Assembly (NCBI RefSeq): GCF_029338295.1
Contig: NZ_CP119791.1
Span: 2,604,001 to 2,668,000, forward strand
Reading direction: 5' to 3'
Source of the DNA: Haladaptatus sp. QDMS2
Lineage (GTDB): Archaea; Halobacteriota; Halobacteria; Halobacteriales; Halococcaceae
Length of the DNA: 64,000 nucleotides
Within the stretch, counting starts at the first letter, position 1. Each line of letters opens with the position of its first letter. A program made the position numbers and the translations under genes. Below, piece after piece: positions 1-64,000 of this stretch. A model generated the notes under the pieces. That model saw only the letters and a program-made list of their open reading frames with translations. It searched no databases and was not told the origin of the DNA.

Positions 1-197
1 CGGAAAACTGAAGTAGAGTCCGCGAAACGGGCACTCCGCGGTCGGAGCTGAATCGCACGCAAACTGACCCATCTGAACTGTCAGTGGCACCCCGCTCCGA
101 GTTCTCGGAGCCAGCACGTCGATTCGGGATGTGAGTTTTTCTGCGGGCTGTAGACGAGTCCGGTAGCGTTTTGACCCGCCTGTGCCATTCTTCCGCC
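1..197. other. Intergenic stretch upstream of ahcY
   Basis: I see no convincing gene here. It contains a perfect 18-bp palindrome at 94-111 (listed separately) and a weak T-rich element near 166-172 (GTTTTGA), about 26-32 nt before the ahcY ATG, which may be its TATA box. The left edge of the window cuts whatever lies upstream. Confidence 0.4.
94..111. repeat. Perfect 18-bp palindrome GCTCCGAG-TT-CTCGGAGC
   Basis: Two 8-bp arms separated by TT. As RNA the arms could fold, but a 2-nt loop is too tight for a full stem, so a protein-binding dyad is as likely. No T-tract follows, so it is not a classical terminator. It lies about 87 bp before the ahcY start. Confidence 0.6.
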
Positions 198-1484
198 ATG
201 AGTGACGCTTATCCGCCTGTCAGCGAGCACCTCGACGATGTCGAGGCCGCCCGCAAAGAGGGCCGTCGCAAGATGGACTGGGCGCTCCAGCACATGCCCA
301 TCCTCCAGGCACTCCGCGAGACGTACAAAGCCGAGAAACCGTTCGCCGGCCAAGTCATCGGCATGGCGATGCACGTCGAGGCGAAGACCGCGAACCTCGT
401 CGAACTGCTCGCCCTCGGCGGCGCAGAAGTCGCCATCACGGGGTGCAATCCGCTCTCGACGCACGACGACGTGAGCGCCGCGCTCGATAACAACGACAAC
501 ATCACCTCCTACGCCGTCCGCGGCGTTGACAGCGACGAGTACTACGACGCTATCGAGGCTGTCATCGCCCACGCACCCACCATCACCGTCGACGACGGGA
601 TGGACATGGTCGCCGCGATTCACGAGAACCATCCGGAACTCATCGATTCCATCATCGGCGGCGCAGAGGAGACGACGACGGGTGTCCACCGCCTGCGGGC
701 GATGGACCGCGACGGGGAACTCAAGTACCCAATCTTCGCCGTCAACGACACGCCGATGAAGCGCCTGTTCGACAACATCCACGGCACGGGCGAATCGAGC
801 CTCGCCACCATCGCCATGACGACGAACCTCTCGTACGCCGGGAAGACCGTCGTCGTCGCCGGCTACGGCTACTGTGGCAAGGGCGTCGCGAAGAAAGCCG
901 CCGGGCAAAACGCGCACGTCGTCGTCACGGAAGTCGACCCACGCCGCGCCCTCGAAGCCCACATGGAAGGCTACGAAGTCATGCCGATGGCAGACGCCGC
1001 GGAGGTTGGTGACGTGTTCATCACGACCACCGGCAACCGCGACGTCATCACTGAGAGTCACTTCGAGGTCATGAAAGACGGCGTCCTCCTCGCGAACGCC
1101 GGCCACTTCGACGTCGAAATCAATCTCGACCAGCTCGAAGCGATGGCAGCGAACGTCTACGAAGCCCGCGACGGCGTCATGGCCTACGAACTCGAAGATG
1201 GCCGCGACCTGAACGTCCTCGCCGAGGGCCGCCTCGTCAACCTCGCGAGTCCAATCGCGCTTGGCCACCCGGTCGAAGTGATGGACCAGAGCTTCGGCGT
1301 GCAGGCCGTCGTCGTCGAGGAACTCGTCGAAAATGCAGAGAAATACGACGCCGGCGTCCACGACGTACCGGACGAACTCGACCGCCGCGTCGCAGAAATC
1401 AAGCTGGACGCAGAGGGCATCGACTTCGACGCCCTCACCGACGCCCAGTCAGCGTATCTCGGCTCCTGGGACCACGGGACGTAA
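198..1484 (+). CDS. ahcY: Adenosylhomocysteinase (S-adenosyl-L-homocysteine hydrolase)
   Basis: Reversibly hydrolyses S-adenosylhomocysteine to adenosine and homocysteine, relieving product inhibition of methyltransferases. It is a cytosolic NAD-dependent enzyme. The 428-aa product is full length for the family. The substrate domain holds MHVEAKTANL and GCNPLSTHDDV near the N-terminus; GESS and NDTPMKRLFDN precede the Rossmann motif GYGYCGKG at about residues 222-229. The C-terminus keeps the conserved NLA-S-IALGHPVEVMD segment. ATG 198 is preferred over an in-frame TTG at 171, which would add nine unconserved residues. Three methyltransferases in this window (ArsM, RlmE, a Taw2-like enzyme) make or use related SAM products, but they are not in its operon. 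Confidence 0.97.
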   Translation: MSDAYPPVSEHLDDVEAARKEGRRKMDWALQHMPILQALRETYKAEKPFAGQVIGMAMHVEAKTANLVELLALGGAEVAITGCNPLSTHDDVSAALDNNDNITSYAVRGVDSDEYYDAIEAVIAHAPTITVDDGMDMVAAIHENHPELIDSIIGGAEETTTGVHRLRAMDRDGELKYPIFAVNDTPMKRLFDNIHGTGESSLATIAMTTNLSYAGKTVVVAGYGYCGKGVAKKAAGQNAHVVVTEVDPRRALEAHMEGYEVMPMADAAEVGDVFITTTGNRDVITESHFEVMKDGVLLANAGHFDVEINLDQLEAMAANVYEARDGVMAYELEDGRDLNVLAEGRLVNLASPIALGHPVEVMDQSFGVQAVVVEELVENAEKYDAGVHDVPDELDRRVAEIKLDAEGIDFDALTDAQSAYLGSWDHGT

Positions 1485-1493
1485 GCCAGTGCC

Positions 1494-2303
1494 CTATTTT
1501 CCGCCGCGGACGACGTGGCCATACTTGAGCAGCGAGACGAACACCGCCCCACCGAGCGCGTTGCCCACCGTCGCGAGGGCGAGGAAGTGCAGGTAGTCGA
1601 GGAAGCCGAGTTCCGGCACGAGGAACAATCCGGCGAGCACCTCGACGTTGCCCGCGATGCTGTGAGGCAGGCCCGCGAGTCCGATAGTGACCGTTACGAG
1701 CCAAACGAAGAACACGCGGCTGATGGTCTCCTGGGCGGCCGCGACGAGCCACGAGAGCAGGCCCATGAGCCAGCCAGCGAGCACCGCGGCGGTGAACAAC
1801 CCCCACGTCGAGTGTTCCGTGAGTTTGACCGCAATTTCTGCGAACGCAGAGGCGTCCGCGATGCCGTAGGAGGGCGCTGCGGTCACGGCGATGGCGGCGA
1901 AGATGATGCCGCCGACGATGTTCCCGACGTAGACGATGCCCCAGAGCCGCCCGAGTTGGGCGAGCGTCGCATCGCGATTGAGCACGGGTAACACGGCGAG
2001 GGTCGTGTGTTCGGTGAACAGTTCCGAGCGTCCGAGGACGACGAAGATGAAGCCGACGGCGTAGGCGTTGGCGAGCGCGATATGGAGCAGGGGTTCGCTC
2101 CAGAGGTCGCCAGCCATCGTGATGATGACGGCCATGAGCAGCGGCCCGAAGCCGATGTCGAGGCCCGCAGACAGCGCAGAGAGAAACAGCCCCTCGCGTG
2201 GTCGCCTGAGTTCGTTGAGTCCCTCGTCTATCTGCCGGGAAAGAATCGTCTTCGAGGAGGTTTGTTCGGTGGTTCCGCCATCGACCACTGGGTCGCCACT
2301 CAT
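1494..2303 (-). CDS. Formate/nitrite transporter (FNT) family membrane protein
   Basis: 269 aa with about six hydrophobic segments, the usual FNT size. FNT proteins are pentameric channels for small monovalent anions such as formate, nitrite or hydrosulfide; substrate cannot be read from sequence. Family features seen: GPLLMAVIITMAG in the first membrane region, a SELFTEHTTLAVLPVL segment like the YfdC subgroup, and GNIVGG and GNALGGAVF repeats. The N-terminal 45 residues are polar and probably cytoplasmic. It ends 9 bp from the convergent ahcY. A TATA-like element lies at 2333-2342 on the minus strand. Confidence 0.85.
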   Translation of the reverse strand: MSGDPVVDGGTTEQTSSKTILSRQIDEGLNELRRPREGLFLSALSAGLDIGFGPLLMAVIITMAGDLWSEPLLHIALANAYAVGFIFVVLGRSELFTEHTTLAVLPVLNRDATLAQLGRLWGIVYVGNIVGGIIFAAIAVTAAPSYGIADASAFAEIAVKLTEHSTWGLFTAAVLAGWLMGLLSWLVAAAQETISRVFFVWLVTVTIGLAGLPHSIAGNVEVLAGLFLVPELGFLDYLHFLALATVGNALGGAVFVSLLKYGHVVRGGK

Positions 2304-2370
2304 GACTCTCTAGGCGGGTGTTCTGCAATTCGCTACTAAAGTGGTTGGGCCGTTCACTGTCAGGTAGCGG

Positions 2371-2378
2371 TTTTTATA
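2371..2378 (+). promoter_or_regulatory. TATA box of hjc (TTTTTATA)
   Basis: TTTTTATA starts 36 nt before the hjc ATG, in the divergent hjc/FNT intergenic region. It is the clearest archaeal core-promoter match there. Confidence 0.6.
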
Positions 2379-2406
2379 CGTCCCCACCGACCAGATTCAC
2401 GTACGA

Positions 2407-2844
2407 ATGGCAAACTCCAACTCGAAGGGCAACCGCCGCGAGCGGGAACTCGTGAACCTGCTCGACGAAGCCGGGTTCGCGGTCATGCGCGCCCCCGCGA
2501 GCGGCGCGGCGACCACGCGAGAACTTCCGGACGTGCTCGCGGGCAACGGCGACGTGTTCTACGCCATCGAGGCGAAGGCGTCCTCCGGGCGGCCCATCTA
2601 TCTCACGGGCGAAGAAGTCGAAGCTCTCGTCTACTTCTCACAGAATTTCGGCGCGAAACCGCGCATCGCCGTGCGCTTCGACCGCGAAGACTGGTACTTC
2701 TTCCACCCCGCAGACCTCTACGTCACCGATGGCGGGAACTACCGCGTGAAAAAGGAGACGGCACTCTCCGAGGGCGAAGACCTGGACGAACTGACCGGAA
2801 AATCGAAAAAGACGCGGCTCACCGACATCGGCGAGGACGCTTAA
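2407..2844 (+). CDS. hjc: Holliday junction resolvase Hjc
   Basis: Archaeal resolvase that cleaves four-way DNA junctions during recombination and fork repair. The 145-aa product has the PD-(D/E)xK nuclease signature: an early acidic residue in [15 protein letters not shown] (catalytic Asp), then IEAKAS (Glu-x-Lys), followed by a basic/hydrophobic core ending in FRPE-like FDREDW. Length and order fit the family, with a short acidic haloarchaeal C-terminal tail. Its stop codon overlaps that of the convergent SWIM protein by a few bases. Confidence 0.93.
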
Positions 2845-3518
2845 CCGGTGGCACCGGCCGCCGGCTGTGGGGAGTCGTCGCCCGCGGCTTCGAGGGTCGC
2901 CGGTCGCGCGAGTCGCGAGTAGGGGAACGAGTAGCGGCGGAGTCGTGACCGTCGCAGCGTGTCTCGTGGGTAGACCGCCTCGACGACGAGGTCGTCGCGG
3001 TCGTACCGGTGGTTGCCGGGATAGCCCGCGACGGTCGTGTTCGCGGTGGGGATTTCGACTTCGTCCGCTCGGTCCGTGGTGACCCGATAAACGATGAGGG
3101 GGTCGCCCGTCTCGCGGTCGATTACCCGGTCGCCGGGTTCGAGTTTGTGCCCGGGACAGAGGAACGGTCGCGGCGCACCTCTGCGAGCCATGAGTCGGTC
3201 GCCACAGACGGCGCACTTCGTGGTGAACTTGCCCGGCGGCGGGACGCGCCCGAGGGTGATTTCGAGCGCGACCCGCCGCTGGTGTTTGCACTTCGCGTTT
3301 CTGAGTTCGTAGTCCGGACACGAACACTCGTGTTTTGCGAGGTCGACGACGTAGGTCGCGCCGCTCTCGCTATCGACGGCGTAGCGTCCATCAGGAAGCT
3401 GTCGGACGGCCATGCATTCCGTCCACGCACGTGCAGACCGACTATCCATTCTGGAGGTGTCGGGCGCGAGTGCGATTTTTCGTGCTGGTGACGCTGGTGT
3501 TGCTTGCAATGGCGTCAT
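2841..3518 (-). CDS. SWIM zinc-finger domain protein
   Basis: 225 aa. A SWIM motif (C65-x-C67 ... C77-x-H79, seen as [15 protein letters not shown]) is followed by a second probable zinc site, C102-x2-C105 ... C121-x2-H124. SWIM domains bind DNA or protein. The C-terminal half is rich in Arg and contains no recognised catalytic motif. ATG 3518 is chosen: further upstream in-frame ATGs (to 3668) would add unconserved, low-complexity residues. Partners are unknown; convergence with hjc is positional only. Function is not recognised beyond the zinc fingers. Confidence 0.8.
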
Positions 3519-3731
3519 GATTGCTCCGTGGGTGGCGCACATCATCCGCCGTGGCGTCCGCCAACCACTCCACGTGAACAGTAGGTTCCGAAGGGACGTA
3601 AACTCTCGGTATGGACCGTTTATACCTATTATTCTCTGTCGAAAGTAGCGTGAAAATTCCCCCTTCATTTCGACTGGAGCGCGCCTCTGAAGCTTCGAAG
3701 CGCTTTTGAAGTGGGGAACAGAAGGCGGCGC
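3519..3731. promoter_or_regulatory. Divergent intergenic region between the SWIM gene and a small membrane-protein gene
   Basis: AT-richer than its surroundings. A TATA-like element is readable on both strands near 3620-3632 (GTTTATACC / GGTATAAAC), about 105 bp from the SWIM start. For the plus-strand gene, GCGCTTTTGAAG near 3700-3711 sits about 25-30 nt before its ATG. Confidence 0.4.
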
Positions 3732-3935
3732 ATGGAATTAGAGCGGGACGCGCTTGTCGAAATCGTCGTCTCTACGGTCGCCGTCGTGCTGTTTGTCGCG
3801 GTCGTCGTGGCCGTCGGGGCGACGTACACGAGAGATTCGCTGAGCAGCCAGGGTGCACTCGCACTCGTCGGCACCATCGTTGGCTTCGTGTTGTTGATGG
3901 CGGGAATCGGCTTCTGGCTCTCGCGAAAGAAGTAG
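3732..3935 (+). CDS. Small two-helix membrane protein, function unknown
   Basis: 67 aa with a short charged N-terminus (MELERDAL), two strongly hydrophobic segments at about 9-29 and 41-62, and a basic SRKK end. ATG 3732 is preferred to an in-frame GTG at 3711 that would add NRRRR residues. Positive charges after the second helix suggest both ends face the cytoplasm. It ends 2 bp before the stop of the convergent priL. I do not recognise a function; it resembles many uncharacterised haloarchaeal two-TM proteins. Confidence 0.7.
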   Translation: MELERDALVEIVVSTVAVVLFVAVVVAVGATYTRDSLSSQGALALVGTIVGFVLLMAGIGFWLSRKK

Positions 3936-3937
3936 AC

Positions 3938-5020
3938 TCAGGCCTCTTCTGACTCGGCTTCTGCGTTCTCCGTACGCCAGTCGGTGAGGTCATCGTCGTC
4001 CGCGTCGTCGATGGCTTTCTCGTAGTAGGCCATCGGGTGCGAGATGGTCTCACAGCGGTCGTCTTTGTTGATACAGTCGCCGTAGGATTGCATCGTCGCA
4101 CACGACGGTGCCGAGTATTCGGTCGGACTCGTCGCCCCGCGGATATGATTCGTCTGATAGCGCGTAATCTCCTCACCGAAGCCGGGATTCACCTCGTAGA
4201 GCGAGACGATTTCGTCCGTGTCCATCCCGATACTGGCGAGGAAGGCGGTGATGGCGAACCGAGAGTGGTGCTCCAGATGTTCGCCCTTCTGAATCTTGTC
4301 GAGCAGCGCCTTCATGCACGGCGGGAACAGGTCGGGGACCACGGTGTCGATTTCGCGGGTGAGGTCGAGTTCCGAGATGACCTGCTCTAGGTGTTCGACC
4401 TCGTCTGCGAGCGACTCGGCGATGGCGTCGGGGACGTTCAGGGGGAGTCCGTCCTCGATGCGGTGTTGAACCGCCTGACGCAGGAGCTGGTGGCACTCTG
4501 CCTGCGTGACGGGGACCTGTCCGTCCGCGAGTTCGCGGTTGACGAGTCGCCACTCGTCGCCCCACATGTCCGCCGCGAGCAGGAGGTACGTCGCCACGTC
4601 GACGCGATAGCCTGCGCCGTCTTCGTGGACGTGGCTCGCGAGGTCGAATTCGGCGAGGAGTTGGTCGAACGAGAGGCGTTCTGTCTGCGTGCTCTTGAGT
4701 TCCGTGCGTTCCTCGAACTCCGCGACGAACTGTTCGTGGGCGGCTTTCGCCTCCGCACGGGCGTACCGCCGGGTGCAGATGTGAACGTCCACGAGCGAGA
4801 CGAGCACGCGGGCGACGGGATACGAAAGCAGTTCCGTGCGGGCGCTCCGGTCGGGTTCGCCCACGTCACCGTCGGTGAGTGCGCCCTCCACGCGCGCCAC
4901 GGCCCGCGCGACGACGGGGTCGTCCTCGCGGGCGACGAGTTCGGCGAGGTCCACGCCCGCCTCTTGGACCGCCTGCCGCGAGGCTGCGAGGAACGGGTAT
5001 CTGGCGTGGAGTTGCTTCAT
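3938..5020 (-). CDS. priL: DNA primase large subunit PriL
   Basis: Non-catalytic, Fe-S-containing partner of PriS in the archaeal replicative primase; it helps position template and primer. 360 aa, typical length. Four conserved cysteines expected to hold the 4Fe-4S cluster are visible in the C-terminal domain: FPPC, APSC, YGDC and DDRC. The N-terminus (ARYPFL then long helices) matches the PriL helical domain. It ends in an acidic tail. PCNA lies about 2.5 kb upstream on the same strand. GAATAAATTG at 5046-5055 is a likely TATA box. Confidence 0.94.
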   Translation of the reverse strand: MKQLHARYPFLAASRQAVQEAGVDLAELVAREDDPVVARAVARVEGALTDGDVGEPDRSARTELLSYPVARVLVSLVDVHICTRRYARAEAKAAHEQFVAEFEERTELKSTQTERLSFDQLLAEFDLASHVHEDGAGYRVDVATYLLLAADMWGDEWRLVNRELADGQVPVTQAECHQLLRQAVQHRIEDGLPLNVPDAIAESLADEVEHLEQVISELDLTREIDTVVPDLFPPCMKALLDKIQKGEHLEHHSRFAITAFLASIGMDTDEIVSLYEVNPGFGEEITRYQTNHIRGATSPTEYSAPSCATMQSYGDCINKDDRCETISHPMAYYEKAIDDADDDDLTDWRTENAEAESEEA

Positions 5021-5077
5021 TGAACTTCACCTTCTTGGTGAGTCCGAATAAATTGAATGGATTCTCGGAGAGTCGGG

Positions 5078-7441
5078 TTAGCTGTCTCGCATGAAGGCGA
5101 ACGTGGTGCCAAGGTGCTTGCCGACGAGGACCGTGCCGTCGGTGACTGTTGGGGCTGAAACTGCGTCACCTTCGAGTTCGTATCGGGTCAGGAGTTCGCC
5201 CGAATTCGCGTCGTACTTGTGGAGTCGCCATTCGTCGGTGCCGGCGTAGATGCTATCACCTGCGACAGCGAGTTCGCCAAGTCCGACGTAATTGCTGTGC
5301 GGCGATGGACGAGTGTTGTGCTCCCATTCGACGGTCCCATCCGTCGGCGAGAGTCGGTAGAGCCGGTGGTTGTCGATGTCGTTTCCGAATGCGTCATCGT
5401 TACCTGCGGTGACGAACACCGCGTTGTCAGTCGAGACGATGGAATCGACGTAGGTGTTCTCGTCTTCGCGCCCGTGTGAGAACGTTTTCGACCAGCGTTC
5501 GATTCCGTCGATATCGTAGGCTACGAGGTTCGTCCGTGGGTCCTCGTTTCGTGTTTGACTTCCGGCGAGAACGGTGGTGTCGTAGGCTTCGAGCGATTCG
5601 AGTCGTGGACCGCGTTCGCTCCAGCCAAGCGTTCCAGTATGACGCTCTACGGCCCACAGACGGCCATTCGTGTCGTTGAAGATGACGAATGGACCGCCGA
5701 TAACGGGCCCAGCCGCAAAGCCTTCGAGGCCGGGGCAGGTCTTTCCACTGAAGTCCCACTTCACGCTCCCGTCGGCAGCATCCAGTGCGTAGAGTTTCGA
5801 CCACGGGTGGCGGTATTTCGTGCCAACGAACACCGTTCCGTCTGCGACGGCCACGTCGGTGTCGAGCGGTCGTTCTGGTGAGAAGCGCCACTGTTCGACG
5901 CCAGTAGCACGGTCGACAGCGTACAGCACATCGCGGTCAGCCACGAACACGGTTCCCTGTTCGCTTGCAGGGCCAAACTGGAGCGACCCCTGTGCAATGA
6001 ACTCCCATTCCTGCTCGCCCGTCTCTGGGTCGAGGCCGTAGAGTCTACCGTCCGCGTCTGCCGTGACGGTCAGTTGCGTGCTGTCTGCGAGTGGCGAGGC
6101 GTGAGCCGCTTTCGTATCGAACCGCCATGCGAGTGATTCGGGCGGTGCGCCAAACTCGTAGACGCTCCCCCCGCCAGTCAGGTACAGTCGGCCGTCGGCG
6201 ACGATTGGATTCGAGATGTAGGTCGAATTTGGTCGTGCAGGCAGAACGTTCAGGACATCCCCCGTTTCCGTGTCAAAGGTGAAGAGGTGATACTCCCCGT
6301 TATTGAGCTGTGCGAGGGCGAAAAGCTTCGAATCGGCCGCGACGATCGTGCTGTAGAACCCGGAAATCGCCATCTGATCCCAGGTGTCACCTCCGGGATG
6401 TGTGTCGTATTGGCGTTCCCAGCGATATTCTCCAGTCGCAGCATCGATTGCCCAGAACGTGTTGTAGCCGTCCCTCACGTAGACGGTGCCGTTCGCTACT
6501 GTTGGCTGTGAAACCCCCCGGTGATTCGTGACGTCTCGTGCCCAAATCGGCGTTCCGTCTGCTGAGTCGTAGGCGACGACTCGTCGTCCAACCGTGAGGT
6601 AAACGAGTCCATCTCCGACGACCGGGGAGACGCTCAATGGGGTTCCTCTATCGTCTCGCCACACCTCACTACCGTCGTCGGTCGAGATGGCGAGAATTCG
6701 CTGTTGGTCGGTGAAGTAGACAGTTCCGTCAGTGACGGCCGGTGCGTCGGGTTCCCCGTCGGACAGATTTCCGTGTTCGTTTTCTCGTGGGGACGGACCG
6801 GCGACTCGCCACGTCTCTGAACCGTCTTCGGTATCGAGTGCGACGAACGCGCTTCGGTGGCCGTCGACACCGATGAGTTTGAAAAAGACCTGTCCGTCTG
6901 CAAGTGTCCCGACAGAGGAATACTTTGCGTCTGATTCGTACCGCCAGAGCTCAGCCCCATCGGACCGCGAAAACGCGGCAACCTCGTTCTCGATGAATAC
7001 CTGTTCACCAGATGCGACACCGACGACGATAACACGGTCTTCGTGGACGATTGGCGTATACTTCGACCCCGAATTGCCGATTTCTTTGCTCCAGGCTGTC
7101 GACTGGGACGCGAGGTCGATGGCCGACAGGTACAGTGTTCTATCAGTGTGTGAGGCCGTGACCTCGTGTACGACGTACGCAACGCCATCAGCGATTGCTG
7201 GCGCATAGGGGGCAGCCTCCGGCGTGTCGACGCTCCAACGGACCATCGCGTCCGTGTCTGGAGCGGCTTCTCCCGCTGCGTGCCAGGTGTTCTGTGAATC
7301 GTAGGCGTACATCGGATAGCCACTAATCGCCGTCTCTGCTGCCGCAACGTCGGAAAGTGTGGACAGACCCGCGCCTGTCACACCTGCGCCGAGGAGAGCA
7401 CCGAGCGCTTGGAGGGTAGTACGTCGGTTAAGTTCCGTCAT
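5078..7441 (-). CDS. Secreted PQQ-like beta-propeller repeat protein
   Basis: 787 aa. The N-terminus has a Tat-type signal: NRRTTLQALGALLGAG followed by a small-residue region ending near VAAAE, so export by the Tat pathway is likely. The rest is a long series of WD-like PQQ blades (repeated 'DG.VY', 'ALDA.DG...W' patterns), enough for two propellers. No PQQ-dehydrogenase active-site motif is apparent, so a binding or scaffold role is more likely than catalysis. ATG 7441 is chosen because the RR motif follows it closely; the in-frame ATG at 7501 would place 20 residues before it. The sequence looks less GC-rich than its neighbours, so it may have been acquired. Confidence 0.82.
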   Translation of the reverse strand: MTELNRRTTLQALGALLGAGVTGAGLSTLSDVAAAETAISGYPMYAYDSQNTWHAAGEAAPDTDAMVRWSVDTPEAAPYAPAIADGVAYVVHEVTASHTDRTLYLSAIDLASQSTAWSKEIGNSGSKYTPIVHEDRVIVVGVASGEQVFIENEVAAFSRSDGAELWRYESDAKYSSVGTLADGQVFFKLIGVDGHRSAFVALDTEDGSETWRVAGPSPRENEHGNLSDGEPDAPAVTDGTVYFTDQQRILAISTDDGSEVWRDDRGTPLSVSPVVGDGLVYLTVGRRVVAYDSADGTPIWARDVTNHRGVSQPTVANGTVYVRDGYNTFWAIDAATGEYRWERQYDTHPGGDTWDQMAISGFYSTIVAADSKLFALAQLNNGEYHLFTFDTETGDVLNVLPARPNSTYISNPIVADGRLYLTGGGSVYEFGAPPESLAWRFDTKAAHASPLADSTQLTVTADADGRLYGLDPETGEQEWEFIAQGSLQFGPASEQGTVFVADRDVLYAVDRATGVEQWRFSPERPLDTDVAVADGTVFVGTKYRHPWSKLYALDAADGSVKWDFSGKTCPGLEGFAAGPVIGGPFVIFNDTNGRLWAVERHTGTLGWSERGPRLESLEAYDTTVLAGSQTRNEDPRTNLVAYDIDGIERWSKTFSHGREDENTYVDSIVSTDNAVFVTAGNDDAFGNDIDNHRLYRLSPTDGTVEWEHNTRPSPHSNYVGLGELAVAGDSIYAGTDEWRLHKYDANSGELLTRYELEGDAVSAPTVTDGTVLVGKHLGTTFAFMRDS

Positions 7442-7548
7442 CGTCCAGAGATATTCTAAAAAGCCTGTAAGTGTCTTCTGGCTAAGAGAATAGCTAGACA
7501 AACCGAACGATCAGCAACCTATCGTGAAAAAACCGCAAGAAGTGAGGG

Positions 7549-8292
7549 TTAGTCGCTCTGGATACGCGGGGCGAGCATGTAGGTGACGCTGCCCTGGCCC
7601 TCTGCGAGTTCGAAGTGGAGTTTCACCGGGAACTCCTCGCCTAAGTCGATGGTGACCTCGCCGTCTTTCGGGATGGCCTTGTTCATATCCTTCAGATAGT
7701 CGAGCGAGAACAGCGAGCGGGCCTGCCCGGCCTGCAAGTCGATGAGGTCCTCGCGGGGGAGTTCCAGACGCACGTCGTCGGTGTCGCCCTCTGCGGAGAC
7801 GTAGAACAACTCGTCTGCCTCTTCGACGCCCAGTGCGATGTGGTCAGAGACCATATCTGCGGCCTTGACTGCCCGGTCGATGTCGCGTCCCTCGATGACG
7901 ACCTGTGCCGGCAGGTCCAGGTTGGGGATGTCCGGCTCCTGCCGGATGGAGTCGGGGTCGATGAGCGCGAGGGTATACTCTAAGCCCTCAATCTGGATGT
8001 GGAGCTTTCGCGTCTCCTCGTCCAGTTCGAGCTGCACGAGTTGGCCAGAGCTGGCCATCCCTGCGATGTTCTCCAGTCGGGAAAGATTAACGCCAATGAC
8101 GCCGCCGTCCGCCTCGTAGGACTCGAAGGCGCTGGCATCGAGCGTGAGGTCCACCATCCCAACGTTCGCCGGGTCGACCGCCCGAATGGCGAACCCGTCC
8201 TCGTTGAGGTGGATTTTACACTCGTCTACCAGCACACTCACGGAATCAAGGGCCGTCCGGAGCGTTTCAGCGCTCACGATAGCCTTGAACAT
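7549..8292 (-). CDS. pcn: DNA polymerase sliding clamp PCNA
   Basis: Homotrimeric ring that tethers polymerase, ligase, FEN1 and RFC-loaded partners to DNA. 247 aa, standard length, beginning [12 protein letters not shown]. Conserved family segments are present: [31 protein letters not shown], and a C-terminal LAPRIQS. ATG 8292 is chosen; the reading frame stays open to 8382 but the added residues are not PCNA-like. CATAAAAA at 8317-8324 is a good TATA box 25-32 nt upstream, implying a leaderless transcript. The loader subunit RfcS is 21 kb away. Confidence 0.97.
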
Positions 8293-8316
8293 GTATTTCG
8301 GGGTACGAAAGCCCGG

Positions 8317-8324
8317 CATAAAAA
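8317..8324 (-). promoter_or_regulatory. TATA box of the PCNA gene
   Basis: On the minus strand this reads TTTTTATG, 25-32 nt before the PCNA ATG, the usual distance for a leaderless archaeal mRNA. It supports the start at 8292. Confidence 0.6.
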
Positions 8325-8515
8325 GACTCGCGTTCGCGCCTGCGACTGCGCGCGTGCGCGAATCGCCGTGGCCGAGCGACATCGGCTAAGGGTGACCGAC
8401 ACGGCCTCCCGAAATCCGGTGATGACCGAACGCGAGAACGACCGTTGAACGGCTGAATCGATGCCCTGCCAGAGGCAGTCGCTCGGGGCGAGAGCGGCAG
8501 AAAAGCCGCCGCAAC

Positions 8516-8548
8516 GCTTATCTGAATAGCTGTTCAATTATTCAATTA
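8516..8548 (+). promoter_or_regulatory. Promoter and candidate operator of the arsR-arsM operon
   Basis: A TATA-like GCTTATCT at 8516-8523 is followed by a 14-bp near-palindrome (TGAATAGCTGTTCA, 8523-8536, one mismatched pair) and a tandem repeat TTCAATTA at 8533-8540 and 8541/8542-8548. TTCA/TGAA half-sites are typical of ArsR-family operators. Placement between TATA and ATG fits repression by blocking transcription initiation. Confidence 0.6.
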
Positions 8549-8946
8549 TGACTCAGGACACGACGCGTCTGCGCCGTCTCATCGAGGACGAGCGTGGGAC
8601 GTGCTGCGACGAGGCGCTCACGGAGCGACTGGACGAATTGAAGGCGCTCTCCGATGGGACCAGATCCCCGTTCGAGCGCGACGTGGCCGCGCTCAAGGCG
8701 CTTGGCAACGAGACGCGCTACGAAATCGTCCGCCTGCTCACCGTGGCGGACCGAGAACTGTGCGTCTGTGAGTTCTCGCCGCTACTGTCGGTGAGCGAGA
8801 GTGCCGTGAGCCACGCGCTTCGCGGCCTCACGGACGCTGGACTCGTCTCCCGTCGCAAAGAGGGGACGTGGCGGTACTACCAACCAACACCGCTTGCAGA
8901 ACGGTTGCTGGCGGCGCTCGACGGCTCGCGAGGTGAGCAGGAATGA
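8548..8946 (+). CDS. arsR: ArsR-family metalloregulator
   Basis: 132-aa winged-helix repressor. The helix carrying ELCVCEFSPLL holds the Cys-x-Cys of classical As(III)-sensing ArsR proteins; the recognition helix follows (SVSESAVSHALRGL), then the wing (RRKEGTWRYYQ). A CC pair also occurs near the N-terminus (GTCCDEAL, ~18-19), which could add a thiol ligand. It overlaps arsM by 4 bp (ATGA), so the two are translationally coupled. It probably represses its own operon and releases on arsenite. Confidence 0.9.
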   Translation: MTQDTTRLRRLIEDERGTCCDEALTERLDELKALSDGTRSPFERDVAALKALGNETRYEIVRLLTVADRELCVCEFSPLLSVSESAVSHALRGLTDAGLVSRRKEGTWRYYQPTPLAERLLAALDGSRGEQE

Positions 8947-9767
8947 GCGACGAATCGGGGCTGTCGGCGCAAGCACAGCGGAGAGCCGTGCGAAACCGCT
9001 ACGCGCAAATCGCGACGGAGTCAGGGACCAGCACTGACGCGGACGACGATTGCTGTGGGAGTTCCGACGGCTGCTGTGGCGACGAGGCGTCGCAGGCGGA
9101 CTCGACGGCACTCGGCTACACTGACGACGACGTGGCGGCCGTCGCGGCCGGTGCGGACCTCGGACTCGGCTGTGGGAACCCGACGGCGCTCGCCTCGCTC
9201 GAAGCGGGCGAGACGGTTCTCGACCTCGGGTCGGGAGCTGGCTTCGACTGCTTCCTCGCCGCCCACCGCGTCGGGGAGACGGGCCGCGTCCTGGGCGTGG
9301 ACATGACCGTCGAGATGGTCGAGAAAGCTCGTGCCAACGTCGAGAAGAACGACGCGACGAACGTCGAGTTCCGACTGGGCGAAATCGAGCACCTCCCCGT
9401 CGCAGACGAGACGGTCGACGTCGTCATCTCGAACTGCGTCGTGAACCTCTCGCCGGACAAGCCGCAGGTGTTCCGCGAGGCGTTCCGGGCGCTCAAGCCG
9501 GGCGGCCGTGTGGCGATTTCTGACGTCGTCATGACCGCCGACCTCCCCGACTCTGTTCGGCGCGACCCGGAATCGGTCGCCGCCTGCGTTGCGGGTGCGT
9601 CGACCATCGACGACCTCGAATCGGCGCTCGCTGCGGCGGGGTTCGAGGACATCGACATCGCGCCGAAAGACGACAGCGGGGAGTTCATCCGCGAGTGGGA
9701 CGACTCGCTCGACTTGAGTGCGTACATCGTATCCGCGGACATCTCGGCGCGAAAACCGGCGCGCTGA
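8943..9767 (+). CDS. arsM: Arsenite S-adenosylmethionine methyltransferase ArsM
   Basis: Transfers methyl groups from SAM to As(III), giving methylated and volatile arsenicals. 274 aa. A Cys-rich N-terminal stretch (CCG...CCG at 37-45) is followed by the class I SAM fold, VLDLGSGAGFD at about 92-102. The three cysteines typical of ArsM are at 77 (GLGCGNP), 165 (SNCVVNLS) and 215 (AACVAGA). Together with the upstream arsR this is a two-gene detoxification operon with no arsenite pump or ArsC nearby. Confidence 0.93.
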   Translation: MSDESGLSAQAQRRAVRNRYAQIATESGTSTDADDDCCGSSDGCCGDEASQADSTALGYTDDDVAAVAAGADLGLGCGNPTALASLEAGETVLDLGSGAGFDCFLAAHRVGETGRVLGVDMTVEMVEKARANVEKNDATNVEFRLGEIEHLPVADETVDVVISNCVVNLSPDKPQVFREAFRALKPGGRVAISDVVMTADLPDSVRRDPESVAACVAGASTIDDLESALAAAGFEDIDIAPKDDSGEFIREWDDSLDLSAYIVSADISARKPAR

Positions 9768-9821
9768 CCTCGCTCGGTCGAAGGGCGTAAGAAGCCGCGT
9801 TTCCTACGCCACGGCAATCAA

Positions 9822-10586
9822 ATGCCGCGCAAAGACCACTATTACAACAAAGCCAAACAGGAGGGCTATCGCTCCCGTGCGGCCTACAAGCTGAAGCAAC
9901 TGAACGAGGAGGCCCACCTCATCGAGAAGGGCGACACCGTGGTGGACCTCGGGGCCGCCCCCGGCGGGTGGCTCCAGGTCGCAAAGGAACTCACCGGCCC
10001 GTCGGGCACGGTCATCGGCGTCGACCTCCAGCGCATCAAGCCCATCGACGGCGTCGAGACCATCAAGGGCGACATGACGACCGACGAAATCAAGGACGCC
10101 GTCCGGGAGACGGCGGGCGAGGCCGACGTCGTCATCTCCGACATGGCCCCAAACATGACCGGCGAGTACAGCTTAGACGCTGCGCGCTCTGCCTACCTCG
10201 CTCGCCAGGCGTTCGAGACGGCGACGGATATCCTCGCCCCCGGCGGCGACTTCGTCGCGAAGATTTTCGACGGACAGGACGTGAAACCGCTGCGCGACGA
10301 CATGGAACAGGAGTTCGAGTACGTCCGCGCCATTCACCCTGACGCCTCCCGCGACGAATCCTCCGAACTCTATCTGGTCGCGAAAGGGTTCCTCACCTCG
10401 CCGGTCCGCGAAGGCGACACCGTGGAAGTCACTATCGCGAACATCGGCAAGGAAGGCGACGGCGTCGCCAAACTCGACGGCTACACGCTGTTCGTGCCGG
10501 GCACGGAAGCGGGCGAGACCGTCGAGGTCAGGGTGACGGACATCAAGCCGCGCTTTGGCTTCGCAGAGCGCATCGACGACGAGTAA
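9822..10586 (+). CDS. rlmE: 23S rRNA (uridine-2'-O)-methyltransferase RlmE with TRAM domain
   Basis: FtsJ-type enzyme that 2'-O-methylates a uridine in the peptidyl-transferase centre. 254 aa: RrmJ/FtsJ domain at ~1-195 (SRAAYKL near the start, SAM motif VDLGAAPGGWLQ, then SDMAPN), and a C-terminal TRAM RNA-binding domain at ~198-254 (GDTVEVTIANIGKEGDGVA), the usual haloarchaeal arrangement. The ATG follows an A-rich leader after arsM by 54 bp, so it may have its own promoter. Confidence 0.93.
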   Translation: MPRKDHYYNKAKQEGYRSRAAYKLKQLNEEAHLIEKGDTVVDLGAAPGGWLQVAKELTGPSGTVIGVDLQRIKPIDGVETIKGDMTTDEIKDAVRETAGEADVVISDMAPNMTGEYSLDAARSAYLARQAFETATDILAPGGDFVAKIFDGQDVKPLRDDMEQEFEYVRAIHPDASRDESSELYLVAKGFLTSPVREGDTVEVTIANIGKEGDGVAKLDGYTLFVPGTEAGETVEVRVTDIKPRFGFAERIDDE

Positions 10587-10600
10587 AAACCGATTTTGCT

Positions 10601-10617
10601 ACTGCTCAATCAGCAGT
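10601..10617. terminator. Hairpin between convergent rlmE and the QPTR transporter gene
   Basis: Perfect 6-bp stem ACTGCT/AGCAGT with the 5-nt loop CAATC, in the 77-bp gap between two converging genes. A short T-run (ATTTT, 10592-10596) precedes it. It could act as a terminator or mark the 3' end on either strand. Confidence 0.4.
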
Positions 10618-10663
10618 GAGCCGACCAGGACGATTCGCGGATAGTCGACGTGAAAAACGGTAG

Positions 10664-11389
10664 TTACTCGAAGGCGAACTCGCCGGCGTCGGCGACCTGT
10701 TTCTCGCGGCGCGACGTGACGAAGCCCACGACGGCGTAGACGAACGGGGTGTCGCCGAGCGCGATGAGCAGTTTGAGGAGGTACTGGCCGATGATGAGGC
10801 CGGCGACCTGCACCAGCGGCAGTGGGTTGCCCGTCCCGAGCAGTTGGGGAACGAGGTAGAACGCGAGCGAGACGAAGATGACGGTGTCGATGACCTGGCT
10901 GCTCGCGGTCGAACCGATGTTGCGCAACCAGAGGTGTTCGCCGTTCGTGAACTCGCGAATCTTGTGGAACGCGAAGACGTCCCAGTTCTGACTCACGACG
11001 TAGGCGGCGAGACTGCCGATGACGATGTTCGTACTCGCGCCGAGGACGGACGCGAAGGTGGTCGCATCGACCGGCGAGAACTGGAATGCAGGGGCCTGAA
11101 TCGTCGTCCAGACGAGCACCAGCATGACGAGCGTCATCCCGAAGCCGACGTTCACGAGCATGGTCGCCGGTTTGCGCCCGTAGAGTTCTGCGTAACAGTC
11201 AGAGGCGAAGAAGGTGAGCGCGTAGGCGAGCGCCGCGCCCGGCAAGATGAGCGTGTTGCCAGCTAGCGGCAGCGAGAATGGAATCGAGAAGGCGAGGACT
11301 TTCGAGGCGGTTAGCTGGGCCGTGACGAGTGCAGTGATAAACAGCGCGACGAGCGCGAGGCGTACTGGGTCCCCGGCATCACTCGTCAT
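10664..11389 (-). CDS. Queuosine precursor transporter family protein (QPTR/YhhQ, DUF165)
   Basis: 241 aa, about six membrane segments. Family marks include LTASKVLAF in the first region, LFFASDCYAELYG (the conserved T/D-C-x-E-x-YG), and STASSQVIDTVIF in the centre. Bacterial YhhQ imports queuine precursors preQ0/preQ1; in archaea preQ0 is the precursor of archaeosine, so preQ0 salvage is the likely role. Its start overlaps the end of the upstream RHH gene by 11 bp, implying one transcript. Confidence 0.85.
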   Translation of the reverse strand: MTSDAGDPVRLALVALFITALVTAQLTASKVLAFSIPFSLPLAGNTLILPGAALAYALTFFASDCYAELYGRKPATMLVNVGFGMTLVMLVLVWTTIQAPAFQFSPVDATTFASVLGASTNIVIGSLAAYVVSQNWDVFAFHKIREFTNGEHLWLRNIGSTASSQVIDTVIFVSLAFYLVPQLLGTGNPLPLVQVAGLIIGQYLLKLLIALGDTPFVYAVVGFVTSRREKQVADAGEFAFE

Positions 11390-11552
11390 CGATTCTCCCG
11401 TGACGGTCGTCGATTTCGTCGAGGAGGTCGAGCATCTTGCGAATCGAGGCTCGAATCGCTTCGCTTCTGTTTACGAATTTGCCGTCTTCCCCCACGTGGG
11501 CATCGAGGTCAGAAAGAAGTTCCTCTGGAACCTCAACGCTGATTTTTGGCAT
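11379..11552 (-). CDS. Ribbon-helix-helix (CopG-type) small DNA-binding protein
   Basis: 57 aa, beginning MPKISVEVPEELLSDLD. This is a classical RHH fold: a beta strand KISVEVP, helix A (EELLSDLDAHVG), the turn FVNRSEAIR, and helix B (ASIRKMLDLLDEI). Such proteins dimerise and bind operators through the paired strands. It overlaps the queuosine-precursor transporter gene by 11 bp and is transcribed first, so it may regulate that transporter. TACTTAAA at 11574-11581 is its probable TATA box. Confidence 0.88.
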   Translation of the reverse strand: MPKISVEVPEELLSDLDAHVGEDGKFVNRSEAIRASIRKMLDLLDEIDDRHGRIDDE

Positions 11553-11573
11553 GGTAGGATGTTACTGGAAGAA

Positions 11574-11581
11574 TACTTAAA
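11574..11581 (-). promoter_or_regulatory. TATA box of the RHH-transporter operon
   Basis: Minus-strand TTTAAGTA, 22-29 nt upstream of the RHH start codon. It supports a short-leader mRNA covering both genes. Confidence 0.55.
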
Positions 11582-11641
11582 TCCTCTCTTGGGAGTCCAC
11601 GAGAGAATGTCTCTCCCGCCCGAAATCAGCCAAATCGCCGG

Positions 11642-13648
11642 TTAATCGGCCCCAGCGCGTTCTTTTTCGGGAACGCGACGACCGCCGAGGGTCACGACCC
11701 AGAGCAAGCCGAGGCCGAGGAAGTACGCGAGCAGCGTCGGAATCGCGAGGATGAACATCATGAACATCCCGCCCGGCGCGCCGAAGGCGGCGATTGCGAG
11801 GATGCCGATGGTCACTTCACGCCAGCGGGTGCGGAAAGTGCGGTAGGTGATGATACGCCCGCGGTGGAACAGCAGCATCGAGACGGGAATCATCCCGAGG
11901 ATGCCGATGCCGGCGGTCGTGAGGAACACGAGCCACCCGAAGGCGTTGATGCGGTAGGAGATGATCATGTTCGCCTGAATCGCGTCTGCGGCGAGCCACG
12001 AGACGATGGTCGGTGCGACGTACGAGTATCCGACCATCGTTCCGGCACCGATGCCGACCAGCATCGAGAGGCCCCACAGGAGCAGAACGTTGCGGTTCCC
12101 GCGGGCGAAGCCGCGCTCTTTGAGCGACGGCCACGCGAAATAGAGCAATACCGGAATCACTGAGACGGCGGCGAGGACGGTTGCGATTTTCACCTCGAAG
12201 ATGAGCGCCTCGACCGGGTGAAGCGCGACGATACCGAAGTCGATGCCGTCTGCGGCGATGGCCTCTGGAACCTTGCTCAGGAAGTTGTCCCGGATGATTT
12301 TGATGCCACCCGAGTAGAGGAAGATGAACACGCTCGCGAGGACGAGCATGAACGTCCCCACAATCCAGAATGCTTTCGAGGTGAGACTTTCGAGGATGAA
12401 CGCGATGTCGTAGTAGTAGCCGCCGATGTCGTCTTCGGTCTTCTCGTCCTCGGAGAAGGCGTTCACGATACCGGTCGTCGTGCGGGTGATGGCGCTCCCC
12501 GATTCCTCGTCGGTGTCGTCGGGGCGAACGTCATCGACGTCGCCGTCTGCGGCGTCTGTATTCGCCGCAGGAGCCTCCGCGTCCTCGTCTTCTGGCATAT
12601 CGTTGACGGCGGCGGCAGTCGCGCCGTTCTCGACGGGGTCAGCCTCGACGGCTTCTTGCACCTCGTCGAAGCGGTCTAAGATGGCCTGTGCCTTGTCGGC
12701 GTCGTCGTCCTGCATCGCCGTGCTGGCGTGCTGGAGCGCCTCGTCTTCGGACATGGCCGCGAACACTTCCGTGGGTGCGGCATAGATAGCGGCGGCGTCA
12801 AGGCTGTCGATGTCGATTTCCGCTGGGTCGCCCGCGCTCGCTGGACTCGGCGCGTCGCGCTGGCGGCGCGTCGAGACGAGCACCTTCGTCAGGCCGAGAC
12901 TGAACCCGTAGAGGAAGAGCAGCGGCACGGCCCACATAATCTGGGTGAAGGGGTCTGGCGGCGAGAACAGCGCCCCGAAGATGAAGATGGCGACGACGGC
13001 GTGACGCCACTTATCGCGCCACGTCTCGTAGGGGACGATTTCGATGTACGCGAGGCCGGTCATCGCGAGCGGGAGCTGGGCGGCGAGGCCGAAGGAGAGG
13101 GTCAACAGGAAGACGAACTGCGCCCAGTGGACGATGGAGTACGTCGGCTGGAATCCGCCCTGAATCGCATTCCCGGCGAGGAACTCGAACATGAGCGGGA
13201 AGAAGAGGGCGTAAGCGTAGACGACGCCGCCGACGAACAGTCCGAGGCTCAGCGTGAGGATGAAGGTGAATTTCCAGAGGCCGATGCGCTGGGTCGGCCA
13301 GAGGCCGCGTTCACGGAGCGCGTCGCGGGAGTAGTACAGGAGGAAGGGAATGGCGAGCAAGATACCCACGACGAGGCCGATTTTCACTTGCAAGAGGATG
13401 ACGTCGAACGGTGTGACGGCGATGACGTCGGTCTGGTCTGCGACGTCTGGGCCCATTTTCGAGAACAGGTCCGCCTTGAGTTGGACCCAGACGAACTCGC
13501 GCAGGGCGTAGATAGTGCCCATCAGCCCGATGACGAACACGATGAAGACCTTCTGTAGATGGGTCTGTGCCGTGCTGAGCATCGCGCCGACCGTTTCCCG
13601 ACCACTGGCGACAGCGCGTTTCGTGTCGTCGTCTATCGCTCCAGACAT
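11642..13648 (-). CDS. tatCt: Twin-arginine translocase subunit TatCt (fused double TatC)
   Basis: Haloarchaeal Tat pathways use an unusually long TatC made of two fused TatC units. This 668-aa protein fits: the first TatC-like half at ~20-260, an acidic, Ala/Asp-rich linker at ~265-420, and a second TatC-like half at ~425-660. Each half has about six hydrophobic segments, with extra helices around the linker. Both halves repeat the motif 'VTPFD/HPVEALIF-VKI' before a helix pair. ATG 13648 (MSGAIDDD) is preferred; an in-frame ATG exists at 13687. It is divergent from tatCo. The large Tat-signal protein at 5078-7441 is a plausible client. Confidence 0.9.
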   Translation of the reverse strand: MSGAIDDDTKRAVASGRETVGAMLSTAQTHLQKVFIVFVIGLMGTIYALREFVWVQLKADLFSKMGPDVADQTDVIAVTPFDVILLQVKIGLVVGILLAIPFLLYYSRDALRERGLWPTQRIGLWKFTFILTLSLGLFVGGVVYAYALFFPLMFEFLAGNAIQGGFQPTYSIVHWAQFVFLLTLSFGLAAQLPLAMTGLAYIEIVPYETWRDKWRHAVVAIFIFGALFSPPDPFTQIMWAVPLLFLYGFSLGLTKVLVSTRRQRDAPSPASAGDPAEIDIDSLDAAAIYAAPTEVFAAMSEDEALQHASTAMQDDDADKAQAILDRFDEVQEAVEADPVENGATAAAVNDMPEDEDAEAPAANTDAADGDVDDVRPDDTDEESGSAITRTTTGIVNAFSEDEKTEDDIGGYYYDIAFILESLTSKAFWIVGTFMLVLASVFIFLYSGGIKIIRDNFLSKVPEAIAADGIDFGIVALHPVEALIFEVKIATVLAAVSVIPVLLYFAWPSLKERGFARGNRNVLLLWGLSMLVGIGAGTMVGYSYVAPTIVSWLAADAIQANMIISYRINAFGWLVFLTTAGIGILGMIPVSMLLFHRGRIITYRTFRTRWREVTIGILAIAAFGAPGGMFMMFILAIPTLLAYFLGLGLLWVVTLGGRRVPEKERAGAD

Positions 13649-13773
13649 CCCCGTATCTGGCGAAGGTAGCCCGGTCTGAGTTATCAATCTTGTTCTCTGC
13701 GCGGAGAAGAAAGTTTACAAACGTTGGCCTGACTATCAGCGAGTAATGACGGGAGTGTCGGAGGGTTCGGACG

Positions 13774-14547
13774 ATGGCTGACCACTTCTCAGCCCCAGCC
13801 GTAAACGAAGATGGCTCTGTGCAGAACGGGCCGGCGTCTGACAAGGAGATGCCGCTTGCGGACCACATCGAGGAAATGGTCCGCCGGACGGGCGTCGTCC
13901 TCGTCATCATGGCCGTGATAAGCGGCATCGTGTTCCCCTTCGCAGACCAGATCATCAACTTCCTCTGGAACAACATTCTCCCGGGAACCGACGTGGCACG
14001 ACCCCGACTCTACCACCCGCTCGCGCTGGTCCTCGCGCGGCTGAAAGTCGCCTCGCTCGCCGGGTTCATCATCGCGTTACCCGTGTTCGTCTACGAGACG
14101 TACCTGTTCATGCGTCCCGGCCTCTACAAGCACGAGCGCCGGTACTATCTCGCGGCCGTCCCGACGAGTCTCATCCTCGCGTTCATCGGCGTTGCCTTCG
14201 CGTTCTACCTCGTTCTCCCGACCATTTTCACCTACTTCACCTACTACACCCAGGGAGCCGCGACTGTCGCCTACGGCCTGACCGAGACGTTCAACCTCAT
14301 CGTCCTGCTGATGGGCTTTTTCGCGCTCATCTTCCAGATTCCGCTCATGGTCATGCTCGCCATCATGATGGGACTGACCACCCGCCAGTGGCTCGCAGAC
14401 CGTCGCCTCTACTTCTGGGGGGCGTTCGCGGGTATCGCGTTCCTGTTCAGCCCCGACCCGACCGGGATGGCACCTATCATCGTCGCGGCCACGATGATTG
14501 CCCTGTTCGAGGGGACGCTGTTGCTCCTGCGCTGGACCCAGCGGTAA
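13774..14547 (+). CDS. tatC: Twin-arginine translocase subunit TatC (TatCo)
   Basis: 257 aa with six predicted membrane helices; core receptor for Tat signal peptides. Conserved TatC features seen: EMPLADHIEEMVRR at the N-terminal cytoplasmic side, RLKVASLAGFIIALPVFVYE, then LFMRPGLYKHERRY (the F-x-P-GL-x-E-R region) and FAFYLVLPTIF. It is divergent from tatCt across 125 bp, the typical haloarchaeal pairing. No TatA gene is seen in the window. Confidence 0.94.
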   Translation: MADHFSAPAVNEDGSVQNGPASDKEMPLADHIEEMVRRTGVVLVIMAVISGIVFPFADQIINFLWNNILPGTDVARPRLYHPLALVLARLKVASLAGFIIALPVFVYETYLFMRPGLYKHERRYYLAAVPTSLILAFIGVAFAFYLVLPTIFTYFTYYTQGAATVAYGLTETFNLIVLLMGFFALIFQIPLMVMLAIMMGLTTRQWLADRRLYFWGAFAGIAFLFSPDPTGMAPIIVAATMIALFEGTLLLLRWTQR

Positions 14548-14580
14548 CACTCTTTTCTCCCCCCTCCCTCTCACCGGACG

Positions 14581-15186
14581 ATGAGAGTGTTGCTGGTTCG
14601 CCACGGCGAGACGCACTGGAACCGCGAGCGACGCATGCAGGGGTGGGCTCCCTCACGGCTCACCGAAAACGGCGAGCAACAGGCCCGGGTCACGGGTGAG
14701 ACCCTCGCGGCGGAGTACGACATCGCCCACATCTACGCCTCAGACCTGACGCGCACTCGGGAGACGACGGTGCACATTCGCGAGTCGGTAGAGGCAGACG
14801 CTACCTTCGACTCGGCGTGGCGTGAACGTGACCTCGGCGTCTATCAGGGACTCACCCACGACGAGATAACCGAGCGATTCCCCGAATTCTCGCTCACGCG
14901 AGCGGGCCTCGAAGCCGCGGCGAAAGTACCGGAAGGTGGAGAAAGTCTCGTACAGGTCAGAGACCGCGTGCTCTCCGGCTGGGAGGACCTCACCGAGAAT
15001 CACCGCGAAGGCGACACCGTCCTCGTAGTGAGCCACGGCGGGCCGATGTACCTGTTGCTCGGCCACCTGCAGGGTCACGACATCGTCGAGAGTTACACCC
15101 GACTGCGCCTGAAGAACTGTTCGGTCTCAGAAATCGCGGTCGAGGAGGAGTCCCGCGTGGTGCGGGAAAACGAGACGCCGTACTAG
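14581..15186 (+). CDS. Histidine phosphatase family protein (phosphoglycerate mutase-like)
   Basis: 201 aa. The catalytic motif LVRHGETHWN opens the protein, with SDLTRTRET in the middle and VVSHGGPMY supplying the second catalytic His. This branch-2/cofactor-dependent fold covers phosphoglycerate mutases and diverse small-molecule phosphatases; substrate cannot be assigned from sequence. It starts 33 bp after tatC and may be cotranscribed. It converges on larE across an 18-bp gap. Confidence 0.87.
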   Translation: MRVLLVRHGETHWNRERRMQGWAPSRLTENGEQQARVTGETLAAEYDIAHIYASDLTRTRETTVHIRESVEADATFDSAWRERDLGVYQGLTHDEITERFPEFSLTRAGLEAAAKVPEGGESLVQVRDRVLSGWEDLTENHREGDTVLVVSHGGPMYLLLGHLQGHDIVESYTRLRLKNCSVSEIAVEEESRVVRENETPY

Positions 15187-15204
15187 TTGTCGGGTCGCTT
15201 CGGA

Positions 15205-16080
15205 CTACTTACCGGTCGGGTACTCAGCGTCGAAGACGTTCTCGACGAGCGGTTCGTCGGCCGCCGTGGCCTGCCCGGCGGGACTCACGCTGCCGGTGCG
15301 ATAGCCAAAGAGGTCGAGGGTGACGTGGTCAAAGCCGGCGTCCTTGATGTGGTCACGGGCGGCGCGGATGAAGTCAGCGTCTAAGGCACGGTCCAGTTCG
15401 TCCTCGGCGATTTCGATGCGGGCGAGGCCGTCGTGGTCGCGCACGCGGAACTGCGAGAAGCCCCACGTTCTGAGGAGTTGTTCTGCCTTGTCCACGCGAG
15501 AGAGGCGTTCTTCGGTGACTTCGAGACCGGTCGGAATGCGCGAGGAGAGACACGCCATCGCCGGTTTGTCGGCGACTGAGAGGTCGTACATATCCGCAAT
15601 CTGGCGCACCTCGTCTTTGGTGATTCCCTGGGCGACGAGCGGGGAGTAGGCGTTTAACTCCTCGACGGCGCGCAGGCCGGGACGGTGGCCCTCGCCGAGG
15701 TCGGAGGCGTTCGTGCCGTCGCAGACGATTTCGATGTCGAGCTCTCGGGCCTTGTCGAACATCTTGCCGAGGCGCATCGTCCGGCAGTGGTAGCACCGGT
15801 CTTCGTCGTTTTTCACGAAGTCGGGGCTGTCGAGTTCGCTGAACTCGACGATTTCGTGCCGGATGCCGATTTCGTCTGCGACCGAGACGGAGTCGTCCAG
15901 TTCGGCCGCCGGGAGCGTCTCACTCTTCGCCGTACAGGCCACCGCGTTCTCGCCGAGGGCGTCCGCGGCGAGTGCCGCGACCACGCTCGAATCGACACCG
16001 CCGCTGAAGGCGACGAGGACGCTGTCGCGCTGGGCGAGGTCCTCGCGGACGGCTGCTGCTTTCTCCTCAACCGTAGGCAT
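15205..16080 (-). CDS. larE: ATP-dependent sulfur transferase LarE (nickel-pincer cofactor synthesis)
   Basis: LarE adenylates the pyridinium dicarboxylate intermediate and installs sulfur for the nickel-pincer cofactor of lactate racemase and relatives. 291 aa. PP-loop SGGVDSS at 26-32 binds ATP. Three cysteines are visible: C96 and C99 (CYHC) and C177 (MACLSS). Three-Cys LarE proteins are reported to carry a 4Fe-4S cluster rather than sacrificing a single Cys, so this is probably that type. ATG 16080 is preferred to an in-frame upstream ATG at 16107. larB lies 8 kb away; larA and larC are absent here. Confidence 0.9.
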   Translation of the reverse strand: MPTVEEKAAAVREDLAQRDSVLVAFSGGVDSSVVAALAADALGENAVACTAKSETLPAAELDDSVSVADEIGIRHEIVEFSELDSPDFVKNDEDRCYHCRTMRLGKMFDKARELDIEIVCDGTNASDLGEGHRPGLRAVEELNAYSPLVAQGITKDEVRQIADMYDLSVADKPAMACLSSRIPTGLEVTEERLSRVDKAEQLLRTWGFSQFRVRDHDGLARIEIAEDELDRALDADFIRAARDHIKDAGFDHVTLDLFGYRTGSVSPAGQATAADEPLVENVFDAEYPTGK

Positions 16081-16158
16081 AGACACGGCTACTTGCCGCG
16101 TAAACAAAAGTACGTTGTCCGCGGCGAATCCTATCAGCTGGGCGAAACGAGGGTGCGG

Positions 16159-17385
16159 TCAGACCGCCTCGTCCGGCTTTTCCGGCGGGGTCCCAGCGCG
16201 GTCGAGCGACGAGCGGAGAGCAACCCCGATGAGGAGCGCGAGGGTCAGCGAGACGAGCCCTGCGCCGAGCAAGAGCAGCGGGTAGCCCGTGACCGCGGCG
16301 AGACCCGCGAACAGCGCCGGGCCAGTCGCCCGTCCGAGGAAGGTGGTACTGTTGCGCAGGCTGAGCGCCCCGGCGCGGTACTCGCCGGTCACGAGGTCGC
16401 TAATGGCGGCGTCCACGGCGGGCATCGAGAGGCCAAGTCCGGCCCCCACGACCACCGCGCCGAGGGCGACGACGAGCGCGGAGGGGGCGAGCCACGCGAC
16501 GACGAGACCGACGCCGAAACAGGCGAACCCGCCCGCGACGAGGAGGCGATTCGAGATGTGGCGGGCGAGTCGGCCGTTTTGCGTCGAGACGACGATTGAC
16601 CCGACCTCCGCAGCCACGATGATACCGCCGATGAAGACCGGCGCGAGACCGTACTGTGCGGTGAGCAGGAACGGCAGAACCGTGAGAATTGCGCCGAACA
16701 ACAGCAGTTCGGTGGCGAACGCCGCACCGTACAGGAACAGCGTGTTCGGCCCGGTGACTACTGAGAGCGCCCGCCGGATGTAGGCGACGCCGCGCGCCTC
16801 GCGGACGAGTGCCGGTTCTTCGAGCGCGAAGAGGGCGAACAGGCCCACGGGAATCGCGAGCAGACAGGCGAGGAAGGGGACGTTCCACCCGAAGGAGACG
16901 AGGATGCCGCCGACGAGCGGGAACAGCGCCGCGCCTGCAGAGAGCACCGCGATGTTCATCCCGAGGACGGCATTTCGTTGCGTTCCCTCGAAGGTGTCGC
17001 CGATGAGTGTGACCGTCGCGACGAACAGCCCGGCGGCCGCCGTGCCCTGAATCGCCCGGAGTGCGAGCACCCACTCGAATGACGGCGCGAAGTAGATGGC
17101 TCCGCCGGTGACGCCGAAGGCGAGCAAACTCGTGACGAGCACGCGCTTTCTGCCGAGGCGGTCTGCGAGCAGGCCGATGAACGGCGAGAGGACGATGCCG
17201 ACGACGAAATAGGCGCTGACGACGAGGCTGGCACGCGCGTCGGTGACGGCGAAGGCGTCGCGGATGACCGGCAGCGCCGGAGCCACGAGCGGGACACCGA
17301 GCGGCGCGAGCAGCGTGCTCAACAGCACGACCTGTACCGTCCGCGAACGCCACGGCACGCGGTCTGGTCGAAGATTCTCAGCCAT
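16159..17385 (-). CDS. MFS transporter
   Basis: 408 aa, twelve predicted membrane helices. The MFS signature between helices 2 and 3 is GLLADRLGRKRVLV; a loop with RSSLDRAG closes the protein. A second-half repeat of the fold starts near YIRRALSVV. It resembles drug/proton antiporters of the DHA1 type, but substrate is unknown. ATG 17385 is chosen since the upstream open frame (to 17595) is Arg/Pro-rich and not membrane-like. It is divergent from the MutS-like gene. Confidence 0.85.
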   Translation of the reverse strand: MAENLRPDRVPWRSRTVQVVLLSTLLAPLGVPLVAPALPVIRDAFAVTDARASLVVSAYFVVGIVLSPFIGLLADRLGRKRVLVTSLLAFGVTGGAIYFAPSFEWVLALRAIQGTAAAGLFVATVTLIGDTFEGTQRNAVLGMNIAVLSAGAALFPLVGGILVSFGWNVPFLACLLAIPVGLFALFALEEPALVREARGVAYIRRALSVVTGPNTLFLYGAAFATELLLFGAILTVLPFLLTAQYGLAPVFIGGIIVAAEVGSIVVSTQNGRLARHISNRLLVAGGFACFGVGLVVAWLAPSALVVALGAVVVGAGLGLSMPAVDAAISDLVTGEYRAGALSLRNSTTFLGRATGPALFAGLAAVTGYPLLLLGAGLVSLTLALLIGVALRSSLDRAGTPPEKPDEAV

Positions 17386-17546
17386 CAGGACGTCCCCCGG
17401 ATGCCGACCGCACGGGCGGCACCCCATCCCCAACTCATGCGTAGAGATTCGCTGGCTGGGCGGATAATCCTGCGTCAAAACGTGGGTCGGCCGCCGGGAC
17501 CGGACCGCGAACGCTTTTTGTCCCCGGGTGGGTATCACACGGCTGA

Positions 17547-19529
17547 ATGGATTTCGAGGGTATCCCGGGCGTTGGCGAGAAAACCGCGGCCGCACTCGCG
17601 CAGCTCGACGACCCCGAGACGGCGCTCAAACGCGGCGACGTGCTGCGATTGGCGAGCGCCCCCGGCATCACTGAAGGGCGAGCGGCGAGCATCGCGCGGG
17701 CGGCGATTCGAGAGCAACACGGCGACCCCGGGACGTTCCTCGCGACGAATCGAGCCCGTGAACTCTATCAGGACACGCTTGCCCTCCTCCAGCAGCGCAC
17801 CGTGACCACCTACGCGAAAAAGCGCCTGGAGACGCTGTTTCCGAGTTCGAAGCAATCACGCATCGACGAGGTGCGCGCCTTCGTCGACGATGCGACGACA
17901 CGCGACCCGACGCCTGAGGTGTTGGAGGCGCTGACCGCCGTCGAACCGCTCGCCCACCCCCGAAACGTTCGGGTGCGCGACCGCTGTCTCGCGACGATGG
18001 ACGCGGAAATCTACGCCGAGGCGAAGGAGGCCGTGCCTGAACTGAGCGTCGAAATCGTCGAGGACGCCCGCAGGCTCGGCGACCTGGCACGCGGCTACGC
18101 CACCGTCATCGCGCTCGACGAGGAATTCGCGGGCGTCGACATAGACGGCGACGTACAGGTGAAACCGAAGGCCTTCGAGAATCCCGTGGACATCGTCCCC
18201 GAGCGCACGCTCGCGTTTTTCGCGGCGAACCGCGAACGCCTCTCGGCGGCGATTCGCGTCCACCGCGCCGCCGACCTCGAACCGCCACAGGGCCTCGAAC
18301 TGGATGCACTCGAAGCGGGCCTCACACGGCTGAACGACGACGGCACGGTGAAAGGTGACGAGGAGTTAGAACGCCTCACCGCGGCTGCGAACGACCTGGA
18401 CGCGGCGGTGTCGATGGCCGAGAACGTGGCGAACGACCGGCTGCGCGAGGCGATTCAGGCCCGCGACGTGACCATCGAGGGGTCAGACCTGCTCTCGCTG
18501 GTCGAACAGGGTGCGGGCGTCGATTCGCTGCTGTCGCGAGAACTTGCAGACGAGTACGACGCAGCCATCGAGGCCGCCCGCGACCACCTCGTCGATTCCC
18601 TCTCGCTCGATTCGGGCGAGGCGGAAATCGGGCGGATGATTTTCGGCGAGGAGCCAACCTTCCCCGTCGGCCACCAGGAGCAGGTCGTGAATCGGTTACG
18701 TGAAGACCTGACCGTGGCCCGCGACCGCCGCGCGGCCCGGCGAAAGCGCGAGGTGGCCGTCGAACTCGACGGCATGACCGAGGCCGTCGAAGAACTCGTC
18801 TTCGCGTCGCTCGAACTCGACGTGGAACTGGCCATTGCTCGGTTCGTCGCGGATTACGACTGCGTGCTGCCCGACCTCGCGGGCGAAGGCTTCGACATCG
18901 AGGGCGGGCGCTCGCCTCTGCTCGACGTGCCCTTCGACGAGGTGGACCCGGTGGACTACGCCGTCGAGGGCGTGACGCTGCTCTCGGGGGTCAACAGCGG
19001 GGGGAAGACCTCCACGCTCGACCTCTGTGCCGTCGTCGTCATCCTCGCGCACATGGGGCTTCCCGTGCCCGCAGCGAAGGCGCGCATCAGCCTCGTCGAA
19101 GAGCTCCACTACCACGCGAAGACCCAGGGAACCCTCGACGCCGGCGCGTTCGAGAGCACGCTCCGTGACTTCGCGGGCCTGGTCACCGGCGACGCGAAGA
19201 AACTCGTCCTCGTGGACGAACTGGAGTCGATAACCGAACCCGGCGCGAGCGCGAAAATCATCGCCGGCATCCTCGAAGCGCTCTCGGAGCGCGACGACTC
19301 GGGCGTGTTCGTCTCTCACCTCGCGGGCGAGATTCGAGACGCCGCGGACTACGCGGTGGCGGTCGACGGCATCGAAGCCGTCGGTCTCGTGGACGGCGAA
19401 CTCGTCGTGAATCGCTCGCCACAGAAAGACCACCTCGCCCGGTCGACGCCCGAGTTGATTGTTGAAAAACTCGCCGCCGAGGGTGACGCCACGTTCTACG
19501 GGCGGTTGCTCGAAAAGTTCGAAGCCTGA
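17547..19529 (+). CDS. HhH-MutS-like DNA repair ATPase
   Basis: 660 aa. It starts with a helix-hairpin-helix DNA-binding module at ~1-60 (FEGIPGVGEKTAAALAQL and LASAPGITEGRAASIARA). A long helical middle (~70-420) follows, then a MutS-family ATPase: Walker A SGVNSGGKTS at ~490, Walker B LVLVDELESITEPG, and a His switch VSHLAGEI. It lacks the mismatch-recognition domain I of MutS1, so it belongs with MutS2/MutS5-like proteins; the C-terminal Smr nuclease of MutS2 is also absent. The role may be in recombination or branched-DNA processing. GCTTTTTG at 17513-17520 is the probable TATA box. Confidence 0.85.
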   Translation: MDFEGIPGVGEKTAAALAQLDDPETALKRGDVLRLASAPGITEGRAASIARAAIREQHGDPGTFLATNRARELYQDTLALLQQRTVTTYAKKRLETLFPSSKQSRIDEVRAFVDDATTRDPTPEVLEALTAVEPLAHPRNVRVRDRCLATMDAEIYAEAKEAVPELSVEIVEDARRLGDLARGYATVIALDEEFAGVDIDGDVQVKPKAFENPVDIVPERTLAFFAANRERLSAAIRVHRAADLEPPQGLELDALEAGLTRLNDDGTVKGDEELERLTAAANDLDAAVSMAENVANDRLREAIQARDVTIEGSDLLSLVEQGAGVDSLLSRELADEYDAAIEAARDHLVDSLSLDSGEAEIGRMIFGEEPTFPVGHQEQVVNRLREDLTVARDRRAARRKREVAVELDGMTEAVEELVFASLELDVELAIARFVADYDCVLPDLAGEGFDIEGGRSPLLDVPFDEVDPVDYAVEGVTLLSGVNSGGKTSTLDLCAVVVILAHMGLPVPAAKARISLVEELHYHAKTQGTLDAGAFESTLRDFAGLVTGDAKKLVLVDELESITEPGASAKIIAGILEALSERDDSGVFVSHLAGEIRDAADYAVAVDGIEAVGLVDGELVVNRSPQKDHLARSTPELIVEKLAAEGDATFYGRLLEKFEA

Positions 19530-19567
19530 GCGCGCATTTACCCCTTCTCGCCGCCTACACTCCGTCA

Positions 19568-19726
19568 ATGCCTGTCGTCTACCGCTGTCCAGTCAGAGGA
19601 TGTGCATTCGTCGTGCAGGCGAATGACTCGAATCACGTCCTCGAACTGGCGCGCAAACACCACGACATGAGACACAACGTGCCCGTCTCCGGTGAAGAGG
19701 TCAGACGGGCGATGACGCACGTCTGA
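19568..19726 (+). CDS. DUF1059-type small protein
   Basis: 52 aa, with Cys7, Cys12, His31-His32 and His36 (RCPVRGC ... ARKHHDMRH), suggesting a single metal site. It matches the pattern of DUF1059 proteins (C-x4-C then E-x2-x3-H-x2-x-H). Function is unknown. It lies 38 bp after the MutS-like gene and 58 bp before orc, so it could be part of the same transcript. Confidence 0.75.
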   Translation: MPVVYRCPVRGCAFVVQANDSNHVLELARKHHDMRHNVPVSGEEVRRAMTHV

Positions 19727-19753
19727 CGCCGAGATACCCCAATTTGGCGAACA

Positions 19754-19761
19754 GTTAAGTA
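19754..19761 (+). promoter_or_regulatory. TATA box of the orc/cdc6 gene
   Basis: GTTAAGTA, 24-31 nt before ATG 19785. The spacing fits a leaderless start at that ATG rather than at GTG 19776. Confidence 0.5.
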
Positions 19762-19784
19762 GCGTCACAGGCACGGTGAAAGTG

Positions 19785-20909
19785 ATGGCTGATGACCCCG
19801 ACGGGGGGATGCTTTCGTGGGACGAATCGGTGTTCCGGGACGAACACGTGTTCGAAATCGACTACGTCCCCGAGGTGTTCCGCCACCGCGAGACGCAGAT
19901 GCGGAGCCTGAAGTACGCGCTCCGGCCAGCGGTGCGTGGGTCTCGTCCGCTGAACGTGATGATTCGCGGACCGCCCGGGACCGGCAAAACCACTGCCGTC
20001 CAGACGCTCTTTGGCGAACTCGAAGCCGAGACGGACGTGCGGACGGTGCGCGTAAACTGCCAGGTCGATTCGACGCGCTACTCGGTGTTCTCGCGCATCT
20101 TCCAGGGTATCTTCGAGTACGAACCGCCCTCCAGTGGCATCTCGTTCAAGAAACTGTTCGGACAGGTCACAGACCACCTCGTGGACGAAGACGAGGTGCT
20201 CGTGGTCGCGCTGGACGACGTGAACTACCTGTTCTACGAGTCCGAGGCCTCCGACACGCTCTACTCGCTGCTGCGCGCCCACGAGGCCCACGCCGGGGCG
20301 AAAATCGGCGTCATGGTAATCTCCTCTGACCTCGGCTTAGACGTCATCGAAGAACTCGACAGCCGCGTCCAGAGCGTGTTCCGCCCCGAAGAGGTATTCT
20401 TCCCGGCGTACGACGAATCTGCGATTCGCGACATCCTCGCAGACCGCGCAAAACGCGGCTTCCACGAAGGCGTCATCGAGGGCGACGTACTGGACCGCGT
20501 CGCCGCGCTCACCGCCGACACGGGCGACCTGCGCGTTGGCATCGACCTGCTCCGCAGAGCGGGCCTGAACGCGGAGATGCGCGCCAGTCGGGTCGTCACC
20601 GGGAAAGACGTGGAGGAAGCCTACGACAAGTCGAAGTTCATCCACCTCTCACGGAGTCTCCGGGGCCTCTCGGAACCCGAACGCGCCCTCATCAGGGTCA
20701 TCGCAGAACACGAAGGTGAGCAAGCCGGCACCGTCTACGAGGCGTTCCACGAAGAGACGGACCTCGGCTACACGCGCTACTCGGAACTCATCAACAAACT
20801 CGACCAACTCGGCCTCATCGAAGCGCGATACACGAACGTCGAGGGGCGCGGCCGCTCGCGCGAGTTGACATTGAAATACGACGCGCAAGCCGTCCTCGAC
20901 CGCCTCTAA
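19785..20909 (+). CDS. orc: Orc1/Cdc6 family replication initiator
   Basis: AAA+ ATPase that recognises replication origins and recruits MCM. 374 aa: Walker A GPPGTGKTT at ~62-70, Walker B VVALDDVNY, sensor-like SSDLGLDVIEELDSRV, and a C-terminal winged helix at ~290-374 ending RSRELTLKYDA. ATG 19785 is preferred over GTG 19776 because of the TATA spacing. Only 58 bp separate it from the upstream gene and no origin-recognition-box repeats are evident, so this copy does not appear to sit at an origin. Haloarchaea have many orc paralogs. Confidence 0.9.
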   Translation: MADDPDGGMLSWDESVFRDEHVFEIDYVPEVFRHRETQMRSLKYALRPAVRGSRPLNVMIRGPPGTGKTTAVQTLFGELEAETDVRTVRVNCQVDSTRYSVFSRIFQGIFEYEPPSSGISFKKLFGQVTDHLVDEDEVLVVALDDVNYLFYESEASDTLYSLLRAHEAHAGAKIGVMVISSDLGLDVIEELDSRVQSVFRPEEVFFPAYDESAIRDILADRAKRGFHEGVIEGDVLDRVAALTADTGDLRVGIDLLRRAGLNAEMRASRVVTGKDVEEAYDKSKFIHLSRSLRGLSEPERALIRVIAEHEGEQAGTVYEAFHEETDLGYTRYSELINKLDQLGLIEARYTNVEGRGRSRELTLKYDAQAVLDRL

Positions 20910-21616
20910 AATCGCTCGACGTGTGGCCGGACGTCGAGTTCGAGCGTCCACGAGTCTTTTTCCTGTTCAATCAGATGCCAGTAGGAGTTCGCGATGGATT
21001 CAGGTTCGAGATACTGGTACGGGTCACCCTCTACGTCTGCATCGGAAACGGAGGGGTCGCGAATCTGCCCGTCGATGACGACGTGGGCGACGTGAATCCC
21101 CACCGGGCCGAGTTCGCGGGCCATCGACTCGGCCATGCCCCGGACGGCGAACTTGGCCGCTGAAAACGCGATGGCCCCCTCCTTGCCCCGAATCGAGGAG
21201 GTCGCTCCGGTGAAGATGATGGTTCCCTCGCCCGCTTCGAGCATGTCGGGGATGACCGCCTGCGAGCAGAGCAGGCCGCCGACGGCGGCGACCCGCCAGG
21301 CGGCTTCGAACTCAGCGGGGGTAACGTCGTGCACTCCCTTCCAGACCGAATCGCTCGCATTGTTGACGAGCACCGAGACCGGTCCGAGGCGCTCGTGAAC
21401 CTCCTCGAAGGCGGCGGTCACGGCCGCCGGGTCTGCGACGTCCACGGGAATTGCGATGGCCCGCCCCGGTCCCGCTTCGAGTTCGGCGGCGAGTTCTCCG
21501 ATGTAGTCACTCGACCGGGCGAACAGCGCGAGTTCACAACCCTCGACGGCGAATCGACGCGCGAGTGCGGCTCCGAGTCCGGGGCCGACACCCGCGATGA
21601 CGACGGTCTTGCCCAT
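20906..21616 (-). CDS. Short-chain dehydrogenase/reductase (SDR)
   Basis: 236 aa Rossmann-fold oxidoreductase. Cofactor motif GVGPGLGAALA near residue 9, NNASDS, then the catalytic region with GATSSIRGKEGAIAFSAAKFAVRG: Ser in TGATSS, but the usual Tyr of YxxxK is replaced by Phe-Ser (AFSAAKFA keeps the Lys). Loss of the catalytic Tyr makes ordinary SDR chemistry uncertain. Its stop overlaps the convergent orc stop by 4 bp. Substrate is unknown. Confidence 0.85.
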   Translation of the reverse strand: MGKTVVIAGVGPGLGAALARRFAVEGCELALFARSSDYIGELAAELEAGPGRAIAIPVDVADPAAVTAAFEEVHERLGPVSVLVNNASDSVWKGVHDVTPAEFEAAWRVAAVGGLLCSQAVIPDMLEAGEGTIIFTGATSSIRGKEGAIAFSAAKFAVRGMAESMARELGPVGIHVAHVVIDGQIRDPSVSDADVEGDPYQYLEPESIANSYWHLIEQEKDSWTLELDVRPHVERF

Positions 21617-21665
21617 TGCTACCAAAGAGCAGTTCCGAGGAGAAAAACCGTTGGTCTGCGTCGGG

Positions 21666-22970
21666 TTATTGGGAGTCTGCGACGATTCCGGTCGCCCGCT
21701 CGAACACTTCGTCTGCGCGTCCGGGGTCGCGGGCCTCAGCGGTCACGCGGATGAGCGGTTGCGTGCCCGAAGCGCGAAGTAGGAACCAGGCATCGCCGAG
21801 GTCCACGCGCACGCCGTCTAAGGTCTGAACATCGTCGAACTCGTTGTGGACGCGGGCTTCGATGGCGGCCATGAGTTCGTCCTTGTTCTCGACTTCGAGG
21901 CTCGTCCGGCGAATTGGGTACGGTTCGATGTCGCCGACGCGGTCCGCGAGCGGGCGCTTGCTCGCGAGTTCCACGAGGCGAACCGCGGCGAGCGGCCCGT
22001 CCGGGCAGAGCGTCTCTTCTGGCCAAATCCACGCGCCGGACGGCTCGCCGCCGAACACCACGTCCGGTTCGGTGGCACGTTCTGCGACGTACACGTCGCC
22101 GACTTTCGTCCGGGTGAGCGACGCGCCCTGGTCTGCGAGCAGGTCCGCGACGACGAGACTCGTGTCCACTGGGGCGGCGACGCGTTCTCCCGCGCCCGCT
22201 GCGTCGAGCGAGAAGAGCGCGAGGAGGATGTCCCCGGAGATGAACTCGCCCGCTCCGGTGACCGCCATCATGCGGTCTGCGTCACCGTCGTGGGCGATAC
22301 CGAGGTCGGCGTCCGACGCGCCAACGAGCTGGCAGAGCGACTCGCAGGTTTCGGCGGTCGGTTCGCTCGGGCGACCCGGGAACCGGCCGTCCGGCTGTGC
22401 GTTCAGCGTCTCGACCTCACAGCCGAGGCGGGCGAGGGCTTCTGCGGTGACGCCGCCCGCACCGTTGCCAACGTCCACGATGACCGAGAGCGGTTCGGCG
22501 AGGTCCACGGCGTCGACGAGCGTCTGGACGTGGCGCTCTGCGCCGTCGCGCTCGATGCGCGTGCCGAGGCCTTCCCAGCCGACCGGTTCGAAGTACTCCT
22601 CGCGGATGCGTTCGGTGACCGCTTCGCGCTGGGCCTCGTCGAACGCTTGGCCCGAGGGGTTCCAGAGTTTGATGCCGTTGTCGGGGGCGGGGTTGTGCGA
22701 CGCCGTAATCGAAACGCCCGCCGCTGCGTCCTCTGCGGCGACGGCGCGGGCGACGGTCGGCGTGGCCGCGAGGCCGATGTCGACGACGTCCGTGCCGCTC
22801 TCGCGGAGCCCGGCGACCAGCGCATCAGTCAAAAATTCGCCACTTTCTCGGGGGTCGCGGCCGACGACGACTCGGGCTGCGTCGGCGGCGAGGGCGCGCC
22901 CGACGGCGAGTGCGAGGTCGGCGGTCACGACCTCGCCGACGGGGCCTCGAATACCACTCGTTCCAAACAT
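21666..22970 (-). CDS. glmM: Phosphohexomutase (phosphoglucosamine/phosphomannomutase family), copy 1
   Basis: 434 aa alpha-D-phosphohexomutase. Begins MFGTSGIRGPVGEV; the phosphoserine loop is ITASHNPAPDNGIK, the Mg-binding loop is AHDGDADRM, the sugar-binding loop is GGEPSGAWIWPE, and the phosphate loop is LRASGTQPLIRVTAE. Substrate (glucosamine, mannose or glucose phosphate) cannot be separated by eye, so the symbol is tentative. ATG 22970 is preferred; the upstream open frame is not family-like. TATA-like CAATAAAAAG lies at 22992-23001. A second copy is at 25561-26934. Confidence 0.85.
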   Translation of the reverse strand: MFGTSGIRGPVGEVVTADLALAVGRALAADAARVVVGRDPRESGEFLTDALVAGLRESGTDVVDIGLAATPTVARAVAAEDAAAGVSITASHNPAPDNGIKLWNPSGQAFDEAQREAVTERIREEYFEPVGWEGLGTRIERDGAERHVQTLVDAVDLAEPLSVIVDVGNGAGGVTAEALARLGCEVETLNAQPDGRFPGRPSEPTAETCESLCQLVGASDADLGIAHDGDADRMMAVTGAGEFISGDILLALFSLDAAGAGERVAAPVDTSLVVADLLADQGASLTRTKVGDVYVAERATEPDVVFGGEPSGAWIWPEETLCPDGPLAAVRLVELASKRPLADRVGDIEPYPIRRTSLEVENKDELMAAIEARVHNEFDDVQTLDGVRVDLGDAWFLLRASGTQPLIRVTAEARDPGRADEVFERATGIVADSQ

Positions 22971-23051
22971 GATAGTGGCGACGGAGTACGACAATAAAAA
23001 GTGCGTGGCCGGAGGGCGCGCTTTTTCACTCCCCACGTCTATGGTGCCCAC

Positions 23052-23741
23052 ATGAAAACGACCGGCGGAAGCGACGACGCAAAGCGACGCGCGGGCGAAC
23101 GCGCCGCGGAAGAAGCCACAGACGGGATGGTCGTCGGCCTCGGGACGGGTTCGACCACCGCCCACGCCATCCGCGCCCTCGGGCGGGCGGTGGATTCTGG
23201 CCTCGACATTTGCGGGATTCCGACCTCGTTTCAGTCACGCCAGTTGGCCATCGAGGCGGGCATCCCACTCACCGCGCTCGACGAAGTCGAGACGGTCCAC
23301 CTCGCCATCGACGGGACAGACCAGTTCGCGGGCCGTCACCTGATAAAGGGCGGCGGCGCGGCCCACACCCGCGAGAAACTCGTCGATTCGGCCGCCGAGC
23401 GATTCGTCGTCGTCGCAGACCCCTCGAAGCAGGCTGAGGTCCTCGACCACCCGGTTCCGGTGGAAGTGCTGCCGGATGCCTGGACGGTCGTCACCGAGGA
23501 GATCGCGGCGAAAGTCGGTGGGGAAGCCACCCTGCGGGAAGCCGAACGCAAAGACGGGCCGGTCGTCACGGACAACGGAAATCTCGTCCTCGACTGTGAC
23601 TTTGACGAAGTTCGCGACCCCGCCATGCTCGCGCTCGACCTCGCGGCGATTCCGGGCGTCGTCGAACACGGCCTGTTCATCAACCTCGTCGATACGGTGT
23701 ACGTCGGAACCGACGACGGCGTCGAAGAACACCAGTTCTGA
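23052..23741 (+). CDS. rpiA: Ribose-5-phosphate isomerase A
   Basis: Interconverts ribose 5-phosphate and ribulose 5-phosphate; in haloarchaea this supplies pentoses for nucleotides. 229 aa. Conserved motifs: GLGTGSTTAH, IPTSFQSRQLA, IDGTDQF (catalytic Asp region), KGGGAAHTREK and VTDNGNLVLDCDF. ATG 23052 follows the non-coding spacer and is chosen over in-frame upstream codons from 23001. It is divergent from the phosphohexomutase gene. Confidence 0.95.
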   Translation: MKTTGGSDDAKRRAGERAAEEATDGMVVGLGTGSTTAHAIRALGRAVDSGLDICGIPTSFQSRQLAIEAGIPLTALDEVETVHLAIDGTDQFAGRHLIKGGGAAHTREKLVDSAAERFVVVADPSKQAEVLDHPVPVEVLPDAWTVVTEEIAAKVGGEATLREAERKDGPVVTDNGNLVLDCDFDEVRDPAMLALDLAAIPGVVEHGLFINLVDTVYVGTDDGVEEHQF

Positions 23742-23813
23742 CCGGGAGCTGTCGCTCTCGGCGAGAAGTGTGAAAGAATGGTTGGTGTCCCCCCAGGGGG
23801 AGTGCTATCCTAT
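23742..23813. terminator. Convergent spacer with C/G-run hairpin
   Basis: Between rpiA and the DUF1931 gene, TCCCC-CCAG-GGGGA (around 23788-23801) can form a short GC hairpin. It is likely a 3'-end or terminator structure for one or both genes; no strong T-tract is present. Confidence 0.35.
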
Positions 23814-23981
23814 TTAAAGGTCGCGCGGCTGAACGGTCTTTCGGTCGTTCTCTTTTGCGCGACGTGCGGCGTCTTCGAGGAGCTCGGAGACTTCCTCGTC
23901 GAGTGCGTCGTAGAAGTCGGACGCAACGTTCATGTCATCGAGTGCTTCCTTGACGGCGGCTTTGACGATCAGGTCTGCCAT
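23814..23981 (-). CDS. DUF1931-like single histone-fold protein
   Basis: 55 aa, MADLIVKAAVKEALDDMN ... ending RKTVQPRDL. The pattern of a short helix, a long helix (DFYDALDEEVSELLEDAARRAKEND) and a final RKTVQPRDL segment matches half of a histone fold: RKTV-x-P-x-DL is the loop/strand motif of archaeal histones and NF-Y/TAF proteins. It may bind DNA or act as an assembly partner. A TATA box (TTTATAA, 24006-24012) sits 25-31 nt upstream. Confidence 0.8.
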   Translation of the reverse strand: MADLIVKAAVKEALDDMNVASDFYDALDEEVSELLEDAARRAKENDRKTVQPRDL

Positions 23982-24005
23982 ACGCACGTCTGTTTCCCAT
24001 CACCG

Positions 24006-24012
24006 TTTATAA
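24006..24012 (-). promoter_or_regulatory. TATA box of the DUF1931-like gene
   Basis: Minus-strand TTATAAA, 25-31 nt before the start codon. It is one of the best core-promoter matches in the window and implies a leaderless message. Confidence 0.65.
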
Positions 24013-24110
24013 GGTTTCTCAAATAGACTCGGTGTAAGAAGGCCCCTACCCTCTACAAACCCCCGTTTCGAGTCGATAACTAGGTACGCTCGTAGTGTGA
24101 ACGTGCGAAT

Positions 24111-24881
24111 ATGCGCGACATCTTAGAAGCGGTAGCGGCGGGCGACCTGAGCGTCGCGGCCGCAGAAGCGGAACTGGCCGGGTACGCAACCGACGACGTC
24201 GGGCGGTTCGACGCCGCTCGCGAGACGCGAAGCGGCGTCCCGGAAGCCGTCTACGGGACCGGTAAGACGACCGAAGAAATCTGTGGCCTGGTTGCCACGT
24301 CGCTCGAAACGACGGGCCGGGCAATCGCGACTCGCCTCTCGATGGCCGACGCGAGCGCCGTCCGAGAACGCCTTCGCCCCGAATTCGAGGGGAGTCTCTC
24401 GTTCGACGAACGCTCAGGCGTGCTTCGGGCGCACGCCCCGGAGTTCGAGCGCCGGGACCTCGACGCGACGGTGGGCATCGTCACAGCAGGCACCGCAGAC
24501 GGCGGCCCGGCGGGCGAGGCGGCTGCCATCGTGAGCGAGATGGGCGCGACCGTCAAGCGAATCGACGACGTTGGCGTCGCCGGGATTCACCGGCTGTTCG
24601 ACAACCTCGCGAACATGCGCGCGGTGGACGTGCTCATCGTCGCCGCGGGCCGAGAGGGGGCACTCCCCACGGTCATCGCCGGTCTCGTGGACGTGCCCGT
24701 CATCGCCCTCCCTATCGCCTCGGGATACGGTCGCGGTGGCGACGGCGAGGCCGCCCTCCTCGGGATGCTCCAGTCGTGTACCATGCTCACGACGGTGAAC
24801 GTGGACGCGGGATTTGTCGCGGGCGCGCAGGCCGGACTGATAGCCCGTCGCCTCCACGCCGCGCGAAACGAATCCGCGTAG
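24111..24881 (+). CDS. larB: Nickel-pincer cofactor biosynthesis protein LarB
   Basis: LarB carboxylates and hydrolyses nicotinic acid adenine dinucleotide, giving the pyridinium dicarboxylate substrate for LarE. 256 aa. The PurE-like C-terminal domain has VGIVTAGTADGGPAGEAA at ~125-142, DVGVAGIHRL, then VAAGREGALPTVIAGLVDVPVIALP and SGYGRGGDGEAALLGMLQSC. The N-terminal third (~1-100) is the LarB-specific part. larE is 8 kb upstream on the other strand. Neither larC nor larA is near. Confidence 0.92.
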   Translation: MRDILEAVAAGDLSVAAAEAELAGYATDDVGRFDAARETRSGVPEAVYGTGKTTEEICGLVATSLETTGRAIATRLSMADASAVRERLRPEFEGSLSFDERSGVLRAHAPEFERRDLDATVGIVTAGTADGGPAGEAAAIVSEMGATVKRIDDVGVAGIHRLFDNLANMRAVDVLIVAAGREGALPTVIAGLVDVPVIALPIASGYGRGGDGEAALLGMLQSCTMLTTVNVDAGFVAGAQAGLIARRLHAARNESA

Positions 24882-24999
24882 GCCTGAACGAGGCGAATAT
24901 TGCACGAATATCTGAAGAATATATAACGAATCGTGCAAGAGTATATCAAGGTACGACACGAACGAGTCGTGCCGGTAGACAATTGCCGGTACGTGAGAT
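24882..24999 (+). promoter_or_regulatory. Promoter region with TATA box bracketed by a perfect inverted repeat
   Basis: Perfect 8-bp arms TTGCACGA (24900-24907) and TCGTGCAA (24931-24938) flank 23 nt that contain a TATA box, ATATATAAC at 24918-24926. Downstream, GGTACGAC/GTCGTGCC (24950-24973) can form an 8-bp stem with one G-T pair, and TGCCGGTA occurs twice (24970-24977, 24984-24991). The zinc-protein gene begins at 25000, so the leader would be about 50 nt. Confidence 0.6.
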
Positions 25000-25158
25000 A
25001 TGCCAGAGTGCAATTACTGTGGCGCGCACGTGTCCGACCGCTTCGCGCGGGTATTCGCGGACGAGAATGGTTTGGTGAACGCATGTCCGAACTGTTCGGC
25101 GAATGCGGGAATTGCGGAGGCATCCAGGACTCGTGCGGATCGGCAACTCGCCAGATAA
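25000..25158 (+). CDS. Small four-cysteine zinc-ribbon protein (haloarchaeal family, DUF7563-like)
   Basis: 52 aa starting MPECNYCGAHVSDRFARVFAD. Two CxxC knuckles (C4/C7 and C29/C32: ECNYC and ACPNC) form a likely zinc ribbon; the C-terminus is Arg-rich. I recall near-identical short proteins across haloarchaea, annotated with a DUF number, but no function. Likely acts as a DNA-, RNA- or protein-binding accessory. Its promoter has the TATA-bracketing inverted repeat described above. Confidence 0.8.
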   Translation: MPECNYCGAHVSDRFARVFADENGLVNACPNCSANAGIAEASRTRADRQLAR

Positions 25159-25265
25159 GGACGCGGAACTGTATCGCCAAGAAACCAACTTCGGCGCTTT
25201 TCCCTCTCTACCCCCATTCTCGGCTCCGAAATGACTACACGATAGCGCCGCGACTGTCCACGTGA

Positions 25266-25523
25266 ATGCACTTCGTCTACATGCTGGAGTGTGGCGACGG
25301 GACGCTCTACACGGGCTACACGACCGACGTAGCGCGCCGCGTCGAAGAACACAACGCCGGAACCGGCGCGAAGTACACTCGCGGGCGAACCCCGGTCGAA
25401 CTCGTCTACACCGAATCGTTCGAGACGAAGTCGGGGGCGATGAGCCGCGAGTACGAAATCAAGCAGTTTTCCAGAGCACGCAAAGAGCGACTGGTCGAGT
25501 CGGCAATTTCTGCAGGCCCGTAG
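25266..25523 (+). CDS. GIY-YIG nuclease family protein (UPF0213-like)
   Basis: 85 aa, a minimal single-domain GIY-YIG protein. [17 protein letters not shown] contains the paired Tyr motif (here VYM...LYTGYT), with Arg in RRVEEHN and Glu in the later helix. Most members of this family (UPF0213/YhbQ-like) have an unproven structure-specific DNA endonuclease role. It ends 37 bp before the phosphohexomutase, so they might be cotranscribed. Confidence 0.85.
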
Positions 25524-25560
25524 CAACGACCTTTTTCACCCCCCGCAAGGAGTGTCGCAC

Positions 25561-26934
25561 ATGGACGAAATCTCGTTTGGCACCGACGGGTGGCGCGCGA
25601 CGCTCGACGTGTTCACCACCCCGCGCGTGCGCATGGTCGGCCAGGCCGTCGCCTCCTATCTCGCCACGACCGACGAGCAGCGCCCGCTCGCCATCGGCTA
25701 CGACGCCCGCGAGACCTCCCGCGAGTTCGCAGACGCCCTCGCTGGCGTACTCACGGCGAACGGCTTCGACGTGGTGATGCCACCCCGGGACTGCCCGACG
25801 CCGGTCGTCGCGTGGAACATCGTCGAGCGCGGCCTCGCGGGGGCGCTCATGGTCACCGCCAGCCACAACCCGCCCGAGTACAACGGCGTGAAATTCATCC
25901 CTGACGACGGCGCACCCGCGTTGCCCGACGTCACGGACGAAATCGTGAGCCACCTCGCCGAACCCGAAGGGCTGCCCGAGGCCGACCACGGCACGGTCGA
26001 GGAAGTGGACTTCGTCGGCTCCCACCGCGAGCAGGCACTCTCGCTCGTGGACGGCAACCTCTCGGGTCTGACGGTCGCCTACGACGCGATGCACGGTTCG
26101 GGACGCGGCGTCACCGACGCCCTGCTCGAAGCCGCGGGCGCGGAGGTCATCCGCCTGCGCGAGGAGCGCGACGTGACCTTCGGCGGAACCCCGCCGGAAC
26201 CGAACGCGGAGAACCTGCAGGCGCTCGCAGATTACGTCGAATCCGGTGAGGCCGACCTCGGCGTGGCGAACGACGGCGACGCAGACCGCATCGGCGTGGT
26301 GACCCCAGAACGCGGCTACCTGAGCGCGAACCACTTCTTCGCCGCCATCTACGACTACCTGCTCGAATCCGACACGGGGCCGGCCGTCCGGACGGTTTCG
26401 ACGACGTACCTCATCGACCGTATCGCCGAGGCGCACGGCCAAGAGGTCGTGGAGACGGCAGTCGGGTTCAAGTGGGTCGCGCAGGCGATGCAGGACCACG
26501 ACGCCCTGATGGGTGGCGAGGAGTCGGGTGGGTTCTCCATCCGCGGGCACGTCCCCGAGAAAGACGGCGTCCTGATGGCCCTGCTCGCGGCGGTTGCCGA
26601 ATCCGAAAAATCCCTCGACCAGCGCGTTACGGACCTGCTCGCAGAACACGGCGAGATTCACCAGAGCAAGAGTAGTCTGGATTGCCCCGATTCGGAGAAA
26701 GCGCGGGTCATCGCGGCACTCGACGGCGACCTGCCCGAGACGGTGGCCGGCGTGAGCGTGAAGAACGTGAACGCCACGGACGGCTTCAAAATCGTCCTCG
26801 AAGACGGGTCGTGGCTGCTCGTCCGGCCGTCTGGAACCGAACCGAAACTGCGGGTGTACGCCGAAGCAGGCAGTACCGAGCGCGTGGGCGAACTGCTGGA
26901 CGCGGGCCGCGAACTGGTCGAACCGCTCGTCTGA
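25561..26934 (+). CDS. Phosphohexomutase, copy 2
   Basis: 457 aa alpha-D-phosphohexomutase with all four active-site loops: TASHNPPEYNGVK (phosphoserine), NDGDADRIGV (metal), MGGEESGGFSIRGH (sugar) and VRPSGTEPKLRVYAEAG (phosphate). The protein is longer than copy 1 at 21666-22970 and differs in the sugar loop (GGEESGG versus GGEPSGA), consistent with a different sugar-phosphate substrate. ATG 25561 is chosen over GTG 25552. CTTTTTC about 25 nt upstream may be its TATA box. Confidence 0.88.
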   Translation: MDEISFGTDGWRATLDVFTTPRVRMVGQAVASYLATTDEQRPLAIGYDARETSREFADALAGVLTANGFDVVMPPRDCPTPVVAWNIVERGLAGALMVTASHNPPEYNGVKFIPDDGAPALPDVTDEIVSHLAEPEGLPEADHGTVEEVDFVGSHREQALSLVDGNLSGLTVAYDAMHGSGRGVTDALLEAAGAEVIRLREERDVTFGGTPPEPNAENLQALADYVESGEADLGVANDGDADRIGVVTPERGYLSANHFFAAIYDYLLESDTGPAVRTVSTTYLIDRIAEAHGQEVVETAVGFKWVAQAMQDHDALMGGEESGGFSIRGHVPEKDGVLMALLAAVAESEKSLDQRVTDLLAEHGEIHQSKSSLDCPDSEKARVIAALDGDLPETVAGVSVKNVNATDGFKIVLEDGSWLLVRPSGTEPKLRVYAEAGSTERVGELLDAGRELVEPLV

Positions 26935-26975
26935 ACGCGGCAGCTTTTTGTTGGCTGTTTGTCCAGAATTAGCTA

Positions 26976-27164
26976 ATGGACGCTGCATTACGACGCTATC
27001 TGAACGCGATTCTCATTCTGCTCAGTCTGCTGGTGGGGCTTCTGGCAACCGAGTTCGTCATCTCTATGGGCGGCGTGAGCGCATCGATGCTGGCCCTCCC
27101 CCTCGTGTTCACGCTGGTGGTGGGTGCAGGCGCGTGGGTGGTCGCGAAACCGGCCGCCTACTAG
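26976..27164 (+). CDS. Small two-TM membrane protein, unknown
   Basis: 62 aa, with hydrophobic helices at ~10-30 and ~35-57, and a basic N-terminus (RRYLN). ATG 26976 follows GGCAGCTTTTTG, a possible promoter. No recognised motif. It ends 12 bp before the convergent small membrane-protein gene. Confidence 0.6.
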   Translation: MDAALRRYLNAILILLSLLVGLLATEFVISMGGVSASMLALPLVFTLVVGAGAWVVAKPAAY

Positions 27165-27176
27165 TCGTCGGCAAAT

Positions 27177-27353
27177 CTACTGCTCGTTCTCGCGCTCGAC
27201 TTGCTCGCGGTTTATCGGCGGCGTTTGCCACTCAGCCGCTCCGTCGGCTGTGCCAACTTTGACGAGTCCCCAAAAAAACGCCGCCCAGATGGTCAACAAC
27301 ACGAGGGCGAGCAAAATCGTCATCGCCAATTGCAGTTCAGACGGAATCGCCAT
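27177..27353 (-). CDS. Small one-TM membrane protein, unknown
   Basis: 58 aa: MAIPSELQLAMTILLALVLL begins a single hydrophobic helix (~8-32), followed by a polar tail ending REQVERENEQ. ATG 27353 is chosen because upstream in-frame residues to 27455 look non-protein. Topology and role are unknown. Confidence 0.6.
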   Translation of the reverse strand: MAIPSELQLAMTILLALVLLTIWAAFFWGLVKVGTADGAAEWQTPPINREQVERENEQ

Positions 27354-27378
27354 ACCCACGTTTCGAAAAGTTAGGTAA

Positions 27379-27768
27379 TCAACGTTTTCGACACCCGGAG
27401 CGAGGCAATTCGCGAGTGCCTCGCAACCGCTCGTCGTCGAATTCCTCGATTTCAAACCTCAGTTTCTCGTAGAAGGGGCGGTTTTTCTCGTCGAATTCGG
27501 CCGTCAGTCGCGAAACGTCCTCGCCAGCGGCGTCCACCAGTTTCCGGCCGATTCCCTGCCCGCGTCGAGCGCGACGGACGGCCACGGCGTCGATGTGCTG
27601 GCCAGTGCGGACGAGCGCGCCGAGAATGCGCCCCTCCGATTCTGCCACGAGTGCCTCGCGGGTGTCACATTTCTCGCGAATCGCGGCGGCGTCCGCTTCG
27701 AGCATCGCACCGTCTAAAATGGTCATCACCGTCGGGAGGTCGGCGTCGGTGGCGGGGCGGACGCGCAT
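27379..27768 (-). CDS. GNAT-family N-acetyltransferase
   Basis: 129 aa. The acetyl-CoA pocket is VAVRRARRGQGIGRKLVDAAG (the Q/R-x-x-G-x-G/A motif), with MRVRPATDADLP at the start. Substrate is unknown. It starts within the stop codon of the SAMP gene (1-bp overlap), so the two are cotranscribed. Confidence 0.83.
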   Translation of the reverse strand: MRVRPATDADLPTVMTILDGAMLEADAAAIREKCDTREALVAESEGRILGALVRTGQHIDAVAVRRARRGQGIGRKLVDAAGEDVSRLTAEFDEKNRPFYEKLRFEIEEFDDERLRGTRELPRSGCRKR

Positions 27769-27965
27769 TAGCCGCCTTTGATGAGTCGGAGAATTTTCAC
27801 GTGCGCTGCTTCCACCGGTTGGTCCTCGGGGACGAGCGCCCCGTCTACGAGGACGGAGACTTCGTGGACGTTCAGGTCCACCGCCTCCACGAGGTCGGCG
27901 TAGGTGCCGCCTTCGAGTTCCACCTCGTGGGTGTCCTCACCGACGACTTCGACCGTGACGCGCAT
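27768..27965 (-). CDS. samp2: Ubiquitin-like small archaeal modifier protein (SAMP2-like)
   Basis: 65 aa beta-grasp protein ending in the diglycine LIKGG, which can be adenylated and conjugated to proteins or thiocarboxylated as a sulfur carrier. The sequence closely resembles Haloferax SAMP2 in length and core (VTVEVVGE, YADLVEAVDL, EVSVLVDGALVPEDQ). SAMP2 is known to act in both protein modification and tRNA thiolation. The E1-like enzyme UbaA is not seen nearby. Confidence 0.88.
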   Translation of the reverse strand: MRVTVEVVGEDTHEVELEGGTYADLVEAVDLNVHEVSVLVDGALVPEDQPVEAAHVKILRLIKGG

Positions 27966-28004
27966 GTCACAGGGGTAGCGACGGTGCGCCCTAAACGTGT
28001 CGCG

Positions 28005-29114
28005 TCAGGTCGGCGGAACCCAGGTGTCGCCCGTCTCGTCTGCCTCGCCTTCGACGAGCGGTTCTGGCGGGCTCGCCTCGCCGCGGTAGGTGCGGTAGGC
28101 CGTGAGTGCGAGCGCACCAAGCCCGAGGATGAGCACGAGGAACTCGATGAGGCCGCCGACGAACGGCAGGCGGGTTGCGAGTTCGACGACCAGCAGGCCG
28201 AGGAACAGCGCGACGAAGCGGTTCGAGTAACCCGCGTAATCGAGCAGGAACGACCCGATAGCGTAGCGCCCGTAGATGGTCCCCACCCACACGACCAGCG
28301 CGAACAGGAAGATGCCGGCAATGGACAGCGGGATGCCGACGATGGTTATGAGCAACACCAACAGCAGGATTGGCACGCCGATGAGTGTGAGCAGACCCAC
28401 GCCGCCTGACCTGAGTGGTGCAGTCGTCGCGGCCGCGGAGACGCGCCCCGAGAACGCCGGGAAGGCGAGCAGGAGAATCGCACCGAGGACGAAACTCACG
28501 AGGAAGCCGTAGACGGCGAAGATACCCGGCAGGACGCCGAAGCCGGGAACGTCGGTGCCGCCGTCGCCGAGTTGCAGGTTCGGGTTCTGGGTCACGGTAC
28601 CCGCGACCACCGCGCCGTCCGCGACGTCGAGTTCGCCGTCGTATTCGAGGTTGCCGCCGACCTGGGCCGTCTCGCCGAGCGCGATAGAGCCGCTGTCGAT
28701 GCGGGCGTCGCCGGTCACCTGCCCGTTGACGACGGTCGAACCGCTGCCGGATTCGAACGTGCCGAGGACGGCGGTCGGGCCGACCACGACGCTGCCACCG
28801 AACGCCCCGGTGGTTCCGGTGACCTCGCCGTTGATGACGCTACTCCCGGTGAACAGCGAGAGGTCGCCGTTGATTTGGCCGTTCACGACCGCGTTTCCGC
28901 CGAAGACGTTCACGTTCCCGTTGACCGTGCCGTCGATGACGACGTTCCCGGCGTACACCTCCAGGTCCTCGTTGATGACCTCCCCTTCGGCGATTCGGAC
29001 ATCGCCGCCAGTTCGCGTGTCAGCCGCCACGACCCCGGGGATGGCCCCGAAAACGACGATGGCGACGAGCAATGCTGCGAGGATACGTCTGTGGATAATT
29101 CCCCGTCCCCTCAT
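28005..29114 (-). CDS. Bactofilin-like polymer-forming membrane protein
   Basis: 369 aa. An N-terminal signal/anchor (~8-31) is followed by a long run of short repeats (GTVNGNVNVFGG, VNGQINGDLS, VINGEVTG...) from ~35 to 190, the beta-helix pattern of bactofilins. The C-terminal half (~205-345) holds about five membrane helices. Bactofilins form scaffolds; haloarchaeal halofilins are related, so an envelope-scaffold role is plausible but unproven. GACTTAAG at 29141-29147 is the probable TATA box. Confidence 0.8.
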   Translation of the reverse strand: MRGRGIIHRRILAALLVAIVVFGAIPGVVAADTRTGGDVRIAEGEVINEDLEVYAGNVVIDGTVNGNVNVFGGNAVVNGQINGDLSLFTGSSVINGEVTGTTGAFGGSVVVGPTAVLGTFESGSGSTVVNGQVTGDARIDSGSIALGETAQVGGNLEYDGELDVADGAVVAGTVTQNPNLQLGDGGTDVPGFGVLPGIFAVYGFLVSFVLGAILLLAFPAFSGRVSAAATTAPLRSGGVGLLTLIGVPILLLVLLITIVGIPLSIAGIFLFALVVWVGTIYGRYAIGSFLLDYAGYSNRFVALFLGLLVVELATRLPFVGGLIEFLVLILGLGALALTAYRTYRGEASPPEPLVEGEADETGDTWVPPT

Positions 29115-29140
29115 AGTGCTAGACGTACGTCCTGGACGGG

Positions 29141-29147
29141 CTTAAGT
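29141..29147 (-). promoter_or_regulatory. TATA box of the bactofilin-like gene
   Basis: CTTAAG-centred element, 27-33 nt upstream of the start codon on the minus strand. Confidence 0.45.
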
Positions 29148-29229
29148 CGGTATTGCGCGAAATTGACCACACTGTGAGCAGAGCGAGAGTCTCGGAGCGT
29201 TTACAAACCGATAGCCCCTCACTTCGGCC

Positions 29230-30207
29230 ATGAGCGAGGCGGATGCCAATTCGCGGGCCGGACGCGAGGAGATCTGGATCGAAAAGTATCGCCCACAGCG
29301 ACTGGACGAGGTCGTGGGTCACGAGAACATCGTGGGCCGCCTCAAAAGCTACGTCGCCAAAAACGACCTGCCACACCTCCTGTTCTCGGGACCAGCAGGC
29401 GTCGGCAAGACCACCTCGGCGGTGGCCATCGCCCGGGAACTCTACGGCGACGACTGGCGAGAGAACTTCCTCGAACTGAACGCCTCAGACGAGCGCGGTA
29501 TCGACGTGGTGCGCGACCGCATCAAGAACTTCGCGCGGGCGAGTTTCGGCGGCTACGACTACCGCATCATCTTCTTAGACGAGGCCGACTCGCTGACCTC
29601 AGACGCCCAGTCCGCGCTGCGCCGGACGATGGAGCAGTTCTCGAACAACACCCGCTTCATCCTCTCGTGTAACTACTCCTCGCGCATCATCGACCCCATC
29701 CAGTCGCGGTGTGCGGTGTTCCGCTTCGCCCCCCTCGACGACGCGGCGGTCGCAGACCAGATTCGCCGTATCGCAGAAAACGAGGGCATTCCCGTCACCG
29801 ACGAGGGGATAGAGGCACTCGTCTACGCCGCAGACGGCGACATGCGAAAGGCCATCAACGCGCTCCAGGCCGCCGCCGTCATGGGCGAGGAAGTGAACGA
29901 AGAGGCCGTCTTCACCATCACCTCGACGGCCCGCCCGGAGGAAATCAAGGAGATGGTGACGAAGGCGCTCGACGGCGATTTCACCGCCGCGCGCTCGACG
30001 CTCGACGAGTTGCTCACGGAGAAGGGCCTCGCCGGCGGCGACATTATCAACCAACTCCACCGCTCGGTGTGGGAGTTCGGACTTTCGGACAAGGAAGCCG
30101 TGCGCGTCATGGACCGCATCGGCGAAGCGGACTACCGGATTACCGCCGGCGCGAACGAGCGCGTCCAGTTAGAGGCGCTGCTCGCCTCCCTCGCACTGCC
30201 CGACTAG
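29230..30207 (+). CDS. rfcS: Replication factor C small subunit
   Basis: Clamp-loader AAA+ subunit that opens PCNA on DNA. 325 aa, starting with [18 protein letters not shown]. Walker [10 protein letters not shown], Walker B LDEADSLT, the arginine-finger SRC motif ([10 protein letters not shown]) and a C-terminal collar domain are all present. Its stop codon shares the palindrome CTAG with the convergent tspO stop. Confidence 0.97.
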
Positions 30208-30710
30208 TTGAGCCGCCAGATGTGGTAGTTGAGCACGGCGGCGAACGTCACCCAGGCCAGATACGGCACGAGCAACAGCGCCGCGCGCCGGTCCACCCGG
30301 TCGAACAGCGCGATGGTGGCGACGATGGCCACCCAGAGGGCGATGATGACGACGAGGCCGAGCTGTGGCGATTCGAGGCCGAAGAAGGCCGCAGACCAGC
30401 CGACGTTGAGCGCGAACTGGAGGGCGAACGCCGAGAGGGCGACTCGGACGGCCGTCTGGTCGAATCCGCGCCGCCAGACGAGCCACGCGGCGGCCCCCAT
30501 CAGGGCGAACAGCGTGGTCCAGACGGGGCCGAACACCCAGTTCGGCGGGTTGAACGCGGGTTTCGCGAGGGTGGTGTACCACGTGTTGATTTGCGGGCCG
30601 GTGAATACCGTCCCGAGCGCGCCGACGAGTTCCGAGAGGAGAATCGCCGCCGCGAGCGTGGCGATTGGCCGGCGGTTGGGGAGCGAGGAGCGGGCGAGGT
30701 CGGTTGCCAT
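30204..30710 (-). CDS. tspO: TspO/MBR family tryptophan-rich sensory protein
   Basis: 168 aa, five membrane helices. Family motifs: [34 protein letters not shown], then [16 protein letters not shown]. TspO proteins bind tetrapyrroles and influence oxygen and light-linked expression in some bacteria; the ligand here is unknown. ATG 30710 is chosen; the open frame upstream to 30866 is unlike the family. Confidence 0.92.
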
Positions 30711-30750
30711 AGGATACTGTACGCACTCGTTGGTAGTGAAAATGAAGGGT

Positions 30751-30776
30751 GGCGTGCGAGGGGGGAGTCGCACGCC
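30751..30776. repeat. 9-bp perfect hairpin with G-rich loop, upstream of alaS
   Basis: GGCGTGCGA (30751-30759) pairs with TCGCACGCC (30768-30776); the loop is GGGGGGAG. A second stem CGGGT/ACCCG (30785-30789/30803-30807) has a G-rich loop, and a third, CCACCC/GGGTGG (30820-30825/30831-30836), follows. Confidence 0.6.
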
Positions 30777-30893
30777 GCAGAAAACGGGTGAGGGGGGGGA
30801 TAACCCGCTGACACGGTTGCCACCCTGGAGGGGTGGAGGGAACTCCCGCGGCGACCAACACGGCACAAATGAGGCATAACGGTGGACGGCTGC

Positions 30894-30976
30894 GGGTAAC
30901 TCCCGGTTATACGGTAACCATTAGTTACGTAAATACCCGAGGTAAGTAAAAGGTAAGCTGGTTACCCACGGGTAAC
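30894..30976. promoter_or_regulatory. Repeated GGTAAC/GTTACC dyads upstream of alaS
   Basis: GGGTAAC at 30894-30900, GTAAC-CATTA-GTTAC at 30914-30928, and the perfect 16-bp palindrome GTTACCC-AC-GGGTAAC at 30961-30976. Three related dyads in 83 bp look like binding sites of one regulator. Confidence 0.6.
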
Positions 30977-31076
30977 TGTGGTTGTGCCGTCTGAAGCACG
31001 CTGCGGGCCGATTTATCCGATAGCGAGCGTGTATGCGGAACTGTTTTACGCGCACACAGGCCAATTGGGGACACGA

Positions 31077-33863
31077 ATGAGCGACCTCGAAGCGGAGTAT
31101 CGTCTCGAGTATTTCGAGACGGAAGACTTCCACCGACTGGAGTGCTCTGAGTGCGGGGCGCACTTCTGGACGCGAGACGGGACTCGCGAGACCTGTGGTG
31201 AGCCGCCGTGTGCGGAGTACAGCTTTATCGACAATCCGGGATTCGACGCAGAATACACGCTCGAAGAGATGCGTGAGGCGTTCCTCTCTTTCTTCGAGGA
31301 AAACGACCACACGCGCATCGACCCCTACCCCGTGGCCGCGAACCGCTGGCGCGACGACGTGCTATTGACGCAGGCGTCCATCTACGACTTCCAGCCACTC
31401 GTGACGAGCGGACAGGCACCACCGCCGGCGAACCCGCTCACGATTAGTCAGCCGTGCATCCGAATGCAGGACATCGACAACGTGGGCAAGACCGGCCGCC
31501 ACACGATGGCCTTCGAGATGATGGCCCACCACGCCTTCAACGCCAAGGAGGAGGTCGGCGACAAGTACGCCTACGAGGGCGAAGTCTACTGGAAATCCGA
31601 GACCGTTGAATACTGTGATGCGTTCTTCGAGTCGATGGGCGTCGACCCCGTCGAAGTGACCTACATCGAGGACCCATGGGTCGGTGGCGGCAACGCAGGC
31701 CCCGCCTTCGAAGTCATCTTCATGGGCGTCGAACTCGCGACGCTCGTCTTCATGTCCTTAGAGCAGGACCCAGAGGGCGACTACGAGATGAAAGACGGTA
31801 ACCGGTACTCCGAGATGGACACCTACATCGTGGACACCGGTTACGGCTTGGAGCGCTGGACGTGGGTCAGTCAGGGCACGCCGACGGTGTACGAAGCCGT
31901 CTACCCCGACATGATTGCCTTCCTCAAAGAGAACGCAAACATCGAACTCACCGAGGAGGAAGAGGACATCGTCCACCGGGCGGCGAAGCTCGCTGGCCAC
32001 ATGGATATCGACGAGGCGGAGGACATGGAGTCCGCCCGCGACAACATCGCAGAGCACATCGGCGTCTCCACGACGGAACTGACGGACCTGATGGAGCCAC
32101 TGGAGGACATCTACGCCATCGCAGACCACTGCCGGACGCTCGCGTACATGCTCGGCGACGGCATCGTGCCGTCTAACGTCTCGACTGGCTACCTCACGCG
32201 CATGGTGCTTCGGCGCACCAAACGCCTCGTGGACAACGTCGGCATCGACGCCCCACTCGACGAACTCGTGGACATGCAGGCAGAGCGCCTCGGCTACGAC
32301 AACCGCGACACCATCCGCGACATCGTACGGACGGAAGTCGAGAAGTACCGCGAGACGCTCGACCGCGGTGGTCGCCGCGTCCGCCAGCTCGCAGAGGACT
32401 ACGCAGCGAGCGGCGAGTCGATTCCGACCCGCGAACTCATCGAGCTGTACGACTCTCACGGCATTCAACCAGACATGGTCGAGGAAATCGCCCTCGAAGT
32501 CGGCGCGGACGTGCAGGTTCCCGACGACTTCTACAGCCTCGTCGCGTCCCGCCACGGCGGCGAGCAGGCCTTCGAGGACGAAGAACAAGTGAAAACGTCT
32601 GCGGACGACCGCATCGCGGAACTCCCGAAGACCGACCGCCTGTACTACGAAGACCAGGAGCGCACCGAGTTCGAAGCCGTCGTCATCGACGTGTTCGAGC
32701 GCGAGGAGGGCTACGACGTCGTGCTCGACCAGACGATGTTCTACCCCGAAGGCGGCGGTCAACCGGCCGACCGCGGGTCGCTCTCGACCGACGACGTGAG
32801 CGTCGAAGTCACCGACGTCCAAATCGTCGACGGCGTCATCCTCCACCGCACCGACGACGACCCCGGCAAGGGCGAGTTCGTCCGCGGGCAGGTCGACACG
32901 ACGCGCCGTCGCCGGCTGATGCGCCACCACACCGCGACACACGTCGTGATTCACGCCGCCCGGAGAGTGCTCGGCGACCACATCCGGCAGGCGGGTGCCC
33001 AGAAGGGACTCGCCTCCTCGCGCATCGACGTCACCCACTACAACCGCATCACCCGCGAGCAGGTGAAGGAGATAGAGCGCCTCGCCAACGAAATCGTGAT
33101 GAACAACACGCCGGTCAAACAGGAGTGGCCGGACCGCCACGAGGCGGAGAGTCGCCACGGCTTCGACCTCTATCAGGGCGGCATCCCGCCGGGCGAGAAC
33201 ATCCGCCTCATCTACGTCGCAGACGACGTGCAGGCCTGCGGTGGCACGCACGTCTCGCGAACCGGTGACATCGGCGCAATCAAGATTCTCACCACCGAGC
33301 GAGTCCAGGACGGCGTCGAACGCCTCGTCTTCGCGGCCGGTGACGCCGCCATTGAGGCCACCCAGGAGAACGAGGATTCGCTGTACGCGGCCGCGGACAT
33401 CCTCGACGTGAGTCCAGAAGAGGTTCCGACGACCGCAGAACGCTTCTTCGAGGAGTGGAAGGCCCGTGGCAAGCAGATAGAGGACTTAAAAGAACAACTC
33501 GCCGAAATTCGCGCGAGCGGTGGCGCGGGCGGCGAAGAAGTCGAACTCGAAAATGGTGCAATTGCGGTCGTCCAGCGCATCGACGCGGACATGGACGAAC
33601 TTCGGGCGACCGCCAACGCGCTCGCCGAAGACGGGAAAATCGCCGTGCTCGGCAGTGGCGCGTCGGGTGCGCAGTTCGTCGTCGCCGTCCCCGACGACGT
33701 GGACGTGAACGCCGGCGAAGTCGTGGGCGAACTCGCCCGCCGCGTCGGCGGTGGCGGTGGCGGCCCGGCTGACTTCGCACAGGGCGGCGGCCCGGATGCG
33801 GAGAAACTGGACGACGCGCTCGAGGCGGCCCCCGAAGTCCTGAAGAAGGTCCTGAACGCCTGA
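31077..33863 (+). CDS. alaS: Alanine--tRNA ligase
   Basis: Charges tRNA-Ala with alanine. 928 aa, archaeal type. An N-terminal Zn-ribbon (CSECGAHF...) precedes the class II catalytic core ([13 protein letters not shown] sits in the editing half). The editing domain has HHTATHVV (HxxxH) and CGGTHVS; the C-terminal C-Ala domain is Gly-rich near its end. ATG 31077 is chosen over upstream in-frame codons, whose product does not resemble AlaRS. It is preceded by a dyad-rich leader. Confidence 0.97.
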
Positions 33864-33917
33864 ATCGGGCCGGCCGCGGTCGCTATTCTCTTTTGAGTCG
33901 CCCACCGAGTGACGACC

Positions 33918-34685
33918 ATGGACGTCACTACGACAGACGGAACGACGCTGTTCGCGCAGGCGGCGGGCGACGGCGAGACGGTCACGTTCGTCGGCGACGC
34001 CGGCTACGGCGCGTGGCAGTGGGGCTGGCAACACGCCGCGCTCACCGGCCCGTTCGAGACGCTCGTCTACGACCACCGGGGCGTCGGGCGCTCCGAGAAG
34101 CCACCTGGCCCGTACTCAGTCGAACAGCTGGCCGACGACCTCGAAGCCGTCCTGTCGGCCCACGGGGCGCGAAAGACACACCTCGTCGGCGCGGGCCTCG
34201 GTGGAATGGTCGCACTCGACTATGCTCGGCGCTACGCACGGGCGCGAACCCTGACGCTGCTCGGAACCGCCGCACGGGGGGCGGGCATCGACACGTCGCC
34301 GCTCGCGGCAGACCCGACAGACGAGGCGGCGATTCGCGCCTCGCTCGACCACGCGCTGTCCGCCGACTTCGTCGGAGCGTACGATGAAGTGGTAGACCAA
34401 ATCGTCCAGTGGCGAGCGAGCGACGACGCGTCACTCGCTGGCTGGGCAGCCCATCAGGCCGCAGTCGAGGGGTTCGACGCTGACCCACTGTACGAGATTT
34501 CGCTGCCGACGCTCGTGGCCCACGGGACGGCCGACGAGGTGTGGCCGGCGGCGGGGGGTGAACACCTCGCCGACGGACTGCCGAACGCGACCCACTGCAA
34601 CCTCGATGGGGCCGGACACCTCTGTCACGTTGAACAATCACGTATCCTGAACGACGAACTGATTGGTTTCCTCGAAGTCGCCTGA
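33918..34685 (+). CDS. Alpha/beta-hydrolase fold protein lacking the nucleophile serine
   Basis: 255 aa, alpha/beta-hydrolase fold: YDHRGVGRSEKP motif, an elbow region, and the late Asp (HGTADEVWP) and His (GAGHLCHVEQ) positions. At the nucleophile elbow, where G-x-S-x-G is expected, the sequence reads VGAGLGGMV: the Ser position is Gly (codon GGC, one base from AGC). So ordinary serine-hydrolase chemistry is not expected; a binding or non-hydrolytic role is possible. GTG 33909 is an alternative start. Confidence 0.8.
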   Translation: MDVTTTDGTTLFAQAAGDGETVTFVGDAGYGAWQWGWQHAALTGPFETLVYDHRGVGRSEKPPGPYSVEQLADDLEAVLSAHGARKTHLVGAGLGGMVALDYARRYARARTLTLLGTAARGAGIDTSPLAADPTDEAAIRASLDHALSADFVGAYDEVVDQIVQWRASDDASLAGWAAHQAAVEGFDADPLYEISLPTLVAHGTADEVWPAAGGEHLADGLPNATHCNLDGAGHLCHVEQSRILNDELIGFLEVA

Positions 34686-34758
34686 AGGAGCATTATTTCA
34701 CTGAAAGACTGACACAAATATTTATTGGTTACTTCTGTGTTCAGTACTGTAGAGTGAA

Positions 34759-35187
34759 ATGTTACGACGGGAGCTTTTGGGCGCGATGGGGGTGGTTGGG
34801 CTTGCCGGCTGTCTGTCGTCGCTGCGGTCGTCGAAGGGAGAATTGGCGGGCATCGAGGTGGTGAATCACGACGACGTCAGGCACACGGTTCACCTGCTCG
34901 TGAAACTGGGCGGCAAACTCGTCCACTGGTCCTCCCACGAGGTGGGCGGGAACGACGGGACGGCAGCCGAGGCGAACTCGACGCAACTCGACCGGGAGTG
35001 GCCGGAGAGTTCGGGGCTGTTCACCATCTACACCCGGGTGGACGACGCCGTCGAGTGGGAGAAACTCACCCTCGACACCACACGGGTGGGGTGTCACGCC
35101 GTCAAAATTCTGGTGGACGCGACGGAAGTCAAACTCTGGCGAACCGGCTGCACTGACTATCCGACAGCACAACCCACATCACCCTGA
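34759..35187 (+). CDS. Predicted Tat lipoprotein, unknown function
   Basis: 142 aa. The start MLRRELLGAMGVVGLAGC has a twin-arginine and a lipobox (LAGC), so it is likely Tat-exported and lipid-anchored at Cys18. The mature part is about 120 aa with WP-rich and DTTR segments and two further Cys (VGCH, TGCT) that could pair. No recognised domain; resembles small haloarchaeal lipoproteins. AATATTTATTG near 34717-34727 is a possible TATA box. Confidence 0.7.
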   Translation: MLRRELLGAMGVVGLAGCLSSLRSSKGELAGIEVVNHDDVRHTVHLLVKLGGKLVHWSSHEVGGNDGTAAEANSTQLDREWPESSGLFTIYTRVDDAVEWEKLTLDTTRVGCHAVKILVDATEVKLWRTGCTDYPTAQPTSP

Positions 35188-35259
35188 GCCGACTCAGAGA
35201 GCGGCAGAACTATCAGGAGAGCGTAACGCACTAAACGTTCGCTGTCGTCCTAGACAGCA

Positions 35260-35964
35260 ATGACACGGCTCCGACTCGCGCTCTTGAACGCTTCACACGA
35301 CGCAACCGATACGAAGCGGAACTTTCGTCGCGAAGTGGACGCGGACCTCGTCGAGTTCCACGCCACCGAGGGCCGGCTTCCGGGAACGTTCGACTTCGAC
35401 GGCTTTCTCGTAACCGGGTCACGGTCGTCCGTGTACTGGGACGAGAAGTGGATTCAACCGCTCAAAGACTGGGCGAAGGAAGCGATCGACGAAGGCCTAC
35501 CAGCCCTCGGCGTCTGTTACGGCCACCAGCTGCTGGCGGATGTCCTCGGCGGCACCGTCGAGGGGATGGGCGAGTACGAAATCGGCTACCGCGAAATCAC
35601 CCACCACGACAACACGCCCCTGTTCTCCGGCGTCAACGAGCGATTCCTCGCGTTCACGACCCACCAAGACGCCGTCACGGAACTCCCGCCGGGCGCGACG
35701 CTCACCGCCGAGAACGACTACGGCGTCCACGGCTTCCAGAAAGACGACGTGTTCGGCGTCCAGTTCCACCCCGAATACGACATGCAGACCGCCCGCGAAC
35801 TGACGATGGGCAAGGACCTGACCGACGAACACCGGCAGCAGGTGTTAGACGGCATCACCCCCGAGAACTACGCCCGCGCCCAGCAGGCGAAACTCGTCTT
35901 CGAGAACTTCTGTGACTACGTCCGCGAAGTGAAGGACATTCCGCGCGCCCCGGCCCGACAGTAA
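35260..35964 (+). CDS. Type 1 glutamine amidotransferase (class I GATase) protein
   Basis: 234 aa. The nucleophile motif is GVCYGHQLLAD, and the His-Glu pair is in VQFHPEYDM. It resembles GMP-synthase-type GATase domains encoded as separate proteins. Its synthase partner is unknown and not in the window. The TATA-like ACTAAACG lies ~25-32 nt upstream. Confidence 0.85.
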   Translation: MTRLRLALLNASHDATDTKRNFRREVDADLVEFHATEGRLPGTFDFDGFLVTGSRSSVYWDEKWIQPLKDWAKEAIDEGLPALGVCYGHQLLADVLGGTVEGMGEYEIGYREITHHDNTPLFSGVNERFLAFTTHQDAVTELPPGATLTAENDYGVHGFQKDDVFGVQFHPEYDMQTARELTMGKDLTDEHRQQVLDGITPENYARAQQAKLVFENFCDYVREVKDIPRAPARQ

Positions 35965-36026
35965 TTCCGTCACCGGTCCGGATTTTCGAGCGACTAACTA
36001 TAGCCGGCTCCTGCTTCTCTCCCTGT

Positions 36027-36743
36027 ATGGCAGTCCGCTCGTTCAGCCGCCTCAGACACCTCGTCGGTGCGGTGGTCATCACCGTCGGTGCGTTCGTCCT
36101 GAGCGCGCTCCTCTCGCTTCCCGCCATCGGGATTCCCTTCGACACGCTGGTGGGCTTTACCGTCATCGTCGTCCTCTCTGAACTCGGGTTCGCGCTCGCC
36201 GCGGGCATCTTTCTGTGGCTCGCCCACCACCGCATCGACTACTTCAACATCCGCTGGCCGACCCGAATGGGGTATATCGCCATCGTGGCCGGAACCGTCG
36301 GCCTGCTCGTCTTCCGGTTCGTCTCGCTGTTCGCCGTCACCGAACTCGGCCTGCCGGTCGCCGGAAATTCCATCCTCGACCCGGCACTGGCGGGGTTCAC
36401 CGAGATTCTGCTCGTGTTGATTCCCATCTCGATTCTGGTCATCGGCCCCACAGAGGAACTGCTGTTTCGCGGCGTCCTCCAGCGCTACCTCGGGGAATCC
36501 TTCCGAACGGGCACCGCCATCGCGATTTCGAGTTTCTTGTTCGCCCTCGCCCACGTCCCCACGTCGTTCGTCGCCACGCCGGACCTCGGGGCAGTCGCCG
36601 TGACGGGCGTCATCCTCTTTGGCATCTCCGTCATCCTCGGGGTCATCTACGACCGGACGCAGAACCTGGTCGTCCCGATGCTGGTCCACGGTCTCTACGA
36701 CGCGGTGCTGTTCGGCGCGGCGTACGTGGTGTTGACGGGATAA
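36027..36743 (+). CDS. CPBP-family intramembrane glutamic protease (Abi)
   Basis: 238 aa with about seven membrane segments. The catalytic signature EELLFRGVLQRYL, a second acidic/His site around ALAHVPTS and a third near VHGLYDAV are those of type II CAAX-prenyl-protease/Abi proteins. Substrate is unknown; roles in maturation or immunity-like functions are known for members. It ends 12 bp from the convergent cupin gene. Confidence 0.88.
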   Translation: MAVRSFSRLRHLVGAVVITVGAFVLSALLSLPAIGIPFDTLVGFTVIVVLSELGFALAAGIFLWLAHHRIDYFNIRWPTRMGYIAIVAGTVGLLVFRFVSLFAVTELGLPVAGNSILDPALAGFTEILLVLIPISILVIGPTEELLFRGVLQRYLGESFRTGTAIAISSFLFALAHVPTSFVATPDLGAVAVTGVILFGISVILGVIYDRTQNLVVPMLVHGLYDAVLFGAAYVVLTG

Positions 36744-36755
36744 GAAGACCGGAGA

Positions 36756-37223
36756 TTAGGTGTAGCGACCGGTCTGGTCGCCACACTCCTGGCAGACCGT
36801 GACCAGTGCGTCTCTCGACTCGACCATCTCGATTTTCTGCGGGGTACGTCCGTCGCAGGACTCACAGTCTCCGTAGAGGTCGATTTCGTTCGACTCTTTG
36901 GGCGACCCGATGGCGAGGGCGACGACGCGGTCGTCGGTGTAGTTGAACCCCTGCTGGTGGTCGCCAGGGGCAAAGCGGATGGCCTCACCTTCCTCGACGA
37001 CGATTTCGCCGTCCTCAGTGTCGAAGGTGGCGGCCCCCTCCTGGATGTAGAACACTTCTTCCTGGTCGTGGTGGCAGTGGTAGCCGAAGGCGAAACTCTC
37101 GCCGGGGGCGAGTTCGAAGTAGTTGAGCGCGAGACCCTCGGTTTCGAGCGCCTTCGCCACGGGGATGCGGCGGCTTGCGGGACTCATCCGTCGGTCGAGT
37201 TCGTCGATGCGAACCTTCTGCAT
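36756..37223 (-). CDS. Cupin-domain protein with C-terminal zinc ribbon
   Basis: 155 aa. A single cupin barrel at ~25-108 with the metal motif YHCHHDQEEVFYIQEG and a second motif FAPGDHQQGFNY, then a C-terminal CESCDG ... CQECGD zinc ribbon at ~118-146. The cupin-ribbon pairing suggests a metal-dependent enzyme or sensor with a nucleic-acid or protein-binding tail. The minus-strand GACTTTTGTG near 37245 may be its TATA box. Confidence 0.8.
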   Translation of the reverse strand: MQKVRIDELDRRMSPASRRIPVAKALETEGLALNYFELAPGESFAFGYHCHHDQEEVFYIQEGAATFDTEDGEIVVEEGEAIRFAPGDHQQGFNYTDDRVVALAIGSPKESNEIDLYGDCESCDGRTPQKIEMVESRDALVTVCQECGDQTGRYT

Positions 37224-37541
37224 GGTGCAAACGCGGGAGTGGAGTCACAAAAGTCCTCCCCGACGTGTCTTTTGCTTGTCCAGTCGGTGGTGGGTTTCGG
37301 TGTCTGGTCACGCGAGCACGCCATCGATTCTCGTCGGAATCGCACGGCCAGCTGAAAACTCTCGACCCTCGTACGGTCGCGTCCCGTGACCGGATTTTCG
37401 TCGGAAACCGACAGACTGCGACCGTTTCGTCCTCGAAACGACACGAAAAGTGGCACCCGCCAGTCCAATTGGCGGCCCGACATAATAATAAACCATGAGG
37501 TAGGAGTAACATGCGACCAAGAGTCACGAGGTTCGATACCA
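37224..37541. promoter_or_regulatory. 318-bp spacer between cupin and ETF operon, with hairpins and promoter
   Basis: No gene recognised. Three perfect short stems occur: GTCGG/CCGAC at 37400-37412, CGTTTCG/CGAAACG at 37423-37440 and CCGCCA/TGGCGG at 37457-37475. They are followed by an AT-rich TATA region (ATAATAATAAA, 37482-37492) and the ETF beta start at 37542. Confidence 0.45.
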
Positions 37542-38393
37542 ATGCACTCAATTGTTCTTACGAAAGGCGTCCCCGACTTCCGCGAGGGTCAGGTGTCCTT
37601 CAACGAGGAAGGACACCTGGAGCGGGGGAAAACGCCGACGGTGATGAATCCGAACGACAAGTTCGCCCTGGAGGCCGCGTTACAGACGAAAGTCCGACAC
37701 GGCGGCCGAGTCAGCCTGATGAGCATGGGGCCGCCAGGCTACCAGAGCATTCTCGTAGAGGGGATGCGCGACGTGTACGCAGACGACCTCTACTTGCTCT
37801 CTGACCGCGAGATGGCCGCCTCAGACACCTGGGCGACGGCCATCACCCTCAGCGCCGGCATCGAAAAACTCGGCGAACCGGACCTCATCTTCGCCGGGTT
37901 CAAAACCGCAGACGGGGAGACGGGCCACACCGGCCCCCAGACGGCGTGGTGTCTCGACTGGCCGATGATTACCCACGTCATCGCCCTCGACGTAGACGAG
38001 GAAGAACGCACGGTTCGCGCAAAGCGCCTCGTCGAAGGCGACATCAAGGAGATCGAGACGGTGGAGGTGGACATGCCCGCGTTCATCGTGATGGACCCCG
38101 AGTTCGAAGCGAGTTACCGGAAGGCCGACCACCGCCTCGTGTTCAAGGACCTGCGCGCGGAGACCCAGGAGCGCGCCGAGGACGCAGAGGACCACATCAC
38201 GGTGTGGGACCACGTCGCGCTCAACCTCGACCCGAACTTCATCGGCCTCGACGGGTCGCCGACCATCGTGTCCTCGGTGGACCCGATTCCGAAAGCGCCC
38301 GCAGAGCGCGAGGCCACCATGGTCGACGCGGCCGACGCGGAGGGAATGCGAGAAGTACTGGACGTGATGGACGCGTTCGCAGCGGGGGACTAA
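37542..38393 (+). CDS. etfB: Electron transfer flavoprotein beta subunit (FixA-type)
   Basis: 283 aa, the smaller ETF subunit that accepts electrons from acyl-CoA or other flavin dehydrogenases. Start MHSIVLTKGVPDF. Conserved AMP/nucleotide-binding segments: AALQTKVRHGG, LDWPMITHVIAL, RRLVEGDIKEIETVEV. It starts the four-gene operon and is separated from the alpha gene by 3 bp. Confidence 0.93.
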   Translation: MHSIVLTKGVPDFREGQVSFNEEGHLERGKTPTVMNPNDKFALEAALQTKVRHGGRVSLMSMGPPGYQSILVEGMRDVYADDLYLLSDREMAASDTWATAITLSAGIEKLGEPDLIFAGFKTADGETGHTGPQTAWCLDWPMITHVIALDVDEEERTVRAKRLVEGDIKEIETVEVDMPAFIVMDPEFEASYRKADHRLVFKDLRAETQERAEDAEDHITVWDHVALNLDPNFIGLDGSPTIVSSVDPIPKAPAEREATMVDAADAEGMREVLDVMDAFAAGD

Positions 38394-38396
38394 CTC

Positions 38397-39905
38397 ATGG
38401 CGCTCGACCCAGCAGACTACACGGTAAAAGAACTCGAATCGGAACTCGAAGACGTCGCAGACGAAGGCGAACTACAGGAGATTCTCGACGCAGAGAAAGA
38501 CGGCAAGGGACGGACGACGGCCGTCGCGGCCATCGAGGCGCGTCTCGACGCCGTCACCGGCGCAGACGAGGGCGAAGCGGCGGACGAAGACGTCCAGGAA
38601 GAACCCGAGGGAAGCGTCGAAAAACCCGCGGCGGCCAAGCAGGCGGTGGACGTCATGGGACTCGCAGACGACCTCCCCGAGGGCTTAGAGCACCCGACGG
38701 CGGACAAGAAACACGTCCGCGCACTCGTCGGCGGCACCTACCGCGACATGTGGGTGTACTGTGAGACGCAGGCCGGCGAACTCATCGACGTCTCGAAGGA
38801 GATGCTCGGGAAGGCCCGCGAGCTAATGGACCAGTACAACGAGGACTACGACGCAGACGAGCGCGTCGTGGGCGTCGTCATCGGCGACAACACGAGCGAC
38901 CTCGCAGACGACGTCATCGCCTACGGTGCGGACGTGGCGGTGTACCACGAGGACGACCGCCTCGAACGCTTCCAGCACAAACCGTACACCGAAATCGTCT
39001 CCGACATGAGCCGGGCGGACGCAGACTGGCGCGACTACGACAAGCCCCGGTACTTCCTGTTCCCGGCGACGAACAACGGTCGTGACCTCTCGGCGCAGGT
39101 GCAGGCCGAACTCGACAGCGGCCTCGCGAGCGACTGTTCTGACCTCTACATCACGGACGAACTCATCTCGAATCCCGTGAAGACGGGTGAACCCGGTGTG
39201 AAAGTCGAGTTCGAGCGCGTGTTGCACATGAAACGCCCCGACTTCAGCGGGTTCGAGTACTCGACGATTCTCTGTCTCGACAATCCGAGCCGGGAGTTCC
39301 ACCCGCAAGGAGCCTCGGTCATTCCCGGGAGTTTCCCGGTCCCCGAAGCAGACGACGACCGCGTGGGCCTCATCGTGGACCACGACCTCGACCTGCCCGA
39401 CGACTGGTTCAAAGTGCACGTGACTGGTCACGAAGAACTCGACGAAGGCGTAGACCTGACTGGGCGCGAGGTCATCGTCGCGGTGGGGCGGGGAATTGGC
39501 AAGGACCCGACCAAGGGGCTCGAACTCGCGCTCGACCTCGTCAAACAGTTCGACGACGCGGACCTCGGCCTCTCGCGTGGCGTGGTGACGGCCTCATACA
39601 AGGTGGGCGGCCACGTCGAACAGTACGTCGCGGAGGAACGCCAGATTGGCGAGACGGGACAGGTGGTCGCGCCGCCACTCTACATCGCGGCGGGTATCTC
39701 CGGGGCGGTCCAGCACAAGGTCGGGATGGACGAGTCGGGTACGATTATCTCCATCAACACGGACCCAGACGCCCGAATTCGGGACTTCTCGGATTACTTC
39801 ATCGAGGGAGACCTGTTCGAGGTGCTCCCGCAGTTGACACAGGCGCTCGAAAGCGGCGAATTGAATCTGAAAGCACTCGCTGACGGACGCGGTGACTCAC
39901 AATGA
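38397..39905 (+). CDS. etfA: Electron transfer flavoprotein alpha subunit with N-terminal helical extension (FixB-type)
   Basis: 502 aa, larger than a bare ETF alpha. An N-terminal helical domain at ~1-95 (DYTVKELESELEDV...) and acidic linker precede the ETF-alpha part, which holds VWVYCE-like, VVGVVIGDNTSDLA and the C-terminal FAD-binding motif GRGIGKDPTKGLEL with GAVQHKVGMDESGTIISINTDP. It overlaps fixC by 4 bp (ATGA). The N-terminal extension is unusual for bacterial FixB. Confidence 0.93.
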   Translation: MALDPADYTVKELESELEDVADEGELQEILDAEKDGKGRTTAVAAIEARLDAVTGADEGEAADEDVQEEPEGSVEKPAAAKQAVDVMGLADDLPEGLEHPTADKKHVRALVGGTYRDMWVYCETQAGELIDVSKEMLGKARELMDQYNEDYDADERVVGVVIGDNTSDLADDVIAYGADVAVYHEDDRLERFQHKPYTEIVSDMSRADADWRDYDKPRYFLFPATNNGRDLSAQVQAELDSGLASDCSDLYITDELISNPVKTGEPGVKVEFERVLHMKRPDFSGFEYSTILCLDNPSREFHPQGASVIPGSFPVPEADDDRVGLIVDHDLDLPDDWFKVHVTGHEELDEGVDLTGREVIVAVGRGIGKDPTKGLELALDLVKQFDDADLGLSRGVVTASYKVGGHVEQYVAEERQIGETGQVVAPPLYIAAGISGAVQHKVGMDESGTIISINTDPDARIRDFSDYFIEGDLFEVLPQLTQALESGELNLKALADGRGDSQ

Positions 39906-41566
39906 CGGAGTACGAACACTATGAAGCAGTCGTGGTCGGTGCCGGCCCCGGAGGGGCGGCGGCGGCCGCGGTACTCGCACGAAACGGTATCGAAACGCTC
40001 GTCCTCGAACGCGGCGTCGAGGCGGGGTCGAAGAACGTCTCGGGTGGCCTCCTCTACGCAGAGGAATCGGCCCCCTACACCATCGACGACCTCTTCCCCG
40101 ACTTCCGCGAGGAGGCCTCAGAACGCCCGATTACGCAGTATCACCTGCACAATATCGCCGGCAAGAAGGTGAAATCCTTCGACATCACGGACCTCCACGA
40201 ACACGACACCGCGTGGTCTGACGCCGTGCTGCGCCGGAAGATGGACTCGTGGCTCGCCGGACAGGTTCACGAGATTACTCGTGCGACCGGCGGTGGCCTC
40301 CTGACCGGCGTCCACGTCGATGGCTTGCTGCGGGAGAAAGGCGAAATCGTCGGCGTCACCTGTGACGAACTCGACCCCATCACGGCAGACATCGTCGTCG
40401 CCGCAGACGGGGTGAACTCAGAACTCGCCCGGCAGGCGGGTCTCATGGACTGGGAGGAACCAGATGAATGGTTCCAGGGAGTCAAAGCCGTCGCGGAGAT
40501 GCCCGAAGACGTCATCGCAGAACGCTTCGACGTCGAAGAAGACGAGGGCGTCGCCCACCTGTTCTCCGGCAACCTGTTCGAGAACGTCCGGGGTGGTGGC
40601 TTCCTCTACACGAACCAGGAGTCGCTGTCCATCGGGACGGTGTTCCACTTAGACTCGCTCGTCGAAGAGCGCGCAGAGCCACACCAGTTGCTCGACAACC
40701 TGCTCACCCACCCGCTGCTCGCCAACTGGCTGGGCGACGACTACACGGAACTCGAGTACTCGGCGAAACTCGTCCCCGACTCGAAGAAAGTGGCCCACAC
40801 GTCGCCGCACAAGGACAACCTCGTGCTCGTGGGCGACGCGGCAGGCCAGATGCAAGCACAGGGCCCCATCATCAAGGGGATGAACCACGCCGTCACCGCC
40901 GGGGCACTCGCCGCAGAGGCGTTCGCGGAAGCGAAAGCCCGCGGCGACACGGCCTCCGCCGGGGAACGCTACACCGAGAAACTCTACGACGAAGGCGTGA
41001 TGAAGAAGCTCCGGCCGCGGGGCTACCAGGTGGTCCGTCGGGTTGGCGAGAACGACGCGGCAGAGGGCATCGTCGACGGCCTGCTCAAATCCACGATTGG
41101 CCGACTCGGCGTCCGTGCCCTGGGCGGGCGGTTAGAGCGCCTCTACTCCGAGCCACGGCTGTCGATGATGGTGCCGGATACCCAGACGCCGTACGTGACG
41201 CTGCCGACGGTCATCGCAGAGGAACTGGGAACGAGAATCAGCACCGAGAGCCACGTCGAACCACCGTCGCTGGCAGACCGCATCGGGAAACTCACCTACG
41301 ACACGGACGTGGGCAACCCACATATCACGCTGCTCGACAACTCGCTCGAAGCGAGCGGCGCGGCGGTCACGGCGTGTCCGGTGAGCGCCCGGAACTTCGG
41401 TGGCGGGTGCTACCGCGAGGAGACCATCGCGTCGAACGGCTCGACGGAGCGGGTGGTGAGTCTCGACACCCAGCCGTGCGTCGAGTGTGGGACCTGTGCC
41501 ATCGTCGCGGACACGAAGTGGGAACACCCACGGGGTGAGAAGGGCGTCGAGTTCGAGTGGGGCTAA
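39902..41566 (+). CDS. fixC: ETF:quinone oxidoreductase-like FixC with fused FixX ferredoxin domain
   Basis: 554 aa. N-terminal FAD motif GAGPGGAAAAAVLARNG, then a FixC/ETF-QO core with GDAAGQMQAQGPIIKGMNHAV. The C-terminal ~80 residues carry ITLLDNS..., TACPVSAR, GGCYREE and CVECGTC, the cysteine pattern of FixX ferredoxin, so the ferredoxin appears fused rather than a separate gene. It would pass electrons from ETF to quinone. No separate fixX is seen. Confidence 0.9.
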   Translation: MTEYEHYEAVVVGAGPGGAAAAAVLARNGIETLVLERGVEAGSKNVSGGLLYAEESAPYTIDDLFPDFREEASERPITQYHLHNIAGKKVKSFDITDLHEHDTAWSDAVLRRKMDSWLAGQVHEITRATGGGLLTGVHVDGLLREKGEIVGVTCDELDPITADIVVAADGVNSELARQAGLMDWEEPDEWFQGVKAVAEMPEDVIAERFDVEEDEGVAHLFSGNLFENVRGGGFLYTNQESLSIGTVFHLDSLVEERAEPHQLLDNLLTHPLLANWLGDDYTELEYSAKLVPDSKKVAHTSPHKDNLVLVGDAAGQMQAQGPIIKGMNHAVTAGALAAEAFAEAKARGDTASAGERYTEKLYDEGVMKKLRPRGYQVVRRVGENDAAEGIVDGLLKSTIGRLGVRALGGRLERLYSEPRLSMMVPDTQTPYVTLPTVIAEELGTRISTESHVEPPSLADRIGKLTYDTDVGNPHITLLDNSLEASGAAVTACPVSARNFGGGCYREETIASNGSTERVVSLDTQPCVECGTCAIVADTKWEHPRGEKGVEFEWG

Positions 41567-41568
41567 GC

Positions 41569-41961
41569 GTGACCCACTCGCCGTACTGGGAGCGGATTTC
41601 GGCGCTGGCAGAGCGAGCGCGCGCAGACCGAGAGGCATCAACGCTTGTCCGGGGCGACCCGGACACAGAGCGGGCGATGGCGTACCTGCGTGAGGGGGCG
41701 GGACAGGCCGTCCTCGTGTACATCGAAGCACGCACTGGTGACGAGCAGGTGCGCTTTTCGGAGGTGGAGTTCTCGCTGCTCGAACGGGCGTTGAACGACT
41801 GGCTCGACTGCTACGCCCACTGTTACGGCGTCGAGTTGGACGCGGATTTCACGGTTCGCGAGATGGCGGAACTACTCATCAAGACCGACAACATCCACGA
41901 CACGGCCCAGTTGTTGACTGGGGTGCCGAAACGACGACCAACCGTCACGAAAAACTATTAG
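41569..41961 (+). CDS. Uncharacterised protein in the ETF operon
   Basis: 130 aa, starting with GTG 2 bp after the fixC stop (MTHSPYWERISALAER); an in-frame GTG at 41557 overlapping fixC is possible. It is mostly helical, with no transmembrane segment and no recognised domain. The final KRRPTVTKNY is basic. Its tight spacing says cotranscription with fixA-B-C; role unknown. Confidence 0.7.
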   Translation: MTHSPYWERISALAERARADREASTLVRGDPDTERAMAYLREGAGQAVLVYIEARTGDEQVRFSEVEFSLLERALNDWLDCYAHCYGVELDADFTVREMAELLIKTDNIHDTAQLLTGVPKRRPTVTKNY

Positions 41962-41986
41962 GGTAGAGGGCGTGGTATCGCATGCC

Positions 41987-42718
41987 ATGAAACTCTCTGA
42001 CAAGCTAGAGTTCGGCCACGAGGACCGACGACTCATCTACGAGTACATCGAGAGCCACGGGGCCGTGACGCCGAAGGAGATAGAGCGGACGCTGCGGGTG
42101 GACCCCGGTGGACTCAAACACCACATCGCGATTCTGAAGCGCGACGGGCTCATCGAAGCGGCGGACGACAAACTGCTCGTCTCCATCGACGCTGGCACGG
42201 AGGAGGAGTTCACCGACGAGGGCGTCGAGTACTCGATTCGGCCCGCTCGCCAGGATGACCTCACCGGGCTTGTCGGAGCGATTCGCCAGGTGTCCCAGGA
42301 GAAGACGTACATCGTCGGCGAATCGGTGGCCGACGTCATCGACCACGAGGAGGTGCTCCTGCGACACAACGAACTGGAGTCACGCATGTTCTTCGTCGCC
42401 TGCGTCAACGGGGACGTGGTCGGCTGGGTCCACCTGAGCGCCCCCGAACTGGAGAAACTGAGTCACACCGCCGAGTTGACCGTGGGCGTCATCGACGAAT
42501 ATCGCGGCCACGGCATCGGGAGCCACCTGCTCCACCGTGGGCTCGAATGGGCCAAAGAAAACGGCTTCGAGAAGATCTACAACTCGGTTCCATCGACGAA
42601 CACGGACGCCATCAAGTTCTTAGAGACCCACGACTGGGAAATCGAGGCGACGCGCGCGAAACACTACAAACTCGGCGCGGAGTACATCGACGAAGTGATG
42701 ATGGCGGTCAGACTCTGA
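41987..42718 (+). CDS. HTH domain-GNAT acetyltransferase fusion
   Basis: 243 aa. Winged-helix domain at ~5-70 (FGHEDRRLIYEYIESHGAVTPKEIERTLRVDPGGLKHHIAILKRDGLI, i.e. a MarR/ArsR-like shape) fused to a GNAT domain at ~80-243 with acetyl-CoA site VGVIDEYRGHGIGSHLL. It might be a regulator that senses acetyl-CoA or an acetyltransferase guided to DNA. ATG 41987 is chosen; the first in-frame codon is 41972. It follows the ETF operon by 25 bp. Confidence 0.82.
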   Translation: MKLSDKLEFGHEDRRLIYEYIESHGAVTPKEIERTLRVDPGGLKHHIAILKRDGLIEAADDKLLVSIDAGTEEEFTDEGVEYSIRPARQDDLTGLVGAIRQVSQEKTYIVGESVADVIDHEEVLLRHNELESRMFFVACVNGDVVGWVHLSAPELEKLSHTAELTVGVIDEYRGHGIGSHLLHRGLEWAKENGFEKIYNSVPSTNTDAIKFLETHDWEIEATRAKHYKLGAEYIDEVMMAVRL

Positions 42719-42793
42719 CCACGACGTCGGGGAGTTTTTCGCGGCGACCAGCGACCGCAAACGTGCAGAAAACCGCCGGAGAGCGGAGTTCCC

Positions 42794-43178
<385 letters not shown>

Positions 43179-43194
43179 GGGCGAAAAACAGCGG

Positions 43195-43356
43195 CTATTT
43201 CGTATCGAGGTCGAGTCCGTCCGGCAGCGCGCCGAACGCGTGTGCGTCTGCGAGTTCGCGCATCCGCTCTCGCAGATGCTGTTCACAGAGGCCGACCTTC
43301 ATGTGGTCTTTCTCCACAGCGAAGGCAGCCTCACGGTCGCAGTAGTGACAGCGCAT
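43195..43356 (-). CDS. Small zinc-finger protein (DUF6757-like)
   Basis: 53 aa, MRCHYCDREAAFAVEKDHMKVGLC...: CxxC at 3-6 and C24/H27 give one possible zinc site. The rest is a charged helix. I recall such a short family in haloarchaea, function unknown. ATG 43356 is preferred. Confidence 0.75.
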   Translation of the reverse strand: MRCHYCDREAAFAVEKDHMKVGLCEQHLRERMRELADAHAFGALPDGLDLDTK

Positions 43357-43382
43357 ACAGTGAACTACGTTCCTTGGGGAGT

Positions 43383-44174
43383 TTAAGCCTCCGACGCCGT
43401 CAATCGTTGACTGAATCGCTCGTACTCCGCGCCAGAAAGCGTCACCTCGCCGAGCACGTCGATGTGGGCGTCGCTCCCGCCGGTGACGAGCAGGTCGTAG
43501 GCGGACACCGCCTCCCAGAGACTGGCGTCGTCCACTGGTCGGGCGTAGGGGTAGTACGCCTCGATAGCGTCTAACTTGGCGGCCAGTTCGATGGCCTTCT
43601 CGGGATGTGGATACCGATACGGGTGTGCGAGGCTGACCACGGGACAGGCTTCGGAGAGCAGGCGGGCACCCTCTTCGAACGAGGGGATGGCCGCCCTGCG
43701 GACGAAACACGGCCCGTCGTCGCCGATGAGCTCGTCGAACGCGTCCTGATAGGCGTAGGGCGCGTCGCTTGCTTCGATGGCGCGGGCGATGTGCGGGCGT
43801 CCGATGCCCGGTTTGTACTCGATGTCGAGGGAGACAGAGAGCGTCGATTCGACGGCCGCGACCATCTCTCGTGCCCGTTCGAGCCGGTTCTGCTGGATGC
43901 GGTCGAGGGTGGTGGCGAGGGCGTCCGTCTCCCGAACGCCGTAGCCGAGCAGGTCGATGTCGAAGCCGCCGGTATCGACGCGCAACTCGATTCCTCTGAT
44001 GAGGGTGAGACCGTCGTGAGTGGTCACGGGGGCGGGCAATCCCGGGTGGATGGTGTCGTGGTCGGTGATTGCCACCGCGTCGAGATCGGCACGGGCAGCC
44101 ACTTGGGGGACGTCCGCGAGCGTCATCGTCCCATCAGACGCAGTCGTGTGTGCATGGAGGTCCGCGACCGACAT
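43383..44174 (-). CDS. PHP-domain metal-dependent phosphoesterase
   Basis: 263 aa. Motifs of the PHP fold: DLHAHTTASDG near the start, AITDHDT, a central H (GIELRVD...), AHPYRYPHPE and GGSDAH. Members hydrolyse phosphate esters, from histidinol phosphate to short RNA 3'-ends (RNase AM/YciV type); the substrate here is uncertain. It starts opposite the AT-rich region at 44175-44305. Confidence 0.87.
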   Translation of the reverse strand: MSVADLHAHTTASDGTMTLADVPQVAARADLDAVAITDHDTIHPGLPAPVTTHDGLTLIRGIELRVDTGGFDIDLLGYGVRETDALATTLDRIQQNRLERAREMVAAVESTLSVSLDIEYKPGIGRPHIARAIEASDAPYAYQDAFDELIGDDGPCFVRRAAIPSFEEGARLLSEACPVVSLAHPYRYPHPEKAIELAAKLDAIEAYYPYARPVDDASLWEAVSAYDLLVTGGSDAHIDVLGEVTLSGAEYERFSQRLTASEA

Positions 44175-44305
44175 GGTCTAGCCCACGTACTCGGGGTGGA
44201 AACGCCTTCGGGTGGTCCATGGCAATAATATGCCCTAAAAGACCATTAACAATCCATAGTCATACATAGAAAACAGTTATAATTATTCTTCATGCACAAG
44301 CGAGT
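44175..44305. promoter_or_regulatory. AT-rich divergent promoter region with nested dyad
   Basis: TGGTC (44213-44217) and GACCA (44241-44245) enclose GGCA-ATAATA-TGCC (44221-44234). A clear TATA box, TTATAATT at 44278-44285, serves the plus-strand gene at 44306. The PHP gene reads the other way from 44174. Confidence 0.5.
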
Positions 44306-44596
44306 ATGAGATTGAACAACGGTGCAAGCGAACTAATCGAAGCCCACAATTACCCGGCCACGTCCGGCGAATTCGTCGAGCAGTACGGAGAGGAGGAGAT
44401 TAAGCTGGCAAACGGTTCTGAGACCTTTGGCGAGGTCTTTGGGCTGTACGAGTCTGACGAAACCTTCACCGATGCAGAAGATGCAAAGCTTGCAGCGTTC
44501 CAAGCAGTGAGCCACAAGGGCGTTGGCCGGCGTTTCTACTCGGACCGCGAATCGTTCGATATCGCCGAAAAGAGCCCAGAGGCCGTCTCGTTTTAG
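44306..44596 (+). CDS. DUF5789-like haloarchaeal protein
   Basis: 96 aa. Residues at ~8-70 resemble the haloarchaeal DUF5789/DUF2795 pattern: YPATSGEFVEQYGEEEIKLANGSETFGEVF and FQAVSHKGVGRRFYSDR. Function is unknown. The TATA box TTATAATT lies 21-28 nt before ATG 44306. It overlaps the end of the convergent DUF5784 gene. Confidence 0.8.
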   Translation: MRLNNGASELIEAHNYPATSGEFVEQYGEEEIKLANGSETFGEVFGLYESDETFTDAEDAKLAAFQAVSHKGVGRRFYSDRESFDIAEKSPEAVSF

Positions 44597-45594
44597 GCCC
44601 ACTCGATTGCACTATCCAGGTCGAGCGGCAATCCACCCTTCTTGTAGCCACGAAACGTGCCGTCGGGTCGTGCTCTGAACACGACGGCCGGTTCGTGGTG
44701 GACGTCCGGTTTTTCACCAGCGACTGCGTTCCACTCGTCGTCACGAAACGAGGTGCAATCGACGAACAGCACCGCGCCGTGGTGTTCGCTGAGTTGGCCC
44801 TCCGTCTTGGTCGCGGCGGTGTCGCGGACGGCCGCAGTCGGCGTGTTCGCCACGCGTTTGGTCGGCGGGCGGGGGCGCGTCACCTCGACAATGACGTCCG
44901 TCTCACCTTTTATCGCCCGGAAGTCGAGCGTGTGTCCGGTGTGAACGTCGATTTCGGGGACGAGTTCGTAGCCGGCGTCGATGAGGAGTCTCGCCGCGTT
45001 GAACTCGCCCATGGTCGCGTCCATGCGCGTCTTATCGAGGCGGGCGCTCGTGCCGAGTTTCGACGCCATCGTGTAGCGATACTGGTCGAGGAGGCCAGTG
45101 TCGAGGAGGTCCTCGTAGAACTGGATGGCCTCGTCTGGGTCGGCGTCGGGGAACCCTGAAGCGTGTTCGCGGAAGAACTTTCGAGTCGTCTCGCGGCCGT
45201 CTTTCGAGAAGAACACCGGGAGGAAAAACCAGGCGACGTGGTCGTAACTCGCGAGCCAGGGGTCTGTCTCTTTCAGGTCGGCGAGGAGTTCGCGCTGTGC
45301 CCACCGGGCGACAGGATACGGAACCTCGTCGAACGAGTACTTGTCCGTCCGCCAGAGCGCGCTCGGCGTCTGCGTGTTGCCGAGCCAGTAGGCCTCGTTG
45401 TCGTTCCAGCAAAAGAGCGCGAAATCACCGTTTTCCATCGTAAATCGGCGCGCTTCGAAGCCGGTAGGCGGTTTGAACCACGACCCGGACATGGTCGCGC
45501 CCATCGCCTCGTCGAGGTCCGAAAGCAGCTCCCGGCGCACCCGCTTTTCTGACCACGACTGGGGCGAGCGTCGGAAGCGAAGCGGCCCTGCCAC
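44593..45594 (-). CDS. DUF5784-like protein, possible nuclease fold
   Basis: 333 aa. The C-terminal half has TGHTLDFRAIKGETDVIVEVTRP: Asp224, then Glu237 spaced as in PD-(D/E)xK nucleases, with Thr instead of Lys; Glu197 in a preceding helix could be the third acidic residue. This is a structural suggestion only. The N-terminal half is hydrophilic with many aromatic residues. I recall haloarchaeal relatives with a DUF number and no known role. Confidence 0.75.
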   Translation of the reverse strand: MAGPLRFRRSPQSWSEKRVRRELLSDLDEAMGATMSGSWFKPPTGFEARRFTMENGDFALFCWNDNEAYWLGNTQTPSALWRTDKYSFDEVPYPVARWAQRELLADLKETDPWLASYDHVAWFFLPVFFSKDGRETTRKFFREHASGFPDADPDEAIQFYEDLLDTGLLDQYRYTMASKLGTSARLDKTRMDATMGEFNAARLLIDAGYELVPEIDVHTGHTLDFRAIKGETDVIVEVTRPRPPTKRVANTPTAAVRDTAATKTEGQLSEHHGAVLFVDCTSFRDDEWNAVAGEKPDVHHEPAVVFRARPDGTFRGYKKGGLPLDLDSAIEWA

Positions 45595-45726
45595 GGTTGA
45601 GTAAAAGGGGCGGAGGTCTATACGGGTTACGAACGACTGACTGGTCAGAAAACGTGGCTATTTCAGCGAAAAGACAGGTACCGATACATTGATAATGAAA
45701 AACACGCAAGTATGGGTGTATTTCGC

Positions 45727-45903
45727 ATGTCAATGGGTGCCTATGACGAACAGGAACACATGCGCCGCGAAGAGAAAACGAGTCGTGTCAACGCCGACAA
45801 CGATGACGACACACGCCTTCAGTACGAAGGGAAGGTAGAGTACGACTCGGGAGACTCTGCAGAGGCGCTCTTAGAACAGTTCAAGAAGATGAAACAGCAG
45901 TAA
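45727..45903 (+). CDS. DUF5786-like small haloarchaeal protein
   Basis: 58 aa beginning MSMGAYDEQEHMRREEK and ending LLEQFKKMKQQ; acidic, no membrane segment. The start at ATG 45727 is chosen because MSMGAYDE looks like the family start; ATG 45712 is in-frame five residues upstream. The last 23 bp overlap the convergent membrane-protein gene. Confidence 0.8.
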   Translation: MSMGAYDEQEHMRREEKTSRVNADNDDDTRLQYEGKVEYDSGDSAEALLEQFKKMKQQ

Positions 45904-46603
45904 CAGTTCCTTTTCTTCGCAGCAGTAGCAGCGACGACCCAGTGACGACGACCATCGCCACGACGTGCGCGGCGAGCGTCGCGAGGAGCACCGGGTGGTC
46001 GAGGACGAACGGGACGAGCAGTGACTGGAGTAAGCCGAACCCGAGGGTGTCGCGATCGGCCAGCGAGAGCGCCCGTGCCTGTTCCGGCGGGAAGTCGTAG
46101 GTCCACGACCGCCAGAGCGCCGTGACGCTCGCCCACCACCCCGTCCCGATGCGGTAACAGAGGTCCCAGCAGACGAGTAGCATGAGGTAGACGGCGAGGA
46201 TGGGCGGGTCGGGGCCGACCAACCGCGTGAGCAGTGGCTCCGGCCCGGTGTCGAAGGCGAACAGGTAGGTTACGAGCGCGACGAACGCGAGGACGGTGAG
46301 GACCACCTCGACGTTCGGCCCGAACAGGAGTCTGCGGTAGGTCCGCGGCGCGTTCGCCTCGCGAATTCGGGTGGCGATGGCGCTCATGCAGAGACTGCCG
46401 ATGGTCGCCACGACGATGGCCGCAGTTCCGGCGGGGACGGCCGCCCAGAGGTCGTAGATAGCGGCCACCACGAGCAGGCCACCCTCGAAGAGCACGAACT
46501 GGACGAGCGCCGAGGCCCGTTGCGAGAGGTCGACGCCAGGTAGCGCCCCGACGATGCTTTCGTACACCCAGGCGTCACCATAGCGAGAAGCGGGCTTATC
46601 CAT
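45881..46603 (-). CDS. Haloarchaeal multi-pass membrane protein, unknown
   Basis: 240 aa with about six hydrophobic segments and a conserved-looking start WVYESIVGALPGV. Central segment LCYRIGTGWWASVTALWRSW may be a signature of the family. ATG 46603 is chosen. It overlaps the end of the NAD(P)-binding gene by 8 bp (46596-46603), so they are cotranscribed. Confidence 0.75.
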   Translation of the reverse strand: MDKPASRYGDAWVYESIVGALPGVDLSQRASALVQFVLFEGGLLVVAAIYDLWAAVPAGTAAIVVATIGSLCMSAIATRIREANAPRTYRRLLFGPNVEVVLTVLAFVALVTYLFAFDTGPEPLLTRLVGPDPPILAVYLMLLVCWDLCYRIGTGWWASVTALWRSWTYDFPPEQARALSLADRDTLGFGLLQSLLVPFVLDHPVLLATLAAHVVAMVVVTGSSLLLLRRKGTVTAVSSS

Positions 46604-47501
46604 CGGCGACCTCGACGGCATCGACGCCGAGGGCTTTTTCGACGGCTTCGTCGAACGGAGTGAGTTCAACCGAGACGAGTTCTTCGATGCGATTGTCGGT
46701 GACGACGACGGTGTTTTTCATGCCGTGAATCAGGGGGTGGGCGACGCTCGCTGGCACGTCCGTCACGAAATCGAGCCAGTAGGCCGACAGGCGTGGGGTG
46801 AGAACGGGCACGCGAATGATGGTCAGGTCGTGACCCTGGAGCGCGGCCGTGTGTTCGAGCACTTCGCGGTAGGTGAGGACGTCTGGGCCACCGATTTCGT
46901 AGGTTTCACCCGCCGTTTCGGGGACTGAGAGGGCACCGACGAGGTACGCAATCACGTCCTCGATGGCGATGGGCTGGCACTTGGTGTCCACCCATTTTGG
47001 CGTGACCATCACCGGCAGACGGTCCGCGAGTTGGCGGACCATCTCGAAACTTGTACTCCCATCGCCAATGATGATAGCGGCGCGCAACGTCGTCAGGTCG
47101 TAGTCGCCCTCGCGAAGGATGCGCTCGACCTCCCGGCGCGACTTGAGGTGTTCTGAGAGGTTGTCTCGATCCTCTCCGAGTCCCCCGAGGTAGAACACCC
47201 GAGACACGCCTGCTCTGCTCGCGGCGCGTTCGAAATTGTGGGCTGCCCGTCGGTCACGTTCTCTGAAGTCCCCACTGGACCCCATCGAGTGGACCAGATA
47301 GTACGCAGCATCGATACCGTCGAGTGCCTCGTCTGCGCCCCACGGTTCGAGCAGGTCTCCTTCGAAGACAGAAACGCCTTCGAGGGCGTCGTAACGGGCT
47401 GCATCTCGGACGAGCACGCGAACCTCGTGGCCCGCCTCGAGAAGTGCCGGAACTAAAAGCCGACCGACGAACCCAGTCGCGCCCGTGACCAGAACTCTCA
47501 T
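46596..47501 (-). CDS. NAD(P)H-binding protein (atypical SDR, NDUFA9-like)
   Basis: 301 aa. Rossmann motif MRVLVTGATGFVGRLL, then a short substrate region with YYLVHSMGSSGDF and the segment RAAIIIGDGSTSFEM typical of complex-I NDUFA9-like or YbjT-like proteins. It has no catalytic Tyr-Lys pair in the usual place. Possible roles: quinone-related or epimerase-like redox functions. GATAATTAAG (minus strand, 47526-47535) is the likely TATA box. Confidence 0.82.
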   Translation of the reverse strand: MRVLVTGATGFVGRLLVPALLEAGHEVRVLVRDAARYDALEGVSVFEGDLLEPWGADEALDGIDAAYYLVHSMGSSGDFRERDRRAAHNFERAASRAGVSRVFYLGGLGEDRDNLSEHLKSRREVERILREGDYDLTTLRAAIIIGDGSTSFEMVRQLADRLPVMVTPKWVDTKCQPIAIEDVIAYLVGALSVPETAGETYEIGGPDVLTYREVLEHTAALQGHDLTIIRVPVLTPRLSAYWLDFVTDVPASVAHPLIHGMKNTVVVTDNRIEELVSVELTPFDEAVEKALGVDAVEVADG

Positions 47502-47526
47502 ACAATAGTACAGTCGCGCAGTCAGC

Positions 47527-48402
47527 TTAATTATCTGCTGCCCAACCAGGGGTGTCGGGTGCGCCTCTGGCCAGTTCGACCGTCCTTGCGAGTCGTGACG
47601 CCGGCGCGGAGTCGCCCGGGTCGCCCGCCCGCTCGGTCCAGTCGTCGATGGCCCGTCCGGTCCATGAATCGGCCGCGAGAACCTGTTCACGGGCTGTTTC
47701 GTACTTCCCGTCGTTCACGACGGTCGTCCCCGCACTGGACGCGGCGGCCACCGCGAGCAGTTCGGCGCGGTCTTCGTCGGTCGGTTCGCGGGCGGCCAGC
47801 CGCGAGACGACCCCTTCGAGACGGGCCGGTTCGGGGTGGACGAACACCTTCTCGCCGATGGCGTGGCGGCCGAACAGCGGTTTCGCCTCGGTTGGCGTCC
47901 GGTCTATCAGGCGCTCACCGCCGAACGTCGATTCGACGCGCTCACATTCGGTTTCTACATCGAGGGCGAGGTTGTAGCCGGGGTACACCGAACACTCCTC
48001 GGGATAGAGGTCGCTGTCGTGGATGCGACACTGCAGCGTCTCGGGGTCTAAGAATACGCACGTCGAGAGCCACGTCGCCTCGGTGTCGAACGGACCGACC
48101 GGTTTCGGCGGCTTGCGAAGGCCGACGAAAAATGCGGGGCCGCCATCGATTGCGGCGAGGTCGATGCCGTCTATCGTCACCCTAGAGTCGGCGGCGTTCG
48201 CGTCCTGAAACAGGCGCGGGACGAGCGCGTCGCCGTAGCCAGCGTCGATGAAGCGGCGGACTTCGTCGCGGCGGAGCGGGACCAGATTGTACACGTCGTC
48301 GAGCGGTTGGCGCGGGCCGCGGCGCTCGTGGTCGAGGGCGACCGGAGAGATGGCACGCCAGTCGATACAACAGCCGGCGCAGCCTTCGCAGTTCACGCGC
48401 AT
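47527..48402 (-). CDS. YkgJ-family cysteine cluster protein
   Basis: 291 aa. The metal-cluster motif near the N-terminus is CEGCAGCC, and a later group STCVFLDPETLQCRIHDSDLYPEECSVYP gives the three extra Cys of the YkgJ/CxxCxxCC Zn or Fe-S family. Function is unknown. ATG 48402 is chosen (MRVNCEGC); an upstream in-frame ATG is at 48429. Its stop overlaps the promoter of the NAD(P)-binding gene. Confidence 0.83.
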   Translation of the reverse strand: MRVNCEGCAGCCIDWRAISPVALDHERRGPRQPLDDVYNLVPLRRDEVRRFIDAGYGDALVPRLFQDANAADSRVTIDGIDLAAIDGGPAFFVGLRKPPKPVGPFDTEATWLSTCVFLDPETLQCRIHDSDLYPEECSVYPGYNLALDVETECERVESTFGGERLIDRTPTEAKPLFGRHAIGEKVFVHPEPARLEGVVSRLAAREPTDEDRAELLAVAAASSAGTTVVNDGKYETAREQVLAADSWTGRAIDDWTERAGDPGDSAPASRLARTVELARGAPDTPGWAADN

Positions 48403-48453
48403 GGAGTGGCCCACGCTACCGTGGGGCAAAAAGGGTTGGGCGAAGCGAGGGTG

Positions 48454-50415
48454 TCAGCGGAGGTCGATGCGGTTCACTTCGTCCCACGTGGTCTCGTCGA
48501 GGACGACGATTTCCGACTGGCCAATGACGTAGAGGTGGTCACCGATGTAGACGGCGCGCTGTGGGGTGTCGATTTTCACCGACGTCACGATTTCGAGGCC
48601 GTCGTCGTAGGCGACGATGTGGCCCTTCTCCGCTCCGGGGAGGAAGAACACGCCGTGTTTCTCGTCGAGGAGGAAGGCGTGGTGACTCTGCTGGATGGCC
48701 GACCAGCGGTCGTCGAGTTTCAGGTCGTCTTCGATGGTCGGGTCGGTCGGGTCGGACACGTCGAACATGACCGCCTTCACCGAGCCGTTGTCCTGCCCGA
48801 TGCCGAGGACGCGGTCTTCACCGATGGGGTGGAGGTACGACGAGAAGCCCGGGAGCTTCAGTTCGCCTTCGAGCGTCGGGTTCTGTGGGTCGGAGAGGTC
48901 TAACACGTGGAACGGGTCGATTTGGCGGAACGTGACGACGTAGCCGCGGTCACCGTCGAAGCGGACGCCGAAGATGCGCTCGTTCTTGCCCATGTCCTCG
49001 ACCGAACCCGTGACCGAGAGCGACTCGTCTAAGACGTACACGTCGTTCACCGGTTCGGTGGAGGCTCCGAGGAACCACGGCGACCAGATGGTCGTCGCGA
49101 TGCGGAGGTGGCCCTCGTGTTCGTCCATCGAGAACTGGTTGAACGGCGTGCCGGGCACTGCGCCCGTCGCCGTCACGTCGAAGCCGTCTTCGATACCGAC
49201 TTTCACGATGCTCGTGGTGACGAAGTCGCGCTTGTGTTTCTCGACGTAGTTCTCGGCGCGGTCTTGAAGCCGCTCAGAGACGCGTTCGCGCTCTGCGGGC
49301 GACAGGGTGGCGTACCACTGCTGGAGGATAGCCTGCACCTCGACGGTGCGCGCCTGCTCTGAGAGATCGTACGTCTGGAGGCGCTCTAATCGCTCGACCG
49401 TGCGCTGATCGAGCAGGTCACGAGCGTCCGTGAGCAGGAAGTCGAGCATGAGGTCGCCCTGGCTCGGGTACTCGGAGTACGTGAGGTAGATGCCGGTTTC
49501 TGACATCGTGACGACGGAGGCGTACCCACCGACGAACGAGAGGCTGTCAGAGACCTCGCCGGAGTCGGGTTCGAGCGCCAGCGCGGTGTAGGTCAGCGAA
49601 GAGGGCATCGGTTCGGAGGGGTGGAGGATGTCTGTACACCGCACCGAGACGCCCGCGAGCGGTTCGATTGGGCATGGTTCACCGTAGTTGATGTTCTGCT
49701 GGACGACGAGGTACACCGTGCCGTTCATCAGGCGAGCGGTGTGAATGTAGCCGTCTACGGCTTTCTCCCAGGATTTCTCGGGGTTGTCCGGGTCGGACAC
49801 GTCGTAGGCGGTGACGCGGTCGCCACCGAGGACGAGCAGCGTGTCGTTCGCGAGGAGGAGTTCGCCGGAGGCGTCAATCTTCGAGACGACGTCAGCCTTC
49901 TCGGGTGGCAGGGCGCTCACGACGCTCGTCTGTGGCTTGTAGCGAGCGTCGTCTTCGGCGCGTTCGTAATAGTAGTAGTAGTACTGGCCCTGACTGACGA
50001 AGAGGTGGGTGCCATCGGTCTTCACGAGGTCCGGTTCGTCGATGCCCTGAATCTGGACGTTGGTGCCGGAGACGCGGTCAGGTTCGCCGGATTGCCCGCC
50101 GTCGTTTCCGCCCTCACTGGTCCGGGTAGGTGCGCCGTCGGGACTCGCACCTTCCTGGACTGCGACATCCACACCGCCGTCCGCGCCGCCGAAGCCGAAT
50201 CCACCGTAGCTACTCTTGGCTCTCCCGGCTTCGAGGTACTGCTGGAAGGCTTCCGCAGAGTCGAAGCGTTCGAGTGCGGTGGGTTCTGGTGTTGAGTTCG
50301 GGTCCGTGCCCGGGCGATCGTCGAGTGCTGGAAGCATCGCGCCGACGAGGACGCCCGTCGTGGTCAGTACGACGAGGGTCAACGTCACGATGCGAAATGG
50401 CGTCAGTCGAACCAT
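48454..50415 (-). CDS. Secreted/membrane-anchored beta-propeller domain protein
   Basis: 653 aa. An N-terminal signal/anchor (~8-28) is followed by a low-complexity linker, then QIQGIDEPDLVKTDG, the start of a beta-propeller (PF09826-type). A run of six Tyr (YYYYYY) occurs at ~144-149. A helical insert at ~330-400 lies between blades. The propeller continues to the C-terminus with DVSDP blade repeats. Likely extracytoplasmic; function unknown. Confidence 0.82.
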   Translation of the reverse strand: MVRLTPFRIVTLTLVVLTTTGVLVGAMLPALDDRPGTDPNSTPEPTALERFDSAEAFQQYLEAGRAKSSYGGFGFGGADGGVDVAVQEGASPDGAPTRTSEGGNDGGQSGEPDRVSGTNVQIQGIDEPDLVKTDGTHLFVSQGQYYYYYYERAEDDARYKPQTSVVSALPPEKADVVSKIDASGELLLANDTLLVLGGDRVTAYDVSDPDNPEKSWEKAVDGYIHTARLMNGTVYLVVQQNINYGEPCPIEPLAGVSVRCTDILHPSEPMPSSLTYTALALEPDSGEVSDSLSFVGGYASVVTMSETGIYLTYSEYPSQGDLMLDFLLTDARDLLDQRTVERLERLQTYDLSEQARTVEVQAILQQWYATLSPAERERVSERLQDRAENYVEKHKRDFVTTSIVKVGIEDGFDVTATGAVPGTPFNQFSMDEHEGHLRIATTIWSPWFLGASTEPVNDVYVLDESLSVTGSVEDMGKNERIFGVRFDGDRGYVVTFRQIDPFHVLDLSDPQNPTLEGELKLPGFSSYLHPIGEDRVLGIGQDNGSVKAVMFDVSDPTDPTIEDDLKLDDRWSAIQQSHHAFLLDEKHGVFFLPGAEKGHIVAYDDGLEIVTSVKIDTPQRAVYIGDHLYVIGQSEIVVLDETTWDEVNRIDLR

Positions 50416-50617
50416 GGCGGTCTCACGAGCGAAGTGCTCGATTAACAGAAGGATACAGACTCAAATAGCGATTCCCTAACATCAAATACCTGTTTGAGTT
50501 ATCGAGCCGTCGGCTCGTTTTGGGGTGTAACTGTCGTCTCGTACGATGGTTCGGTCGACAGCGAGACCCAATCAGTAAGGGAGTCATTGCTATACCCCTG
50601 CGGGGAGTCATACCGGT
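50416..50617. promoter_or_regulatory. 202-bp intergenic region with hairpins and pseudoknot-like pairs
   Basis: CGAGC/GCTCG stem at 50427-50441; CGAGCC-GTC-GGCTCG at 50503-50517 followed by TTTT (terminator-like on plus). CTGTCG (50531-50536) pairs with CGACAG (50556-50561) and TCTCG (50537-50541) with CGAGA (50562-50566), an interleaved pattern. Confidence 0.4.
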
Positions 50618-50815
50618 ATGGCACGACGGGCGTGTGACGCGTGTGGTCGCAAGGTAAAGATAGCCGGCGGCATCGGCGACCTTTGGTCGTTCGACTACGG
50701 TCCCTCGGACGGGATGACGCTGGAGTACGAAGACGGCCGCGAGTATTTCCTCTGTTTCGAATGTATCGAGCAACTGCCGGCGGCCGCCACTGCCGAGGAC
50801 GTAGAGGCACTCTGA
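50618..50815 (+). CDS. Small zinc-ribbon protein, unknown
   Basis: 65 aa. Two CxxC pairs (CDAC near 6-9 and CFEC near 46-49) with an acidic middle. It resembles a short haloarchaeal family whose role is not known. It ends 48 bp before the helicase start and may be cotranscribed. Confidence 0.75.
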   Translation: MARRACDACGRKVKIAGGIGDLWSFDYGPSDGMTLEYEDGREYFLCFECIEQLPAAATAEDVEAL

Positions 50816-50831
50816 GGTGGTGAATCCGGTG

Positions 50832-50839
50832 GTATTTTG
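50832..50839 (+). promoter_or_regulatory. TATA box of the XPD-like helicase gene
   Basis: GTATTTTG, 25-32 nt before GTG 50864. It supports that start over the in-frame TTG 50837 that overlaps it. Confidence 0.45.
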
Positions 50840-50863
50840 GCCGCGCGGACAGGGTTCTCTAAC

Positions 50864-52699
50864 GTGAATACGGAGCGCATTCTCGACGAATTTCCGGCCC
50901 CCTCGTTTCGCGGTGCCCAGAAGCAGGCGCTCCTCGACATCAAGAACGCCTACGACGCCGGCAACGACGTGGTGCTCGTCCGCGCGCCGACCGGGAGTGG
51001 GAAATCGTTACTCGCCCGCGCCATCGCCGGGTGTGCGAAAAAGCCCGGGGAGGGCGACCCGACGCGGCCGATGGGCGCGTACTACACCACGCCGCAGGTG
51101 TCACAGTTAGACGACGTGGCGGACGACGAACTCCTCGAAGACCTCCAGATTATTCGCGGAAAGCGCAACTACTCCTGTATCCTGCCGGGCGAATCGACCA
51201 CGCCCGTCAATCAGGCCCCCTGCGCCCGTGAGAAGGGCTTCGACTGCAACGTCAAACACAGGTGTCCGTACTTCTCCGACCGGGCCATCGCAGCCAACCG
51301 CTCGATTGCGGCGATGACTCTCGCGTACTTCATGCAGACCGCCGGAACCGAAGCGTTCGGCCAACGCGACGTGGTGGTCATCGACGAGGCGCACGGCCTC
51401 GCCGAGTGGGCAGAGATGTACGCGACCATCGACATCCAGCCACACACCGTGCCCGTCTGGGAGCAGCTGAACGTCCCCGAAATCGACGGCCTCGACCGCG
51501 CCGTCTCGTTCGCCGACGGCGTCAAGGACATCTGCACCCGGCGCAAGGACGAGCTCCTGCGGAAGGTCGAACTCTCGCCCGCGGAAGTCGCAGAGCGCGA
51601 CCGCCTCCAGAAACTAATCGCTGACCTGAAGTGGTTCGTCGAGGACTACCGGAACCCGGAGAGTCCGACAACGTGGGTCGTCGACCAGCCAGACGGCGAG
51701 GGAACCGGCGTCACGGTCAAACCGATGAATCCAGAACGCTACCTGCGTCACACCGTCTGGGACCGGGGAACGAAGTTCGCGCTTCTCTCGGCGACGATTC
51801 TCAACCGCGAGGCGTTCTGTCGGCAGGTCGGTCTCGACCCGAAGAAAGTCGCCCTCGTGGACGTTCCTCACACCTTCCCCCTCGAAAATCGCCCGCTCTA
51901 CGACGTGACCCAGGGAAAGATGACCTACGAGCACCGCAAGCAGACGCTTCCGAAAATCGCTCGCCTCATCGTCCAGTTGATGCAAAAGCATCCCGACGAG
52001 AAGGGAATTATCCACGCCCACTCCTACGCGATTCAGGCGGAATTAGAGCGGATGCTCGGCGAATTCGGCGTCGCCGGACGCGTGCAGGCCCACTCACGGG
52101 AGAACCGGGATGCGGACTTAGAAAGCTGGAAGGCGACCGACGACCCCGACGTGTTCCTCTCGGTCAAGATGGAGGAAGCCCTCGACCTGAAAGGCGATCT
52201 CGCCCGCTGGCAGGTCATCTGCAAAGCGCCCTACCTGAACACGTCGGACTCGCGGGTGGCCCGCCGCCTCGAAGACGGACAGTGGGCGTGGTACCACCGC
52301 GCCGCGCTGCGCACCGTGATTCAGGGCTGTGGCCGCGTCGTTCGAGCACCGGACGACTACGGCGCGACCTATCTGGCGGATTCGAGCCTCCTCGACCTGT
52401 TCGAACGGGCAGAACCCGACATGCCCCCGTGGTTCAAAGAGCAGGTGGACGCGATGACCGTCCCGGACCTGCCCGACTTCGACGGAAAGGCCGCGGCGGG
52501 CGAGAAGTTCGGCAGTCCTTCGAAAACGTCCCGGCGAGCCCCAACGCGCAACTCGACGCGCTCGTCAGGGGGTCGTTCGTCGTCAGGTTCGTCCTCGTCC
52601 TCGTCCACCGCCGCGAGCAGTGACGGCTCCCGACGCAAGGGGAATCCCAAGAATAAGTCGTTCGAGGACCATCCACTTTCCGACATCTGGAGCGAGTAG
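50864..52699 (+). CDS. XPD/DinG-like superfamily 2 DNA helicase with Fe-S cluster
   Basis: 611 aa. SF2 motifs: Walker A APTGSGKS at ~42-49, DEAH box VVIDEAHGL. Between them, four Cys (YSC, APC, FDC, RCPYF) mark the Fe-S cluster of XPD/DinG helicases. C-terminal ~70 residues are Ser-rich and low-complexity (disordered tail). 5'-3' helicase likely in repair. GTG 50864 is chosen on TATA spacing; TTG 50837 is an alternative. Confidence 0.87.
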   Translation: MNTERILDEFPAPSFRGAQKQALLDIKNAYDAGNDVVLVRAPTGSGKSLLARAIAGCAKKPGEGDPTRPMGAYYTTPQVSQLDDVADDELLEDLQIIRGKRNYSCILPGESTTPVNQAPCAREKGFDCNVKHRCPYFSDRAIAANRSIAAMTLAYFMQTAGTEAFGQRDVVVIDEAHGLAEWAEMYATIDIQPHTVPVWEQLNVPEIDGLDRAVSFADGVKDICTRRKDELLRKVELSPAEVAERDRLQKLIADLKWFVEDYRNPESPTTWVVDQPDGEGTGVTVKPMNPERYLRHTVWDRGTKFALLSATILNREAFCRQVGLDPKKVALVDVPHTFPLENRPLYDVTQGKMTYEHRKQTLPKIARLIVQLMQKHPDEKGIIHAHSYAIQAELERMLGEFGVAGRVQAHSRENRDADLESWKATDDPDVFLSVKMEEALDLKGDLARWQVICKAPYLNTSDSRVARRLEDGQWAWYHRAALRTVIQGCGRVVRAPDDYGATYLADSSLLDLFERAEPDMPPWFKEQVDAMTVPDLPDFDGKAAAGEKFGSPSKTSRRAPTRNSTRSSGGRSSSGSSSSSSTAASSDGSRRKGNPKNKSFEDHPLSDIWSE

Positions 52700-53701
52700 T
52701 CAGTCGATTTTCGCGTCCACGACGACGTGCCAGACGCCCTCGCTGTGGCTCTTTACCTTGCGTCTGTCGAGTATCTCGACCGCCCGGTCAGCCCGGGCTG
52801 CGGCCGCGGTAAGACGGTCGATTGGTCGGTCCCAGAGCAGGGTTTCGGGCGTCGTCTCGTGTATGTGGAGGACGCCGCCGGGTTCAAGCGCGGCGAGTGC
52901 GGCGTCAAGATACTCGTGTGCCTCGTAATAGCCCATCACGACGCGGTCTGCAGAAATCTCGACGTCCCGGCAGTCGGCGAGGATGGCGTCTACCCGGTCG
53001 GTCACGTCGTTCAATTGGGCGTTCTCCGCGAGGAATTTGAAGGACGTGGGGTTGATTTCGGTCGCCGTGACGTGTGCGCCAGCACGGGCCATCGGGAGCG
53101 TGAAGTAACCGATGCCCGCGAACATGTCGAAGACGCGCTCGTCGGGTTCGACGACCTCGCCCATGCGGACGCGCTCCGCCTGATTTCCGGGCGAGAACAT
53201 CACCTGTGAGAGGTCGACGGCGTACTTCGTTCCGTGTTCGGTGTGGACGGTTTCGGTGTCGCCGCTGCCCGCGATGACGGTGCCGGTGGGTTCTCTGCGT
53301 GCGCCAGAAATCCCGCCGCGGGAGACGACGGTCTCCGCCTCGCCGTGCAGCGAGAGTAGCGCCTCGCCAACTTCTTTGGGGCGAGGGCAGTCGTCTGGGA
53401 GTTTGACGAGCACGACAGACCCGACGACGGCCCACGAGGTGGGCGCGGAGTCGAGTTCCGCTTCGGTCCAGCCCTCGGCGGCGAGCACGTCTTCGAGTGT
53501 GCGAGTGCGCCGTTGTGGGTCGGTCTGGCGAATCACGTCGAAGACGGCGGTTTCGCTGGGCGGGGCGAGAATCGGGAGTTCGACGTGTCCCTCGTCGTGG
53601 GTGACGACTTTGCGCGAATCGTCGTAGACGCCTTCTGCGGTGAGTGAGGCGATGGCAGCCTCGGCATCGGCTTTCGCGACGACGGCAGCGAGGTCACGCA
53701 T
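52700..53701 (-). CDS. taw2: SAM-dependent tRNA wyosine-pathway transferase, Taw2-like
   Basis: 333 aa. It has an N-terminal domain then a class I SAM fold: DMFAGIGYFTLPMA, TATEINPTS, VVMGYYEAHEYLD and HIHETTP. The Trm5/Taw2 family includes tRNA guanine-37 methyltransferase and the aminocarboxypropyl transferase of wyosine synthesis; MGY plus HETTP favours Taw2. It overlaps NMD3 by 8 bp. Confidence 0.82.
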   Translation of the reverse strand: MRDLAAVVAKADAEAAIASLTAEGVYDDSRKVVTHDEGHVELPILAPPSETAVFDVIRQTDPQRRTRTLEDVLAAEGWTEAELDSAPTSWAVVGSVVLVKLPDDCPRPKEVGEALLSLHGEAETVVSRGGISGARREPTGTVIAGSGDTETVHTEHGTKYAVDLSQVMFSPGNQAERVRMGEVVEPDERVFDMFAGIGYFTLPMARAGAHVTATEINPTSFKFLAENAQLNDVTDRVDAILADCRDVEISADRVVMGYYEAHEYLDAALAALEPGGVLHIHETTPETLLWDRPIDRLTAAAARADRAVEILDRRKVKSHSEGVWHVVVDAKID

Positions 53702-54803
53702 CGTCGGGGAGGATGTGGAGGCCGGCGCGACTCTTCAGGACAGAAACCATCGTCGCATCGGGGTCGAGGTACGAGGGCCGCGAGATGGTCTTCGACTCGA
53801 AGGTCTCTGGGTCTAACACCTGCACCGCGTGTTCGTCTTCGACGGTGACGAGGGTGGTCTCCTCAGCGTCGTCCACCGAGCCGATTTTCTTCGCGCTCGC
53901 GGCCTCCTCGTCGCCGAACGGGGCTTCGAACGGGTCGCCCGTGGTGAGACGGATGCCCTTCAGGTTGCCCTGGACGCTCTTTACGAGGACGGGGCCGCCG
54001 TCGTCCTGGGGGTCGATGATGTCGCCGGGGGTGAACGGCGGCAGGCGGACCGCGAAGGTGACGCGGTAGACGCCGTTGCCGTCCTCGTCTTCGGTGACGA
54101 GCGTCTCCGAGTCGGAGTAACTGCCGCCGAACTCGTTTACGACGCGGCGGGCGATTTTCATCCCGATTTTGTTGGTCGAGACCTTGACGTTGAGGCCGTC
54201 CGGGCCGCGTTTGGTCTCGGTGATGAAGGCGTCGCGGTCGCCGGTATCCTGCATGCTGGCGACGACTTCGTTCGCGATTTCTTCGGCGCGATTCATCTCC
54301 TCTGCGGTCGGCGTGCGGTCGCGGGCGCGAATCTGGACGGTACTCGCGTAGTAACTGCCCGCGATTTTCCCGCAGCGAGAGCACGTCTGGCGCGAGATTT
54401 TCACGGGCACCATCACTTCTTCCTCGATTGGCGTGTCGCGGATGACACCTGTGAAGTAACAGTGCATGTGGATGGTGTTCTGGTCTACCTGTTCGGGTTC
54501 GACCGCCCAGTCTACGTCCGCCACGTCCACGTGGACCTGGAGGTTGCGAGAGACTTCTTCGATGGCGATGTCGGTGTAGTCCTCTGCGCCCACGTCGACC
54601 CAGCTGCTCTTGCGGTAGAGCGCGCCACAGTGGGCGCAAACGAGCACCTCGATGCGGTCGGGGGCAGAGACGAACTCGAAGTTCTCGAAGTAACAGTCGT
54701 CACAGAGCTTCGCGTCCGGGTCCACTGGCTCACCCGGGCGTGGCTCTTCGGGGAGGTCCATCGGGTCCCCACAGCGTGGACAGAAGGCGCGCGAATCGGT
54801 CAT
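53694..54803 (-). CDS. nmd3: NMD3-family ribosome-associated protein
   Basis: 369 aa. N-terminal zinc fingers: FCPRCGDP, LCDDCYF, LVCAHCGA, then TCSRCGK, as in archaeal/eukaryal NMD3, a 60S maturation and export factor in eukaryotes whose archaeal role is unclear. It is followed by OB-type and SH3-like segments. ATG 54803 is chosen. The downstream taw2 overlaps it. Confidence 0.9.
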   Translation of the reverse strand: MTDSRAFCPRCGDPMDLPEEPRPGEPVDPDAKLCDDCYFENFEFVSAPDRIEVLVCAHCGALYRKSSWVDVGAEDYTDIAIEEVSRNLQVHVDVADVDWAVEPEQVDQNTIHMHCYFTGVIRDTPIEEEVMVPVKISRQTCSRCGKIAGSYYASTVQIRARDRTPTAEEMNRAEEIANEVVASMQDTGDRDAFITETKRGPDGLNVKVSTNKIGMKIARRVVNEFGGSYSDSETLVTEDEDGNGVYRVTFAVRLPPFTPGDIIDPQDDGGPVLVKSVQGNLKGIRLTTGDPFEAPFGDEEAASAKKIGSVDDAEETTLVTVEDEHAVQVLDPETFESKTISRPSYLDPDATMVSVLKSRAGLHILPDDA

Positions 54804-54909
54804 TGTACTCTGTAGGCAGTTCACGCGGTAAAAACGCCGCGTCCCGCGGCCCGAACCGTGCGAGAACGTAACAGGGAAGCTTTAGTTCGCGAATCACTTA
54901 CGAGAGAGC

Positions 54910-55788
54910 ATGAATTGGAAGCCAGACTGGGGCCTGCGCGGGCGCATGGCTCTGACCATGTTCCTGCTCTTTGCCCTCTACATCGTCTTTATCGGGGTCC
55001 TCACGCTCTACTTCGAGAGCCTCGTGATTACCGTCGCGTTCATGGGGATCTTCATGTTCGCCCAGTTCTTCTTCAGCGACAAACTCGCCCTCTATTCGAT
55101 GGGCGCGAAAGTCGTAGACGAAGACGAATACCCCGAGTTGCACGCCACGATTGGCCGCCTCGCCCAGCAGGCGGACCTGCCGAAGCCGAAGGTCGCCGTC
55201 GCGAACTCCCGCGTTCCGAACGCTTTCGCGACCGGGCGCTCCCAGAAGAACTCCGCCGTGGCAGTCACCACGGGCATCATGCAGACGCTGGACCAGGACG
55301 AATTAGAGGGCGTTCTCGCACACGAACTCGCGCACATCAAGAACCGCGACGTGATGGTCATGACCATCGCCTCGTTCCTCTCGACGATTGCCTTCCTCAT
55401 CGTTCGCTGGGGCTGGCTGTTCGGCGGCGGCGGGCGCAACCGCGAGGGCGGCGCACCTGTCATCGTGGCCATCTTCGTCTCGCTCATCGTCTGGGTGGTG
55501 TCGTTCCTGCTCATTCGCGCCCTCTCGCGCTATCGCGAATACTCCGCAGACCGCGGCGGGGCCATCATCACGGGCAAGCCCTCCGCGCTCGCCTCGGCGC
55601 TGATGAAGATTTCGAGCGGGATGGAGCGCGTTCCGAAAGAGGACCTGCGCGAGCAGGCCGAGATGAACGCGTTCTTCATCATCCCCATCAAGAGCGGCTT
55701 CATCGGGCGCATCGCGAGCACGCACCCACCGATGGAAAAGCGCATCCAGAAGCTCCGCGAGATGGAGCGGGAGATGGAACTCGCATAG
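54910..55788 (+). CDS. htpX: HtpX-type membrane zinc metalloprotease
   Basis: 292 aa M48 peptidase. N-terminal membrane helices (~12-52), the zinc motif LAHELAHIKNRD (HExxH), another two helices, and the third ligand region YREYSADRG (Glu). Degrades misfolded membrane proteins. The next gene, pspAB, starts directly after the stop. Confidence 0.92.
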   Translation: MNWKPDWGLRGRMALTMFLLFALYIVFIGVLTLYFESLVITVAFMGIFMFAQFFFSDKLALYSMGAKVVDEDEYPELHATIGRLAQQADLPKPKVAVANSRVPNAFATGRSQKNSAVAVTTGIMQTLDQDELEGVLAHELAHIKNRDVMVMTIASFLSTIAFLIVRWGWLFGGGGRNREGGAPVIVAIFVSLIVWVVSFLLIRALSRYREYSADRGGAIITGKPSALASALMKISSGMERVPKEDLREQAEMNAFFIIPIKSGFIGRIASTHPPMEKRIQKLREMEREMELA

Positions 55789-56394
55789 ATGGGCTTACTC
55801 GATAGTCTCAGAGAAGCCCTCGGCATGCGCGCCGAGGCGGACTCCATGCGCGATGCGGACCCAGACGACCTGTTCGGGATGAGCACCGCCTACCTGACGA
55901 TGGAGGCGGACCTCGGCTTCGAACCCTCGGCTGAAGCCGCCCTCTGTTTCGCGGGCGTGGACAACACCGATTTCGCCGACACAGTGCGCGAGGTAGACGA
56001 CATCCTCCACGCCGGCAAAGAAGAGACGGGCACCGAAATGTCGTTCCAGAAAGACGGTCACGGCTACGAGTGGGTCGTGCTCGAAGACGACGACCCCGAG
56101 GACCTCGTGACGAGCATCCACTTCGCCGCGGACACGTTCGTCGAACGCGGCTACGGGTCGCGCCTGCTCGCCGCGCTGTTCGGCTTTGAGAAGGACGGCC
56201 AGATGGCCTACTGGGTGTACTCGTTCCGCCGGGGGGCGTACTACCCCTTCGCCCCGAAAGGGAACAAAGAGCACAACACGAGCGTCGAGTTCAAACTCGA
56301 GAGCGTCCTAGACGGCGAACTCGAACTCGAAGCGGACAAGGCCTACTGGTACCCCCTCTGGCCGAGCAGTGCGGGCCGCCACCCCTGGGACTAG
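55789..56394 (+). CDS. pspAB: PspA-associated protein PspAB
   Basis: 201 aa, no transmembrane helix. It starts MGLLDSLREALGM and contains the family-like AALCFAGVDNTDF, FGFEKDGQMAYWVYSFRRGAYYPFAP. Reported in association with PspA-type membrane-stress genes in actinobacteria and haloarchaea. It abuts htpX with no spacer, suggesting coupled expression for envelope stress. PspA itself is not in the window. Confidence 0.85.
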   Translation: MGLLDSLREALGMRAEADSMRDADPDDLFGMSTAYLTMEADLGFEPSAEAALCFAGVDNTDFADTVREVDDILHAGKEETGTEMSFQKDGHGYEWVVLEDDDPEDLVTSIHFAADTFVERGYGSRLLAALFGFEKDGQMAYWVYSFRRGAYYPFAPKGNKEHNTSVEFKLESVLDGELELEADKAYWYPLWPSSAGRHPWD

Positions 56395-56486
56395 GCGCTC
56401 GTTTTCACACAAATAGGTTCGTGCCCACGTCACAAACGGCCGTTCGGCATCCCGCATTTTCACTTTCACCCTCCTGTTAACGAGGC

Positions 56487-56492
56487 TTTATA
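56487..56492 (+). promoter_or_regulatory. TATA box of radA (TTTATA)
   Basis: TTTATA, 25-30 nt before ATG 56517, in the 122-bp gap after pspAB. Confidence 0.6.
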
Positions 56493-56516
56493 CCCGAGGC
56501 GGAAAAAGAACGGAGT

Positions 56517-57551
56517 ATGGCAAAAGACGTCGACCTCGAGAGTCTCCCTGGTGTCGGTCCGGCAACCGCAGACAAGCTTATCGAAGCCGGCTTCGACACG
56601 TTCCAGTCGATTGCAGTCGCCAGCCCTGGCGAACTGTCGAACACCGCAGACATCGGTGAATCCACCGCCGCAGACATCATCAACGCCGCCCGCAAAACGG
56701 CTGACATCGGCGGCTTCGAGACAGGCTCCGCAGTGCTCGAACGACGACAGAAAATCGGCAAGCTCAGCTGGCTCGTCCCGGACGTAGACGACCTGCTCGG
56801 CGGCGGCGTCGAAACCCAGTCCATCACCGAAGTGTACGGTGAGTTCGGGGCCGGGAAGTCTCAGATTACCCATCAGCTTTCGGTGAACGTCCAGCTCCCC
56901 CGCGAGTTCGGCGGGCTCGAAGGCAGCGCCATCTTCATCGACTCCGAGGACACCTTCCGGCCAGAGCGTATCGACGACATGGTCCGTGGCTTAGACGACG
57001 AGATTATTCAGGCCGCGATGGAGCGCCGCGAAATCGAGGGCAGCCCTGGCGACGACGAAGCCATGGAACTGCTCGTCCAGGACTTCTTAGACCACATCCA
57101 CGTCGCGAAGGCGTTCAACTCGAACCACCAGATTCTGCTCGCCCAGAAGGCAAAGGAAATCGCAGGCGACACACAGGACACCGAGTGGCCCGTCCGCCTG
57201 CTCTGTGTGGACTCGCTGACCGCCCACTTCCGCGCCGAGTACGTGGGCCGTGGCCAACTCGCCCAGCGCCAGCAGAAACTCAACAAACATCTCCACGACC
57301 TGATGCGCGTCGGCGACCTCAACAACACCGCCGTCGTCGTCACGAACCAGGTGTCCTCGAATCCCGACTCGTTCTTCGGCGACCCGACCCAGCCAATCGG
57401 TGGGAACATCCTCGGACACACCTCGACGTTCCGGATGTACCTGCGCAAATCGAAGGGCAGCAAGCGTATCGTCCGCCTCGTGGACGCGCCGAACCTGCCG
57501 GACGGTGAGGCAGTCATGCGTGTCGAGGGCGAAGGCCTGAAGCCGGAATAA
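56517..57551 (+). CDS. radA: Recombinase RadA
   Basis: Archaeal Rad51/RecA homolog catalysing strand exchange. 344 aa, intein-free. N-terminal HhH domain (~1-70), ATPase core with Walker A GEFGAGKS at 108-115 and Walker [14 protein letters not shown]2 region with [12 protein letters not shown]. Length is standard. Confidence 0.97.
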
Positions 57552-57631
57552 GCGGTTTCGATTCTCTCTTCATTTTCTCGTTCGCGTCGCTACACCGTGA
57601 GCGATTGGTAAAAAGCGAGAGTGACCGGGTA

Positions 57632-58051
57632 CTATTCTTCGGTGACGGTCTTATCGAGGTCTTTCTCGCCGAAGTAGATTTCCGCGCCGTCCTGGGCGAC
57701 TTTCTCTGCGAGGACGGCACACTTGATGCGCATCGGGCTGATGTCGACGCCGAGCATGTCGACCATGTCGTCGCGGTCCATCGCTTGGAGTTCCTCGATC
57801 GTCATCCCAGGAAGTTTCTGCGAGAGCAGACTGGCGCTCGCCTGGCTGATGGCACAGCCGTCGCCGGTGAAGGCGACGCGGACGATTGTCTCCTCGTCCT
57901 CGTCCAGGACGACGTCCATACTAATCTCGTCACCGCACAGCGGATTCTCGCCGACGTGTGAGAACGTCGCATTCTCCAGATGCCCGTAATTTCGCGGGTT
58001 CTTGTAGTGGTCGAGAATCTGCTGTCGGTACATATCCGAACCCAGTCCCAT
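57632..58051 (-). CDS. sufU: SUF-type Fe-S cluster scaffold / sulfur-relay protein SufU
   Basis: 139 aa. Zinc/cluster ligands C39, D41, C66 and C111 (NPLCGDE, GDGCAIS, RIKCAVL). NifU-N/IscU fold. In archaea with SufS, SufU accepts persulfide from the desulfurase. ATG 58051 is chosen. Minus-strand CTTTTAGG at 58076-58083 is a good TATA box. sufS lies upstream, separated by 497 bp of structured DNA. Confidence 0.93.
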   Translation of the reverse strand: MGLGSDMYRQQILDHYKNPRNYGHLENATFSHVGENPLCGDEISMDVVLDEDEETIVRVAFTGDGCAISQASASLLSQKLPGMTIEELQAMDRDDMVDMLGVDISPMRIKCAVLAEKVAQDGAEIYFGEKDLDKTVTEE

Positions 58052-58250
58052 ACTGTCCACGATATGAGAGTGCGACCTAAAAGGATTCCGCAGCCGGGAT
58101 TTTCGCGAAATAGAATAGTCAGAAAAAATGAATGGAAATTTCTCAATAACCGGTAGTGTAGGAAATAAAGTCCGAAAGGCTGAATATCCATATATCAAGA
58201 ATGAGTAATTAGCAGTACATTTATTATGGATGGCGTAGATTATTAAATTG
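58052..58250. other. AT-rich tract between sufU and the structured element
   Basis: Markedly AT-rich DNA with several TATA-like strings on the plus strand (CATTTATTATGG near 58218-58229, ATTATTAAAT near 58239-58248), which could drive the structured element rightward. A 26-codon open frame at 58128-58208 exists but has no supporting evidence. No origin motifs are recognised. Confidence 0.4.
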
Positions 58251-58287
58251 ATACCAGGGATTCCGAGTTCTTGGAATGAGGTATCAA
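58248..58287. repeat. Nested inverted repeat TTGATACC / GGTATCAA
   Basis: Outer arms 58248-58255 and 58280-58287 are perfect 8-bp complements; inner ATTCC/GGAAT extends the stem across a small internal loop, with terminal loop GAGTTCTT. On the minus strand it is followed by TTTAATAAT, which looks terminator-like. Confidence 0.6.
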
Positions 58288-58490
58288 CTGAGGGGAAGGG
58301 TAGGGGAGAACCGCAGCAAACTGCTGAGTCGTCAGTACCGGTCGCAAAGCCGGCGCGTGGGGGCGCGACGACGACTCGGCGCAACGAGCCACGTGGCTCG
58401 TAAGGGGGTCCACAGGGGAGGGACGAACCGAGACTTCGTCGGGGGGCGAAATCTCAGCATAAACGAGTCCTTGGGGGAGGACTGAGGGGT
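58288..58490. ncRNA. Candidate structured non-coding RNA between sufS and sufU
   Basis: About 200 bp of dense self-complementarity, bounded by CTGAGGGG direct repeats (58288-58295, 58482-58489). Stems: GCAG/CTGC (58313-58324); a long-range helix GAGTCGTC/GACGACTC (58326-58333/58370-58377) enclosing CCGG/CCGG and CGCG-TGGGGG-CGCG (58354-58367); ACGAGCC-ACGT-GGCTCGT (58384-58401); GACGAA/TTCGTC (58422-58427/58435-58440); AGTCCT-TGGGGG-AGGACT (58466-58483). Two hairpins share the loop TGGGGG. No RNase P or SRP motif is seen. Transcribed strand is not certain. Confidence 0.45.
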
Positions 58491-58548
58491 TTATTGGGGG
58501 GAGTACCGGTGACGGATTTTTCGAATGCGTTTCACTGTCGAGCGGACG

Positions 58549-59802
58549 TCAGACGCTCGCGAAGATTTCGCGGGCAGCGTCGACGGCGTCGACGAGCGCA
58601 TCGACCTCTTCTCGTGTGTTGTAGAGATAGAACGACGCCCGAGCGGACGCGGAGATGCCGAGGCGGTCGTGGAGCGGTTGCGTACAGTGGTCGCCCGCAC
58701 GGATGGCCACGCCGTAGTCGTTGACGATGCTCGAAAGGTCGTGGGCGTGGAGGTCGTCGAGGGTGAACGAGACGAGCCCAGAGCGGTCTTCGCCCAGGCC
58801 CGGCCCGTAGGTCGTCACGTCGTCGAACTCGTTGAGGCGTTCGAGCGCGTACTGGGCGAGCTGGTGCTCGTGGGCCTGAATCTTCTCCAGACCAATCTCG
58901 TCTAGGTAGTCACACGCCTCGGCGAAGGCGATGCCTTCTGCGATGAGCGGCGTGCCGGCCTCGTACTTCCACGGCAGGTCGTTCCACGAGGAGTCCTCGT
59001 AGGTGACCTTCCGAATCATCTCGCCGCCGTAGAGGAACGGCTCCATGTTCTCGAGAATCTCCTTCCGCCCGTAGAGGCCGCCAATGCCGGTTGGTCCGCA
59101 CATCTTGTGACCGGAAAAGGCGTAGAAATCCACGTCCAGAGCTTTGACGTCCACCGGTCGGTTCGGCACTGCCTGGGCCCCGTCACCGAAGATGTAGGCG
59201 TCGTGGTCGTGGGCGAGAGCAGCGAGGTCGCGAATCGGGTTGACCGTGCCGAGCGTGTTCGAGATGTGGACCGCGCTGACCATCTGCGTGTCGTCGTCGA
59301 TGAGTTCCGCCGCGTGGTCCATGTCGAGTTTCCCGTCGTCCGTGATACGGATGTAGCGCACCTCCGCACCCGTCCGCTTGGCGATTTGCTGCCAGGTAAC
59401 CAGCGAGGCGTGGTGTTCCATCTCCGTGAGGACGACGTTGTCGCCTTCACCGAGTTCGTTCAGGCCCCACGCGTAGGCGACGAGGTTGATGCTCTCGGTC
59501 GTGTTCTTCGTGAAAATCATCTCCTCGCGGCCGGCTGCGCCGACGAACTCGGCGACTCTGTCGTGTGCCTCTTCGTAAGCGATAGACGCCTCCTGGCTCA
59601 GATGGTGGATGCCCCGGTGGACGTTCGCGTTGTAGCCCCGATAGTAGTCCCCGAAGATGTCGATGACGCGATTTGGCGTCTGACTTGTGGCCGCATTGTC
59701 GAGGTACACCAGTGGCGTGTCGTCGCCGACGGTCCGCGAAAGGATTGGGAAATCCTCCCGGAGACGGGCGACGTCGAGTGGTGCTGACTCTTGGGTTCCC
59801 AT
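58549..59802 (-). CDS. sufS: Cysteine desulfurase SufS
   Basis: PLP enzyme removing sulfur from cysteine for Fe-S assembly. 417 aa. PLP Lys233 in FSGHKMCG; catalytic Cys373 in GDHCTQPLHDR; HISNTLGT and DGAQAVPN also present. Downstream sufU is likely the acceptor. Confidence 0.95.
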   Translation of the reverse strand: MGTQESAPLDVARLREDFPILSRTVGDDTPLVYLDNAATSQTPNRVIDIFGDYYRGYNANVHRGIHHLSQEASIAYEEAHDRVAEFVGAAGREEMIFTKNTTESINLVAYAWGLNELGEGDNVVLTEMEHHASLVTWQQIAKRTGAEVRYIRITDDGKLDMDHAAELIDDDTQMVSAVHISNTLGTVNPIRDLAALAHDHDAYIFGDGAQAVPNRPVDVKALDVDFYAFSGHKMCGPTGIGGLYGRKEILENMEPFLYGGEMIRKVTYEDSSWNDLPWKYEAGTPLIAEGIAFAEACDYLDEIGLEKIQAHEHQLAQYALERLNEFDDVTTYGPGLGEDRSGLVSFTLDDLHAHDLSSIVNDYGVAIRAGDHCTQPLHDRLGISASARASFYLYNTREEVDALVDAVDAAREIFASV

Positions 59803-59877
59803 TACTCGACGTAAGGAGATGGAGACAGAACTTTCCTTCGGTCGCCGACCGATTTGGCCGAAAACCGGAGCCTGCGC

Positions 59878-60978
59878 TTACGTGTCGGGCAGTACGTCGC
59901 GGTTCAGCGTGACACCGAGTCCAGGGCCCTCCGGCGGGGTGACGGTTCCCTCGTCCGCGGTGAACGTCTCCTCCAGCATGAAACTCCACGATTCGGGCGT
60001 CCACGGCGGTTCGAGCGGGAATTCGCACCACGGACTGCCCACGGCGGCCATCACGTGGAGGTTCGCGGCGAACCCGATGGCGTTCGTCCACGTGTGCGGA
60101 ACGACCGAAACGCCCTGCTGGGCGGCCGATTGGGCAAGAGAAACCGTCTCCCCCATACCGAGGGCGAGCATGGAATCGGGCTGGAGGACGTCGAGCGCCT
60201 CCGCACGCAGGAACTCGCGAACGTGGTGAGGGCCGTTGTTGAACTCTCCGCCCGCGATGGGCACGTCCGTCTGCTCGCGCAGGCGAGCGTAGCCCCGGTA
60301 GTCGTGGCGCGGAAGTGGCTCTTCGAGCCACACGATATTGCCGATATCCTCGAGTTCGCGACACACCTCACGGGCGTCGGCGAGTGACCACTGCTTTTCT
60401 TCGTCCATCACCCGGACGCTCCAACCCTTGTTCGCGTCCACCATCAGCGTCAGGTCGGGGAACGCTTCTCTGACTTCGCGGACGATTTCGAGGTCGGCTG
60501 TCGACTGGACGCGGAGTTTCACCGCCTCGAACCCCTCGGCGACGCGCTGTTCCACGTACTCGATGCGGTCTGGGGCGGACTGGACCTCGCCCGTGGAGGC
60601 GTACGCTGGAATCGCCCGGGACTCGGCCCCGAACAGTTCGTACACCGGCTTTCCCGCGTCCTTGCCGATGATGTCCCAGAGGGCAGTCTCGATGTGCCAC
60701 GGGCGCGGGCCGACGAGGTCGATGCTCGCGAGTTTCCGCCGGATGCCTGCGACGTTGTGTGGGTCCTCGCCGAGCAAGAACAGCGAGAGGGCGTTCTCGT
60801 AGTCGATGCCGCCGGCGAAACTCGGACTCGCGGTGATGCCGGAGATGCCCGCGTCGGTTTCGATTTCGAAAATCTCGGCCTCGTGTGTTCCCTGCGGGTA
60901 GCCGGGAATCCACGTCGGGTAGAACGCCCCGTCCAGATGGTGTTCGACGTGATACTGGGAGACACCAGTTATCTGCAT
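59878..60978 (-). CDS. Enolase-superfamily (mandelate racemase/muconate lactonizing) enzyme
   Basis: 366 aa. Metal ligands D181 (VDANKGW), E219 (WLEEPL) and E245 (GGEFNNG); His295 (VPHTW) as acid/base. On the other face the KxK motif reads K154-L-R156, i.e. the second Lys is Arg. An insertion follows D181. Likely a sugar-acid dehydratase or racemase; substrate unknown. Confidence 0.87.
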   Translation of the reverse strand: MQITGVSQYHVEHHLDGAFYPTWIPGYPQGTHEAEIFEIETDAGISGITASPSFAGGIDYENALSLFLLGEDPHNVAGIRRKLASIDLVGPRPWHIETALWDIIGKDAGKPVYELFGAESRAIPAYASTGEVQSAPDRIEYVEQRVAEGFEAVKLRVQSTADLEIVREVREAFPDLTLMVDANKGWSVRVMDEEKQWSLADAREVCRELEDIGNIVWLEEPLPRHDYRGYARLREQTDVPIAGGEFNNGPHHVREFLRAEALDVLQPDSMLALGMGETVSLAQSAAQQGVSVVPHTWTNAIGFAANLHVMAAVGSPWCEFPLEPPWTPESWSFMLEETFTADEGTVTPPEGPGLGVTLNRDVLPDT

Positions 60979-61020
60979 GACAGGTGGCGCGAACTGCGGC
61001 GCAAAAAGTGTTCTGCCGAC

Positions 61021-61314
61021 TTAGCCGAGGCGCAAGACCTGTGCGTGCCGCGTCTCGCCGATGGTGAGCACCGTGCTCTCGTCGACGAATCCGTTTTCGA
61101 CGGCGACCTGAATCGCCTGCGTGCCGACGATGTTCGCGACGGTCGCCCGCTGAAGGCTCGCGACGACGCCCTGTTCGTCGGTCTCGTCGCCGCCGTAGAA
61201 GCTCTCGCTCACGGAGATGGAGACGTCGCCATCGGTGAACGTCTCGCCGAGGATGTCCGAATCACAGACGGAGACGAGCAGGCCTTCGGGGGTCTGCCGT
61301 TCGTTTACGATCAT
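61021..61314 (-). CDS. DUF424-family protein
   Basis: 97 aa: MIVNERQTPEGLLVSVCDSD, then GETFTDGDVSISVSESFYGGD and VANIVGTQAIQVAVENGFVD, which match the archaeal DUF424 pattern. Function is unknown. It overlaps the TPR gene by 4 bp, so the two are cotranscribed. Confidence 0.87.
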   Translation of the reverse strand: MIVNERQTPEGLLVSVCDSDILGETFTDGDVSISVSESFYGGDETDEQGVVASLQRATVANIVGTQAIQVAVENGFVDESTVLTIGETRHAQVLRLG

Positions 61315-62045
61315 TCTTCGACGAGTTTGCGCTCTGCTTCCTGGCGCAGCTCTTCTGCCTCCTCTGCGAACTGCTCTGCGAGGTCGTCCTCGCCGACTTC
61401 CTCGTGGGCGCGAGCCTTCTCCTCAAGCAGGTCGATGGTGCGGAAACCGAGGCGAAGCGCGTTGTCGAAGCAGTTGAGCGCCTCCTGTGCGAGACCGCGT
61501 TCGAGCAGGAAGAAGCCGCGATTGTACCACGCCTGCGGGAAGCGCGGGTCGATTTCGACGGCGCGCTCTGCGTGTTCGAGCGCTTGCTCCGGGCGACCGA
61601 ACTGCCAGAGCGCGTAGGCGAGGTTCGTCTCCGCGCTCGCGGCGTGCTCGGAGCGGTCGTCGAGCGAGATGGCTTCCTGATACGCGCCAATCGCTTCGTC
61701 GAACTCCTCTAACTCGGCGTGGGCCGCACCTTTGTTCACCCAGGACTCCTGGGCGACGAGGTCGTCTTCTGCGAACTGCGCGGCGCGCCCGAACGCCTCC
61801 GTCGCCTGTTCGAAGCGGTTGATTTGCATGTAGCCGAGGCCGACTTCGAGGAGTTGTGGGGCGTCTACGTCGTCTTTCGCGAGCTGGCGCTCGTCGAGCA
61901 GGTCGGTGAGGACGCGAGAGTCAACCGGGTCCACCTTCGAGGGGTCGACTTTCAATTCGGGTGGGTCGAGGTCGAACTCGTCGTACGAGTCTGAGAAACC
62001 CTGTCCCTCCGAGAACCGGTGTGGGTCGCGGTCGGGGTCGGTCAT
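61311..62045 (-). CDS. Tetratricopeptide repeat protein
   Basis: 244 aa, soluble. An acidic N-terminal segment of ~60 aa precedes about four TPR units (e.g. AQESWVNKGAAHAELEEFDEAIGAYQEAISLD and WYNRGFFLLERGLAQEALNCFDNALRL). A helical tail ends REQEAERKLVEE-like. ATG 62045 is chosen over 62069. Scaffold for protein interactions; partner unknown, DUF424 is a candidate. Confidence 0.85.
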   Translation of the reverse strand: MTDPDRDPHRFSEGQGFSDSYDEFDLDPPELKVDPSKVDPVDSRVLTDLLDERQLAKDDVDAPQLLEVGLGYMQINRFEQATEAFGRAAQFAEDDLVAQESWVNKGAAHAELEEFDEAIGAYQEAISLDDRSEHAASAETNLAYALWQFGRPEQALEHAERAVEIDPRFPQAWYNRGFFLLERGLAQEALNCFDNALRLGFRTIDLLEEKARAHEEVGEDDLAEQFAEEAEELRQEAERKLVEE

Positions 62046-62128
62046 TGCCGGGCGTAGGCAATCACGCACATTAAGGGCTACGCCATCGCCACCCGCAGAA
62101 TAATCGTCTCGAACCGCGAAGTGTCTGT

Positions 62129-62683
62129 ATGCGACTGTTCGTGAGCATCGACCTGGACGGGCTCGCAGCGGCGGTCGCCGCCGTCCAGGAACCCCTCGCG
62201 TCGGTAAGTGGACTCGACCTCGTGGACCCGAACCAGACCCACGTCACGCTCAAATTCCTCGGCGAAGTCGGTGAGAAGAGCGTGCCGGAAATCGAAACCG
62301 CCGTCAGCGAAGCCGTCAGAACGACGGCGATTCGCCCCTTCACGGCGACGTTCGAGGGGCTCGGCGCGTTTCCGAACAGCGACTACATTCGCGTCGTGTG
62401 GCTCGGCGTCTCGGACGGAGCATCGGAATTGACCCGGCTCTACGAGGCCATCGAACGCCGACTCATCGAGGAGGGATTCGAGCCCGAAAGCCACGAGTTC
62501 ACGCCGCACGTCACCCTCGGGCGGATGCGCCACGGCGGGGGCAAGGAAAAACTCCAGCGGGCACTCGAAACGGAGGGGGTGACCGCCGGGTCGATGGAGG
62601 TACGCGAGGTGCGCCTCAAAGAGAGTCTGCTCTCCGGTGACGCCCCCGAATACGTCACCGTGTCGCGGTTCGAACTGATTTAG
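62129..62683 (+). CDS. thpR: RNA 2',3'-cyclic phosphodiesterase (ThpR/LigT-like)
   Basis: 184 aa 2H phosphoesterase. The paired His motifs are THVTLKFLG and PHVTLGRM. It opens 2',3'-cyclic phosphate ends of RNA; archaeal homologs show ligase-like activity in vitro. No tRNA-splicing partner nearby. Confidence 0.92.
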   Translation: MRLFVSIDLDGLAAAVAAVQEPLASVSGLDLVDPNQTHVTLKFLGEVGEKSVPEIETAVSEAVRTTAIRPFTATFEGLGAFPNSDYIRVVWLGVSDGASELTRLYEAIERRLIEEGFEPESHEFTPHVTLGRMRHGGGKEKLQRALETEGVTAGSMEVREVRLKESLLSGDAPEYVTVSRFELI

Positions 62684-62744
62684 GTCGGCCAAAATCTTTC
62701 AGTTCAGTGATAATTCTTAAGCCCATCGCGGCGCAAGCACGGAT

Positions 62745-63542
62745 ATGGGACTGGTCGAGAATCTCATCCTGGTGTTCATCGCGGGGTTTATCACGGCGCT
62801 CGCGACCGGCCTCGGCGCGCTGCCGTTCTTTCTCGTCGAGCGCGTGAGCGACCGGTGGAACGTCGTCCTCTGGGGGCTCGCCTCCGGCATCATGGTCTCT
62901 GCGTCCCTGTTCGGCCTCATCGGCGAAGGGCTGGCGAACGGGACGCCGACGGAGCTCGCCATTGGCCTGCTCGCCGGCGTCGTCCTCGTCGTCGTCAGCC
63001 ACCGCATCATCTCCGGGACCGAAGTCTCGCCGAAACGCTACGAACAGGCAGACTTTCGCAAACTCGTCTTGATTCTCGGCATCCTCACCGTCCACTCGTT
63101 TCCGGAGGGCGTGGCCATCGGCGTCTCCTTTGCGGACCTGAATCTGGACACGGGCATCGCCCTGCTCGGCTTTAGCGTCCCGCTGCTCGCCGTGTTCATG
63201 ACCGTCGCCATCTCGATTCACAACATCCCGGAGGGCGTGGCCATCTCCATTCCACTCCAGTCGATGGGCGTCTCGAAGTGGCGGATGGTCTGGTGGGCCG
63301 TCTTTTCGAGTCTTCCCCAGCCTCTCGGTGCAGTCATCGCCTTCTACTTCGTCCGCATCGCGCGGGAGTTTCTGCCCTTTGGCTTTGGCTTCGCGGCGGG
63401 GGCGATGATTTACCTCGTGCTCTCTGAGTTCATCCCCGAAGCCCTCGAACTCGGCGAGGAACTGCCCGGCGGCGGGCACACGGAACTCGCCTCCGGCCTC
63501 CTGGTCGGCGTGCTCGTCATGGTTCCCCTCGCGTTCGTCTGA
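62745..63542 (+). CDS. ZIP-family metal transporter
   Basis: 265 aa, about eight membrane helices. Metal-site motifs [10 protein letters not shown] and [10 protein letters not shown] on helices 4 and 5. Likely imports Zn(II) or another divalent metal. A TATA-like TTCTTAAG lies ~27-34 nt upstream. Confidence 0.9.
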
Positions 63543-63574
63543 ATCGGCCGCTAACCTGAGTCAAAGGAACAAGA

Positions 63575-63581
63575 TTTTATG
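63575..63581 (+). promoter_or_regulatory. TATA box of the L39e-L31e operon
   Basis: TTTTATG, 26-32 nt before the L39e ATG. Confidence 0.55.
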
Positions 63582-63606
63582 CCGTCGAAGGGTACGCCCG
63601 TGTACT

Positions 63607-63759
63607 ATGGGCAAGAAATCGAAGGCCAAGAAAAAGCGCCTGGCCAAACTCACGCGCCAGAACACGCGCGTTCCCGCCTGGGTTATGATGAAGACGGACA
63701 TGGAAGTCCGACAGAACTACAAGCGCCGCAGCTGGCGGCGAAGCGACACCGACGAGTAA
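63607..63759 (+). CDS. rpl39e: Ribosomal protein L39e
   Basis: 50 aa, very basic: [20 protein letters not shown], then [10 protein letters not shown] and [11 protein letters not shown]. Typical L39e length and order. The L31e gene follows after 3 bp. Confidence 0.97.
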
Positions 63760-63762
63760 GCA

Positions 63763-64000
63763 ATGAGCGCAAGCGATTTCGAGGAGCGCATCATCACCGT
63801 GCCGCTCCGTGACGTTACGGCAGTTGCAAAGCACCAGCGAGCCAACCGCGCGATGAAGATCATCCGCGAACACCTCGCGAAGAACTTCAAAGTCGACCCA
63901 GAAGACGTGCGTCTCGACCCGTCTATCAACGAGGCCATCTGGTCTCGCGGTCAGAAGAAGCCACCGCGCAGACTCCGCGTCCGCGCAGCGCGCTTCGAAG
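63763..64000 (+). CDS. rpl31e: Ribosomal protein L31e (partial, cut by window end)
   Basis: 79 codons seen, starting MSASDFEERIITVPLRDV, with AMKIIREHLAKNFKV and EAIWSRGQKKPPRRLRVR. The C-terminus lies outside the window. L39e-L31e is a standard archaeal pair. Confidence 0.95.
   Translation, partial: MSASDFEERIITVPLRDVTAVAKHQRANRAMKIIREHLAKNFKVDPEDVRLDPSINEAIWSRGQKKPPRRLRVRAARFE

Follow-up and report, generated by a model that had tools for sequence, protein, structure and literature searches.

A putative structured RNA with GGGG-loop hairpins between sufS and sufU in Haladaptatus sp. QDMS2

The window analyzed here is a 64,000-nucleotide stretch of Haladaptatus sp. QDMS2 (NZ_CP119791.1, positions 2,604,001 to 2,668,000 of the forward strand), in which the minus-strand genes sufU and sufS are separated by a 497-bp intergenic gap (58052-58548) without a likely gene inside, in keeping with the noncoding stretch first noticed there. 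Here, we report, with high confidence, that this gap holds a structured functional RNA absent from previous listings (Table 1). The original prediction confined the feature to 58288-58490; the feature is real but wider, as the 5' hairpin (58248-58287), the promoter region and the T5 tract also belong to it. Both hairpins with the twin TGGGGG loops were present (each loop is a GGGG tetraloop closed by U·G), as were the direct repeats described at the flanks (CTGAGGGG at 58288 and 58482). The long-range helix described as 8 bp does enclose two hairpins but comprises 11 pairs. The structure and conservation of the RNA are well supported; its transcription, exact ends, factor, effect and any Fe-S role are what we infer from them.

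Table 1. Features of the sufS-sufU locus (window coordinates) and position of the ndk-linked site
Feature	Position	Strand	Basis or remark
sufU	57635-58051	minus	
sufS	58549-59802	minus	
Upstream AT-rich region, probable promoter	58130..58247	+	Conserved in 3 genomes; consensus and spacing only
TATA-like box TTTATTA	58220-58226	+	Conserved; ~25-27 nt before the predicted 5' end, 58248
Proposed RNA gene, ends approximate, ~270 nt	58248..58523	+	Fold vs shuffles; position conserved in 3 genomes
5' hairpin TTGATACC..GGTATCAA, inner stem ATTCCGA/TTGGAAT	58248..58287	+	Almost invariant in genus
G-rich linker CTGAGGGGAAGGGTAGGGGAGAACC	58288..58312	+	G runs retained in relatives
Invariant 18-mer GCAGCAAACTGCTGAGTC	58313..58330	+	Small hairpin possible, or part of 11-bp helix
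11-bp helix, 58323-58333 with 58370-58380, around two hairpins	58323..58380	+	Predicted fold
Hairpin within 11-bp helix	58338-58353	+	Predicted fold
GGGG-loop hairpin within 11-bp helix, CGCG-TGGGGG-CGCG	58354-58367	+	Predicted fold
Hairpin ACGAGCC-ACGT-GGCTCGT, without G loop	58384..58401	+	Source genome (G000) only
Hairpin GTCC-ACAGGGGAG-GGAC	58408..58424	+	G001/G002 counterpart GGTTCAY-GGGG-GTGAACC
Hairpin GAGA(C)TTCGTC-GGGG-GGCGAA(A)TCTC	58430..58455	+	Counterparts in G001, G002
Hairpin AGTCCTT-GGGG-GAGGACT (= AGTCCT-TGGGGG-AGGACT)	58466..58483	+	Counterparts in G001, G002
3' G runs GAGGGGTTTATTGGGGGG	58484..58501	+	G runs also in relatives
T5 tract, probable terminator	58517..58521	+	T5 at matching place near sufS in 3 genomes
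ndk-linked site	G000:C1:814920-815259 (L166:2921-3260); L270 near 14105; L280 near 11706	minus (L270, L280)	

The plus strand of 58278-58500 folded with a z score of -3.4 (0 of 200 dinucleotide-preserving shuffles were as good), and the whole proposed gene (58248-58523) with a z score of -3.25 against shuffles; the fold of the orthologue in G002, taken singly, was not significant against shuffles. GGGG-loop hairpins numbered 3 in the source genome, G000, against 0.36 expected in shuffles (P 0.0045), and 4 in each of its relatives G001 and G002, against 0.44 and 0.35 (P 0.0005; 0 of 2,000 shuffles). Nine runs of at least 4 G and zero such C runs were counted in the G000 RNA, and all three orthologous RNAs carry 8-9 such G runs each and no run of at least 4 C. 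The unpaired fraction in the three RNAs was higher for G runs (0.64-0.70) than for other G (0.23-0.34).

The haloarchaeal cytoplasm is high in potassium. G tracts from several hairpin loops might assemble there as G tetrads in a K+-stabilized quadruplex scaffold, for which one can cite the 8-9 G runs per RNA, peaks of 1.8 to 1.9 in G4Hunter and the over-representation of quadruplex motifs in archaeal noncoding RNA (PMC7565180). We consider such a scaffold very improbable: the canonical motif (four tracts of at least 3 G, loops of 1-7 nt) was absent from all three orthologues, and the stems, which a simple quadruplex does not need, are kept.

Conservation was assessed in three genomes of the genus (alignment n = 3 sequences), all of which carry the RNA gene between sufS and sufU on the strand opposite to both. 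Identity declines from the promoter and 5' part toward the 3' part, with hairpin order retained. The hairpins at 58408, 58430 and 58466 have counterparts in both relatives that differ in their stems and expose GGGG, and a shorter helix (GCTG/CAGC) stands there in place of the 11-bp helix. In the three-species alignment, 88.9% of cells were paired, compared with at most 52.5% in slid versions. The covariation check suggested by the original prediction yielded four pairs changed on both sides, a modest signal, as the score was reached by 25 of 500 shuffles. Pairing and covariation are thus supportive but, with three sequences only, short of conclusive. Retention of the G-rich loops on changing stems suggests that these loops are the active part of the RNA. 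That the locus instead encodes a 69-amino-acid protein (58276-58485, plus strand), with no RNA at all, is scarcely credible: the frame is open in G000 and also in G002, where its sequence differs, but it is broken by a stop after 24 codons in G001, and the peptides are dissimilar past the first residues.

The Rfam search that had been proposed gave 0 matches at the gathering threshold in the window, the homologous loci and the sister loci. As was originally stated, no RNase P or SRP signature lies here: archaeal RNase P RNA (RF00373) and SRP RNA (RF01857) each had a single strong match elsewhere in the genome (C1:2476016 and C1:1737724, respectively). No tRNA was found at the sufS-sufU locus, and a kink-turn in the 5' hairpin was rejected by eye, G001 having GG where GA is needed. 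The best subthreshold Rfam match (21.4 bits; gathering threshold, 55) was the flg-Rhizobiales RNA (RF01736), which shares GGGA-type loops but serves as the leader of alphaproteobacterial flagellar genes, and the match is most likely a chance likeness of loop type. A matching archaeal RNA was not found in the open-access papers searched. The proposal of a structured noncoding RNA is supported.

A free-standing plus-strand gene with its own predicted promoter and terminator is the best explanation of the sequence features, and transcription from the plus strand is likely. The spacing from the TATA-like box to the 5' hairpin would fit archaeal initiation near 58248, the TATA center of haloarchaeal small RNA (sRNA) promoters lying near -29 (PMC5892119), and the TATA-to-5'-stem spacing is alike in a second, ndk-linked RNA described below. 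The G·U pairs that occur within stems and at loop closings fit the plus strand, turning into C·A on the minus strand, and one U-A to U-G change in the 5' hairpin of G002 keeps pairing on the plus strand. Across both RNA loci in three genomes, 20 hairpins with GGGG loops were counted on the G strand and 12 with CCCC loops on the C strand. The minus strand of the source locus also folded better than dinucleotide-preserving shuffles (z -4.8), and minus-strand z scores (-4.8 to -8.2) were overall as good as or better than those of the plus strand, so the strand is one that we infer; we read these scores as an effect of shuffling, because a G-rich strand can always form G·U pairs. They would also suit a functional minus strand, as a sufS 3' region or sufU leader whose CCCC or CCCCCA loops act like those of C-rich-loop sRNAs that bind Shine-Dalgarno sequences. 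This C-rich-loop reading, raised in the original prediction, is quite improbable given the orientation of promoter and T5 tract, the loss of G·U pairs and loop closings and the lower hairpin count.

A search of the genus for spaced G runs and then a scan covering 1.264 Mb of the G000 chromosome returned two loci only with at least three GGGG-loop hairpins within 300 nt: sufS-sufU (3 hairpins) and an array between ndk and a methyltransferase gene (7 hairpins; C1:815013-815225; fold z -5.5). The ndk-linked hairpins are TGGTCC-GGGG-GGACCA, TGGCTC-GGGG-GAGCCA, CCGGTTC-GGGG-GGACTGG, GCGTTTC-GGGG-GAAATGC, TGGTCC-AGGGG-GACCA, CGTTC-GGGG-GGACG and GTGGTTTC-GGGG-GGAGCCAC. At the same site, G001 and G002 have a shorter RNA with one GGGG hairpin each, its stem changed, together with a conserved TTTATGC promoter element, a conserved start (TTGTGTCCTGTTGGGG) and a closing stem (TTGTGTC/GACACAA). 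Two qualifying loci in 1.264 Mb suggest that GGGG-loop array RNAs form a small class, although three chance hairpins within 300 nt were also present at one unrelated locus (L090), and the sufS-sufU RNA is probably one of a genus-specific set. The two RNAs are not alignable, and the covariance model R3 hardly connects them (12.7 bits), so the likeness is one of design and does not imply common descent; a partner common to both is, for the same reason, an assumption.

Word, covariance-model and DNA searches across the order, covering 60 to 392 genomes, placed the RNA in the genus only, a result that highly diverged relatives could escape. Fifteen other genomes of the family had no such RNA upstream of sufU, where sufS lay close by or other genes were found. 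A 16-mer with one mismatch, searched in 392 genomes, matched only at unrelated places outside the genus, and model R2 (5' half; sound) found only the genus among 243 genomes. Three further, weak matches came from model R1 (3' half), of which two fell within coding genes and the third lacked GGGG hairpins; the middle helix of R1 was one column off, which weakens this negative, and R3 is the corrected model. Three spaced GGGGG runs proved an unspecific pattern across the order. In the sister genus, G012 and G014 had 58 and 53 matches to it, respectively, nearly all on one strand, perhaps from repeated sequence or one long array.

A role in controlling Fe-S genes, as originally suggested, is possible from the position between sufS and sufU. 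The plus-strand RNA could act in cis as an antisense to read-through RNA, with GGGG and CCCC loops kissing to start the pairing, and in all three genomes it does lie between both genes on the opposite strand. Such control is nevertheless improbable. An AT-rich element, AAAAGGATTCCG (plus strand), just upstream of sufU is likely the sufU promoter and is kept in family members that have sufS and sufU without the RNA, so sufS-sufU read-through appears dispensable; moreover, the similarly built RNA beside ndk has nothing to do with suf.

In bacteria, decoy sRNAs that sequester a protein (Csr/Rsm) form a central layer of control. We tentatively propose, at slightly less than an even chance, that the sufS-sufU RNA is an sRNA titrating a factor that binds GGGG, in a manner analogous to that of CsrB or RsmZ. 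Through its row of hairpins and linkers, the RNA would display 8-9 G tracts, a number of them as GGGG tetraloops. These loops would be repeated binding sites of a single factor, most probably an RNA-binding protein that recognizes G-rich sequence close to mRNA starts as well. The RNA would be a multivalent decoy for this putative factor, as CsrB or RsmZ is for CsrA. One short exposed motif, repeated on stems that turn over freely, is what would be expected of a multivalent site for a single factor. As the relatives keep the GGGG tips and change the stems, and as the genome has a second such RNA, the tips probably hold a shared partner.

CsrB has 22 GGA sites, the high-affinity ones in hairpin loops, and sequesters CsrA (PMC5027483). 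Like the sufS-sufU RNA, CsrB/CsrC and RsmY/RsmZ are free-standing and repeat one short G-containing motif in loops and linkers. They differ in the motif (CAGGA rather than GGGG) and have no sequence or Rfam match to it. Membership in the Csr group was rejected: the loops are GGGG, without GGA motifs of the CAGGA(N)G type, and CsrA (PF02599) is absent from G000, G001 and G002 (controls were positive in Escherichia coli, Bacillus subtilis and Thermotoga maritima), which makes CsrB an analogy. Haloferax sRNAs and Methanosarcina mazei sRNA162 are likewise intergenic with their own TATA promoter (here a predicted one), but their described mechanisms are base pairing with mRNA, unlike the proposed decoy. 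To our knowledge, haloarchaeal and methanoarchaeal intergenic sRNAs have no repeated loop motif, and we know of no decoy sRNA of this type in archaea; the open-access literature searched held no archaeal protein-decoy sRNA.

A trans-acting antisense sRNA was also considered, one that would pair, through its GGGG loops or its invariant 18-mer, with C-rich stretches of mRNAs, or with CCUCC of the 16S 3' end with one G·U, and would alter translation. The G runs are exposed, the 18-mer is invariant, and archaeal sRNAs working at ribosome binding sites are already known. Around 658 predicted starts, GGGG was enriched and CCCC was not (if anything, slightly depleted), in a test that is rough because the most upstream ATG was taken as the start. 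This pattern speaks against the base pairing of loops with translation starts raised in the original prediction and is more in line with a factor recognizing G-rich mRNA starts. The repeated G4 motif would also offer little target choice, and we rate the antisense reading as unlikely.

Returning to the decoy, the exposed GGGG loop is the best-kept feature of the 3' half and thus a direct bait for a partner protein, and the differing hairpin numbers of the sister species make a natural dose test. It is possible, though doubtful, that the sufS-sufU and ndk-linked RNAs are founders of a new archaeal class of fast-evolving GGGG-tetraloop arrays (1 to 7 per RNA), which would be decoys for a GGGG-reading haloarchaeal protein or form a quadruplex core in high K+.

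Further loci were observed in the genus. A noncoding stretch conserved in three genomes (L167:2900-3180, minus; L168:2920-3150; L169:2920-3160) has a hairpin loop, AAGTGGGGGA, and compensatory stems (GACTGCCGGCAC/GTGCCAGCAGTC versus GACCGCTGATGC/GCATCAGCGACC), followed by the invariant 33-mer CACTGGATTTTGGGGGCCCTCCAGTTAGGCCAC. In G001 and G002, a response-regulator gene is preceded by hairpins (L170 and L171, ~2960-3060, minus), nearly identical between the two species, with loops GTTGGGGG and GAGTGGGGGT. Two near-identical intergenic copies on different replicons (L172:2970-3120, minus, G000:C1:1544972; L173, G000:C3:93234) share the hairpin GATTC-GTGGGG-GAATC, which lies below a promoter-like, AT-rich region. 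In the convergent gap after asd (L272, ~5990-6120, G001:C1:705992; G002:C1:477551), two short GGGGG-loop hairpins (GCAAT-TGGGGG-ATTGT and ACCT-TGGGGG-AGGT) are nearly identical in two species. Within the window, a G-rich stretch at 30740-30850 between tspO (minus) and alaS (plus) has hairpins GGCGTGCGA-GGGGGGAG-TCGCACGCC and CGGGT-GAGGGGGGGGATA-ACCCG; its position and some hairpins are kept in G001 and G002, and its minus strand would be a tspO leader. The tspO gene of G002 is in two pieces ~4 kb apart (C1:1453084-1453251, L135; 1457423-1457764, L134), probably split by an insertion.
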